This document shows, piece after piece, positions 1 to 64,000 of a stretch of 64,000 bases of DNA. Source of the DNA: Malus domestica (taxonomy: Eukaryota; Streptophyta; Magnoliopsida; Rosales; Rosaceae); assembly GCF_042453785.1 (NCBI RefSeq), contig NC_091675.1, forward strand, positions 3,360,501 through 3,424,500, read 5' to 3'. A program made the position numbers and the translations under genes. The stretch's first letter is position 1; every line of letters starts with the position of its first letter. The notes beneath the pieces were generated by a model. That model saw only the letters and a list, made by a program, of their open reading frames with translations. It was not told the origin of the DNA and ran no database searches.

Positions 1-1406
1 GATCCGATCTGTTAATGATTCTCCTAAATATTGATTTTAACGGGTGAGTTGGGTCCAAAATGCCACCTCCAGATGGGGCCATGAATCGTGAAGGAAATTA
101 AAATTGCTCTCAACACACGTGCTTATGTATGACGTAAATTAAACTTAATGCACACGTAAATTGTTTGGCTCCACATGTATGTAATTTACTTTAATGTCTT
201 GGCGAACAGGGTGGACGGCCACTTGTATCTAAAACTTCACTTCTTCAAGATGCTCTAAACAAATGTAAGAAGTCATTAAAATCACAAGTAAAAATTTATA
301 ATAGAGATTTTCTTGGAAAAAAAAGTTGATTGGACATGCAAGATGCCAAATATTTTTCGAAAGAAACTGAACGGACCCATGAGGTTTCCAAATTCCACTA
401 CTAAATAATGAGTTTATAGTACTTGTCATACAAAAAAGGATGAGTTTATAGTACATTTGATTACAATCTTCATGTTTTCATAAATAAGAATTGCATGATG
501 ATATTTCGTAAAAATTTTCACCCAAAAAATCATATTTGGATTGCGCCTCAACAATATCAATTGTACTTGAACTGTTACATGGTTATAGTCGGTGATACAA
601 TCACTATTACTATCGCTATTATAGAATTGTGCATGAGATTTTCACCTTATACGCCAGATAACTGTGTTCTTTTATGAATCTTGGTATGTTTGTATGATGG
701 ATAATTATCAGCTGGAGTCCAAATTAGACCAATTGAATTCAGTCTGTTATAATTATTTTAATTCGAAATTAAATAATAATAAAAACTTTTGAATTGATCT
801 CATCCTTTCTTCAATTCAACAATTTAAGAAATAATTTCTAACGTATTTTGATAATTTCAAAAATTAATAAAATAAAGGGGAAGAAAATAGGAAGAGTTGG
901 AAATGTTGGCCCCCAAATCACATGCAAGGCGTTTCAGCATGAAGAGGCCCTCTCAACGGTTGCTCTCAATCACGTGCCGCATTAAATGTTGTATATTAAA
1001 GCTTAATGGGCCACATGGTCTCAAGAAAAAAAGCAAATATTAAAGGTTGATGGGCCCGACCCGATATTGTTCTCAAAGGTTTCACCACTCGACCCACAAA
1101 TAATAATTATAATATTATTTCAGAATTAAATCTCTCCAATTTGCAAAGTGATCATCTATTGGAACAAAACACACACAACACACGAATTTATTGTTTTCTC
1201 CCCCCTCCCCCCCAATAAAAATTGCGTCAAATTTACTCTTTTATTCTACCATTTTTTTACGAATTTTTCTTGAAAAAGAAAAAGAAAAATAAGAATAGTC
1301 GTTGACTTCTCCACAACAGTCGCATCCTTCAAAAGGCCGAAAGAACTAGGCTTTTTAATGATGTCACTTTGATGATATTCTTATATAGTCAAATAATTAA
1401 ACAAAA
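1..1406. other. AT-rich intergenic DNA, no gene seen
   Basis: Only short, unstructured reading frames occur here and none resembles a known protein. The stretch is AT-rich, with short homopolymer and pyrimidine runs near 1195-1280. Confidence 0.6.
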
Positions 1407-1616
1407 GAATATAATGCAACAAGTGAAAATGGTGTGACAACGACATTTTAGTATTAAATGTGTGTCAATATGAAGTTCCAAAATTGAAAACCAATCGGTA
1501 ACAGGGGAGTAGAATATAATGCAACAAGTGAAAATGGTGTGACAACGACATTTTAGTATTAAATGTGTGTCAATATGAAGTTCCAAAATTGAAAACCAAT
1601 CGGTAACAGGGGAGTA
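1407..1616. repeat. Perfect 105-bp tandem duplication
   Basis: Two copies (1407-1511 and 1512-1616) appear identical over 105 bp. Each starts GAATATAATGCAAC and ends GGGGAGTA. No gene is disrupted. The identity implies a recent duplication or ongoing homogenisation. Confidence 0.9.
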
Positions 1617-2206
1617 GTCTACTCGCTTAACTTTTTGATGTGTGAAAGTCTCCATATCATAGTAACAGATCTTGGTTCCGCCTACGTGTCTAGGTCACTC
1701 TATTTGTATTTTTCACGTGTTTAGCTTAAGTGTCACCACATGTAACGTGATGTGTGAGAACATGAAGAGTTGTTTAGCATTAGAAGATTAAGAAACTTTG
1801 TATGAACTTATAAGAAGATACGCTACTTCCTCCATTACCAATTGGTTTTGCGGTGAAAAGTCAAGTTGTTTCGTAAGGACACTCAAACTGAGTTCATCCT
1901 ATGCATTAAGACCATCTCCAACCCTTAGGTTAAAATCTAAATTTTTCAACCCATAAACAGTTTTTCTCACCCAAGTCTTAGGGGTTAAATTTTTAACTCA
2001 AGATATTAAAAAATGAATTTAGAATAATTTGTTTTTCTTAAAGTAACTTTAAAAAATGATGTAGACTATTATAACTTAATTTTATGAATATTTTAATATA
2101 AAAATATTTAGATTTCGATAAATATTAAAAAATCACTAAACCAACATCATGAAACTCGTGAAATACTATAAAAGAATATGAAACACATAATATTTTTTTA
2201 TAATTA
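1617..2206. other. Intergenic flank of the retrotransposon, possibly an old MITE
   Basis: No coding potential. The stretch from about 1910 (motif ACCATCTCCAACCC) and the DNA after 11963 read like the two halves of a disrupted non-coding repeat, so the large element may have inserted into a MITE. The similarity is weak and this reading is inference. Confidence 0.3.
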
Positions 2207-3146
2207 TGTGAACACGGAAAATTCCTGAAACGAAAGAGACAAGAACAACGTGCACAAAATAAATATTTGTATTTTGATGATTTTGGGTTACAATCTCTCT
2301 CAAATTTGATCCTCTGATTCGATCTCCGTAAGGTGTTGATTTATGGATGTTTCGTTGATCCAAGGGCCGTCGGGGCTTGATCTTGGATGAACTGTTTGGA
2401 AGTTTCTTCAAAAGGCCGTGGGCTTGATCTTTGAAGGTGGATTTGAGCGGATCTTCAAGGAGCCGTTGGGGCTTGATTTTGAGGATGAATGTTTCTTCAA
2501 GGGCCGTTTGAGGCTTGATCTTGAATAACGGTGATGAGCGGATCTTCAAGGGCTTTTGGGCTTGATCTTGAAGAAACAGTGATGAACAGATCTTCAAGGG
2601 CTTTTGGGCTTAATCTTGAAGAACGGTTGGATGTGTGTGGATTTGTCGACGTTGTTGATCCAAAGGGCCGTTGGGGCTTGATCTTGGATGAACGGATGAT
2701 GAACGATGGTGCTTTCTTCAAGGGCCGTCGGGGCTTGATCTTGAATTGGTGGATGATTGTTGATCCAAAGGGCCGTTGGGGCTTGATCTTGGATGAACGA
2801 TGAACGAAGAACGAAGAGAGCTTTCTTGATTCTTCGGGAACCTGGATGCTTGAGAGCTTCGGAGTTTCAGAGCTTCAAAGCTTCAAGGTGTAATATGAAT
2901 TGGTTCCCTAAATGAATGAATTAGCCTTCTATTTATAGAATTTTCCAAGGCCTAGTTTTGAATATAATATTCCAGATTAAATAAGTTGTTTCTGCCAGGT
3001 GTTGACACGTGTCCTATTTGACGACTTTTCCAACTCATTTCAATTTTCGCTGAGTTGCATGCTACGTGTAAAATTTATGTAATACATGAGCGTTGACACT
3101 TTAATTTATCGGTCAACATTTATTTACCGAAATTTCGATGTCTACA
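2207..3146 (-). repeat. 3' LTR of the retrotransposon
   Basis: This copy matches 11023-11962 with the same length (940 bp). The one difference seen is C at 3050 against T at 11866. It contains a TATA-like box at 2929-2938, a G-box palindrome at 3004-3013 and nine hairpin repeats. Confidence 0.95.
2355..2800. repeat. Hairpin-repeat cluster in the 3' LTR (about nine units)
   Basis: Each unit has a left arm, a loop close to GGGCCGTTGGGGCTTGAT, and a right arm complementary to the left. Arms vary by unit: ATCCAAG/CTTGGAT, TTCAAG/CTTGAA, TCTTCAAG/CTTGAAGA, CTTCAAA/TTTGAAG. The arms change in step, so base pairing is kept while sequence changes. Units start near 2356, 2403, 2453, 2491, 2539, 2590, 2660, 2711 and 2760. 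Function unknown. Confidence 0.8.
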
Positions 3147-3161
3147 AATGCCCCCCACTTC
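3147..3161 (-). other. Polypurine tract
   Basis: On the minus strand the 15 bases directly before the 3' LTR read GAAGTGGGGGGCATT. This is the normal place and composition for the plus-strand DNA primer of an LTR retrotransposon and it fixes the element's direction. Confidence 0.85.
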
Positions 3162-3229
3162 AAGGCGCGTCGTATACATGTGCTTGTCATGTGTAGGAGA
3201 TGCGTTTTGAAGTCCCCTACTGTAGATGT

Positions 3230-3870
3230 CGATCCAAGGGCCGTCGAGGCTTGATCTTGAATTGGGCTGGAGATTTCTTCAAGGGCCGTTGAGGCTTGAT
3301 CTTGAATTGGGCTTGAGATTTCTTCAAGGGCCGTTGAGGCTTGTTCTTGAACTTTTGTTTGAAATTTCTTCAAGGGCCGTCGAGGCTTGATCTTGAAGGT
3401 TGAAATTGGACCACAAGGAGCTTCATGTGGTAGATGATCTTTGGCTTTGGTAGTGGGTGAATCGGCACGTATTTTGTTGCGCTTGTTGACTTTCCACAGC
3501 TTTGATCTTGAACTGGGTTGGAGGATTTTCTGGATTCCTCCAATTGTTGATTTTCCACAGCTTATTCTTGAACTAGGTTTTGATTCAAGGGTGGTAGACA
3601 CTTAATCTTGAATCGGACTTGTGATTTCCTCAAGGGTCGTCGAGGCTTGGTGTTGAATTTGGTTGGAAACTTCTTCAAGGGCCGTTGAGGCTTGATTCTT
3701 GAAGGTTGACTCGAACACATGGCAAGCAGGCACGAGGTAAAGGTGGCAACCTGTTTCTTTGTTCAATCTTTCTAATTCACACCTGAGCAGTTTGGTCAAC
3801 GGTATGATCTTCAAGATTGATGGGCTTTTCTTCCAGTCGGTGACTTGATCTTTAAGGATTTGATTCAAGG
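3230..3870. repeat. Hairpin-repeat cluster in the internal region
   Basis: At least seven more copies of the LTR hairpin unit occur here, near 3232, 3277, 3324, 3369, 3584, 3629 and 3671. The copy at 3584 keeps an 8-bp stem (GATTCAAG/CTTGAATC) although its loop differs (GGTGGTAGACACTTAAT). The LTR-type repeat thus continues across the LTR border. Confidence 0.75.
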
Positions 3871-5090
3871 GTGGTGAATCGACCCGTGCAGCTCACAACG
3901 TCTAGTAAGTCGACCCAAGAATTTGAGGGTCAAAACGAGTCCTCCACACAGAGTGATTGCAACTTTGATGATATGAGATACTTTTGATTTTGAAGAAGTA
4001 GCGGATGAATCGGCACGTGCTTTGTGCTTGTCTCCACATGCTTCAATGTATCATTTCCCTTGCCTTATCTATTCTTCTGGCAGAATGTGGCATGTGCTCG
4101 AGTTTCTCAGTTTAGACTCCTTCTGCTGAGTTGATTGTGCATGCCGCATTTCCTTATTTGTTCTCCAGGCAGATGTGGCATCTTCTCGAGTTCTTCAGCT
4201 CGGACTCCTTCTGCTGAGTTGACTGTGCAGGCCGCAGTCTTCTCAGCTTGTTTCTTCAGCACGTTGTCTCCACATGCTGCAAGGTATCATTTTCACTTGC
4301 CTTATCTGTTCTCCAGACAGATGTGACAGCTTCTATGGAAGTACAGCAGCAGTGGGAGACGAGTACTTGAGAGCAGTGCTAGGCAGGCAATCAGGGAAGG
4401 GTTCCAAGCAGTCGGTTCCTTACCCGAGTTTGAGTGGAGGTTCCGGCATATTGTTTTCTTTATCCTTGTCTTTGTAAGTAAGAACAAGGACAAAGGAAAG
4501 GACAGGGAGAACGCATGATATGAGATACTCTTGCTTTCTACCCTGGTGATATGAGATACTTTTGCTTTGGAGTCATTGGCTTGCAGAGGTACCCCAAGGA
4601 ATAAGGAACATTGAATGACTCGAGAGGCTTCGTTGGGAAAACATTTTTTGGAGATGAAGAAAGGCTCTGTATGTCTGCCTCGCTATGGAAGGTGAAGGTG
4701 GACAGTTATAGGAGGTCCCTTAATACCTGTAGAGGTACTATTCTTTCACTTGTGTCGGCAACTAACGCGTGATTGAACAGTAAACTTTCACGTGCTTTCT
4801 CCTTCACCGAAAATCTTCGACAAATTGCCCGTGATTTGCGCAAAGTTAAGTGTGCATATGATAGGTGATGACGCGGCTGAAAAAGACTGGCGCCTCTTCG
4901 ATATCTGGGATCGGCGCTTCGACAAATTACCCGTGATTTCCGCAAAGCTGAGTTTGCGTGTGACGGGTGCCGACGTGTCTGGAAAAGCAAGATGCTTCTC
5001 CGATTTCTGAGCTTGCCTCTTCGATTTTTGAATGGCCTCTTCGAATTCTGAGCTTGCCTCTTCGATCTCTGAAATCCCGTCGAGTGCTGA
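3871..5090. repeat. Internal non-coding region with local tandem repeats
   Basis: About 4060-4330 holds diverged units sharing ACTCCTTCTGCTGAGTTGA and TCTCCAGGCAGATGTGGCA. About 4900-5075 holds short units built on CTTCGATTTCTGAGCTTGCC. No coding pattern is convincing on either strand. Confidence 0.6.
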
Positions 5091-5092
5091 TC

Positions 5093-5100
5093 TTTTATAG
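5093..5100 (+). promoter_or_regulatory. Possible TATA box for the antisense ORF
   Basis: TTTTATAG lies 107 bp upstream of the ATG at 5207 on the plus strand, opposite to element transcription. Position and sequence fit a plant TATA box; there is no other evidence of a promoter. Confidence 0.3.
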
Positions 5101-5206
5101 AGGCAGGCAGTTCATTTCAAAGCACACTTGAATTTTTTGCTTGTACCTTCTTGCACTTCTAAGATCTCGATTTGTCCGACCTCTTCTTTCTTTAACACCT
5201 TTGAAA

Positions 5207-5875
5207 ATGTCTGGCCCCTCCGATCGTCGTTTTGACTTGAATCTTGGTGAAGAGGCAGTCCCTTCTTCTCCAGACAACATATGGCGCCCATCCTTCATAT
5301 CCCCCACTGGTCCTCTTACCGTTGGGGATTCAGTGGTGAAGAATGATATGACCGCTGCGGTGGTGGCCCGGAACCTTGTCACTCCCAGAGATAACAGACT
5401 ACTTTCCAAACGGTCTGATGAGTTGGCTGTTAAGGATTCTCTGGCTCTCAGTGTGCAGTGTGCAGGTTCTGTGTCTAATATGGCCCAACGCCTATTTGCT
5501 CGAACCCGTCAAGTTGAATCATTGGCGGCTGAAGTGATGAGTCTCAAACAGGAGATTAGAGGGCTCAAGCAGGAAAACAAACAGTTGCATAAGCTCGCAC
5601 ATAGCTATGCGACAAACATGAAGAGGAAGATTGACCAGATGCAGGAATCTGATGGTGAGATTTTACTTGATCATCAGAGGTTTGTGGGTTTGTTCCAGCA
5701 GCATTTGCCTTCGTCTTCTGGGGTTGTACCGCGTAATGAAGCTCCTCATGATCAACCTCCGGCTCCTCTTCTTCCTGGAGTTCCGCTGAGTGGTGTGGCT
5801 TCAAATAGTCAACCTCCGACGCCTCTCATTTCTGGAGCTCTGCCGAGTGGTGAGGCGGCACCTAATCGTCCTTGA
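5207..5875 (+). CDS. Antisense ORF protein of the retrotransposon (coiled coil)
   Basis: The ORF runs opposite to gag, between the missing pol and the 3' LTR. From the ATG at 5207 (start MSGPSDRRFDLNL) it encodes 222 aa; an upstream in-frame ATG at 5141 would add 22. After an acidic and Pro/Ser-rich N-terminus come a segment with heptad-like spacing (around VESLAAEVMSLKQEIRGLKQ and the following residues), a basic stretch, then a Pro-rich tail with two near-repeats of the type PPAPLLPGVPLSG. No enzyme motif is visible. Antisense ORFs in this position are known in Tat-type plant elements (e.g. Grande, RIRE2), but their role is not settled. I infer a structural or DNA/RNA-associated protein with low confidence. 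Retention of a 669-bp open frame in a gutted element is notable. Confidence 0.65.
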   Translation: MSGPSDRRFDLNLGEEAVPSSPDNIWRPSFISPTGPLTVGDSVVKNDMTAAVVARNLVTPRDNRLLSKRSDELAVKDSLALSVQCAGSVSNMAQRLFARTRQVESLAAEVMSLKQEIRGLKQENKQLHKLAHSYATNMKRKIDQMQESDGEILLDHQRFVGLFQQHLPSSSGVVPRNEAPHDQPPAPLLPGVPLSGVASNSQPPTPLISGALPSGEAAPNRP

Positions 5876-5894
5876 AGATCCCCTCTTGTAAATT

Positions 5895-5994
5895 TGATTT
5901 TTTTTTTTAAGTGTGTATAATGCAAATTTATGTAAAATTTCCAGAAAAAATAAATAAAAAACGGACTTTATTTCTCTCGATGCATTTGTTTTTT

Positions 5995-6029
<35 letters not shown>

Positions 6030-6176
6030 ATGGTGCTAGCCACCAAGGATTCACTATATATATATATATTCACATGATGCCCATGCCGACACCACCATTC
6101 CATTCTCCTCTTTTTTAATTTATTATATACTTTTTTTTTTTTTTTTTTTTTTTTGCTGGCACATGGTGCGATGTCC

Positions 6177-6207
<31 letters not shown>

Positions 6208-6393
6208 TTTTTTAATTTTTTTATTTTCTTTGCACATGGTGCCTGATGCACCATCCATTTTTTTTTTTTTTATATTTTCTTTTCTTTTCTTGCTCATGGT
6301 GGTGCTGATCCACCAATATTCCACCATTTCTTCTTCTTTCCAGACTGGTTTGTCCCCTTTCATTTTTTTATATATATTCCCCACATGGTGCAG
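5895..6393. repeat. T-rich and (TA)n low-complexity block with iterated CATGGTGC motif
   Basis: Long T runs (about 5998-6028, 6130-6154 and 6260-6272) and TA runs (6055-6070 and 6178-6202) alternate with short islands of the type GCACATGGTGC or GCACCATCC. Several islands hold near-palindromic pairs such as CATGGTGG...CCACCA. The block separates the antisense ORF from the host-like fragments. Confidence 0.7.
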
Positions 6394-6570
6394 GGAGGAA
6401 ATGCAAGCGACGCCTTTCTTGTCCAGAAGGACGTCGGAAGTTTTGATATTGCCATGCGGTACTTTTGCAGAGCTCAACACCTCATGAATCCTGGCAAGGC
6501 CACAAGCCGCACCCAACACCAAGCTGATCCTTGTAGTCCAATCCAATGGGATTCTACCCGGACCCCGATT
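6394..6570 (-). pseudogene. Captured receptor-like kinase fragment
   Basis: A 59-residue minus-strand stretch reads like the middle of a plant LRR receptor-like kinase domain: an alpha-E segment (LDWTTRISLVLGAACGLARI) then the catalytic-loop region as VPHGNIKTSDVLLD. HGN in place of HRD is typical of atypical receptor kinases. It lacks the glycine loop, catalytic lysine, DFG motif and C-lobe, and runs into unrelated residues after VACISS. It lies in the transcribed sense of the retrotransposon, as expected for transduplicated host DNA. Match is by recall of the family. Confidence 0.65.
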
Positions 6571-7714
6571 CCTTCCCAATAACTGACGTACCACTTGACG
6601 AACTTCCTCAGCCCGCTGGCCCAAATCCGTGGTGGGTTTGTACCCTAAAGTCCTTGTACGCCAGGGTGTTTGACGACGGCTGCTATTCCGACAAGAGCAG
6701 CCCGAAACCTCTTTGTCCTTACTACACCCACAAGGTCAACAACAATTCTAACAACTATTTCAATGGCTCGTCAATCCCGACATTCGGTTCTCCCAATAAT
6801 CCCGACGTGGACAAGAAAAGGAAGAAGAGCAATGGCTGCTCCCGATTCGGTTTCGGCGGTTGCTGTTGTCGACCTGGATATGGAGATTCTGGAGAAGAAA
6901 AATAACAAGAATAACAAGGTTTTTAAGGCGTACGGCGACCCCTGTCTCGATCTGTTTTTCAACGTCACACAACGATCCAGCGATTACCGGGAGGAGCAGA
7001 GGAGACGGAGAAAGAGTAATTGTTGCCGGAAATAGCTTGAACCCAGACGGCGGTGACGAATCAGAGCCATTTGGTGGCGGAGGAAACGGACGAGCGGTCG
7101 GAAGCGAACCCCATGTTTGTGTCAGTCTGAAAAAAACGTACCGGTGAGGGTTGAAGATTAGCTGCTCAAGTGCTTCTTCTCCGTCTCTGTCGTTTGACGT
7201 CGACGACCTTCTCTAGCGCGGCGATTCGTTGAACACTAGCATCTACACCCATCTGAACCGCCTTGTTTCTCAGGTCCTGTCATGGCGAAGACATTAGAAG
7301 GAACTTTTGGAGGTGGATCTGCGAGATCTCGCCGCTGATTGCAGGCGCCATAGTCATAGGGAGGTCGGGGAGCTTGGTGCCGAGTCCGAGCAAGGCGACG
7401 GAGGTGAAGAGGGAGAAGAGGATGGCGATATCCTCAGCGGGCGCGGTAAAGCCGGTGAAAGAGAATGAAAACCCTAAGCTGACGCTTGTCTTCCGTGCCC
7501 CCTCCGTCTCGGAATACCCAGATCGCATTTCAGTCAGATTTGCTCGATCCGGCAACAGAGAGGCCGACCTGCTCGATCTAGAGCCGTTCGAGGGCTTTCT
7601 GGTCAGCCCAAGTCTCGATGGTAAGATCAGGCCTGGTATTGAGGCCGATGCCGATGACGACTAGGAAGCTGGTGTCGTAACACGGGAGGTGGTTCTGTTG
7701 GGGTTTGTGGTTTG
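6571..7714. other. Unassigned captured DNA inside the retrotransposon
   Basis: GC content is higher than in the surrounding AT-rich DNA. Open frames exist on both strands (e.g. plus 6546-6905, 7263-7664; minus 7280-7555), but none resembles a family I recognise. Composition suggests exonic origin, possibly more pieces of host genes. Confidence 0.4.
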
Positions 7715-7890
7715 TGGACGGAAATTAACGGCATCTCCTTCCAGGCGGTACTGCAGACGGGGCACAGGATGAGGCTGTTCTTCTTGACGTGGGCGGAGAT
7801 GCAGGCGAAGTGGAAGGAATGGGAGCACTCCGCTGTAAAAATGGCGGTGCCCTGACCGCTTTTTTTACACTCTGTAAGCAGATTCCGCAT
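7715..7890 (-). pseudogene. Captured RING-finger fragment, frameshifted
   Basis: One minus-strand frame gives KCGICLQSVKK, the first Cys pair of a C3H-type RING. A second frame gives the rest: FTAECSHSFHFACI, then LCPVCSTAWKEMPL. The switch falls at a run of seven T (7860-7866), so this copy is frameshifted at a homopolymer. The pattern resembles the RING of the WAV3/EDA40 E3 ligase family (vWA-type RING proteins). The rest of such a protein is not seen. Orientation is the same as the element transcript and the kinase fragment. Confidence 0.65.
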
Positions 7891-8384
7891 TTTGGAGAGG
7901 CGTAGGGGAAGAAGACAAGCTGGAGGTGAAGAACTGGGCCACAGGAGATGGGCCCAACGTTTGGTGGACTTGTTGATGGTGTGACCCGTGCTGCATCGAT
8001 TGAGATGAAGATGATATGGCATTGGGCCGGCCCATGGCTTTTGGTGAGCTTGGCGAGAGCTGGACCTGGGCCTGCTGTAGAATTTGATTGATATTGTTTT
8101 GCTCCATCATTGCGGCTTTTAAGTGGACATTTCAACATATATAATATAAAAAAAAATATATTATATATATTATTTTTTTTTTTGTAAATACATAAACATA
8201 TGTATTCATCATTTTTTTTTAATAAAATTGACTTTCCTTAATAAAACATTTATTTATATTTTGATGTGACTGAACTCGAAATTTCGAATATTCAAGCTGC
8301 CTACGTACCCCTCTAAAGAAGAGATCAAGTCGTAACGTAGTTCAAATACATAGATATTTTTTTTTTTGTATTTTCTTTTGGTGG

Positions 8385-8970
8385 TGCCGTTTGCAGTTTC
8401 AACTCGTGCAGGCAAGGAGCGTTGGTGTCGTTTGCAGTTTCAACTCGTGCAGACAATGAGCATTTGGTGCCGTGTTGCAGTTTCAGCTCGTGCAGGCAAG
8501 GAGCTTTGGTGTCGTTCGCAGTTTCAACTCGTGCAGACAAGGAGCATTTGGTGCCGTGTTGCAGTTTCAGCTTGTGCAGGCAAGGAGCGTTGGTGTCGTT
8601 CGCAGTTTCAACTCGTGCAGACAAGGAGCATGTGTTGCAGTTTCAGCTCGTGCAGGCAAGGAGCGTTGGTGTTGCCTTTTATGCTCGTGCAGACCAGGAG
8701 CGTTGGTGTTGCCTTTTATGCTCGTGCAGACCAGGAGCGTTGTGCCATGCAGTTTAGGCTCATGCAGGCGATGAGCTTTGTGTCTTGCAGTTTAGGCTCT
8801 TACAGACAAGGAGCTTTGTGTCATACAGTTTAGGCTCGTGCGGACAAGGAGCGTTGTGTCTTGCAGTTTAGGCTCTTACAGACAAGGAGCTTTGTGTCCT
8901 ACAGTTTAGGCTCGTGCGGACAATGAGCGTTGTGTCTTGCAGTTTAGGCTCTTACAGACAAGGAGCTTTG
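8385..8970. repeat. Tandem array of 37-42-bp units after gag
   Basis: About 14 units share GCAGTTTNNNCTCGTGCAG then RCAAGGAGC. Proximal units (8390-8655) are mostly 42 bp, alternating TTTCAACTCGTGCAGACAAG and TTTCAGCTCGTGCAGGCAAG types. Distal units (8745-8970) are 38 bp with TTTAGGCTC. All frames stay open for long distances because unit lengths vary. The array sits directly downstream of the gag stop. Confidence 0.85.
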
Positions 8971-8979
8971 GTGAATTTG

Positions 8980-10944
8980 TCAAACAATTTTGGAGAGGCA
9001 TTCCTCACAATCTTCATAGCAAGGAGCCTTGACCGAGTGATTGAAGAAGTCTTCGGGCAAGAAATCACGCATCGTGATGGGGATGGACGATCTATATGTT
9101 GAAATTTCATCATCTTTAACACGTTCACGTTGCTTCGAAGGTTGACAAGAGCTACTTTGCCCCCTTTCCGATTGGCGAACTTGTGGAGGAGACGTATGCT
9201 TCTTGTACAATTTCTTAGGAGTGACTTGAGTCCATCCTTCAACTTTGCTTGTCTTGGAGGATGCCCCCAGTGGTTGAGGTGAAAACTTTGAGTCGGAAGA
9301 GCCAGAAGTAAAGGTGGTATAGTTTGACTTCACCACATCGTCAAGATCTAGCTCGATGATTCCTTTCTGAGCCAGCTTCATGATGAGATCTTTCAGCACA
9401 AAACATTTTTCTGTCGGATGACTGATGAAGCGGTGGAATTTGCAGTACCTTAGACTGTCGGTACGATTCATCTCTTCCGGCCGTCTGCACTCAGGCAAAC
9501 TGATCACCTTTTTGTCCAACAGGTCATCCAGCATGGCAACTACATCAGAGTCGGGGAATGGATAAATCTTCTCCTCAAGCTCCTTCAAAGTGCGTCTACG
9601 CATCTCTTGATCACGAAAAGCTTCGGTTTGAATTGCCTTGCCTCGTGTGGAGATTTTGACGGGAGCTGTGTTGACCGTCATCGCTTCCTTGGTGGGTTTC
9701 CATGCAGCCTTTTCCACCTTTGTCCCAAGAACTTTGTCGTTCTTGTAGTCGGCGATCGACTCTTTCTTCCCATGATGGGCGATGCTTAACTCCATGTCAT
9801 GGGCGCGAGTGGCCAATTCCTCGAAGGTCCGTGGTTTAATGCCTTGAAGAATGTATTGCAAACCCCATTGCATGCCTTGGATGCACATCTCGATTGAAGA
9901 GGTTTCCGAGAGCCTGTCTTTACAGTCGAGGCTTAGAGTGCGCCATCTGTTGATGTAGTCAATGACTGGCTCGTCCTTCCACTGCTTTGTGCTTGTTAGC
10001 TCTAGCATGCTCACAGTGCGGCGGGTGCTATAGAAGCGATTGAGGAATTCCCGCTCCAATTGCTCCCAACTGTTGATAGACTCAGGCTCCAGATCCGTGT
10101 ACCACTCAAAGGCGTTTCCTTTAAGCGAGCGCACAAACTGCTTGGCGAGGTAATCCCCTTCGGTTCCTACGTTGTTGCAAGTTTCAACGAAGTGGGCAAC
10201 GTGCTGTTTCGGGTTTCCCTTTCCATCAAATTGCATGAACTTTGGTGGTTGATAACCCCTCGGCATCCTTAAGGCGTCGATCTTCTTTGAATACGGCTTT
10301 GAGTACAACCCGGAGGTATATGAGCTCCCTTCGTACTGTGCCTTGATGGTGTTGGTGATCATCTCTTGCAGCTGCTGGATAGAAAGAGATCCCATGAGTG
10401 CCGCTGCTTGGTCTGGGTTCGGCTTCACATCGTTTTTCTCCACCTGAGGCTCATCTTCTTCGTCATCTCTTCTCTTTAGTGGATCATTCTCTGGGTCGGG
10501 TTTATCGTCGTCCTGCGCCTCTAGTCGATTGACGAGTGTTGCAATTTGCAAGTCTTTTTCTTCCACAATTCGGGTTAGCCTTGCGATTGCTTCATTCATT
10601 TGAGCCAGTTGTTCTTCAACGGAGATAACGCCGATAGTCATGACTTGTGCGACCAATAGACGTGACTTTCCTTTAGACATCCAGGATGCTGATGAAGAAC
10701 GTCGTTGGCTGCTTTGGGATGTCATCTTGTGTGCCCCAACATCGTGCTTCGGTGCCCCCAGCGAGGTCAGGTTGATGACATACTCACACCTTGGATGCTC
10801 CCATTGCTCTTTTAGCGGCACCAATTTTGAAGTGGCATGTTGAGGAGCGGTCGTGGCGCCAATGGATTGTCCGTTTGCGGCAGAAGTGCTTAGGATCATT
10901 CCCTCAGTGGTTGCAAGAACGGCTTGTTCCTTGCTTGATGCCAT
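8980..10944 (-). CDS. gag: Retrotransposon gag polyprotein
   Basis: A 654-aa ORF begins at the ATG at 10944 (MASSKEQAVLATTEGM). The open frame continues upstream through the PBS into the LTR, so the first methionine after the PBS was chosen. The N-terminal half has a Glu/Leu-rich probable coiled coil and an acidic linker. The retrotransposon gag domain follows at about residues 240-345, with NAFEWYTDLEPESINSWEQL and then REFLNRFYS. A zinc knuckle CX2CX4HX4C is not seen; a C...H/C pattern RYCKFHRFISHPTEKCFVLK sits near residue 520. The protein ends at EECLSKIV just before the tandem array, where protease and pol would follow in a complete element. It would build virus-like particles in the cytosol. 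The frame is intact. Confidence 0.9.
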   Translation of the reverse strand: MASSKEQAVLATTEGMILSTSAANGQSIGATTAPQHATSKLVPLKEQWEHPRCEYVINLTSLGAPKHDVGAHKMTSQSSQRRSSSASWMSKGKSRLLVAQVMTIGVISVEEQLAQMNEAIARLTRIVEEKDLQIATLVNRLEAQDDDKPDPENDPLKRRDDEEDEPQVEKNDVKPNPDQAAALMGSLSIQQLQEMITNTIKAQYEGSSYTSGLYSKPYSKKIDALRMPRGYQPPKFMQFDGKGNPKQHVAHFVETCNNVGTEGDYLAKQFVRSLKGNAFEWYTDLEPESINSWEQLEREFLNRFYSTRRTVSMLELTSTKQWKDEPVIDYINRWRTLSLDCKDRLSETSSIEMCIQGMQWGLQYILQGIKPRTFEELATRAHDMELSIAHHGKKESIADYKNDKVLGTKVEKAAWKPTKEAMTVNTAPVKISTRGKAIQTEAFRDQEMRRRTLKELEEKIYPFPDSDVVAMLDDLLDKKVISLPECRRPEEMNRTDSLRYCKFHRFISHPTEKCFVLKDLIMKLAQKGIIELDLDDVVKSNYTTFTSGSSDSKFSPQPLGASSKTSKVEGWTQVTPKKLYKKHTSPPQVRQSERGQSSSCQPSKQRERVKDDEISTYRSSIPITMRDFLPEDFFNHSVKAPCYEDCEECLSKIV

Positions 10945-11001
10945 TGACTTTGAGGTGTGCTTGGATTCCTTGAACGGAGAAAGAGATGAGAGGTAGAGAT
11001 T

Positions 11002-11019
11002 GTCCCACTGGGCGTGCCA
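11002..11019 (-). other. Primer-binding site
   Basis: Three bases after the minus-strand end of the 5' LTR the sequence reads TGGCACGCCCAGTGGGAC. It starts with TGG, the complement of a tRNA CCA end, as in LTR-element primer sites. I could not name the priming tRNA with confidence; it is not the usual initiator-Met type. Confidence 0.75.
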
Positions 11020-11744
11020 ATTTGTGAACACGGAAAATTCCTGAAACGAAAGAGACAAGAACAACGTGCACAAAATAAATATTTGTATTTTGATGATTTT
11101 GGGTTACAATCTCTCTCAAATTTGATCCTCTGATTCGATCTCCGTAAGGTGTTGATTTATGGATGTTTCGTTGATCCAAGGGCCGTCGGGGCTTGATCTT
11201 GGATGAACTGTTTGGAAGTTTCTTCAAAAGGCCGTGGGCTTGATCTTTGAAGGTGGATTTGAGCGGATCTTCAAGGAGCCGTTGGGGCTTGATTTTGAGG
11301 ATGAATGTTTCTTCAAGGGCCGTTTGAGGCTTGATCTTGAATAACGGTGATGAGCGGATCTTCAAGGGCTTTTGGGCTTGATCTTGAAGAAACAGTGATG
11401 AACAGATCTTCAAGGGCTTTTGGGCTTAATCTTGAAGAACGGTTGGATGTGTGTGGATTTGTCGACGTTGTTGATCCAAAGGGCCGTTGGGGCTTGATCT
11501 TGGATGAACGGATGATGAACGATGGTGCTTTCTTCAAGGGCCGTCGGGGCTTGATCTTGAATTGGTGGATGATTGTTGATCCAAAGGGCCGTTGGGGCTT
11601 GATCTTGGATGAACGATGAACGAAGAACGAAGAGAGCTTTCTTGATTCTTCGGGAACCTGGATGCTTGAGAGCTTCGGAGTTTCAGAGCTTCAAAGCTTC
11701 AAGGTGTAATATGAATTGGTTCCCTAAATGAATGAATTAGCCTT

Positions 11745-11754
11745 CTATTTATAG
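11745..11754 (-). promoter_or_regulatory. LTR TATA box
   Basis: CTATAAATAG on the minus strand is a strong plant TATA box. It should start transcription about 30 bp downstream (near 11715), with the hairpin cluster and gag downstream. The same box lies at 2929-2938 in the 3' LTR. Confidence 0.75.
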
Positions 11755-11819
11755 AATTTTCCAAGGCCTAGTTTTGAATATAATATTCCAGATTAAATAA
11801 GTTGTTTCTGCCAGGTGTT

Positions 11820-11829
11820 GACACGTGTC
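11820..11829. promoter_or_regulatory. G-box palindrome in the LTR upstream region
   Basis: GACACGTGTC is a perfect 10-bp palindrome with the CACGTG core bound by plant bZIP and bHLH factors. It sits about 65 bp upstream of the LTR TATA box. A copy is at 3004-3013. It suggests abscisic acid or light/stress responsive element expression (inference). Confidence 0.5.
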
Positions 11830-11962
11830 CTATTTGACGACTTTTCCAACTCATTTCAATTTTCGTTGAGTTGCATGCTACGTGTAAAATTTATGTAATA
11901 CATGAGCGTTGACACTTTAATTTATCGGTCAACATTTATTTACCGAAATTTCGATGTCTACA

Positions 11963-12949
11963 AATTACTTTAGTAGTTAAATTTAAATTTGGACCGTTAG
12001 ATTTTTTTTTTACCATTGGAATTGATATTAGATCTTAACGTTAGATTCAATGAAGTTATAAATATAAAACAAAAAAAAAACACACACACACATATATGGT
12101 GAGCTAACCCCACTAACTTAGGGGGACATGAGTTTTGGGTTAAAATTCATATTTATCCCAAGAGCTAGAGCAAGTTAGGACAAGAGTTGAAGTAAATCCG
12201 AGTGAGCTTAAAATTGAAATACTCTTTTCGTCAAAAAAAAAAAAAAAAAGTTGGGAGTACTTTCTTGTTCATAGTTTTCGGTTTTAGACAAAAGTACGAG
12301 TCGAGTACGCGTCCTCTCTGCCTGGCTAGCCATGCAGCTTTTGCATCAACTAAATAATTGACTGAACGTTTGCCTGGTTGGAACATGGCAACTGTGACAC
12401 AAGGACATAAAAAATACACCACATTATTTACCCGAAACGATTTTTATTACACTACGTCGAGAAAAAAATAAAAGTAAAAAGCAATTGATTTTTTACATGT
12501 GAAAAACCGATAAAAAATTACTTCTGTAAATATAAATAATAGCAAATTTTCGTTGTGAAATACAGACGATAATGATAGCTTGTTAATTTGACCCCAAAAA
12601 ATTCAAATGAAATCCAATAAAAAAAAGAATAAGCTCGGTCAATACACCGCCCTATCAAAACGAAAGCTACGAGTTCGAGCCCTTTGAATCGATCGACAAC
12701 CGGTTATTGGTGAAACTAAAGTTTGTGGGTACATAACTGCATCATATACAGTACCGACTAGCGTCTTCTTTTTTGGTACTACAACCTCTTTGGATGTCTT
12801 TTTCCTTTGGATTATGTAAATCCAAAAAAATACCTCCAGGATCCCACCAAAACCTCACCATCCTTTGAAATGCAAACAATCCCTCAACGGCCAAAAAAAT
12901 ATTTTGAACTGAAAAGTTCTGTGAAGGAGTGCTCATGAGTTCAGTCCGA
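11963..12949. other. Intergenic DNA with a possible tRNA-derived SINE piece
   Basis: No gene seen. Around 12628-12730 a stretch has GCTCGGTCAATACACCG and then GAGTTCGAGCCC, resembling A and B boxes of a tRNA-like promoter. The rest is AT-rich with poly-A and CA runs near 12070-12095. Confidence 0.35.
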
Positions 12950-13480
12950 GAAGAAGTTCATCTCCCGTATTGAAATAACATGAGTGTATTTGAGTGTATT
13001 TGGCATACGAAGAGACGGTCTCTAAGAGCTAGCGTTCCCCTAAAGACGTATATTCCGTTTACCGGATGGGGTAACGGCACCATCGCCTGAAATTTCTCCG
13101 CCGCTAAATCAAACGACATGATTCTTGAATGCATCGGTGCTGAACGCTCTGTATATTCAAACTCTTAACCATTGCAAGAACCCACGATAAGCCCTCTATG
13201 AAACTGTTTCTTTGAGATCTTGACGGACTCCATGCCAAAGACGGCGAACATCCGGCTTCAAACACTTCAATGCGAAAAGGTTTACTAGTTTGAGCGTACT
13301 GGTTCAGAGTAGGAGCCTGAAGCTGCCGGTATTGATGCCATCGACTGTGTGGCTGAGGTGCTTTTTGACAAAATAAGAACTGCATATTAAAGCTCGCCAT
13401 GACTTGGATGCACACCGATAATCGCAGTGGAGATTTCTCCGAAAGCTGAGAGTTTCTACAACCATATCGTATTGAGGGGT
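12950..13480 (-). pseudogene. F-box protein fragment (F-box-associated domain)
   Basis: On the minus strand, reading down from about 13129, one frame gives IMSFDLAAEKFQAMVPLPHP followed by VNGIYVFRGTLALRDRLFVC. This resembles the repeat in F-box-associated interaction domains, where SFD..EKF..+PLP is characteristic. Upstream (13130-13480) the frame is broken by stops and shifts although short pieces stay open. No F-box motif is found. I read it as a decayed member of the large plant F-box family; identification is from motif recall only. Confidence 0.4.
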
Positions 13481-13749
13481 TCACTTAGTCATGGGGATAA
13501 ATACTTCTAGTTCGTAATGCTAAGTTAGGATTTTCCTGTTTGAATGTCGAAATGTTTTTTAGATTCCGGTGGGCTTTATTGATACTGTATAGGAAATATT
13601 ATCAATTACATAGATTCGGGTATGACACAATAAGGAAGCAATAGCTTTCCTGTTTAATTGATCCGACTATCAATAGGAAAATGAATTAAACGAACCAGAT
13701 TATTCAACTTGAAGTCTTGGACAGACCGGCATCTGCAGCACTAGCTTAG

Positions 13750-16583
13750 CTAACTCTTTCTACTCCCGTCGGATTTATGGAGCTGTAGAAGCAATGAATT
13801 GGAAACTACAAATATTGAGCTCAAGGCCATCATCCCGCCTGTAACAAGCATTTAGAAGGATCTATCAATCTCTATGCAAAAATAGTGGTATGCAATGGCA
13901 TGTTTTGCTAGAAGTTTCAATGTTGATGGTCCAGTGCCATTCAAGGAAATATTTATAGGAATGAGAGAGATGATGTTACTCACCGGAGAGTGATGGTGTC
14001 ATGGCAAAATCATATTGAGGAAGCAGTACTCCGGCAGCAATGGGGATGGCAAATAGGTTATATGCGATTGCCCAAGATAAATTTTGATACACTTTTGCCA
14101 TTGTTGCCTGTGACAGTTCCAGGGCATCTACAACCTGCGGGCAACAGGTTCCGTGATATAAGTATAAAAAATGTAGAGAAGCTAGTAAGCCGTGTTTATG
14201 AGATTGTAGAATTACTTGTGATAATTTGTTTCCAAGAAGTATAATAGATGCAGCATTTGAAGCGGCATTTTCTTGCCCCTCAATCTGTAGGGCAATCCCA
14301 ACGTCCGCAAGTGCCAAAGATGGTGCGTCATTTATGCCATCGCCAACCTTCAGAAATTTAGACATGTCAGTTTGAGCATCAACTCCAGAAGGCCTAGTTA
14401 GAGCTATTCGACATTTTACCAGAACCACCATGGTGGAAACAAGAAGTTCCATAAAATGATGGTTTCTTGATTATAAATTGGTATAAGCGTGTGAGGCGGC
14501 TGCTCTATGTAGCTCTCAGCAACAGACAGATTTACCACCATTTTACAATAGCTTTGGAGCACAAAACACGTAAAAGAATTAGATAAGTGATCAAGGATGG
14601 TTACCATTGCAACGTGATGTCCTGCATCTTTAAGACTAGAAATAGCTCCAGATTTTCCCTGTGGAGTCAATGATGATTTGACAAATTCATTTTCTATTCC
14701 AACAGCTTTCGCTATAGTTGCAACTGCCTCTTCCCTGTCTCCAGAAACGAGGACAGTTTGGATACCCTTCTGCTGGAGTCTTGCAGTCAGAGAAACAAAA
14801 TGTCAGCACATAAGGCAGAAAATAACTCGTTAGCAATAGAGTAGAAAAGTTGCATAGATGATGCAGGCTATCAGATTTTGGGTCAATATGTTACCTATTT
14901 ACAGTAAACTCAGCATCATGACGCAGGCTATCAGATATTGCAATAGCACCGATGATGCCTTCTCCTTCACGGCCAACATATACAATAGTTTTTGAATAAC
15001 TTGAAGGTGTTATGCCTTCTGATGATTGGCGCACAGTATGTTCTAGATTCAAAAGATCAGACACATTGGCTTTTGCCTGGAACCGTTCACGGACCCATTC
15101 TAAGCTACCAACTGCAACCAATCGGCCATCGACTTCTGCTAAAGTTCCAAAACCCGGTTCTGTTAATTGCCTTCTCGTGACTGGGATACTCATATTCAAT
15201 GATTTTGCTTTATTTAAGATAGCCTTTGCAATTGGATGTGATGCTGTATTCTCCACTGCAGCAGCAATTTGAAGAATTTCCAACTCTTCATACATGAAAG
15301 ATGCAATACCAGAAACAGTGGGTTTTCCTTCTGTAAGAGTTCCTGTCTGAAGGGTGAGGTTTGGAGTGAGATTTCAGATTCACATACAAGCTCTACAGTG
15401 CAGTGCATAACTTATTCAACATATCCATAGAACTTGACTTGTGAGTGCCAGTTTCTGTGTATGAGCACGATGTTCTGATATATAAATCTACCTTATCTAA
15501 AGCAATATAATCTACGTTGGCTAAGCGTTCAAGCACATCTGCTCCTCTAACAAGGAGTCCTTGCCTTGCTCCTGCTCATTTTTCAGTGCAGTAAAAGTAA
15601 AATCAGAACTCTCCAGAATTACATTAATGTCATAACGAGTAATAATTGTAAGCATGTTTGAAAGGGCCAGCAGCTAGCTGCAGCTCTCTTTCGACTAAAC
15701 TGTCACATTCAAAAGTGTTTGGTATATGAGGAACAATATGCAGCATCAAAGACAATTTTAGGTGGTGTACCGAGTGAAGTCCCAACTAGGATTGCTGTAG
15801 GTGTGGCAAGACCCAGTGCACAAGGGCAAGAAACAACCTGCAAAAGAAACATGCATGCTTGTTTGAAAAACATTTAAGGATAGGTTTTCCATATGAGATG
15901 CATGCTCCACAAAGCAGGAAATACGTCTAGTAATTGGCAGATAGTTCAGAGTGAAACAACTGTACTGGGGTTGCTTAATCCAAAGAAGGGGTAGCCTTTG
16001 TATTTTAAAAGTAATGCTTCCAGCACCAAAATAATCCCAAATTCTACATGCAACCTGAAGTCACAGGATTTCATATTTGGTCATGCCTGACTTGGGTCTG
16101 ATGTCAATTTCCACATAAACAAAGGTGCCTCTAGTATTAGTGGTTTTATAAACAAATCGGTAGTTGTTTTGTTGGCATGATTACACAATTTTACCTATAA
16201 CCTAAGTTACGAATGAACCAACTGCCTAAATCAATTTTTTGAACAACAGTGATTGACAATCATAAAACAACTCCTCAAAACGAAGTCATTTGATTCATGG
16301 AACGTCATACTAACCAAGACATCAACAGCAAGTTTCAAGCTCAACAGCAATGGATCTCCATCTGGCCCAGCAATATCGTTGAGCAAAACATCTGGAAAAA
16401 TTTGTGTTCCAAAGTAGTACCTGAATGCAAATTCAAAGCATAAGCATGTATAACGGGAAAGAACCATTTGGCACTCATGCATGACAATGTTTTCACTAGT
16501 CAAAATAAAGCACGATGGTTCTTCAATATACATGAAGTTAATAAATCTTTTCAAAAAATAGCTCAGGCCCAACAATTGTAAAA

Positions 16584-16631
<48 letters not shown>

Positions 16632-19197
16632 TACCACCTACCAAAAAGCAAATGTTGTAGCTGATAGAGTCATTATACTGTATACAAAAGGTCCAGCTAT
16701 TGAATCAGCAAGCCTTTGTATGGGTGCTTCATGTCCTTGAGCATCCTCAACCTAACAAGTATGATATATCATTCATCGACTAACAAGCAAGGGTGCCAAA
16801 GTTAATTATACTACACAGACAACATCAAACAAAAAAAAATTCCTTGCATTATTAACCTTCCCTCAATGGAAAAGTGTCTATCCTCTACATCATATGTAAC
16901 AAATTGTCCGAGTGAAAGTAAGTTACTTACCATGCGAACGATCTTGGATATCATTGAATTGGAGCCAGTTGAAGATGCTTCAACCCGCAGAGGACCATCC
17001 TGAAATATGTAAACAAATGCCCTTCTGCTTTAGGCATGCAAAGGACAATCTAATAAAATTACACATCACTCTCAAGCTAACATAAACATACCCAGTTTAT
17101 GGTTCCAGCTGAGACAGTAAGGTCTTTTTCCTTGAATACAGGAAGTGATTCTCCTGTGAGCATGGATTCGTCGACAACACTTCTTCCAGCCACAACTCTT
17201 CCCTGTTGAAGCAATTTAGTTTCAGAACACACTGAATCACAAGTTTACAAGAACATTCAAATTAGACAAGTAACTGAACATTTGTTTTTTCAGTGCTGGT
17301 CTCTGCGGACAATCCAAAATGCTTACATCCACAGGTATGGTTTCTCCTGGCAAAACCAACACAGAGTCTCCAACCCGAATATCGTCAGTTGGGACTTCAA
17401 CGCATATTGCATCAGAGAAAAGTACACTGTTGCTGGAGGAATCATTTTCCGAGGAACCAATTACAAGTCTTGCTTGTGTGTTTATCAGTGACTGTCAAGC
17501 ACATTCAAATCAAACTTGTGTTGGTATACATAAAATATTGAAGTATAAAAGAAGAAAAGCCACATCATGCATATATTATAATTAAAATTTATCAATTTGA
17601 TTTTTTCTACATGAGTCAGATTCTAACTTACCAAGAGTTCATTCATATCACTAGATGCCTTGATCCTTGCCCTTTCCTCGAGAGAACGTCCTAGGAGCAC
17701 AAAACCAAGAAGCATGACCTGCATACTAAAAGAGACGAGCTTTATGTGAGAATCTCATCAACCAAAGATCTTTAGTATCTATGTAAATATGTAACTGTAA
17801 AATGCAGGTTCTCAAGCAAACCCAGAAAAATGCAAAATGGGATACTAAAGGCTCAAGCTTGATACGAGATATCAACAACTTCTCGTAATCGTGCAAAAAG
17901 CAGAAAATTTCATAAATGATAAATAATGAAAAGGTTGAAAGCAAAACCAGTCACCGGCTCATCGAAGAACGCTGCATCCCATTGAAGCCCAGGGTTGAGA
18001 AGCGAGACCTACACAAGCGAAGTATTTAAATTTCAAAACTTTGAACACCAAAACAAATTGGAACCAACTTGCATTTAAATGAAAAAAGAAGAATCAACGC
18101 TAGTTACTAAAACAAAACAAACAAACAGGGACTGACCGCACTAATTGTAAAAGCTGCGAGGGATCCGAATCCCACAAGAGAATTCATGTTTGGTGCTCCT
18201 TTCTTGAAGGCTCTCAGACCATCAAAAAGCAAGTCTGCCCGAAATTAGTTTGAAAAAGTATCAGCAAATGCATGAAAAGTGAAAATTTGTTAGTTTATAC
18301 AGCAGAAAGCACTTCTACTTAGAAGATTGCAATCCAAATTTTCTGAAAAGTGCAAGTAAATTGCAGGAAGATCAACGAACCTCGGCCAGGTCCCAACAAA
18401 GCCCCGGTAGCTAAACCCGCCTTTACATACGAATTATGCAGCAGCTCCCAAAACGATCCTAATCCAATTCAAACCAAAATCCATTGTCAAAATCGAAATA
18501 CACAAAATTAAACAAAGCTGTAAAGAAAGAAAGCATTTTTGGTTGTTAGTAAATTACCATGAGCAGCATGAATTCCAAGAGAATGCAAAATGTGAGAAGC
18601 ATGCGATCCGCAGCACAATGCCACTAAAGTCCAAGCTAAAATCACTCTGTTCCTGCTCTTCACCAGCATCTCCTCCTTCTTCCTCACCGTCTCCTTCCAC
18701 TTCCTCACGCTCTCCGCCACTCCCATCCCGGAAGCCCTCCTCTTGGAAGCGAATCCGCACTCTGTCAGCCTCCCCGCCAGGCTCTCCGCCGCGACATCGG
18801 CGGCGACCTCCGGCCTCAGCTTGATCGCCGCCGTTTCGGTCAGCAAGTTGACCGCCACCGAGTCGACTCGGTCGTCGGCGGAGAGAACAGATTTGACTCG
18901 CGAGACGCAGCCGCCGCACATCATCCCGGAGACATCGAGCAGGACCGATGCCTCGGCGGGTGGATCATTCTGGACTTGCTGAAGCGGCGCTGCGGCGTCG
19001 GCGGAGGTCTGGAGGGAGCTGCGGAGGGTGAAATTAGGGATTGATTGGGGCCGGAGGAGGTGGTTGGAACGGCGGCGTTGCGGGAGGTGGGGCTTGAAGT
19101 TGAAGGCGAAGCGGTCAACACTGGAGGAGTTGGTGGTGTAGCTGAAGAGGAGCTTGGGGTCAGAGGAGAGAGAGAGCCTCAGCATACTGTTTATCAT
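13750..19197 (-). CDS. PAA2: Copper-transporting P1B-type ATPase PAA2 (HMA8), thylakoid
   Basis: Moves Cu+ across the thylakoid membrane toward plastocyanin. Seventeen exons join in frame to 887 aa: 19197-18558, 18458-18381, 18234-18137, 18008-17955, 17718-17632, 17491-17327, 17202-17092, 16999-16931, 16751-16642, 16420-16315, 15837-15771, 15571-15492, 15346-14895, 14779-14605, 14347-14216, 14134-13984, 13838-13750. After a basic plastid transit region comes the metal-binding domain with GMMCGGC (Cys94, Cys97). The actuator has MLTGES, the channel helix has SCPCALGLATP (CPC defines Cu+), the phosphorylation site DKTGTLT is split over exons 12/13, and VGDGINDAP forms the hinge. GMMCGGCVSRVK matches PAA2 rather than PAA1. 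Length agrees with the Arabidopsis protein (about 883 aa). All catalytic motifs are intact. Met5 is an alternative start. Confidence 0.95.
16584..16631. repeat. (TG)n(GA)n microsatellite in PAA2 intron 9
   Basis: About 12 TG units followed by about 11 GA units. On the transcript this is a CU-rich then AC-rich tract starting about 10 nt after the exon 9 donor site (16641). Likely length-polymorphic. Confidence 0.9.
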
Positions 19198-20178
19198 TGC
19201 TGCAGATTCTAGAGAGAGAAAGCTTAGTTTAGAGAGAGAGAGAGAGATCTGATAGTAAGAGAAGAGAAGAACGTAAGTGGTGGAAGATGAAGGGGAAAGG
19301 TTGAGGTGGTCGTTGAAAATGGGTAAAATAATTGGCGCTGGAATTAAATTTAGTTTGCCACGTCGGATTCTTACCCAACTGTTGTCGGCCAGCAGCTCAC
19401 CTCGTGTAAAATAAGCTCGGATACAAAATATTAAAAAAAAGAGGAATCATTGTAGAATAGTTTTTTTCGATTTCGTTAATCAACAGTTAAATAATAATTC
19501 AATAATTGATAAATTCGTTATATAATTCATAAATTTTGGTCTAAATAAATGGAATTTCTAGTATTATCTTTTTTTTTCTTTCAACTCATATGATATGATA
19601 GTTGATGGTTGAACGTTCTCTTTAAATCACTAAAAAGATGTTCAATCACTCACTACAACCAACTCTCATCTCTATTCAACTAGTAGTTCTCACAGTTTGG
19701 ACCGTCAATTGTCACATTGATTTATAAAAGATATTCTAAATTTGATCTACCTAACTTTTTTTTTATTATTATCACTTAATATTATGATCTAGTAGAATTC
19801 TTCTTCAGTTATAAGTGAGAGATCTTAAGCTCGATTTTGACCAAAAGCAAATTTGAACTATATTATTGCTAGCCTATTATAAGATTTAGTCTATCCCTTA
19901 TAGATAATATCTTTTATTCAAAAAAAAAAACTTTCTTTATTATTATATTATTGTTAAGTGGGATTTCCATGTATTTCTTTAACGCAATAATTAATTATTG
20001 AAATATGATGAAATTAATGAACACCAAAATACCAAAGAAAAAACTAGTGGAGAGAAAACGTCGTCGTTGCAAGCACACAACGCCAGGGAAATACAACACC
20101 AATTATCCAAAAATACTCTCCTCTGATCCTACGCTTTATCTGGTTCAGCTTCTGCTTCCTCACCACCACCGAACGAAA
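19198..20178. other. Shared upstream region between PAA2 and the YlmG gene
   Basis: This 981-bp stretch separates two divergently transcribed plastid-protein genes. Near 19217-19250 is a GA-rich tract in the PAA2 leader. The middle (19430-19990) is AT-rich with no repeat identified. No clear TATA box was fixed for either gene. Confidence 0.6.
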
Positions 20179-21567
20179 ATGGCTCCCAGCGAGTCGGCCT
20201 CCGCCACCGAAACCCCAAAACCTCTGGCACCAAGCTTTGGAATGCTACTTTCTTCCACCAACTTCGCACCATTTCTCAGAGCATCATCGTCGTCATCATC
20301 CTCCAAGAAGCCCCATTTTGTTCTTCCGGACATTCCCGCTTCGATTGCATCCGCCGCCAATAAGTGCTCCCAATTGCTTCACTCGCTGGCTTCTCAAAAC
20401 CCGCTTCTCAGCAAGCTAATCTCTTTGCGCTGCGAATTTCAAAGTATCTGCCACCAGGTTTTTCTACTTCTCTCTGCATTATTTCTTTCATGATTATTTT
20501 CAATATTAATGCAACTATGCAATTGTAAACAATGCTTCCTTTTTCTTCTTTGAGCTTTCCGATTCGTTAATATCGTCACACTTTAGAGAAAAACACTTCG
20601 ACTCCGATACTTTTTGAGAAAAACACTTCAAGCTCGATGCTTTTGAGAAAAACACTTCCACTCCGATACTTAAAAAAAAACACTTCAAGCTCGATACTTT
20701 TGAGAAAAACACTTCCACTCCGATACTTTATAAAAAAACACTTGAAGCAAGATACTTTAGGGAAATAATAAAACACTTCAAGCCCGATACTTTAGAGAAA
20801 ACACTACTTCATGTTGGTTAGAACATGATAAGTGGTTATGATTGAACTCTTTGAAGTGTGTTTTTATTGAATTTTTGTTGTTGTTGTTGTTCAGATTGGG
20901 TGCAGAAAGAACAATCAGGTGAAGGCTTTATCAGCTCACAATTTTGCGGCGGTTTTGCCGGGAGATTCGGTGGCGGGGCTTGTGGTGGCAAACGGCATCT
21001 CCAACTTCTTGAACTTGTACAACACTCTCTTGGTTGTTAGGCTTGTCCTCACCTGGTTCCCCAACTCCCCTCCTGCCATTGTTGGCCCCCTCAGGTATTG
21101 TAAATATTTGATTTGGTTGTCATTGCTCGATATGTTACATTGTCACACTATGAATTAGGATCTAGGACCGTACAGTTCTGTATATTTTACTTGATCAATG
21201 CTCGTAATTTATAGTTTGACAGCATAACATGACCGATTGTTGGGTAAGAGAACGTCAAATTGATTATGATGTGGATTTGATGTGCAGCACAATATGTGAT
21301 CCGTACTTGAACATATTTCGGGGGTTAATCCCACCGCTTGGAGGCTCATTGGATCTCTCCCCCATTCTGGCATTCTTGGTTTTGAATGCCTTTACAAGCA
21401 CAGCTGCTGCATTACCTGCAGAGCTTCCAGCATCACCGTCGTCAGTAGCTTCCCAAGAACTCACTGCTTCTCCTACCGAAATCGCTAACCTCTCTACATG
21501 TCAAAAGAAATGGATGACGAGACTTCAGGGCAACAACAACACAAAGAGCTCAGGCGGTGTCAATTAG
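20179..21567 (+). CDS. YLMG1: YlmG/YGGT family protein, chloroplast
   Basis: Exons 20179-20457, 20895-21094 and 21288-21567 join in frame to 252 aa. The ATG at 20179 (MAPSESASATETPKPLAP) follows a short leader; an in-frame ATG at 20005 would add an unlikely Lys/Arg-rich extension. The Ser/Ala-rich N-terminus suits a plastid transit peptide. The C-terminal half has two hydrophobic segments: LYNTLLVVRLVLTWFPNSPP with RLVLTWFP (YGGT pattern), then DPYLNIFRGLIPPLG and DLSPILAFLVLNAF. In chloroplasts YlmG proteins are tied to nucleoid distribution, and relatives (CCB3) to cytochrome b6 maturation. The choice of subfamily 1 rests on overall resemblance. It is divergent from PAA2. Confidence 0.88.
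20585..20805. repeat. Minisatellite in intron 1 of the YlmG gene
   Basis: About eight imperfect units of 24-31 bp share GAAAAACACTTC then CTCCGATACTTT or CTCGATACTTT. Two alternating variants (TCCACTCCG and TCAAGCTCG) suggest a two-unit higher-order repeat. Confidence 0.8.
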
Positions 21568-22724
21568 GTTTACACTCTATTATTCTCTTGTAATATCGAG
21601 TAGCGAACACTAATCTTACGGCTATTCCCTTCTTTCTTTGTTTTGTACTTGGCTGAAATTGCAGAAATTTTTTGCCTAGCATAAAGATAGTGGTGCTATT
21701 GATGCTTTTCATATGTTGCTGTCTAATTTGAAAATGTAAAAGCACTTAGCATTCGACCCCAAGCCAACAAGGTTGCTGCTTTGCAAGGGGCGAGGAGGGA
21801 ACGTCTATCGTACGCAGCCTTACTCTTACTGCGCAAAGAAGTTTCCACGACTCAAACCCATGACCTTTTAGTCACAAATAAACCACCTTTCCTTAGAACC
21901 AATGAATGAATATGCAAGTTTGTGTATTTGCCTATTTCTTGATGGATTTGAAGTGGACATTGTTGAAGTTTAGTTTTCACTTTTCAGGTCCAAAGAATGA
22001 TTCCCAAAACCAGTTTTCATGGCTAAAAATCGTGGAGCATTGAACTAGAGGAGGAAACCTTCCTGTAACGGGGATGCCAATATGGCGCTATCCTCAACTG
22101 ACCAAGCGTTGCCATGTGAAACAGTTTAAACACTAATGTGGTTACTTGGCTTAATAAGATAGCACTACAATGTCATTCCAGTTGTTTGTAAGTTCTTCTC
22201 GAACTTCCTGCCTAGAAAACCGTTTGAACTAAGAAGTCATATAGGCAGCTCCACCCCCTCTTTGTAGGGTTTAGACTTTTAGACCTAAGTTGATTTTGGT
22301 AGTTTTGGCCCCTACCCAAATCTTTTTCCTTGATAAATTGATCAACTTTAGTGATATTTGTCTTTTAGCCTATTGCACTCATGTGAATGCAAAAAAATTA
22401 TAAAATAGTCAGTTTAGAGTGGAGATGGTTAGCGTCAGATTTGTTATTCAACTCATATGGTAAGAGTCTTTGAAAATTCATGGGAAGCATGAGGAATCCG
22501 ATTCCATTCAGCCACAACCAGTACAAATTATCTCTAAATTTTTGTTATTGGAGAATAATCTTTCCCACTCAGCCTTGCACTAGGGCTTCGTGTTTAAGCT
22601 TCTAACTTCTACTCTTTGAAAGAGCATCCACAGGGGACATTTTCACCTTTTTAAGCTTCATAAGAGATCCAAGTTAGAGAACAGAAGGTGGTTTCTCCCG
22701 ACTCTCCTAAGTTGGTATCATAAA
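21568..22724. other. Intergenic region, contains a SINE fragment
   Basis: No gene. About 21750-21880 is a diverged Au-type SINE fragment on the minus strand, with GGGTTTGAGTCGTGGAAAC (B-box like) and GTAAGGCTGCGTACG. The remainder is the 3' flank of the YlmG gene and the promoter region of the next gene. Confidence 0.6.
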
Positions 22725-23078
22725 ATGGAACTTGGAGCAACGTGGAGGACGAGCAGGTTTTCATCATACGAGAAGCTGGTGGCGATAGGGTTGGCCCTTC
22801 TAGCCGTGCTTTCTCCTCTCTACATCGACCGCAGAACTACAGATGATTCAGAGCTTGATTCGGAGGAGCCTATCAGCTTCGCTTCTTGGCTGCCTTTGCT
22901 GCTCTTGGTGTTGATCTTGGCCATCGCTTTGTCACTTTTCTTAGACAGAAGCTTTTCCAGGTTTGATCCCTATTGGATTCACAGAGTTGGCGGTTCTTCG
23001 AGTGGTATAACAATAATCCTCATGGTTCTGGCTTTGGTTTTGAAGTGTAAATCTTCCATTAGGAACTGGGACGCTTAA
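22725..23078 (+). CDS. Small plant membrane protein of unknown function
   Basis: Single exon, 117 aa. It has a short N-terminal segment with WRTSRFSSYEK, a first hydrophobic segment (VAIGLALLAVLSPLYI), an acidic loop, a second segment (WLPLLLLVLILAIALSLFL), a conserved-looking motif RFDPYWIHRVGGSSSGI, and a third hydrophobic segment ending in KCKSS. I recall close relatives across land plants annotated only as uncharacterised or methyltransferase-related (At5g58375 type), but no methyltransferase motif is visible and a 117-aa three-helix protein could not be one. The start is the first ATG of the frame. Confidence 0.8.
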   Translation: MELGATWRTSRFSSYEKLVAIGLALLAVLSPLYIDRRTTDDSELDSEEPISFASWLPLLLLVLILAIALSLFLDRSFSRFDPYWIHRVGGSSSGITIILMVLALVLKCKSSIRNWDA

Positions 23079-23207
23079 GCTCAAATCTTTTGCAGTACTT
23101 TCTCGTTTTACTGTGTAATTTGCTCTACGTTATGCGGAACAGAGTTCATGCATAAATAAATAAGAGTTAGCAGCTTCTTCTCTGCATTATCTTTCCAGTC
23201 ATAACAA

Positions 23208-23369
23208 GGTCGTACCCAGTGCACAAGGCTCCCGCTTTACGCAGGGTCTGGGAGAGGTGAATGTCGGCTAGCCTTACCCCCATTTATGGAGAGGCTGCTC
23301 CCAAGTCTCGAACCTGAGACCTACCGCTCATGGGCGAAGGCACTTGCCATCGCACCAAGTGCGACCTCT
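23208..23369 (-). mobile_element. Au-type SINE with intact target duplication
   Basis: Flanked by the perfect 16-bp repeat TTTCCAGTCATAACAA (23192-23207 and 23370-23385). On the minus strand it begins AGAGGTCGCACTTGGTGCGA, has the B box AGGTTCGAGAC, and the core GGGGGTAAGGCTAGCC and TCCCAGACCC known from the Au SINE family of flowering plants. Length 162 bp. It lies in the 3' flank of the small membrane protein gene. Confidence 0.88.
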
Positions 23370-23629
23370 TTTCCAGTCATAACAAATTACGAAAAAATTA
23401 GAACCAAATAGATCGTTCATCAATCATCATTCATCTGTAATATAGAATAAATGCTTCTTGGCAGCCATTAGCCAATAATGTACTATTTTACAACTGAAGA
23501 AAATGAATGGCATTGATCGCGCCGTTCAACTCTACAGACAAGAATGCCAGAAAGAAAACCCAAATTACAACAGACCAAAAGGGTTCCCAGAAATAATTGG
23601 AAAACAAATCCAGTATCTTAAAAACATGA

Positions 23630-25376
23630 TCACAATCCAAAGGCATACCACATTGCAATCAGAGCCGTGGCAAAAAATGGCCACAGATGACTGCTTCTAG
23701 ACCAATCATCGGCACCACTGGCCGGGTGATTTGATTCGCTGCAGTCATCATTAGCACCACTAAAGCATCCGGGCCTTGTTATTTTAGCCTCACCTCCCTC
23801 CGTTACGAAGCTGCTGTTAGTTTTTCCACCACTAAACAGCACACACCAGAAATATGGAGCTCCGCCATCACTGCCACTCGCAGCAGCTCCCACTTCAGTG
23901 TGATTCTTATTGTATAGAATGTCCAAGCCCTTGCTGTTTTCAATCAAGATTGTTGAAAATGCTTCATCAGCGTGGACATATTTGGACTGGCAGCCAATTA
24001 AACGACCGGTGATTGGAGTGAGGGTTGCGGGTTGAACGCCACAGTTGGGAGCAAATGTTTCGGCAAATGCAGAATCAGCAGGCTTCTTGGCGTCAGTTCC
24101 TCCTACAGCATCGCAGTCACCCTCATATGCCTTTATGTACTGCAGGGCAATGCACGCCAAACCCTGGTTGCTGTAGAGGGATGATGCTTTGTGTGCAGTT
24201 CTGTTGCTGTTAATTATATCGACTAGTTTATCTGCCGGGTTGTTAGTAACTTTGACTGCAATTTTCATCCATGATAAATCGGAGGTTATAAGTTTTTGTG
24301 AGCCTCAAGCACAATAAGGAGAAATGTTTTTATCCTTACAAGAAAACACTATTTGAGAGCATGTAAATGATAAGTCAAACAGAAACCAATGAAACGAAAA
24401 ATATAACCCAATCAAGTAAAAAACTGAACCCAATGAAGTGAAAAACCGAATCCTAATGAAGCGAAAACTGCACCCGAATCCCGATGCAGTGAAAAAAAGG
24501 AACCCAATGAAACACAACAACTGAACCTAATGAGAAGTGGGAAGCCAAAAACAAAACCATGTAGATTCTAAAATGTATCGAATTTGTAAGGGCGAAAAAG
24601 GTCCAATGCCAACTTGCCAAGTTTAGAAATCAAAATCTGGCAATTTTATTAGCTGCATTGCATCCCAACTCACAGACCACCTCTTAAATCTCATCTGCTG
24701 TTTCGGTTGCCATAAAACAAACCTTCAACCGGCAACCTTCAACCGAAGAGAATATTCAAATCTAATCAAAATTACGGGAAGAGGATTCGAACTCGGATGC
24801 AGAGGGGGAGCAAACAGCTCTAGCCAACTTGGCTACGCCCTTATTCAAGCGTGCCCTTAAACATCACAATCCAAGATCCAAAATTGTAAAATTGCTATGA
24901 AAAGAAGCAAGATTTTAAACTGCAAAAGTCTGCCACCAAATAGATCGACCCACTCAACACCTAAGCTCTGATCTTTAACCACAATGATCTAAATCCATAA
25001 CAAACTCCAACCAATAAATTCACAGACTTTTATGCAACTGCAGAGATGAAAAGTGCATCCACATTTGGGAAAGTACATCAAAGACAAGACCTTCAAAGTT
25101 CAAATTAAAGAAACAGAAACCCAACAACCTTAAAGCAGCAGATCCAACAATCAGCACCCACAAAGAAATATATGTTCCAAATCTGAGACAGACGACAAAT
25201 TTTCCAACATTTTGTACTTGCATTGTCTTCGTCCTATCAAAACATGCATAAAGACGGAAACTTTGAATATATTTGCATCGCAGATTTGCAGGACACTTAC
25301 TTTGGGTACCAGCTGAAGCAGAGACGACAAGAACAGAAACTACAAGAAAGAGAAAGAATGTGCTGCTTGCCGCCAT
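23630..25376 (-). CDS. Secreted, probably GPI-anchored protein of unknown function
   Basis: Exons 25376-25301 and 24255-23630 join in frame to 233 aa. Residues 1-22 form a signal peptide (hydrophobic FFLFLVVSVLVVSASAG). The body starts ADKLVDIINSNRTAH, a SCP-like helix pattern, and holds cysteines spaced as in the plant At5g19250-like family; I see QGLACIALQYIKAYEGDC, FAPNCGV, GCQSKYV, FWCVLFSGGKTNSSF and RPGCFSGANDDC. The C-terminus is a Ser-rich spacer plus the hydrophobic tail LWPFFATALIAMWYAFGL, typical of a GPI-attachment signal. N-glycosylation sequons NRT, NHT and NSS are present. It should reside on the outer face of the plasma membrane. Biochemical function unknown. The 1.05-kb intron contains repeats. 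Confidence 0.85.
24380..24535. repeat. Short tandem repeats in the intron of the GPI-protein gene
   Basis: About six imperfect 20-28-bp units built on GAACCCAATGAAGTGAAAAA. No coding or structural role is apparent. Confidence 0.6.
24763..24845 (-). mobile_element. tRNA-derived SINE head
   Basis: On the minus strand GGGCGTAGCCAAGTTGGCTA (A-box like) is followed 25 bases later by GAGTTCGAATCCTC (B box). Spacing and sequence fit a tRNA-related SINE promoter rather than a functional tRNA, since no closed acceptor stem can be drawn. The body probably extends to about 24700. Confidence 0.55.
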
Positions 25377-25392
25377 TGTTGCTGAGACTCAG

Positions 25393-25394
<2 letters not shown>

Positions 25395-25455
<61 letters not shown>
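25395..25455. repeat. (GA)n microsatellite in the 5' leader of the GPI-protein gene
   Basis: About 30 uninterrupted GA units, 19 bp upstream of the ATG at 25376, so the leader RNA is CU-rich. Likely polymorphic. Confidence 0.95.
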
Positions 25456-25457
<2 letters not shown>

Positions 25458-27258
25458 AAGGGGAGGAGAGGATGAGTGAGTGAGTAATGCGTCGGCTTCA
25501 CTTGGGTAACTGGACAGCTATTATTTGCAGGAGCCTTCTTTTCTTCATATTTTTTTTTTTATTTTTTGTTAAAAAAAGAAGAAAACTTGCGTTTGTGGGT
25601 TGTTGTGGGGCATTGTGAGAATGGTACAGACCACCAACCGGGTCACCGGGTTGAACCCGTAGTGGATCTGTGGATGTTCCTTCAAAGTTGAGCCATTTCT
25701 CACAACAACCACATTGCCAATCATTGTCAGTTTGGTACATCTGCTTTGCAGTCTGGGATTATGGCAGTGTGGCTACTTTGTTACGTGGGTTGTCTAAACA
25801 TGCCTTCATTGAATCTAATAATCCAATTATTGGTAGTTAGGATAGTTTATGAATCTAGGATACGAAGCATAATGGCATTTAATTATAGTGGGTAGTTAGT
25901 TACTGTTGTTACAACGTGACGAGTAAGATAGAGATATTAGTGTATAATTTCGAAAGTACTACATAATTTTCTTTAAATTTATGCATAGAATTTAGAAAAG
26001 ATTAACAACCTATTACTATAATAGTAAACGAGAAATGTTAAGGAGTCCCTCTTAAAAGTGGAAATCTTCATAAACTCTCAGTTACCTCATGTTTTTGGCA
26101 CAATTCCCTTGCCAAATTTATAAAATATTGTGCCAAAGATATGAGGCGGCGGAGAGTTCTATTTTGAAATAGTCTCCTTATCATTTCAAATATTGAATTG
26201 CGAATTGTAACAACTCAAACACTTGTTTTTTGAACAAAATTGACCAGCTAGTGACTTCGCCACGACAATCCACCCTTTAGGGGCCAAAAGTTATTTCAAC
26301 CTCTCCTAGTCACCATAATGTGATTCACCAATATTAGAAATCAAACTCAAGATGTGTATTGTAAATACGGACCTGAAATTCGTCTCAATTACTAAGTCAC
26401 CCACGGTGGATATGAAACTCACACTTGTGTTACTTATTTCTAGGGCTAGAAATTTTTCCCGAAAATCTAAAACCAAACCAAAAAAATCTCGATTCCATAC
26501 CAAAAAATTCCCAAATCGATAATACCGAAATTTTTTGGATGAATGCCGAACCAATCCTGAACCTTTTGGTACATGAATCAGGATTACATATTCAATGGTT
26601 CGGGAATCCGAAACCAAACCGAAAATATATATGTATATTTATTTTGGTTGCATGCATGTTGAAAGTTGAATTTAAGTAATTTAAGAATAGACTATAATAA
26701 AAATAGAAGTATGAAATTAAGTAGTTTGAAACTTTGAAACGTCAATTTGACTTGGTAATAATGATTTGGTATTTCAATTGGTAAGAATTTTTAAATTGGT
26801 AATAGGTAAAAAGCCTAAATTTCAATTGATATGAATTTGAGTAACAAAATCAAAAGCCAAAGCCCAAATTTTAGTTCACAACCCAAAAAACTCAAATTTA
26901 TGCCCAAAAGCTCAAAACTCAAAACCCAATCCCAATTATCCTGAAATACCAAAAATATTTCAAGAATCTCAAAAATTAAAAATACCAAAATTCCAACCCG
27001 AAAATTTTTGGTTTGGAATTTAGATCCTATTTTCTATTTGGGATTCCATAATTAACCACCCCTCCTGATTTCTCGTATGCACATTGCCACATACGACGCA
27101 CGACATGCTTCATCAAATCAGAAAATTAAAATAATGCCCTTCAACATAACCCTCTAGAAATTGTTAAAGAGAGAATTTTCAAGGGCAGGTATGGAAATTC
27201 AGCATAGCCGAACAGATAAGACTCGCAGGTTTCTTCACAGTTGATCTGTGTCTCTAGC
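25456..27258. other. Intergenic region between two divergent genes, with a decayed repeat
   Basis: No gene. About 26440-27020 is rich in iterated CCGAAC/AAACCAAA words, and its ends (CCCGAAAATC and CCCGAAAATTTTTGGTTTGG) are partly inverted, suggesting a decayed MITE. No target duplication was found. Confidence 0.5.
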
Positions 27259-29443
27259 ATGGCCACGCTGAGCAGCACCGCGCACGTTAGCACCAACCCC
27301 TTCAGCTCCTCGATTGTCCCTCTCTCACAGCACGTAAAGGTCGCCGCAGCATCAAAGAAGTCACGGCGGGTGAGGTGCGCATTGCCACCCTCGAATTGGC
27401 GGGAGAGCAGGCGATTGGTCTCCATCTCTCTGTCACTCGCCCTCTCTAATCTGCTCCTTGTCCCTCACCGTACGGCTCATAAATCCTTATTCCCTGTTTG
27501 GCAGCAAAGAAAAGTAAACACTTTCTTTGATCAAAATTTAACTCAAACCACGTTGTATTATTGGGTTTAATGCAGATGCTGTTGCCGGCGGATTCGACAA
27601 GTATGTGAAAAGGTAATTACAATTTTTACTTTATTTAATCAGTGTTTAGCTATTAGTGCATTATCTTTCGGATACATCATACAAGCTTTAAGCTTTAGCT
27701 TTGGGAGGGGGCTAAAAGAGCTTTTGGCAAGCGCTTCTGATTGCATTTAATAGAAGGCATATTTTTCGATTTGCCCCGAACTTGTATGGAGCTGTTAATT
27801 TTCTTCTTGAACTTTAATTGTAACCGATTATGTCCTTGAACTTTTATAATTAGCTAATTTTGTCCTTGAACTATAGTTTTAGCCGATTACATTTTTGAAT
27901 TTTTATAAATAACCAATTTCCCGCGTTAGATTTTAAAAATTTTCATCCAATTTTTCATTTATCTTGATTACGGAAACAACACATTACACATGTATGAAGG
28001 CAAAAATGATGGAAAATTGGATGGATAAAAAATTGAATGAAAGTTATTAAAATCTAACACCAATAGGGGAATTGGTCATTTATAAAAGTTAAGGGAGGTA
28101 ATCAGCTAAAATTATAGTTCAAGGAAGAAATTAACTAATTATAAAAGTTAATCGGCTAAAATTAAAGTTCAGGAAAGAAATTGACAGCTTCATACAAATT
28201 TCGAGGGCAAATCAACAAATACCTCTTAATAGAAAAACTTACAAGAAAGTACTTTGAGTTTTTAATAAAATTTGAACGTGTTTGTCATAAAAACAATTTT
28301 GCATCTTATGAGCATAATTTAAAGAATCAAATTCTAAACGATCCTATGGAGGACCGACCATTTGGGAATGCATCATGTACAAAGCGCTTGTGATCATAAG
28401 TGCTTTTGCTAGAAGCGTTTTTGTTAGGATTACATCATTTTATTCTATTAAATCCAAGTGCTTCGAGCTTCAGAAACAATTTTACGACCTAAAAGTACTT
28501 TTTAAGTTTTTTTCCGCTAGACGCAGTTATTAGAAAGCGCTTTTAACCCATGCAAGTAGCGCTGATCATACCTAAATATGATAAACTCAGGAAGAAGCTC
28601 GACCCTCTCGAGGCTTATGTGTCGCCAGTCATACTCACCCAATTACAAATCAAGGACTTGGGTAATTTCCTTTGCTTTTGTTTTCCTTCATTCATTTTTC
28701 TAATGTCGTTTTCGACGATTTATCGGGGCTTATATGTTTCAACAACTGCAGAGAAATCTCTGGAAGGTGATCAACCCCAGTTTGCTACTTGCCGGTCTCT
28801 GCTGCGTTCAGGCCCCGCAGCGTCCCTTCGCATAAATATTCGAGCTGTAAGTTGAGGATTCCTTGAGTAGCATCAGCGTTATGTCATTGCAGTTTTTATG
28901 TACATGATGAACTCCTAAGAGCCTTGGAATTGTTTTCGGGAGCTACAGGTGGCGCAATATGCTTCAGATGATGGTAATGGGAAGGCTGCTTCGAGCGATG
29001 TTGATCAATGTCTCAGGTACCATCGCTTTCTTGACGAAACTATGCTCCTTCTGAACTGGGTACAGGAGCAGTCACGAGCTTATGACCGATGTCAACTAAC
29101 TTTTAAGACGGAAAATTTTTCAATTTTTGAAGGGCATTGGAGGAACTGGATTCCTTGCTTTTGCACGCAACAAGGAACGAACGAGCTCCAGTCAGTTCGA
29201 TGAAGGCACAGATTAATACTGCCCTTAATGCGTTGGACAGGTGAATCTTTATCTCCCATCTTGTTTCGCTTACAATGTCAATCTCCGACACACACCCGTC
29301 TTCTTTGCAGCCTCCTCAAAACTGTACCTTCGGAAGTGCTAGACAAGGGGAAGGTAGCGGCCGATTCTTACCGGAACTCGTTAGAGAACGCAGATCTTGA
29401 TATTTCGGACCCGGACCTGAAGCAGTTGGAATCGATATTGTAA
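27259..29443 (+). CDS. Probable thylakoid-lumen protein of unknown function
   Basis: Seven exons join in frame to 240 aa: 27259-27469, 27576-27612, 28591-28661, 28752-28846, 28949-29016, 29133-29240, 29311-29443. The N-terminus is Ser/Ala/basic-rich like a plastid transit peptide. It is followed by ESRRLVSISLSLALSNLLLV and PHHAVA: a twin arginine, a hydrophobic core and an Ala-containing cleavage site, as in Tat-dependent lumen signals. The mature part is helical: FDKYVKRKKLDPLEAYVSPV, then ILTQLQIKDL, a CRSLLRSGPAASLR segment, DQCLRALEELDSLLLHA, and a C-terminus ending KQLESIL. I recall homologues as uncharacterised chloroplast proteins (DUF7880-like, name uncertain). No catalytic motif. Intron 2 holds a MITE. 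Confidence 0.85.
27756..28225. mobile_element. Mutator-type MITE in intron 2
   Basis: A 470-bp element is flanked by the perfect 9-bp duplication TTAATAGAA (27747-27755 and 28226-28234). The ends form an inverted repeat well over 150 bp long: the left arm GATTTGCCCCGAACTTGTAT and later TTGAACTTTAATTGTAACCG match the complement of the right arm. No ORF. A 9-bp duplication fits the Mutator superfamily. Confidence 0.85.
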
Positions 29444-30013
29444 ATACAAGAGCTATGAAAATCTCCAAACACATACGCGGATGGTTTGTATACTTTGTAT
29501 GGTGGTACATTGTTTTTCCTTTCACGGTTCGATGCATTTCTTGTACAACAAGACCTGAATCAAATCCTTACCGGCAGACGATCAAGGTGTGACAATACAC
29601 ATCTTTGAAATTCCGGTCCAAAAATAGCAAATCCTTATGGAAATTTCGGGAAGTCGAAAATGGAACTACGAAAAATTAATCAAGAAACGCAATTTATTGT
29701 ATACACAAAGGCAGTACCAAATTCAGTACCCTATACGCACACAACTCAATCGTTTAGAATTCCACTCGTCCCGAAAAAATCGAATACAAGAAAGATGAAC
29801 AATAGGTCAACATAAAAGAAAACATTACTTATCGTATGGGTTACTACATAAGAAGCCTATGTCTGCTACCTATACTAATACCTAAATCAAATACCAGCAC
29901 AATCGATGACACCATTTACATACAAGTTCCGGGATCGATGACCACGTCTGATTGCCGGACTACAAGCCGAATCCAATAAGCCCCCGGAAGAAAAGATGCA
30001 CTTCTTGCTATAA
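29444..30013. other. Convergent 3' flanks, no gene seen
   Basis: The 570 bp between two convergent genes hold their 3' untranslated regions only. No repeats were noticed. Confidence 0.6.
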
Positions 30014-33000
30014 TCAAGACTGTTGCTGGCTGCTGAAGATGCGCTTCAAATTAGGGCATGCAGCACGTAATTTCCCCATGCTCATCGGGCTTATCTGTCA
30101 ATCATCATAAAAGACAGTATTATAAGAGGTAGGTTTTCTTACAACGATATGGCGAAGGAGAGAAGATTGTACCGACCTTGGGACAAAAACGAACATCAAG
30201 AGTCTCCAGCATGCTACATTTAGATATGGCAGCTTCCACTGCTGCTTCATCAATGTTGCAGGACTAATACAAAATCCCAGCAAGAAAATGAACTTAGGGA
30301 GCAGCAAACAAAATAAAACTAATTTTATAAAAAAAAAGATATATAAATTTAAGTCTAACCGCACCTCTCTTAAAAAATACAAAATACAAATTCCCCAGTT
30401 ACATGCCTTTTCAACAATTTGTTCGTGGTTGAACATGAATTTTATGTGGTAATGAATATTTTTTTTTAAGGTGATAATCCGTATTATAACCACATAAGCA
30501 AAATGCATACCTGAAGAAAGAGACTAGTCAATTTCGGACAGTCAAGCTTCAAAACTTCCAAAGAAGTACAATTGCTGAAAGAAAAAACAGAAACGTTAGT
30601 AACAAGACAAAACATCATGAAAATCAAGAACCAAACATACAGAGATTTTCAAACTAAATAAACAAATTACCTCAAATTAAGGAAGCAGAGGTTGAAACAA
30701 GCGACATCAACGTCCTTTAAATTTGCAGAAAGAGAAAGGTTTAATGACGACATGTGGAAACAACGTGCTGCTTGTGGAATGACAACTTTCCTAATATTTG
30801 GACAGCCTACACAGTTGAGGTTCTGCAGTAACCGGTTTGGCTGCTCAATTGGAACCTGGACATTCTCAGGTAAAAACATGCCAGATAGGGCAGCAGGTTG
30901 CCCGGCACTGCTACCCCAATCCAGGTCATGCATGTTCACACAGCCATTCAAGCTCACATGAGTTAAGTGCGTACAAAAAGAAAGAAGCTCCTCGATAGCA
31001 GACTGACAGAGGGTTCCATAAGACAAATCCAGTTCTTGGAGAGCTGGAAGAGCCCCTTCCTTGTAAAGAGGCTCCAAGGATGAGTCAGATAAGTACTTGC
31101 AGGCTTGTAACTTTAACACCTGGGAGAAGATAAGATCCAAAAAATCATGTCAAAAAATCTGCCCAAGATTCTTCTAATTTAAGTTCAAATTAAAAACAAA
31201 TCAACAAAGTCTGAGTAGGAGGACCAACATGCTATGTAAAATATCATATGGTAGGAGGACCAACACACTAAATTTAACAAAAAATCAACAAAGTATGAGT
31301 TGTAAAAATCACCTTAAGTTTCATACAAGACTCGAAAACTGGCTTCAAGTTCATCAAGAAAGTGTAGGACAAATCAAGCGCAATTAAATTTGGAAGACAG
31401 CGCAAAGAGTAGAGTCCATCAGAACCAACAGAGGGGCATGACATTAGAATTAAAGACTCAATCAGCGGGCATGAAGCAGCAGTTGCAGACAAGCAATCAT
31501 CCCTAAGCTGACTGCATGTGCAAATTAATAGAGATTTGAGTTTAACTGAGCCTGAAACAGTAAGAGCAGAGCGGGCGGGTGGGTAGGTAAAGTATTAATA
31601 AGTAATGAAAATAACCTGCAAAAGGAAGCGTCCAGAGACGTTAATAATGGACAATTGATGGATACTTCAGCTAACACACCACATCCCTTCAGCTCAAGCA
31701 GCACCATATTCGGCGCTTCGATACTGAGCACATTCAATTTGGGACATATTCCCAAATTTAGTGACCTAAGACCAACCTGAAGAAAGAATGAGAAAAGGAT
31801 TCAGTTTTCTATTGACTGCTTAATGTCAAAATTAAAATGCAGTGAAAACAGTGTGATAAGCTCATGACTTTATATAAGGGCAACATAATGCATATTGTAA
31901 AACTCATAAATTTTCACAAAAATCTTTTTACTTTACAATCATTATATCTTACTGGACAAAATTCTGCTCTTTCAAGATGATCACAACCATCTAAAGAAAC
32001 TTGTTCAAGATAGGGGCAAGTCAGTTCGAGAGAAGTAATTGCCCGGCAACCAACAAGTGAGAGGCTGACTATAGAAGTGCTGCAGAATCGAACTGCGGTT
32101 AAGCTCTGGGTGAAGTAAAAACAATATGTCAGCCAAAGGAAATATACATACCAGGAGACAGCTGATAACTCAACCGACCAAACAAGTAATTAAGGACGAT
32201 TCAACCCTCCCTGAGTAACATACTAACAGTCCAAGTATCAGGGGGAACAAATAACATTCAAAGAGTTTTTCACAATACCCTATATGATTCAGGGGAATAA
32301 CCAACAGGTCATGCATTGTTGACAACATGGTTTAAACTCACAAGTTTATTGCATCAATTTACAGTCTTACATAAGAACACATCAAATAATTTCAAACTGC
32401 AAAATTTTATATCATCCCATAAGCTAGCGTAATCATTTCTCAACAGTATTAACTCAGGTAATAAGAAGAGCTAAATTGACAAACCTCACAGTTTTCGAGA
32501 ACCAATGTTTTGAGCAAAGGACACCCACCACCATCACTGAAAACATCACATATAGAATTTGTTAAAGATTCACAATCTGTAAGGTCCACTTCTTGCAAAC
32601 TTTGGCATTGCAGTGCCAGCGTGGTTAAGCTCTCTTGCTTTTGCAGAGCTAGTTTCTGCAAATTCCAAAGACAACTTGTTCAGATTTCATGTGTCTAATA
32701 AAATGAACGCTAAAAGAATATTAATGGTTCTTCAGAAGACTTACCTGAAGTGAATTTGAAGTGATGTTGATACGATGGAGCACAGGACAGTTAGAGACCA
32801 TTATTGATGACAGCATGATGCATCGTAGATTCAAATCAGCAAACCTGCAGGACAAATATGCAAGATTAAAAAATTTCTAAACAAGTAAGAGAAATTCTCC
32901 TCCCCAATTGGGAAGTTTTCTAGGTTTTTTCCACAAGGGAGGGGAGACTGGAAGAACATGAGCTTACTTGCGACAATGTACTAGCCTAATATTCTGCAAG

Positions 33001-35809
33001 CGTGGAAGATCCAAGTTGACAGCAGTAAGTAGACTGCAATTGTCAAGCTCCAAAACCTACAATGAGTAATAATCAGATTAATATGTTTAAGGCATTCAGA
33101 GAGACAGCACAAAAAATACCAATACTTGAGACCGGATTTATACCTCAAGCATGTAACTATGAGATATCGCAACCATTGAAGCCGAACTGATGCCCTCACA
33201 ACTGTGAAGCTTAAGAACCGTCAACATTGGCAGTCTTACAGACTTCAAAAGGAAAACAATGCACAGAAGCATGTCAAATAAAACTAAATCCAAATATTGC
33301 TAATAAAAAAAGGGCAGCAGAAACCACTACAAACTAACCTCAAGGGATATATTTGGACAGTATGACGCATTGAGAACATGAAGATTAGCACAAGTAAGAG
33401 CAATCTCACGTAGAGTTTCATCACTAACACATGAACAATTTGACATATCTAAAGACTCTAATTGAGGACATGAAGTTGCTGCTGAACGAATTGCAGCATC
33501 TGACAGCTTGTGGCAAGAGCCTATATCAACATCATGCAAAAGAGGGCTATTAAGAACAGCCTGCGCCATGTTACTGCGCTTCAATGACAGAGTTTCAAGT
33601 TGCGGACACCTGCAGAAAATCAGATTCAGCACAAAATGTAACCAAGCAGACAGTATGTAACAATTCAATTATAACTAAAAAAAATCACCTGATGGATATG
33701 CGCATAACACGACATTTTGTTAATTGAAGATGACAGAGTCTATCATGGTTTATAGGTATCTCCTGGATACCATTACCGAGAGTAGCATCATTGATGATCA
33801 AACTTTTCAACATTTGACAGTCTGCCAAGGAATGGAAAAAGATGTCCCCTAGTTGCCCTTTACCTAGGATTAAAACCTCAAGATTCCTGAGAAACAAAAA
33901 AAATTAAGTTACGTGAACTGGAAACTATATAAAAGAATAAATAGAAGAGCATAAATATTTAGAAAAGCAATTTACCTCAATGAAGAGATAGCTTTCATGA
34001 CAAGCAAGTGAATCGCAGGGGTACCAGAAATATTCAATTCTGTGGCATTGGGATACCGCCAACATATGTCCTCAACTGTAGTTGCATATAAAATGAGTAA
34101 TAAGCACACAATTTTATATGATATTAAAATTCACACACATTAGAATTTACAAATGGAAACTAAAATTATATAAACTCAACAAACACATTATCCATGCCGC
34201 ATAAACTATGAGTACTAACCACCCAACTTTTAATCTAATAAATGAATACTTCCCAAATGCATTATCCATATCATAAGCTATGTCATAACACAAGCGGTAA
34301 AATTACATACAGCCAAGCCAACAAGGCTCCCTGCTTTGCAAGGTCATACAAAAAACCAACCAAAGCATGGAAAACCATTACACATTTTAAAGAGGGAGAA
34401 TACAACATTCTGCCCAAAACACATCAGTGACCACTGGTACAAATTCTCTACTTACTTGGCAGTTAGCACAATAAATCTTCAGTTCTTATACTTAATAGCA
34501 GTGAACCACAAAAAAAAAAAAAAAAAAAACAGTAGAACTCACATTGATCCACAGATATACTTCGATTCTCAAAATTCAGACACCTCCAGAAATCTTCATG
34601 AGCACTAGCAGATCGCCACTGCCTGCAGACTATTGCAGCTCGGCAAAGATTAATGTGGTCCAAGAAAGAGAAAACCTGACAATAAGGAGAATATGATATT
34701 AACAATAGTAATTATAATAACATAGTTAGGACCAAAAGTGATAATAGCCCTTCACATATGCACTATACGCGGCGCTATGCTTACCATATGTAACAGGTCA
34801 TCTGTAAGATCCATCCGAACTTCTAAATCTTCTGTTTTTGAGGTGCCACTATTATCCCCTTCATCATCCTTACCACTTCCAGAATCAAAGGGGCCCTCCT
34901 CACCGCCATTATTAGTAGTAGTATCTTGAAAGAATGTCTCACTCTTAAATGGAACAAAAGAGCTCTGATTTATTCTGTAGTCTCTCTCTGCAGATGAACT
35001 GGAATTTCCCGCACCTGAAGACATTGCCATTGCATAATGGAAATCACTGCAAGAAAAAACGTTGCGGACAATCATGAGTATCTTTATTCCCAGCTGACAA
35101 TCAGATTATACTGAAACCAAATAAAAGATAAGCATATACCACATACTCATTAGGTTAAAGTAAATTATTCCCAGCTGACAATCAAATTATACTGGAACCA
35201 AATATTCTAAAACATATAAACCTCTAAACTATTAGTAATGAAACTAATCAGTTAATCTTACATTCCCCAATTATTCACCCAGTAGCTATTAAAGGTCAAT
35301 ATTTTTGTAACCCCATAGAAATTTACCTAAAATCTACCAATCAATCAAAATTGAGAGCAAAACCCACAAAAATTAGAGAGAGAAAGAGAGTTACAGTGAG
35401 AAACTCACTGATTAAAGGATTGAACTTTGGCTCGCTTATGGTGTGAATCGTGATCACCACCATCGTCTGCAGCCGAGCTACTCTCGCCTTCGGAAAGCCG
35501 AGGGTTCCTAATTGAGGCCCTCAACGACGCAAGAGCGCCAACACACAGAGACTCGTCCCACTGAGCCCCGCCGCCGCGCATTGCCTGAACCATCCCTTCA
35601 AACAATCTCAGATGGTCGTCACGGCCGCGCTCATTCCCCACCAGCCCCAAACTCTGAGCATTGCCGTCAATTTCGTCGCCATTCCCAACGGCGACCTCCG
35701 AATTGCCGTCATTTCCGAAATCCCCCTCGTTCATGATCGCCTTCGCCTCGCTACCGTCCTCTTCTGGTTCGTCTCCTTGGGTGAAGCATAGGCAGCACCA
35801 AATCTTCAT
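30014..35809 (-). CDS. FBL15: F-box/LRR-repeat protein 15 (SLOMO type)
   Basis: Substrate-receptor subunit of an SCF ubiquitin ligase; the Arabidopsis orthologue SLOMO (At4g33210) affects auxin-dependent timing of organ initiation. Seventeen exons join in frame to 1005 aa: 35809-35409, 35046-34785, 34675-34543, 34075-33976, 33886-33689, 33609-33339, 33242-33144, 33056-32968, 32844-32745, 32655-32485, 32105-31953, 31776-31616, 31511-31313, 31119-30671, 30574-30511, 30263-30177, 30094-30014. It starts MKIWCCLCFTQGDEPEEDG. An acidic Ser-rich region precedes the F-box (about 213-257; DLTDDLLHMVFSFLDHINLC). Some 20 cysteine-type LRRs follow (e.g. CPQLESLDMSNCSCVSDETL). The C-terminus is SMGKLRAACPNLKRIFSSQQ. 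Length is close to the family's (about 990 aa). The upstream ATG at 35824 is not preferred. Confidence 0.95.
34300..34350 (-). mobile_element. SINE tail fragment in FBL15 intron 3
   Basis: GCCAAGCCAACAAGGCTCCC and TGCTTTGCAAGGTC match the tail part of the Au-type SINE fragment seen at 21750-21880. Only about 50 bp remain. Confidence 0.5.
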
Positions 35810-36555
35810 GCACTCGAAGAGCAAACCCCTCGGGACTCAGCAAACCCTAGGTCGCGATCCGACGCATCTCCATCCCCCTTCCGACTCCTCCCTCAAAATT
35901 AAAACCCTAATTGTCGCAGAAACGGCTTTTGAAACCCTAGAAATGTGAGGACCGTCGATTCGAATTTTTTTGAAATTTTCGGATTTTTCAATACGAATTA
36001 CAACACGAATTGATCGATATCTACATTAATATACAGAATTGAATTGGGAAATTGAGAGGAAGAGAGGGAATTTCAGCGGATCTGACAGGGGATCCTCCTG
36101 AAAGTGCTTATTTGCGGTGACGTGCTTTTTTAGTGTACCCTCGAAAGTGCTTTTGAAAATAATCTCTCTGTTTATTTTTCTACTTGGAAATGAAACTGCG
36201 AGTCTTGCAATAAGAGAGTCTTCCTTACAAAAAAAAACAAGAAAAAAGAAAAGGAAAACAGAAGTATTTATAGTGTAAACATGACGACGTCGTTCCCTTT
36301 TGTCTTTATTTTTGTAACTTTCTTATTTGCTTTTCTCTTTCCTTTTCTGCTATTTGTTGTTTAGGGCCGGCTAGTAATATTTACAAAATGACTTTTGAAA
36401 AACTATTTTGTAAAACGGAAACAACAAATATGATTTAAATTTTGTTGGGAATGTGTTTGACAATTGAGTCCAAGAATGATTTTAGAGAATTAAAACATTG
36501 AAAACGCATTTTGTACCCAATGTCAAAAAATAAAAATAAAAATTTGTGTTTTGTA
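35810..36555. other. Upstream region of FBL15
   Basis: Leader and promoter region of FBL15; the minus-strand leader is rich in GAGAGA near 36056 and AAAACCC words. No other gene seen. Confidence 0.5.
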
Positions 36556-37180
36556 GTAACGGTATCTGTGGTAGTAAGGATGATGGTTGAGACAAGAGTG
36601 ATGTTAGTAGCAATGATGGTTGAAGTAGTGGTAATAGCAGTGACAATAGAGATGTTACTATGTGAGTGGTGGCAATGGTGGTGTAGAGGGTAATGGTGAA
36701 AGGTGAAAGGTGGTGGTGGTGGTGGCGGCGGTCATTATGATGGTGGTAGGGAATGGTTGTGTTAGCATTGCTTATGAGAGATGGTTGTGAAAATAGTAGT
36801 TGAGAGGTGGGGATGATGGTGGCGAAGGTGGTGAAGGTGGTGGTGGCCATGATGAAGGTAATGGTTGGAGAATGTGGTAATGGTGGCGGTGCCAATGGTG
36901 CTACAAGATGGTGGTGACCGCCATGGTGTGACGGTGAGGGTGGCAATGGTAGTGGATAATGTGGTGGTGGTGGTAATAATGGTGTTAATGGTGACGGGTG
37001 AGGTACATGTGGTGTTAGTCATAGTGAGACAGTGGCGATAATGTCGACATCGGCAATGGTGAAATGGTGAAGGTGGTGGTGGTCATGGTAGCGAGGGTGA
37101 TAATAGTCGCGGATATGGTGGTGGGAGGTGGTGTTGTCAAAAATAGTGGTCATGTTGGCGACATTGGTGATGGTAATAAT
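36556..37180. repeat. TGG/GGTGAT-rich low-complexity block
   Basis: About 620 bp of imperfect triplet-like repeats of TGG, GTGA and AATGGTGG on the plus strand. The long minus-strand frames (Thr/His/Ser/Pro runs) result from the triplet bias and are not considered genes. Confidence 0.8.
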
Positions 37181-37559
37181 GACATACGTGATTTTATTTT
37201 TATCAAAAACTCTAACTTTGTTTTATAATGTATCTTTTATATTTTATTATTTTGAATGTTTTTGAAATACAGATAAAACATAAAATATGTTTTACAAAAC
37301 TTAGGCTAAATATTGTTTTTTGCATCTTTTTGTTTTTTGAGTTTATTTTCACAAAACAGTATGCCGAACCCATTTTTAATCCATAAAATTTTTAAAAATT
37401 GCAAAACGTTAACATACCCAATACACTCATTGATGTGTTTTTTTTTATTGTCAATTTCTTTATATATTTTCTTTTGTCATTCCATGCTTCTTACATTTCA
37501 AAAAGACTTAGATAAATATTATTCGACCCCAATTGGCTTATCTCTACATCCAACTTAAA

Positions 37560-39015
37560 ATTCTTTGAAACTTCAACTTTGCTCTTAGGTAAATAAAAAG
37601 AAAATAAAAATTAGAACTTGTTGGATAGTTTCGGCCATCAACACCTCTCCATATTTTCGATGCACCCAATCGAAGTTGCAGCAACCATCGATGCTCTCCT
37701 TTCTCTTACTCCTTTATCTCTTGTTTCTTTATGCGAACTTAAATCCAATCAATCGGAAAAGAGAAGCCGGTATGAAGTGGAGCTATACAGTGAAAGATAA
37801 CAGAACAAATTATTTAATCTCAACTCTGTAACTTGGGAGTTATACATATAAACCATGAAATTCAAACAAGGAAAACCCAATACAACAAGAAGAGTCAAAC
37901 AACAGTTACATGACTATGTCCGTATTGGACATTGGTTTCCAATAGCAACTATAAGAGGTCACATTGATGACTGATTGGAGTTATAGATGGTTTTGGTTTA
38001 TCAAACAGGAATTTAGAGCAGAGTCATGTTAGTGCAAACGCTGAAGTGTCACATCCTGGCTCGGGCCCTCATCACATCCCAAGCTCGATTATACCGTAAC
38101 ACAATATTGTCCGCTTTGGACCTCCACCATACCCTTACGGTTTTGTTTATGGGAACTTACACGAGAACTTCCTAGTGGGTCACCTATCATGAGATTGCTC
38201 TCGCGCGAACGGTTTTGTTTATGGGAACTCACACGAGAACTTCCCAGTGGGTCACCCATCTTGAGATTGCTCTCGTGCGAACTCGCTTAACTTCGGAGTT
38301 CCTATGGAACTGTAGCCAGTGAACTCCCAAAAAGCCTCGTGTTAGGTAGAGATGAGAATATACATATAAGGCTTACATGATCCACTCTCATGGGCGATGT
38401 GGGATCTTACAATTCACCCCCCCTTAGGGGCCCGACATCCTCGTTTGCACACTTTCGGCCAAGGATTAGCTTTGATACCAAATTGTCACATCCCGGCTTG
38501 GGCCCCCACCACATCCGGGCTCGACTCCACCATATCACGATATTATCTGTTGTGGCCCCGACCACACCCTCATAATTTTGTTTATGTGAACTCACACGAG
38601 AACTTTCTAGTGAATCACTCATCCTGTGATTGCTCTCACACGAACTTGCTTAACTTCGGAATTCTGATGGAACCAGAAGCCAGTGAACTCCCAAAATGCC
38701 TCATGCAACGTAATATACATATAAGTCTTACATGATCCACTTTCCTAGACAATGTTGGATCTTACATGAAGCGTATGGTGATTCCTATTCTTTTAAGCTA
38801 TAACAGTTGTCAACAACCTTAAGGAAATTTTTTGACAACGTTTGGATTGGGTTTGTTGAAAAGAATAGAGGAATGCAAATGTGTGGCAGGGTTTGGATTA
38901 GAGATTGGGTGTAGAGATAAAAACACAAATTTTTATTTTATTGTATTTATTTATTTTAAGGCTAGGTTTGACAGTTTGAAGGATAACATTATTTAATTAG
39001 GTGTAGAAATAAAAT
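37560..39015. repeat. Old dispersed repeat, copy B, split by a Cassandra element
   Basis: Segments 37560-37800 and 38780-39015 match, in order and orientation, 47790-48180 and 48290-48490. Shared words include AACTTCAACTTTGC and ATCCAATCAATCG, then GGGATAAAAACACCAAT-like and AAATAAAATAA. The Cassandra insertion at 38047 lies between. Element class unknown. Confidence 0.55.
38047..38766 (-). mobile_element. Cassandra TRIM retrotransposon, complete
   Basis: Terminal repeats 38047-38411 and 38484-38766 are flanked by the duplication TGAAG (38042-38046 and 38767-38771). On the minus strand the primer site reads TTTGGTATCAAAGC (initiator-Met tRNA type). Each LTR holds a region like 5S rRNA (e.g. 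GAACTCCGAAGTTAAGCGAG and GATGGGTGACCCACTGGGAA in minus sense), the hallmark of Cassandra. The left LTR is longer because 72 bp of the 5S-like part is duplicated (38138-38209 and 38210-38281). No coding sequence. Confidence 0.9.
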
Positions 39016-39019
39016 AAAA

Positions 39020-39110
39020 GGAAAACTAATAAAAAAAGCTTTAAAAGTTTTTGTTTTAATCAAAAACCATGTTATAAGTTTTGTTTAATGATTAGTACAA
39101 GGCCCATATT
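39020..39110. mobile_element. MITE fragment, GGAAAACTAAT family
   Basis: Begins GGAAAACTAATAAAA and shares internal words with copies at 44034-44189 and 58324-58470. Truncated on the right. Confidence 0.45.
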
Positions 39111-39429
39111 AAAGTAGTCCAACTAAAAATGGCCTAACTATAATAAATTATGGTTTGTTAATTTTACCCCTAACTTTTTTAGATTGAGTTTTAGATTTTC
39201 GTCGTTAATGGAGTTCATCGTTGTTTTGCAGACCTTCTTCTTTTTCTTTGAAACAAAAATATACATCCTCATGCTATTTAATTTATATTTTGTATTATTT
39301 CGTTGAAACGTGATTGTCGTTATTATTTATAAAGTATTCGAGGTACTGTTTTTCAATTTTTATTCGTGAATGGAGTTCATCGTTTGTTTCTCCATAAAAT
39401 AAATTTGAGATATGCATGTTATTCAATAA

Positions 39430-39770
39430 TAACGACGGGTCACTGTTTCTGGACTGTAAAAATAAACTGTTTTTGGATTTTAACTAACATTGTTTCTGGA
39501 ATCTAAGTCACTATTTATGGAATCTAAGTTACTGTTTCTAGATCCAAATGAAATAGACACATTGTTTCTTAAATGTAAGCTATAAAAGAAATAGTGAAAT
39601 TCATTGTATTTGGATTCAAAGCAAAATAAACATCTTGTTTATTAAATATAATCAACTGATGCATGAAAGAAAATAAACAATCAAATGTTAAAACATAGAT
39701 TGTTTTTGGAATCTAAGTCACTTTTTCTAGAATTTAAGTCACTGTTTCTAGATTTTGGTTATTTTCTTTT
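39430..39770. repeat. Dispersed short repeats GAATCTAAGTCACTGTTTCT
   Basis: At least six imperfect copies of the 20-bp word occur here, in two clusters (39430-39560 and 39690-39765). No known element class. Confidence 0.6.
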
Positions 39771-39779
39771 CAGATACAG

Positions 39780-42769
39780 TGTTTGTTTGTGCACAGAAAA
39801 AAAAAAACACTGTATTTGATTTTTTTTCTTCCAGAAACAATGTTGGGTTCTCCATAAAGAGTTTTATGTTTTGGTTTTTTTTCCTATTTACAAACGCCTA
39901 ACATGTACGTACATCACCGGAACCGTAGGTCCTTATTGGATCTTATTGGAATAAAATACTAACACTATAAATTATTCGTGGTGCAAATAAGAGGATGAGG
40001 ATGAGGACGATGACGAGGAAGAGGAGGATAAGGACACGAAAAAGGTAGACAATAGTTTTGGATGATTTTTTTATTAAACTTTGAGCTATTTTGGTTAAAT
40101 AACATTTTAGAATGGTTTTTGCTTAAATATTTATTGGTCCAAGCCCTTTTCATTAAAGCTCCATAAACTAAGTGCAAATAAAAATTCCCAATAGTTAATG
40201 TTTATGTGGTAAGGTGGGGTTTATGCTCTATTTAAATCATTGTTCTTTAAGAAAAAAGGATAATATTTGGAAATCCAATATTGTGTCCTGATTTCCCCAC
40301 CTAAAAGAAAAATCATACAAAGGATATTTGTTTGGTCAAAATAATTCTGGTAGCATTTAATGAGTAAGAATATCTAATTAAAAAGAAGAATATGTCAGCA
40401 CAATGCCTTGAATTTGTCTTATTTCGTACAATGAAAAATGAGAAAAATAAATACCATATATGCTAAATTTTACATTATTATTCCAAGTAAATTCTCATCT
40501 CAAACTTAATTGATTATATCAACTAATTTTAGTTTAGTGATTCTTAATTTCTGGTATCTTAAGTTCAATTCACGCTCTTTATTTATTTGAAAAATAATAA
40601 TCTCAAACAATTTTGCAACAGATATTTATTATAACCGTATACAATTACTCACACAGATTTAATAAAAATGGGTGGAGTCAGAAGCAACCATCAAAATTGT
40701 TTTGTGAGAGTAATTGGACAACACGTGGCACGACTGTTCTTCAAACCTAGACTAATTTCAACTTTGATAATTAAGAATGATTAAGCATTACCCATGTGTG
40801 AAACCTTGGACATTAGACAGTGATAAACTTGCAAAGAGGGGAACATGTGGGCCCAATGGACATAATAAATTGTGGCAAAAAGATGTTAAGAAATCCCCCA
40901 AGTATTTAACCCTAAATCTTAAACATAACCCAAAGCTTGTCCTGCCCATCAAAATGGTAGACAACATTGGACTTGCCCACAAATGGTTCACATTTTAAAA
41001 TATCAAAATTCACTTGAATCTTCTAAAGCCCCATGCCTTCCCTAGCTTAAAACTACAAAACAGGCCTCACACAAAAAGCCCAAGTATTTGATGATGGGCT
41101 TGATCCATTTCTTTAATTAGCTTCAAAATTGAAGAATTAGTTGTGGCTAATTGAAATTAGGATGTTAAATACATGAGATAGTGTCGCGTGCTTAAAGGTA
41201 ATCTAGGTTCAAGCGTCAAGGATTTGTCCTTGACACTTGCTACATGTAGCGAGGAAGAGAGATAAAGTAGTGAATAAATGCACAGTGCTGCTCCTTCATA
41301 TTTTCTCAATTACATTAGATCTACAACAGTGGTGGTGGTGCGTGATGAACAGTCAGTGGCCGCTGCACTCGTTGATGCCGGAGACGGCAGGGGTGGAGAG
41401 GTCATTGGGTCGGATCTTGACGTGCATGCCCACGGACTCCAGATATGATATTTTTTTGTTTTTTTAATCCCGATTCGGGTGAGACATATATGCTTTAACA
41501 ATACTCGCAATATTCTAACATGCTAGAGCAAAGATTAGCATAGGAATGGTTAGATTCCCTTCCATCGTAACAAAATAAAAGTAAACAGCCGAATATTTAG
41601 CTCATCGATCCGTGGTTTAGTTTCCACAGCATTCCAAATATTTGCAGCCTTTTGCATGGTTCAAACCTTCCAACGTAACATGTTGTATATTATATATTAC
41701 TGATTTTAATGCATGGTCTGAGTTTTGATACAAAACGCACACTACTTTCACCGGCGGTAAATACTAAAAGTAAAACACGTGATTGCATTTGCATGGCACG
41801 TTTACAAAGAACGTATACGACGTTTTTTGCATGGGAATTTAATTAACCTAGGCGGTTCATTTTCTAATCATGATGAGTTTAAATCTTTTGCACTTATTTT
41901 GTGCGTGGTTTTTATGTAGCATTTATTATTGATTGACTCGTGTTAAATTTATGAAAATTGAGTTAAGAAGAGTTAAATTTATGAATACATATTAATTAAT
42001 AATAGAGATTACAGAGAAACTCAGATAAAATGGATCACAAAAAGGCTACAGATAAAATGAATTCGGAAGATTTGAATTCTCTAAGCACATATTCGATTGT
42101 AGATTACAAGAAATCATGATCTTATAATTGCCTTCCAAAGCCTGATACGGGGCGCACAGTACCACAACTTTTCTCTACTTTTCATGAGAAAAAGAAAAAA
42201 AAAAGGAAAAAAAAAAAGAAAATTAAAGGGAGAAGAAGGAAAAGTAGAAGATAAAGAGAAACCAAGTAAGATTTGATTTTCATTGAAACCAAACAAACCA
42301 AGGCGAAGGTCGAGGTTTGGTAAATAAGAACCAAATCGATTGGGAGAAAAAGTGGAAGCTTTTTTATTTTTTTGCATGGTGTGTTTTGATCTTTTTTGCA
42401 TGAAAAGAGAATCTGATGCCCTAACTACACGCCTAATTAGCAACACTTTTTTTTCCATCTCTTTTTTGTTGAAACGAAGACTAGTGGCACTTTGGACAAG
42501 TTGAAGTCAAATCATCTCGAACTGAACATCAAAGCCAGTTAAGGTTATCCTAGATAAGACATAATTACTTTTGAATTAAATCGAGTGGTTTAAAATAATT
42601 AAACAAGTTCAGCTTGTACATCAGGGCTTAAGGTTTTAAACTTCAAAAAGGAGCAAAGGCAAATTTATAGCAAAAGAAGAAGAAAAACAGACATATCATT
42701 TAGAGATTCTTAGTTATTTTTTATTTTGCTTATGTAATGAGAGAGATAAATACAATAAATGGTTATAAG
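39780..42769. other. AT-rich gene-poor stretch
   Basis: No gene supported. A GC-richer piece at about 41320-41450 keeps a short minus-strand frame, perhaps an exon relic, but I cannot assign it. A purine-rich tract lies at 42180-42260. Confidence 0.5.
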
Positions 42770-43135
42770 TTATAATCTCACATTATCATGACATTCGTGA
42801 GAAACATCATAAAACTTCAAGCATGATAATCACACGCATGACTTCAATGTCATGGATAGTTGAGTTAACCAAAGTGATGATCATGGCCACATTTCAATAT
42901 ATTACTGGTTCTAAAATAGAATCTCAGATTATCACGGCATTCGTGATAACATACATACGTTAATGTCATGAATAATTGATTTAACCACACTAATGATTGT
43001 GTGATATACAAATGCTTACAAAGAAGATGTGTATATCTGACTATTAGACAGATTGTCTGCTTAACGTGGCATGTAACGTCAGCGTCATGGATAATTGAGT
43101 AAACCAAAGTGATGATCATGGCCACATTTCAATAA
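42770..43135. repeat. Three direct repeats downstream of CKX7
   Basis: Copies at about 42773-42898, 42905-43005 and 43078-43133 share GTCATGGATAATTGAGT, CCAAAGTGATGATCATGG and CCACATTTCAATA. The middle copy is the most diverged. Period is roughly 130-150 bp. Confidence 0.75.
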
Positions 43136-43395
43136 ATGAGCATGATGGTCATATATACTTCCACATTTTCATCATCAACTAAGAAACAAATAGAAAGATG
43201 ATAAAAAAACTTTGCTCAAAACTAAACCTTTACATTAATTTGCTCCAACAACTTCTTTGTCGAATGTCGATTGATAACAACAGTACTGACCCACCAGAAG
43301 CAATGAAGCAAAAAATTTAACGAAAAATGAAAAATAGATGACAACAAAATTACATTGGACCGAACCATCAACAGAGACTATTTATTCAACTAATG

Positions 43396-47481
<4,086 letters not shown>

Positions 47482-47511
47482 CTAGAAAGCTTAGTTTGTC
47501 CTGTGTCAGAC

Positions 47512-47514
<3 letters not shown>

Positions 47515-47550
<36 letters not shown>
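47515..47550. repeat. (GA)n microsatellite in the CKX7 leader
   Basis: About 18 uninterrupted GA units lie about 120 bp upstream of the CKX7 ATG. Confidence 0.95.
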
Positions 47551-47553
<3 letters not shown>

Positions 47554-47789
47554 TAGAGTAGTAGTACTCTTTTGCTTGCTTTGCTCTCTGTGGTGGTTAC
47601 GGTTTGGAGTTTACGCTTAAATAGCGGCTGATTCGCGTGTCACTCCCCCTGAGAAATTAAAATTTCATTTTTTAACTTAATTATTCATTTTTTTAAAATT
47701 TAATTATTTAAATATTTGATTTTTTGAGGCGTTTCAGTGTTTGAGAATTCAATGGAACCTATTTTTTATTTTTGCACTCAACTTAAAAA

Positions 47790-48490
47790 TGTCTTTAGTG
47801 GAATTTCAACTTTGCCATTAAATAAATAAAAAGAATTTAAAAAATGAAACTGTTATTAGCACTTTAAAAATTTCATTATACATTCCTATTTTCTTTCTAA
47901 TTATAGAAAGTTTGGAGTGCAAAATGAGATTTTTGGAACGCCAATAACAATTCTCTTAAAAAAAATAAAATTTGTAGGATGGCCTTAGCTACCATCGGGA
48001 AAACAGGAGGAACGAGATTTTCACCAGTGCACCTTTCCATTTTTTAGGGCAAATGCAATTGAAGCTCCCGTGAAAATTGATGATCTCCTTTATCTCTTTC
48101 TTGTTTCCCCATATGAACTTGGATCCAATCAATCGAAAATGAGAGAGGCTAATTTGAAGTGGGTTTGATGATAACATATTGGGGGAGCCATATTCGGCGT
48201 CGATGCTGACACTAGGGCTAATAGAGTATGATAATTCATATATATCTCAAGGGTAATGAAAAGGGGAAGGAGAGAAAGATAAGGAAAAGAATTGACGAAC
48301 AAACTCATTGGAAAATTTTGCCAACATCTGGTTGTATTTGGTTTGCAGGAAATAATGAGAGATGGGATTAGGGTTATTGGGTAGGGATAAAAACACCAAT
48401 ACCTATTTTATTTATTTATTTAAAGACAAATCTAAGAGTTTAATGGAGAAAATTGTTTAGTTAGTTGTAAAAATAAAATAATTTGGTCCA
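47790..48490. repeat. Old dispersed repeat, copy A
   Basis: Matches copy B (37560-39015) piecewise and in the same orientation but without the Cassandra insertion. The middle portions differ. AT-rich and non-coding. Confidence 0.55.
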
Positions 48491-49812
48491 AATAATTTTT
48501 TTTAATTAATTAATTGAAAAATTATTGAAATCAGGAGGTATAGGTCCAGTGTCCTGTTTAATTTGTGATCCTATCGACATCCTCTGTCTGCCACTTTCCA
48601 CATAATATATAAAAGAATTTAGTTATTGTAATTTTATCGATTTCGAATTTTTGTTTTCTTCCGAGCTGGTAGCGCATGATTACTTGGTTAAGTGATCATT
48701 AGTGGAAATCCTCTTTCGTATGCCTTGTTTCATTCTCTATTATTATTGTCATGTTTTGTTTTGTAGTACAACTGGAGGATGTAAGTTTTATCTAATTTTT
48801 TTTTCCTTTTAAAAGGAAATCAGCTGGTAGTTTTGTTATACCAGTTTATTTTTTTAGGAGACTAATAAGACTCACAAATACATTTCAGTCTCTTTGATAA
48901 TTACCGTGTGATTCACCAGCGTCAGAAATTGAACTATAATGTGCTGGGTGAAATACATGATTGATATTCATCCATGACCACTGAGTTGTTATCTATCCAA
49001 TTAATTGTTGATTAGATTGACATTTGATGACACATCATCGTACTAGAATTTTGATGGATAAGTTGAGGGGATTGTTTGCTTTTGCTCGTCTCTTTGATTA
49101 TAATGTATGCTTGGCCTGGTAATTTTCTGTACATACTTACCTTTGATTTTAGGAAATGGATAAGAAGATTATATTTTTAAATTATATTTTGTAAATTATA
49201 TAATGTAGGTGTTGGTGGTTGGATTATTTTTTTAATGGATCAAACAAAAAATCTAATTATCAACAAGTTGTTGGTTTTCTTTTTGAATAAATTTTCGTCC
49301 TCCTATTTGCTTTACGAAAAACAAAATAGGAATTTGGTAAGAGAAATTCTGCGCTACCTACAAAAAATGGGGTTGTAAAATTTAATGAGAGGGTTGTTGT
49401 TATTTTAATGATGCATGCATGTCACATGCAAGTTATAATTATTCGTCTATTTTGGCCAGCATTGTAACTTTAGTTTTACACGATTTAACTGAAATGTGTA
49501 AAACCCTAAATCTAAATTTAATATTCTCAGGTCCTTTTGCCTCGTGAGTTTTAAAATACTTTAGGTTTTAGCCGTAGAAAACAAGCATAGCGACGATCTT
49601 TAATACGTACAAACTTCCGATTTTCTTTGTCTCATAAACTATACGCATATCTGACATCCAATGATGAAAATAAAATATGGTTTTCTATTCCTCTTTTCTT
49701 TTTTCGTAAGCATATGTAAAAGTTGTAATTTTACCAGTTAAAAGAAATGAAAAAAAAAAAAAAAACTAAGGAATCAGGAAACTTTGGAATATGTGAAGTA
49801 AGGAAACGGAAT
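48491..49812. other. AT-rich intergenic DNA
   Basis: No gene and no clear element. Poly-A and poly-T runs only. Confidence 0.5.
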
Positions 49813-50147
49813 CGATGAAATTGGGGTTCCACCATAAAATCAATTGGCAATATAGGGAGTAGCCCAATATCATATAAGCACATAGCAAACATTGTCCCTC
49901 ACTAATGTGGGACAACCCTCAATAAGCCCCCGCACGTGTGGCGGATTTTCAAACATACACATGGACAACAAATGGGTGACATGGAGCGCGTGTGACCGTT
50001 AGGCTTCACACGTGAACAACCTTGCTTTGATACCATGATGAAATTGAGATTCCACCATAAAATCAATTGGCAATATAGGAAGTAGCCCAAGATCATATAA
50101 ACTCGTAACAAACTTTGTCCCTCATCAATGTGGGACAACTCTCAACA
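49813..50147 (-). mobile_element. TRIM element with 110-bp LTRs
   Basis: Direct repeats 49813-49924 and 50036-50147 both contain TTCCACCATAAAATCAATTG and ATGTGGGACAA. Beside the right repeat, the minus strand reads TGGTATCAAAGC (initiator-Met primer site, 50024-50035). Beside the left repeat it reads GCGGGGGCT (polypurine tract). Total about 335 bp, no ORF. No target duplication seen. Confidence 0.8.
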
Positions 50148-51318
50148 AAACTAACTAGTTCTACCGAGTTGATTCCTAATTTCATGTTTACAAATCTTGA
50201 GTAACCACAACATGGTGGATCAATGATTGTGTAGGAATTTTAGACCAGTATTCCATACAACACGTTATGTATTTGATTTCTAGCGCTAGTGAATCATACA
50301 ATAGTGGCTAAGAGGATATTGAAATGCCTCTGTGAATCTTCTCGACCCCTGAAAGAGTGGACTGCAGTGAGAAAACTACCAGATGGTCCCATTTTAAATA
50401 GAGATTACAGTTCTTGAGGGGGAACCAACATTGTTTCAATTCTATATGCGTTAGAAGGCACAAGGTTACTTAGAAATGACTATAGAAGCACATAACTCAA
50501 GAATCAGAATGCTTCTAATGGTTCAAATTCTTTTTCTTTGCAAATAAATATATATTGATTTTTTATAATAACACGATTGATGCTCTATGTATGAGATTTT
50601 ATTCCTTAGTTTTTTCAGTTTATCTATATAAGGTCACATTAAAATAAGGGTTCTTTAGAGAAAGACCCTTGAAACTCCTATTTTCCAAACAAAAACCCAC
50701 CTAATAGTAAATATTCAAATAAAACCCAAAATTCAAATAGACTACCATGTAGACAAATATATAACCAATTATTACAACATATTTACAACTTATGCCACAA
50801 AACCCTAATTATGTCAATAAATATTATTAGTCACCCTAATTATGATTAGCAATTAACCCCATATGGAAATTTACCTTTCTTGTATCATAAATATTAGTAA
50901 CATGTATATATATACATTAATTTATCCATATTCATAAACAATTATGGGCACATTTTTCGTATGAAAAAAAAATTGTTTTGTATAATCAGTTATTTTGCAT
51001 CAAATAATATGGTTTGATAAAAAAAACAAACCAATTAATGTTCTTTATGTTGTAGGTAAATTATTTTACATAGATTAGACATTTTTTATTTGTTATTATA
51101 TATGCATGTTAAAAATAATTAATCTATATTTATATGTTAATTTTGAATCAAATAGCATTTATTTTGTAGGCAAATTAACATAGTAGTTACATTATTTTGG
51201 TCAAGTTAAACAGTGCCTAAATTATTTCGTAAAAACTAAACCAAGACAAATTATCACCATTAAAATGAAACAATAGATCGTTATTTTTTTATTTGATTAA
51301 ACAATAGGTAAATTAAGT
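50148..51318. other. AT-rich intergenic DNA
   Basis: No gene. From about 50930 to 51240 short related words (e.g. GTAGGTAAATTATTTTACAT, CAAATAATATGG) recur; similar words reappear after 52857, consistent with an older repeat split by the TRIM-like element. Confidence 0.45.
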
Positions 51319-52856
51319 TAAATATCAGAGTGCGCAATGAACGAGACTAACAAAATAAGAATATTATTAAACAAACGAGAATGCCGAAACGGCTACAAAA
51401 CCCTAAGAGACTACATTGTGACTAACTTATTCTCTCTGAATAACAAAGCTCTCTATTTATAATAAACTAACCCTAGTCCCTAATAAGCAAGGAAATGAAA
51501 ACCTAATTCTAATGGGCAAGAAACTCTAATATCCTTGACCCACAAGAAAACCATAAACAATAATAAAATAATAACTAATTTTCCAACAGCCCCCGTCATA
51601 CTCATGGCGGTACACGTCATGAGTTTGCCAACAAGTAGATGCAGATGCAAGACTCCAAATTTCAGTGCTAGTGCCGATGTCGATGCCAATGCCGATGCCA
51701 ATGCCAATGCCAATGCTGATACCGATGCTGATGTCAATACAAATACCAATGCTAATGCCAATTCCAACTTCCGAACAAACAAACAAAAATTCAATTCACC
51801 ACGTTCACAACGTCACTTGAGTGGTCTCCAATCCAAGTACTCGAGCGATCGTCGCGGTAGGAACAACAGACCAGCCAAACAAAAAACTCAACAGTAGCTC
51901 CAATTAACAAGTCCCAATAGCAGCAACATGTGAGCTCGAAACATTTAAAAAAAAAACAACCAATTTTTTTTCTTGCCCGTGTGGGCACAAAGTCAAAACC
52001 TCAAAAACAAAGCATTTTCTTCTATTTCCCTTTTGTCTTTTCCTCCTCATTTTTCTATTTCATTTCGTTTTTCCTTTTTTTTTTCTATTTTTTTTCTTTT
52101 TCTGGATCTTCTTTAAAGTTTCAAACAGCAGCAATACTGCAAAATGGGTTTTGCAGCTGCAGCTCTGTATGACGGCCTTCAACAGGGCAAACTACATATG
52201 CTGGTCAAATTCAAACGGGTCTGATACAGTGCAAGTGCAAACAGTCGGATTTGTGCTGGGATTCAAGTGGTGGTTCTGCAAGGTGGGGGCGAACTCGATC
52301 CAAGTGGTCCTCGGGTCTGGGCGGTGATGCAGCGGTGGGGCTGGATGGATTCGAATATGCAGGGAAGCAGCGGATTCAACATGTGGTGGAGTGGACAAAT
52401 AAATTTCAGCAGCGGGTCCGTGCAGATGGTTCAACGGTCCATATGCAGAAACGTTGTGGGATGCGAGTCAGGTGCAGGTTCATAAGCAGGAGTACAGAAC
52501 AAGAATGAATGATGACAAAGGCAAACAAATTGATACCAACGAGAACGGATTGAACCCTAAGGATCGAACCCGCTCTGATACCAAGTTGAATATCAGAGTG
52601 TGCAATGAACGAGACTAACAAAATAAGAATATTATTAAACAAACAAGAATGTCGAAATTGCTACAAAACCTTAAGAGACTACATTGTGACTAACTTATTC
52701 TCTATGAATAACAAAGCTCTCTATTTATAATAAACTAACCCTAGTCCCTAATAAGCAAAGAAACGAAAACCTAATTCTAATGGGCAAGAAACTCTAATAT
52801 CCTTGGCCCACAAGAAAACCATAAACAATAATAAAATAATAACTAATTTTCCAACA
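51319..52856 (-). mobile_element. Non-autonomous LTR retrotransposon (1.5 kb) with 270-bp LTRs
   Basis: Direct repeats 51319-51588 and 52587-52856 are equal in length and differ at roughly ten sites. On the minus strand CTTGGTATCAGAGC lies next to the right LTR (tRNA-Met primer site, about 52573-52585), and GACGGGGGC lies next to the left LTR (polypurine tract). AATTA occurs at 51311-51315 and 52857-52861, a probable target duplication with a slightly altered left edge. The 1-kb interior has no pol and no convincing ORF. Confidence 0.85.
51668..51770. repeat. GATGCC/AATGCC hexamer repeat
   Basis: About 17 imperfect hexamers (GCCGAT, GCCAAT, GCTGAT, GTCAAT) inside the non-autonomous LTR element. 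Open frames on both strands result from the 6-bp period. Confidence 0.85.
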
Positions 52857-54056
52857 AATTATATTGTAGGTACATTATGTTTGTAAAAAAAAAATAGGAA
52901 AATTGAAAGTAGTAGATATATTATTTTTAACCAAATTTCCTTTATTTGTAGGTGAATTATTTGCATGCATTATATATATTATAAATTTCTTTTGAATCAA
53001 ATAACATTTCTTTAATTTTATAAGTAAATTATTTTGCATGTATTATTACTGGACAAATTTTATAGTGCCCTTTCAGATTTTCATTTGGGTAAGAAAATGA
53101 CAAGATTAAATTAAAATTGTAAAATGTTATGCAAATTTGAAAAACAAGTACAAAATCTTAACGAAAGTATAACATTAGTGCTTTTTTTTTTGTTCCAAGA
53201 AGCATTAACATAGAATTTGTTATGATATATCAATATGCAATGATTTTAAACTTCAAAGCATATATTTTTAACTAATCCCTCCCTTCAAATCTGCATAGAA
53301 TTTAATGTATACATTAAAACTGTAATTAGGGGTGTTTAAGGCATCTAAAAAATGCAAAATGTGTAAAGGCAAATAGAATTAATGAATTTGCTTATGTGGA
53401 GCTTAGTCATTGGGTTTTATTCAGGTAAAAAGACTATGTCGGGTTTTATGTAAAGAAACTTGAATTTCAGGGGCTAAAGTCATATTTTCAGTCAAAATAA
53501 TGCCAACTTTCTCTTATTTACATAAATTAATTCACAACTTAAGACTCTATTACTATGCGAAAGGATTAGCAGATGGACTTGGTGCTGTATTTGGGGGACA
53601 CTAGGCAGATAGTATAAGGGACGTTTGATGAGTTCAAGTTCATGAGCCAATATTATATTAACCTGCTTAAGCATTTGCGTTTTCATATTTTATATTTAAT
53701 CGCTTAAATATTTTATTTTTCATTCAATTGTTGACATTGATATATTTATATACACACATGTATATTCCCATAGTCAACAAAAGTAGCACGCCTTCCTTAA
53801 TGCTTGTACACTACCACGGCTTTCGCTATAAACTAACTAACTATTATATGACGAAAGATTTTATTAGGTGAGTTTCATTTGTTGGTTTAATAATAATATA
53901 AACAAAAGTAAGACATCGACCTAAACAAACAAGTGGAGTTGAAATGGTATTTCGATGACTAAGTAATTGTAATAGAAGAAATATGTTGTTTTGTTTTATT
54001 GGAATAATAGAAGAAAAATTTAGGTTTTCAGAAGTTGAGCTACATGTAAACTTGTC
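52857..54056. other. AT-rich intergenic DNA
   Basis: No gene or clear repeat boundaries. Words shared with 50930-51240 suggest the right part of the interrupted older repeat. Confidence 0.4.
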
Positions 54057-54652
54057 TGTCAGATATTCAGAGAGACAAGTAATTGGCTCACCCCTAACCA
54101 TACCGATATTGTCTCAACCTAATCACTTATTAATAGTAGTTGAGTTTTATCATAAAAAACTTTGGTGTTATTATGAGTGAAACCATACACTTACATATTG
54201 TATTTTATTTGCTTAATTCTCCGATGTGGGACTTATATTCAACACGCCCCCTCACAGGGAAACACTACATAGTAGGCCACATGTGCAACCAATCTCACAT
54301 CGGACATTAAGCGTGAAAGCATGGTGTGCCTTATCTCGACAACTTGGGCACGACACGAATCCTGACCCAGAGTCAAACCCACCCTAATACTATATATGTT
54401 AGCTAGATTTCAAAGAGACAGGTCATTGACCCACTTCTAACACACTGATATTGTCTCAACTTAACCACTTATAGGAGTTGGGTTTTATCACAAAAAGCCT
54501 TGGAATTATTAGAATGGAACCATACACTTATATATTGTATTTTATTTTCTCAATTCCCCCACAAAAAGGCTTGGAATGATTAGAATGGAACCATACACTT
54601 ATATATCGTATTTTATTTTCTCAATTCCCCCATGTAGGATTTATCTTCAACA
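54057..54652 (-). mobile_element. Diverged TRIM-like element
   Basis: Direct repeats 54057-54244 and 54398-54652 share GATATTGTCTCAAC and ACCATACACTTA. On the minus strand GTGAGGGGGCG precedes the LTR start TGTTGAATATAAG at 54244 (polypurine tract). The right repeat is longer because about 70 bp is duplicated in it (second copy from about 54550). Flanks TTGTC and TTGCC may be a diverged duplication. No standard primer site was found. Confidence 0.65.
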
Positions 54653-55294
54653 TTGCCAGGGTCTAACTTTCACGTGGCTTCATGTAATTAGCTTACAAAG
54701 TTTAAATTTAATATGGTGATTAACAAACATCCCAACCAACAATAATATTTATATTCTACTTTTGTCAGAGGATATTTAAAGTTCACAATATTTATTTCTG
54801 TGAACTCGATATTTAGTTGTGACAAATTCTCATTCTCTGTAAAATAATCCAAATATAACCTTTTTTCGTAAAACAAAAGCACCATTCCAATATTCTGATA
54901 AGCACCAATTGAACTTGGTTTTGGAAAGAAAAAAGAAGCTGATTTTGAAACAAAATGCCTCATGCATATGTTGTGACCACGCACTTTGTAAGACTTCAAA
55001 CTAGATGTTAAATAATTAAAAAATGTTCATTAAGTCAACAACTTATGTTATATCTCAAATATTCTATACTTTGTATTATTAAAATTGTTCATTAAGTCAA
55101 CAACTTATGTTAAAGATTCATGAAGCTAACATATCTCAAATTTATAGTTGAAAACTTGGAATATTATTCAATTATTTATATTTCATTGGTTCTAATCTCT
55201 TTTTTTTTCCTCGAGTAATGTTAGGCAGACTATAATTGTAAACTAAATAATGTGTCACCAATAAAAAATAAGTATGTTAAGCAACACTTAAGTC
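54653..55294. other. AT-rich intergenic DNA with a MITE relic
   Basis: No gene. From 55214 the end GAGTAATGTTAGGCAGAC and GTGTCACCAATAAAAAATAA resemble the MITE family at 55295 and 57252. Confidence 0.4.
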
Positions 55295-55719
55295 AGGGTA
55301 ATGCTAGGGAGACCAAATGTGTAGACTAATTGTAAACTAAATGACATGAAAGTTGATGATTGAATTATTACTTAATTGTTTGTTAGCGGGCTTATTTCTT
55401 ATTGGTGACACATCATTTCGTTCGTAAATGATTATTTTTTAACAAACGATATTATCTACACCAAAGGGGTTGGGGGGTGAGCTTAGCTTCACAATGGGTT
55501 AGCAATAATATAGTTCATATTCGCATTTGGCGAGAATAAAACCTAAGACTTCTCACTTAAAAATGAAGAGGAATACCACTAAACCATAGTATTAAGTGGC
55601 AGTTTGTAAATTAATCTAGCTTCCTAGCAATACTCCCTAAGTAATAATCCAATCATCAATTTTCATGTCATTTAGTTCACAAAAGTTAGTCTACAAATTT
55701 AGTCTCTTAGCATTACCCT
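55295..55719. mobile_element. MITE with 80-bp inverted ends
   Basis: Left end AGGGTAATGCTAGGGAGACC matches the complement of the right end (AGTCTCTTAGCATTACCCT). The inverted arms continue for about 80 bp through AAATGACATGAAAGTTGATG. The centre may contain a second insertion. No target duplication recognised. Confidence 0.65.
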
Positions 55720-57251
55720 TTTTTCTTTCTTTTTAATTTTGCATTAGAAGCAACACTTGTAACGAAATTAGAGGCCCGAAGGTATGGAGTCGTTGCGATT
55801 GTTGGGCATGCGCATTTAGTACATTGCACCTGTAATAACGGATTATAAACTTTGTTTTGGTCTAGGGCATTTGTCAATACATAACGGATGATATGTTTAT
55901 GCTGCTGACACATTCAAAGTCAAAACCTTATCAAAAGTCAACCTAATTAAGAAATAGTGAAGTATTAGCAGACTGATTAGTGTGTGATAATGAAGGTTGA
56001 GCTAAAAATGCAGTGGACTTAGAGGCAAATTAAATTCATATAATTGAACGAAACTTGCTAAAACATGCAGTATTAGTGGAGTAATCCCATAAAGGTCAAA
56101 TATTAATTTTCTGAATGAAATAATTATTTTTATAAATTAATAATATTCCAAATGTCAAACTGATATGTACTTTGGTACTAAACTATATAGTGATCACGTT
56201 GATCATTCGTTTTGCACAAGTCACCGGATTGACATCGTTTTATGAGTTAGTTAATTCCATATCTTGTTGTGTTGTCAAACCCTTGTTTAACGATTTATTT
56301 TTCTATATATATATATTAGGAGTCAATTACCCAAATTTGTCATTGTATTTTATTTGCCATAATCTAGTCAGAAGATTTTACTAGCTCAGCCTGCACATAA
56401 TTGACAATTGTTTATTCGAGTTCTATAAGCTCCCAAATCTGATGATACTTCCATTTATATTGTCAATGATTTGTTAACATATTTTAGCTCGGGTATTGTG
56501 TTTAGTTGAGATTTAATTGAAATTCAAGATGAAGAGAGATAGAGGGGAGAAAGAAGAAAAATATTGGAGTAAAAAGTTGTGCTACAAAGAGGAGAATTGC
56601 TGAGATGAGATGAGCATGGACTACTGGAGTAGGCTGGCCAAATAACGCTAAACATCACCTGCAAAACATTGTTTTTATTGAACTTGTTATAGTGTCAAGA
56701 CAAATTAACAAGGGGGACTACGTTGAGTTGTTGAGGCCAAGAACACCCAATGACCCCACTGTAGCTCACTACTGATTGGTTTTATACATAAAAAGAGTAC
56801 TAATATGATAATTTATATAATCTTTTTTGCTTATTTAGCAACTATCAAAATGAATGATCAAGTCACCTTGATCGCGCACAAAGTATGCAACTGAGCTTAG
56901 CATTTCCATTATACCAATCAACAACTTTGCAAGCATCATCCAAATGTGAGTTTGTCAAACCATTTTGCAAAATTTAGTTTCAATTTCCATAACACCATTG
57001 AATTTGAAACAAGAAGATAAAAGGATATAGTGTCTAGCTTTGCAGCGGGAAATTGATAAGATCAATATTGGGGGTCCATATGATGCTGGAAATCCATAGC
57101 ATCTCTCCTTTTATGTCACCCTATGATATTCAGTTTGGCCCTTACAAAGTAGACAAAATTTTATGACTCTAAACGCCCAAAGTACAGCATTTCATTTCGC
57201 CCCACACTTCAAATCCTTTTTGCGATATAAAAACTGGCACAATTTGCATTT
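55720..57251. other. AT-rich intergenic DNA
   Basis: No gene or complete element seen. Confidence 0.5.
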
Positions 57252-57382
57252 AGGTAATGTTAGGGAAACTAAATTTGTAGACAAAGTTTTGAAAACTAAA
57301 GGATATGGAAGTTGACGATTGATTGATTATTTAAACGTTGATAATTATTTAGTTTGCAAATTTAATTTTTCTAGCATTACTC
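57252..57382. mobile_element. Short MITE with 9-bp target duplication
   Basis: 131 bp flanked by TTTGCATTT on both sides (57243-57251 and 57383-57391). Ends AGGTAATGTTAGGGAAAC and the complement GAGTAATGCTAGAAAAAT are inverted and match the 55295-55719 family. The 9-bp duplication fits Mutator-type MITEs. Confidence 0.75.
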
Positions 57383-57507
57383 TTTGCATTTCTGCCCATA
57401 AGGCAAAACGAAAATGAGAACTCGAGGCATAATAATTAAACTTTTCTAACAATGTAGTAACCATAGAAGGGGTATGTTGCCATGCAATTCCAGTCCGACA
57501 TCTGATG

Positions 57508-57778
57508 TGTCACATCTCAGTCTCGATTTCGCCGTAGCACAATATTGTCCGCTTTGAGTCCCGGCCACGCCCTTATGGTTTTGTTTCTGGGAATACACGC
57601 GAGAACTTCCCAGTGGGTCACCCATCCTGGGATTGCTCTCGCCCGAACTCGCTTAACTTCGGAGTTCCGATGGAATCCGAAACCAGTAAGCTCCCAAAAG
57701 GTCTTGTGCTATATGAAGATGGTCATATACATATAAGACACATCACCACCTTTCCGTTTGTCGATGTAGGATGTTACA
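57508..57778 (-). mobile_element. Cassandra solo LTR
   Basis: A single 271-bp LTR is flanked by TGATG (57503-57507 and 57779-57783). It starts TGTCACATCTCAG and ends GGATGTTACA on the plus strand, with the 5S-like segment at about 57600-57680. A solo LTR with an intact duplication indicates LTR-LTR recombination after insertion. Confidence 0.88.
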
Positions 57779-58859
57779 TGATGTGCATTTTTATTCGTTT
57801 AAACTTATGTCTCAAAATTAAGTTTCTCTCTTTCGGTTTTTATTTTTATTTTTTTTAGAAACACGTGTCCACACTAACTTCAGTTGAGTTTTTCTCTTTC
57901 GGTTGTATCCTTTTATCTTCAACATATATTATTGATTTTTTTCCAAAAGAAAGTAGGAAAGAGGATTGTTGTTTACAGCTTAAAGAAAAAGGTTATGCGA
58001 TTATTTAAGTGAAGAACTTACCCTTGCTAATTATTATGGATGTTTATGTGTTGGTTTGTCGTTTATTGCTACACTTTTTTCTTTAAAAAAACTATGGGCG
58101 GTCATTGTTAAACCCTCGTTTCCAGTTTGATATCTAAACATTGACCAAAAAAAAAAAAAAAAATTCGATAACTAAAATTCAAGATTGAAAGTTCTTAAAA
58201 ATAAAGGAAAAGACCTTATAGGCTTATAGTGAGGGTCAACTGTTACAAGTAACTCCAAGAAAAAGATATTATTACAAACTAGTACATTAGTTGGTAAATC
58301 TTTTGATTGATAATTAATCTAAAGGAAAACTAACGAAAAGTTCAAAAAAACTTCTATTTTAATGAAAATTCTTTTTTAAAGGTATAGTGAATAGTGACAG
58401 TTAAAGGTAAAAAAGTGATTTTTCGTTAAAAGTGTACAGTATCGGGAGTGTTTTATTAAAACTCCCTTAATCTAACCCTACTCGATGTGAGAACGAAATA
58501 AAGGGGTTTTTCGATCAAACCAAGGTTTTTGTCCTTGCGTTTAATTTGAATCTTAAAGAAAAAAAAGAGGAACCAAGTTTTTTTTTGTTCTCATTTGCTA
58601 TATATGATTAAAGTGCCGACCATTATATATAGCAACTTGTTGTCTTTTTGGACGGTTCATTTTGTGTCAATTATGATTGTAATTGAGTTGTATGCAACCA
58701 TGCAAATGGCGGGGACAACTTAACATCTTTTTGGTTTCTAATCTTTAGCTTAAATGTGTTTAGACGAGAGATTTTTAGAAATAATTGCGATATTTCTTGA
58801 GTTTCTGTTTGGGCCCAAAATAATATTATTGGGCAAAGCGTAGGTTTATGTTCGGTCTG
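57779..58859. other. Intergenic DNA containing a MITE copy
   Basis: No gene. 58324-58470 is a MITE (starts GGAAAACTAACGAAAAG, interior TAGTGAATAGTGACAG, ends TATTAAAACTCCC) related to the copy in CKX7 intron 3. Confidence 0.5.
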
Positions 58860-59515
58860 AAGCTTTGAATAAAATATTATGGGCCGTCCAGTGGTCATAA
58901 ACCGCCCAGTCAGGTTGGTCGAGTCCTATTGCAAGAGGGATTGGACTGGATAAGAGTGAATGGGTCGAATCCTAGTATGATAAGGAGTCTTAATGGAGTG
59001 AGCATGCTAAGATCTAAGAAGTGAATGAGGCCAGATAAAGAGTTTGGTTCAAAGTCCTAATGGAGGTAGGAGTGGCCGAGACATGGTTAGATTAAGATAA
59101 AGAATCCTAATCCGGGTATAGTTCTGGTTCGGCCATGATAAAGTTGGCTGCTATAAATAAGGAAGGGGGTGTATCATTCTAAGGCCTCTCCAACTCAACA
59201 CACAAACTGTCATGCGCAAACTCTCGCTCTACACGAAACCTCTCAACAACCTTGACATTTTTATTTTCTTTTTCGATGACACATCTTCAATTTGAATAAA
59301 CAACACTGTTAAGGCAACCGGCGAACACCTTCAGTTTGGATAAACAACACTGTTGTCGTAGAATCAGTCGACCACGAAGCACCTTCAGTTTGGATAAACA
59401 GCACTGCGTCAAGGCTGACTGATTATCTATCCAAGTCTCGGTCGAGAAGGATTTTCGGATCCTTATTGGAAGATGTCATCTCATTAGCCTTCTCGGCGAA
59501 GTGGGGTGTTACAAA
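58860..59515 (+). mobile_element. LTR-like fragment with TATA box
   Basis: GCTATAAATAAGG at about 59151 is followed by a leader-like CT/CA-rich region. Three copies of a repeat built on TTCAATTTGAATAAACAACA or TTCAGTTTGGATAAACA then follow (59288-59410). The segment ends in GTGGGGTGTTACA near 59513. This resembles the promoter and U5 part of an LTR, but the matching second LTR is not in the window and the left edge is not fixed. Confidence 0.4.
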
Positions 59516-60096
59516 TTACTGGGCTTGACACATTGAACGCCGAGTTGTTTTATGATTGGATACTCATAAGCAGGATTTAAAGTTTGGAATTCTGATGGCC
59601 GAGCTACGTTTACGATTAAGACGTACATTTACTTTGAGTACTTGTGTCCATTTAGTTTGGTGTCGATTTGGCGTGCTTATACTCTTACGAATATAATTAC
59701 TGTGACCGAATCCAGCGCCGACGATTTGTGAACTTCGCAGAACTAGCAATCTTGTCTTCAGGCTCTAAAACCTGAAGGCCGAGACGTGTTCCTTCCTCAG
59801 CTGCAGTTGCAAGATTAAGAAGTCAGCAGCGCGCCACATAATACATTCTACTCCTCAACCGAGCTCGATTGACGAGTTGGCACGCCCCGCACACAACCGA
59901 ATGACGTAGTTAGCTTATTAATTACTCGGCATGCGTGCCACATAAGTTTGATAGTTTTTAAGGTTAACAGTTTCATAGCAAAACTCTCGACGATGAGAGG
60001 GACATGCAGTAGCGAAGGTAGGTTTTGTATCTATCATGGCGAGTCACAAGCTTAAAAGTAAGTGATTTCACTCTCAGTATATAGCTATACTCTATA
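59516..60096. other. Unassigned sequence after the LTR-like fragment
   Basis: No gene; words such as GCCGAG and CTCGGC recur and may belong to the same retroelement remnant. Confidence 0.35.
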
Positions 60097-60741
60097 TGTA
60101 ACATCCCACATCGCCTAGGGGAGTGGATCCTGTAAGCCTTATATGTATATTCCCATCTCCACCTAGCATGAGGCCTTTTGGGAGCTCATTGGCTTCGGGT
60201 TCCATCAAAACTCCAAAGTTAAGCTAGTTCGCAAAAAAGCAATCTCATGATGGGTGACCCACTAGGAAGTTCTCGTGTGAGTTCCCAGAAACAAAATTGT
60301 GAGGGTGTGGTCGGGGTTCAAAGTAGACAATATCATGCTACGGCGGAGTCGAACTCGGGATGTGGTGGGGGCCCGGGCCGGGATGTGACAATTTGGTGTC
60401 AGAGCCAATCTTTGGCCGGAAGTGTGCCGATAAGGACGTCGGGCCCCTAAGTGGGGTGGATTGTAACATCCCACATCACCCAGGGGAGTGGATCATGTAA
60501 ACCTTATATGTATATTCTCATCTTTACCTAGCACGAGACCTTTTGGGAGCTCACTGGCTTCGGGTTCCATCGGAACTCTGAAGTTAACCGAGTTCGCACG
60601 AGAGCAATCCCATGATGAGTGACCCACTGAGAACTTCTCATGTGAGTTTCCAAAAACAAAACCGTGAGGGCATGGTCGAGGCCCAAAGCGGACAATATTG
60701 TGCTACGGCGGAGTCGAGCCTGGGATGTGGTGGGGGCCGAG
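60097..60741 (+). mobile_element. Cassandra TRIM, 3' LTR truncated
   Basis: LTR 60097-60390 starts TGTAACATCCC and ends GGGATGTGACA. It is followed by TTTGGTGTCAGAGCC (primer site from 60394) and a short interior. The polypurine tract AAGTGGGGTGGA precedes the second LTR at 60462, which lacks its last dozen bases (ends near 60741). 5S-like segments lie at about 60199-60283 and 60562-60645. Because of the truncation no target duplication is found. Confidence 0.85.
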
Positions 60742-61859
60742 GAAAAAAAGAACCCTAGACATCCTCCGGTGTATAAACAGCTCTGCCACTTAATTATACA
60801 ACTTATTAATTTTAATCTTTAGCCGTTATACTCATATATGTTTTGATATACTACTGAGATATTTCTAAGTTAAACAAAATACGTACAACGAGAAGGACAT
60901 GAATCATCAATTAAAGTCGACTTTGGGATTTAAACAAATTATATTATATGATCTTTGAACCGTGGTCCAAGATCTCATGGATGATATCAATAACTAGTAA
61001 AACAAAGGTTATACTCTTTCTTACGAAGTTGGAAACTTGGACATGGTCATTCTAAAACTAGCTTACTTATTACCTAGTAACGGTCATAAACTGCCAGAGT
61101 TGCAATCTTAATCCTCGATTTTTCTTTCGTGTTATCTTAACTCTAAAACTTGTCTATTTCTTTGCTTAAATCATGTACCAGATTTGCTATGGATTCTGTG
61201 CATCTTCCACTTAAATATTTATACACTCCTATATAGCCAGAAATTGATGTGTTTGGTACTAGTTGCTATATGCCACCAACAAGACTAATTAAGTTCTTAC
61301 TTGCATGATTAAGACTCATTAATCAAAGGCGGTAGTATTTTATGTCATTTCAAACCTTATCTGAAATCTGAGTTTCTTTCTCTGATGTAGACTCTTGTTC
61401 AAAGAAAGGGTTTAAACTGGAGTGTTAAACTTACCTATCGCACTAACATATTGTTCAATATGTAATTAACCCCCGCGCGCGCGCGCACACACATATATAT
61501 ATAATATCTAATAATATATTTATTCTGTCCAACACGTATACACCAAATCAAGTTTAAGGGTGCGTATTTGATATGTATTTGAAACCCATGAATGATTAAT
61601 ATTGCGAAGTCAATTTGCTTTGTGGTGCGTGAGATTTGATATTGTGATAGTTGAGGTTGGATATTACGTGTGTTAGTCTGCTCTCATAACTTGAAGGAAG
61701 TTGATTTCAACTCAAAAATCAATTGACAATATGGATTGTAACTCATGCAATGTCTTAATTCCACGATATATGATTCACTCTCATAATTTCAAATATCAAG
61801 CACCAGTCAGCTACTAATTATAAGCCAGATCAATATAGCTAGCTTTACGGATATTATCT
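60742..61859. other. Intergenic DNA with a compound microsatellite
   Basis: No gene. 61473-61502 is (CG)n(CA)n(TA)n. Confidence 0.5.
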
Positions 61860-63070
61860 TGTCCGATCTTTTTGCGTAATCCAAATCTGGAAAATGGCAA
61901 CACATGAGATAGATTCGGTAATGAAAAGTTGAAAACATAATGAAGTTGGTTTCGAGGCAATGTTAAACAATTATTCATAATCCAAGTCCTTCTTGGGGAA
62001 TATATATTCTGCAGAAATCTTGGAAATTTGGATGAATCAAGATACTCTGACCAATTTTTAACGATGGATTTCTTAAGATATCCTTTTGGAAGGATCATTA
62101 TATGATATATAAACCACTAGTTAGTTGATATTTTTGACAGTCGACAAAATTATATGATTTTGAACGTCTGCAGCAGATCTTGCAGTTGAAAAATGCATGG
62201 CAGCTGAGAATCTCTATACGATGTCAAACTTTTTCACGAAGCTGAGGAAGCAAAAATAGATCTTGCTTCCAGAAGCAATACGATTTTCTTTACAGCTGAT
62301 GATGCATATTTACAAGTTGACCATTACTAATATTATCATATCTTGTAATCTTGGTCCGATTGCAATTTGGTGCCTAACTGTACTGTTTTCTTATTTCAAA
62401 TTCTTAGGGCTAAAGGCTGCTCGAGTATCATTGAGCCTGTTGAGTTCCGGCACATGCCGAAAATGATTGTTCGATGAACAGAAAGAGAGAGCTGTAGCTA
62501 GGTTTTATTGTTCTAGAAAACTTGTTTAATTTGTCAAAATAGTTTGGAACATGTCACACCAATATTACTTAATAAACAAGTAAACAAGTTGAATGAGATT
62601 TGATATATATTCTGATGCAAAAGTTGAGTTTTGCAAAAAAAATCTTTTGTAGAACCAATTTTTGTAATCAAAACTAACTTTTGTTTTCAACCGAAAGATA
62701 TGATTGGGGTCTATCGAAAATGAAGGCATCTCGAGCAACCTTGTAAACTTAGAAACGCTAGAATTGCCAAGTTGTTGCTTCCAATATATTTGTTTGAAGA
62801 AAATTTGGAAGGGGTTCCTTTTCAAATTTGTTAAACCAAGTTGATTGATTTAACCAATTGTTAAAGATGGATCTCCTAGGATATTTTTCCCACTATCTGA
62901 TGATTTTAAAGTCAATTAATATCTCATTTCGAAATATTGCAGTGATCTCGCAGTTGAATATATGGCAGCTGCGAAAAGAAAACAGAGCTAATAAGGAGCA
63001 AAAACAGATTTTGCTTGCATAAGCAAATGGATTTTCTTTGTGATTGATGATGCTTACAAGTTATTGTCTT
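61860..63070. repeat. Diverged tandem duplication of about 0.5 kb
   Basis: Segment 61980-62330 resembles 62730-63070 in order and orientation, sharing GATCTTGCAGTTGAA-like, ATGGCAGCTG, CAGATTTTGCTT-like and TTTTCTTT..GATGATGC words. In the second copy the plus strand reads NLVNLETLELPSCCF, LRR-like, then stops; the first copy is more decayed. Possibly remnants of a resistance-gene 3' end, but this is weak. Confidence 0.4.
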
Positions 63071-63631
63071 CTTCTTTTGGATAGTAACTAGATGGCGCGA
63101 TCTTTGACCATGAAAGCCTAGCTGTTTAGTTAGAGCAATACGAAAGTGATTGGTAGATAAAAAAAACGCTGCTGTGACTTTTTAAAATGAATAACTGCTA
63201 TAATCTACGGATATGTGCGTTTCAAACTTTGTTTGCGAGCGGGTGGCACATTTCCTTGAACAACTTGCTGCCGACTTAATAGACAATCACGTTGCAATAT
63301 TAAGCATTGACCAAGATTGCAATAATTTTGAAGAAATAGGAACTGCAAATCACAAACTAATGCATATACTAAGTGACTGATAAAAAACAACAAAAAAAAA
63401 GTTAAAGAATGATATGTGACAAACTGTGATTTTGTTTGTGAGGAGGTTACGTCGTCCAAGTTATATTAATCGCCTATTGGGTTGTGTACAAATTATTTGG
63501 GCGGCCCAACGAATCCAATTTTGTGAGAGAAAATGATACAAACTTTGGCCCAGCAATCAACTTAAAGCTCAATTAACATTCTGGTCCAGAACAAGGGCTA
63601 GTTTCCACCCTCCAAAATCCCAAAATCAAGA
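63071..63631. other. Upstream region of the last gene
   Basis: No gene seen. From about 63560 the DNA becomes pyrimidine-rich, as in a plant 5' leader. Confidence 0.4.
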
Positions 63632-64000
63632 ATGTTCTCCCTCCAAACTCTCAAATCTTGCAGATCACTCCAACGCCAACGTACTGCCCCCGTTCATATC
63701 CTCATTGCTTTCTTCAGGTACTCTCTCTCTCTCTCTCTCTCTCAATGTCACATTCACTTAATTACTGCCTCAATTCACTTTCCAATGATTCATTTGCAAC
63801 GTGACTTTCAAGTTCACTATTTTATGTAAGTTTGTTTTACATTTTTAATCTGCATATGCTTTGCGAGTTCACTCACTCACCTAATTTGTATTTTTTGCCC
63901 AGCGTCTGATTAGATTACTGCTTTTACTGCAAATGTATCCATCAGTCGTTTTATATTGAATTTGTTACTGGATTTCATATTCGATCTCTAAGAGACAAAG
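63632..64000 (+). CDS. Possible first exon of an unidentified gene, cut by the window end
   Basis: The ATG at 63632 opens a 29-residue exon (MFSLQTLKSCRSLQRQRT...) ending CTTCAG before GTACTCTC at 63718. The N-terminus is rich in Ser and Arg with few acidic residues, which would suit an organelle presequence. A (CT)n microsatellite (63721-63743) follows the donor site. No downstream exon is identifiable, so the gene cannot be named. Confidence 0.4.

Follow-up and report, generated by a model that had tools for sequence, protein, structure and literature searches.

Capture of host-gene sequence by LTR retrotransposons is already known, and the published accounts offer the closest parallels to an element that we describe from a 64,000-nt stretch of Malus domestica DNA (hereafter, the window). 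Bs1 of maize is an LTR element that has transduced incomplete portions of three host genes (PMC13317346). In a wider maize survey, 425 intact LTR elements carried gene fragments, none of them from more than one standard nuclear gene; capture touched few elements, with one gene each (PMC2774510). The family of the window element resembles Bs1 (PMC13317346) and the captures seen in maize, rice, and sorghum (PMC2774510, PMC3726574) in that host-gene fragments lie inside LTR elements. However, Bs1 is described as one element type with one gene set (PMC13317346), whereas in the present family the cargo of a single slot varies among many members, and the element additionally has an antisense open reading frame (ORF) and tandem repeats. 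Likewise, the maize captures represent one standard nuclear gene per element (PMC2774510), while the slots described here often hold several genes.

In LTR-mediated retroposition, mRNA is packed in particles, and template switches at short similarities lead to the copying of part of the mRNA (PMC5408686). Packing, short-similarity switches, and partial mRNA copying are also the mechanism that we propose below, but in that system the mRNA is packed by chance (PMC5408686), whereas in the window family capture would recur in a fixed slot, with cargo exchanged between elements. Retand (PMC11963269) and aORF elements (PMC7264820) resemble the window element in the stretch from the coding region to the 3′ LTR, where an antisense ORF and tandem repeats are located, and some members lack coding domains. 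The TRP28 domain is found in the antisense ORF of 97% of Retand clusters (PMC11963269); in contrast, the antisense ORF in the window (5207-5875, +), which is near the 3′ LTR as in Retand-type elements, had no TRP28 match in Pfam at E values up to 1. As no reverse transcriptase (RT) was found in the window element, its lineage cannot be placed, whether by RT grouping with Retand or by RT phylogeny and RT-RH-INT order within Ty3/gypsy. Transduced genes in aORF elements are usually in the gag-pol sense (PMC7264820), unlike some captured pieces in the window family, which are antisense.

Sequence features mark the window element (Table 1) as a young member of a Ty3-like LTR family, with LTRs, a primer-binding site (PBS), a polypurine tract (PPT), gag, and the antisense ORF; the Retrotrans_gag domain, a Ty3/gypsy feature, is present in its gag (4.9e-14). 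The original prediction of intact LTRs, PBS, PPT, gag, and target duplication, and of a recent transposition, agrees with our analysis: the two LTRs end in TG..CA and differ by a single mismatch at position 3050, AATTA flanks both sides, and gag is open, with the PBS and PPT assigned by reading. The PBS beside 11023 and the PPT beside 3146 place the element on the minus strand. Pfam scans of the element's block recovered no pol families. TR-GAG elements are defined by LTRs and gag without pol, and the window element conforms to this, as gag is present and the Pfam scans returned no match to pol; it differs in also having an antisense ORF and host cargo. The HODOR element of apple (KX869746, 9,716 bp) is similar in length, this being a comparison by length alone. 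The cargo slot, ~1.7–3.2 kb as delimited, is bounded on one side by the tandem repeats that follow gag and on the other by the antisense ORF.

Table 1. Coordinates of the element, its parts, and its cargo in the window.
Feature	Position	Strand	Note
Element	2207-11962	-	LTR retrotransposon, young copy
Left target-site duplication AATTA	2202..2206	.	Sequence comparison
Right target-site duplication AATTA	11963..11967	.	Sequence comparison
3′ LTR	2207..3146	-	939/940 identical to 5′ LTR
5′ LTR	11023..11962	-	940 bp
PPT adjoining 3′ LTR	3147..3162	-	By reading only
PBS region	11003..11022	-	By reading only; 1 base (11009) differs from C6 copy
Internal repeats of ~45-bp unit, unit also in LTR	3223..3706	-	Family D1
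Antisense ORF, 222 aa, coiled-coil-like	5207..5875	+	ORF list and dN/dS
Cargo slot edge, A/T-rich, repeated CATGGTGC motifs	5980..6396	.	
Cargo A, receptor-kinase fragment	6397..6572	- (sense)	95.5% to C14:14.26 Mb
Cargo B, UDP-sugar epimerase-like fragment	6563..6667	- (sense)	92.5% to C4:1.79 Mb
Cargo C, DUF2828-like fragment	6660..7018	+ (antisense to element)	94% to C12:8.19 Mb
Cargo D, leader and start of nodulin-like transporter gene	6999..7177	- (sense)	95% to C10:22.03 Mb
Cargo E, no assigned source gene	7172..7318	.	94% to places on C16, C4, C9
MnSOD fragment	7290..7369	- (sense)	Two frame breaks
Cargo G	7397..7705	-	Common to L017 (C14) and L018 (C9)
Cargo G part, gene end, small mitochondrial-protein-like	7510-7688	- (sense)	87% to C14:7.14 Mb
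Cargo H, RING exon	7709..7890	- (sense)	One frame break; 96% to C1:14.96 Mb
Cargo I	7897..7993	.	Also in elements L016 (C3), L027 (C9)
Cargo J	7994..8142	-	Common to frame start holding SCAI in L022 (C5)
Tandem repeats, 15 copies of 38-43-bp unit	8388..8974	.	Families D2, D3
gag, 654 codons, open	8980..10944	-	Retrotrans_gag 4.9e-14 (Pfam)

Fragments of seven or more host genes make up the mosaic in the slot of the window element, six in element sense and one antisense. Two of these, a RING finger and a receptor kinase in transcript sense, had been recognized from the sequence beforehand, and both stand: the RING piece (7709-7890, -) matches zf-rbx1 (1.1e-8) in one frame and zf-RING_11 (4.4e-9) when the frame breaks are written as X, and the kinase piece (6397-6572, -), to which Pfam scans assigned no family, matches SYMRK among PDB sequences (1.9e-6). 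The claim that host-gene fragments occupy the place of pol thus holds, but the two captured pieces are really part of a larger mosaic, and much of what was set aside as other GC-rich unassigned DNA consists of further gene fragments, including the antisense one. A donor search, also proposed with that claim, placed six pieces at six separate loci of the same 651-Mb genome with 87–96% DNA identity, more than chance would give (best 40 of 77 candidate places scored), and the 5.5–7 kb fetched around each of these loci contained no element sequence. From their translations, we take the donors of cargos B, C, and D to be a UDP-glucuronate 4-epimerase, a DUF2828 protein, and a nodulin-like transporter, respectively; the donor of 7510-7688 is presumably a small mitochondrial-protein-like gene, and that of cargo H a WAV3-like gene.

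Among 20 matching regions examined, 2 belong to a second copy of the element on C6, 10 are donors or paralogues, and 8 are other elements, one of which (L017) has a weak element backbone only. The C16 match of cargo E is itself an element (L026), its C9 match is enclosed by two paired LTRs of the window family, and the similarity of cargo J in L022 lies upstream of the SCAI Pfam match. Pfam and PDB searches of the other middle pieces gave nothing clear besides the MnSOD lead, for which no donor locus was found in the same genome. Common bases occur at the junctions between cargos C and B (ACCCT) and between D and C (TAC). Cargo A starts at the first base of its donor's second exon, an exact exon edge that counts against a random switch in mRNA. 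As every window piece with a donor falls within one contiguous donor stretch, these pieces cannot reveal intron loss. Read in element sense, the slot edges are rich in A, which suggested that capture might proceed by poly(A)-tail hopping; this idea was unsupported, as the window's 3′-most piece ends inside a coding region.

We then drew relatives from 2,573 LTR and 1,431 gag first-look candidate members of the family, scoring the best 40 of each. Twelve relatives were picked by LTR similarity alone, and seven of their slots were read. All seven held fragments of host genes other than those in the window, among them malic enzyme, photolyase, Exo70, and histone H3, with a best E value of 1.5e-8 or lower for the host domains in each (Pfam, selected ORFs), and none of them matched the window's block. 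At least two unrelated Pfam families were present in four of the seven above curated cut-offs, and in six at E values up to 0.01. Gag-chosen relatives carried EF1_GNE (2.4e-23, L066) and thaumatin with B-box (6.6e-16 and 1.6e-6, L067); the three gag-chosen stretches have no match to the window element, their slot placement being deduced from the distance to gag. No Pfam match was obtained in the three ORFs scanned from L017 and L018. Exact 5-bp target duplications accompany all 11 LTR pairs compared, with an LTR divergence of 0–0.0235; two further LTRs on C9 are ~17 kb apart and were not counted as a pair. Pattern scans for gag relatives in viral_contigs and genome_contigs (one each) returned 7 and 57 matches, none a relative by tblastn.

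The original prediction described a gutted element. It was right in the lack of pol and in the host pieces at its place, but the slot characterizes the family, and its cargo varies: no pol, and no relative with a full pol at this position, was seen in the relatives' slots read (Pfam, selected ORFs only), so the window element is not one gutted copy. No pol-bearing partner was found, though one may exist. Sub-blocks of the window cargo recur in several members and some edge sequences in many, as might be expected had one old capture decayed, with members diverging by deletion and mutation. However, the seven LTR-chosen cargos lack any match to the window block and represent different protein families, and donor identities of 87–100% point to separate events, making a single ancestral capture extremely improbable. 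The slot could also be tolerated space rather than a family trait, filled by occasional capture of the kind described for Bs1, maize, rice, and sorghum (PMC13317346, PMC2774510, PMC3726574). L067 and L068 have one common cargo (by reading); amplification thus accounts for some of the pattern, which fits such occasional capture. Yet the different genes in seven LTR-chosen slots, with unrelated families combined in four of them, and the absence of captures from more than one standard nuclear gene among the 425 maize elements (PMC2774510), render this unlikely.

Precise loss of donor introns, the mark of mRNA-derived capture, was found in a relative of the window element, L064, the sole cargo examined for it. 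Here, a spliced malic-enzyme copy is joined to a spliced OB-fold gene copy with the loss of 11 introns (10 and 1, respectively). The malic-enzyme part gives 11 adjacent matches (94–100%) to a C17 gene spread over 3.6 kb and the second part matches a C11 gene at two places separated by 1.7 kb (best 40 of 42 matches scored); all are contiguous in the cargo, and the two genes overlap by 8 bp at their junction. Families with assorted gene fragments are also known among Pack-MULEs and Helitrons, which are DNA transposons, and Pack-MULE, CACTA, and Helitron elements commonly hold mosaics whose pieces point in either orientation. At least three antisense pieces (cargo C, Exo70 in L060, and histone H3 in L063) would suit a nested transposon of this type that had landed in the element with gene pieces collected as DNA. 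Against this, the L064 cargo lacks 11 introns, cargos vary by member yet sit between the same element edges, and no convincing terminal inverted repeat with target duplication, nor any Helitron ends, emerged when the slot edges of the window element were scanned in a simple way. We regard a nested DNA transposon as very unlikely; the route of the window family, with introns lost in L064, is most likely RNA-based.

Other copies with the same block had been suggested as a further check, and the C6 copy carries the window cargo at 100% over 1,747 bp. Across 5201-11022, the two copies differ by two substitutions outside one TA repeat and by 8 gap runs, whereas their LTRs differ by 53 substitutions and 13 gap runs, with the substitutions ending at 3060, 86 bp inside U3. 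A near-identical interior with different LTRs indicates that element RNAs recombine.

Our preferred reading, to which we assign a probability of roughly 80%, is that template switching lets a gag-bearing family with no pol found acquire host cDNA in a single slot and pass it between members. Gag particles would co-pack element RNA with host mRNAs, and a reverse transcriptase acting in trans from another source would switch templates at short matches, writing spliced-mRNA stretches into the slot and sparing gag, PBS, and PPT. Later switches between two co-packed element RNAs would then replace, extend, or exchange cargo and could swap LTRs, although we infer the direction of exchange. Sense-mRNA switching alone does not predict the antisense orientation of cargo C, Exo70, and histone H3.

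Whether a family with an evolved, dedicated slot and a Gag packing host mRNAs acts as a self-shuffling library of spliced cDNA, in which multi-gene cargos are acquired, traded among elements, and multiplied by subsequent transposition, and from which some members could produce chimeric proteins, we consider an even proposition. The silencing or regulation of donor genes by chimeric RNAs, as originally suggested, is speculative. No description of a multi-gene cargo slot across an LTR family was found in the literature searched. Such a family would do through RNA what Pack-MULEs and Helitrons do as DNA transposons; it would give rise to chimeric ORFs and would probably lead to false gene models in genomes of this kind. 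In a young family with varied, often multi-gene cargo, the donors, switch points, order of events, exchange, and cargo fate may be read in one genome, and the family offers a system for asking which RNAs a plant Gag packages.

Finally, gag is under purifying selection, with a median dN/dS of 0.156 in 20 comparisons against 0.74–2.49 in a wrong-frame control; in-frame stops occur in 7 of the 20. The comparisons retained span at least 700 bases for gag and at least 300 bases for the antisense ORF; the window's own loci L001, L029, and L030 were left out, and the identical C6 copy yields no ratio. L003 and L011 overlap at one place, as do L004 and L012 at another. The antisense ORF is also under selection: its dN/dS values range from 0.19 to 0.57 in seven comparisons (six loci).

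The LTR retrotransposon in the window has an LTR pair of 940 bp each with 1 mismatch, is flanked on each side by AATTA, and retains an open gag of 654 codons (Retrotrans_gag, 4.9e-14, Pfam), so the near-identical LTRs, target duplication and gag of the original prediction are borne out. At usual plant substitution rates, 1 mismatch in 940 bp equates to an age of roughly tens of thousands of years. Gag is followed by 15 tandem copies of a 38–43-bp unit, a block of host-gene pieces (cargo), an A/T-rich stretch and an antisense ORF; Pfam scans of the block found no pol family, as had been predicted. A unit with GGGCCGTNGGGGCTTGATCTTG recurs within the LTRs (window 2349-2797), and a close form lies inside the element beside the 3′ LTR (3223-3706).

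The block was searched against the genome from which the window comes (651 Mb in 19 contigs), with the 40 best of 77 candidates scored (42 matches). This gave one further complete copy, at 100%, on contig C6, along with numerous partial matches, while six pieces were placed at six separate loci where, in the stretches fetched with their flanks, element sequence is absent; donor genes for six pieces and one further copy, both looked for as the prediction proposed, were located. Two donors were identified by Pfam and PDB matches, a RING gene, which we take by translation to be WAV3-like, and a receptor kinase. Donors of other pieces presumably are, by translation, a UDP-glucuronate 4-epimerase, a DUF2828-like gene, a nodulin-like transporter and a small mitochondrial-protein-like gene. 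A seventh gene, MnSOD, matched weakly (0.34) until X marks were put at two frame breaks (3.2e-7, an optimistic value, as the marks were positioned to fit); the residues skipped at these breaks are nonetheless an exact match in the next frame. Six pieces lie in the element sense, including the RING and receptor-kinase fragments foreseen in that orientation, and one (DUF2828) is antisense. Much of the remaining GC-rich DNA, earlier described as unassigned, now reads as at least five further gene pieces, and no source was found for pieces E (7172-7318) and I (7897-7993). Adjacent donors share short sequence at block junctions (ACCCT, TAC), and the kinase piece begins at the first base of the second exon of its donor, which is not predicted by a random switch within mRNA. 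Piece J (window 7990-8140) matched at least ~10 more places at 83–92% identity among the best 40 of 77 candidates, either an older capture common to many members or related genes.

Features of the window and host-gene matches at the corresponding position (slot) in related elements
Feature or place	Window position	Strand	Match or basis
LTR element	2207-11962	-	LTR pair and TSD
PPT	adjoins 3′ LTR		
Antisense ORF	5207-5875		
Block	6394-8140		
Frame	18508-19446	-	heavy-metal-associated domain, 1e-11 (Pfam)
Frame, 224 codons	23630-24304	-	no Pfam match
Frame	46654-47481	-	FAD-binding domain, 3.5e-24 (Pfam)
L022			SCAI, 8.2e-57
L012			leucine-rich repeats, 6.5e-18
L011			5MP HEAT protein, 1.6e-28
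L027			PPR repeats, 6.9e-21
L016			RING, 5.4e-10
LTR-chosen slot 1			Cyt-b5
LTR-chosen slot 2			F-box, Exo70
LTR-chosen slot 3			photolyase
LTR-chosen slot 4			PLP-dependent decarboxylase
LTR-chosen slot 5			histone H3, LRRNT
LTR-chosen slot 6 (L064)			malic enzyme, OB-fold protein
LTR-chosen slot 7			raffinose synthase, WD40, abhydrolase

The sample comprised 18 places in addition to the window's element and its C6 copy: 8 chosen by cargo, 7 by LTR and 3 by gag. Places chosen by LTR or gag are close relatives of the window's element, and their counts speak for such relatives. The cargo-chosen places have portions of the window element's backbone (faint in L017) together with other cargo, matching the window's block in parts only; Pfam scans of 20 ORFs gave clear host families in 5/8, a weak DEP match (0.0065) in L026 and no family in L017 and L018. 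In L027 (C9:34.73 Mb), a 321-codon chimeric frame (locus 2944-3906) fuses PPR repeats to a stretch that we take to be a sugar epimerase.

Because the first sample had been chosen by cargo, a second was chosen by LTR alone: the best 40 of 2,573 candidates were scored, yielding 12 complete pairs of 9–11 kb besides the window, of which seven slots were read (a non-random choice, smallest stretches first). The gag-side edge was present in all seven and the A/T-rich edge in four within the stretch fetched; none matched the window's block, and every one held host domains (20 ORFs scanned, 16 with a match at E up to 0.01). At least two unrelated families occurred in 4/7 slots above curated cut-offs and in 6/7 at E up to 0.01. 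Relatives with a full pol at the slot, named beforehand as evidence against the reading, were not seen: the selected ORFs scanned from the seven slots contained no RT or integrase family.

Starting from gag, the best 40 of 1,431 candidates were scored, and three stretches lying as far from gag as the slot does were retrieved; none matched the window's element, and 3/10 ORFs had Pfam matches (EF1_GNE in L066; thaumatin and B-box in L067). By reading, L067 (C5:36.26 Mb) and L068 (C6:9.78 Mb) carry nearly the same cargo, and cargos are therefore also amplified; many gag matches near 95% may belong to this subfamily. Four gag matches of 94% fall within ~52 kb at C7:22.630-22.682 Mb, perhaps nested or tandem copies.

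Exact 5-bp TSDs flank 11/11 LTR pairs compared, whose divergence ranges from 0 to 0.0235 (two identical). Gag dN/dS of relatives against the window had a median of 0.156 over 20 non-independent comparisons (partly overlapping loci, one reference), against 0.74–2.49 for a wrong-frame control, with one or more in-frame stops in 7/20. For the antisense ORF, dN/dS was 0.19–0.57 (seven comparisons, six loci); 3/6 loci carry stops or a gap that shifts the frame. Both proteins were thus kept by selection, which could have acted in an unseen partner supplying both by recombination.

The C6 copy is bounded by LTRs of 1,013 and 1,014 bp that match each other but for one indel, and by a TSD of its own, GATAT. 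Across 5201-11022 it differs from the window's element by 2 substitutions (those in one TA repeat aside) and by 8 gap runs, and in the 200-bp segments from 3207 to 5206 by gaps only, one of them 88 columns long. The aligned part of its left LTR, by contrast, shows 53 substitutions and 13 gap runs. The substitutions stop at 3060, 86 bp inside U3. One switch between two co-packed element RNAs during U3 copying would yield this pattern, since that strand also serves to rebuild the 5′ LTR.

Intron loss, another proposed check, was looked for and found in one cargo, that of relative L064 (C17:8.12 Mb). Its cargo (locus 1125-2785) has two long open sense frames, one of 410 codons (malic enzyme N-terminal domain, 1.1e-76) and one of 144 codons (OB-fold, 8.9e-44; ATG start, complete-looking), which are candidate expressed retrocopies. 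A malic-enzyme gene on C17 covers the cargo in 11 adjacent matches (94–100%) across 3.6 kb, and an OB-fold gene on C11 in two pieces 1.7 kb apart; in the cargo all these pieces are contiguous, with an 8-bp overlap at the gene–gene joint. For this one cargo, the sequence comparison is strong evidence for a spliced RNA source. A second place with this cargo (98%) lies at C3:3.51 Mb. Antisense pieces (Exo70 and histone H3 in relatives, DUF2828 in the window) may derive from switching in plus-strand synthesis or from antisense transcripts.

Bs1 is closest in kind to the window's element (PMC13317346), and Retand shares the antisense ORF and tandem repeats with it but differs in its TRP28 domain, which was not found in the window's element (PMC11963269). 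LTR-mediated retroposition is described as template switching at short similarities (PMC5408686), and transduced genes as usually in gag-pol sense (PMC7264820); among 425 intact maize LTR elements with gene fragments, none is reported to combine pieces from two or more standard nuclear genes (PMC2774510). Full-text searches of open-licence papers listed none whose title or opening abstract lines describe an LTR family with a slot for multi-gene cargo. HODOR is a 9,716-bp apple repeat (PMC13334179; also PMC6901071, PMC6445120, PMC11197308), similar in length to the window's element.

Near the element, the heavy-metal-associated and FAD-binding frames are likely exons of host genes. The latter is presumably a cytokinin dehydrogenase, and we take the 224-codon frame to be a plant X8-type GPI-anchored protein.
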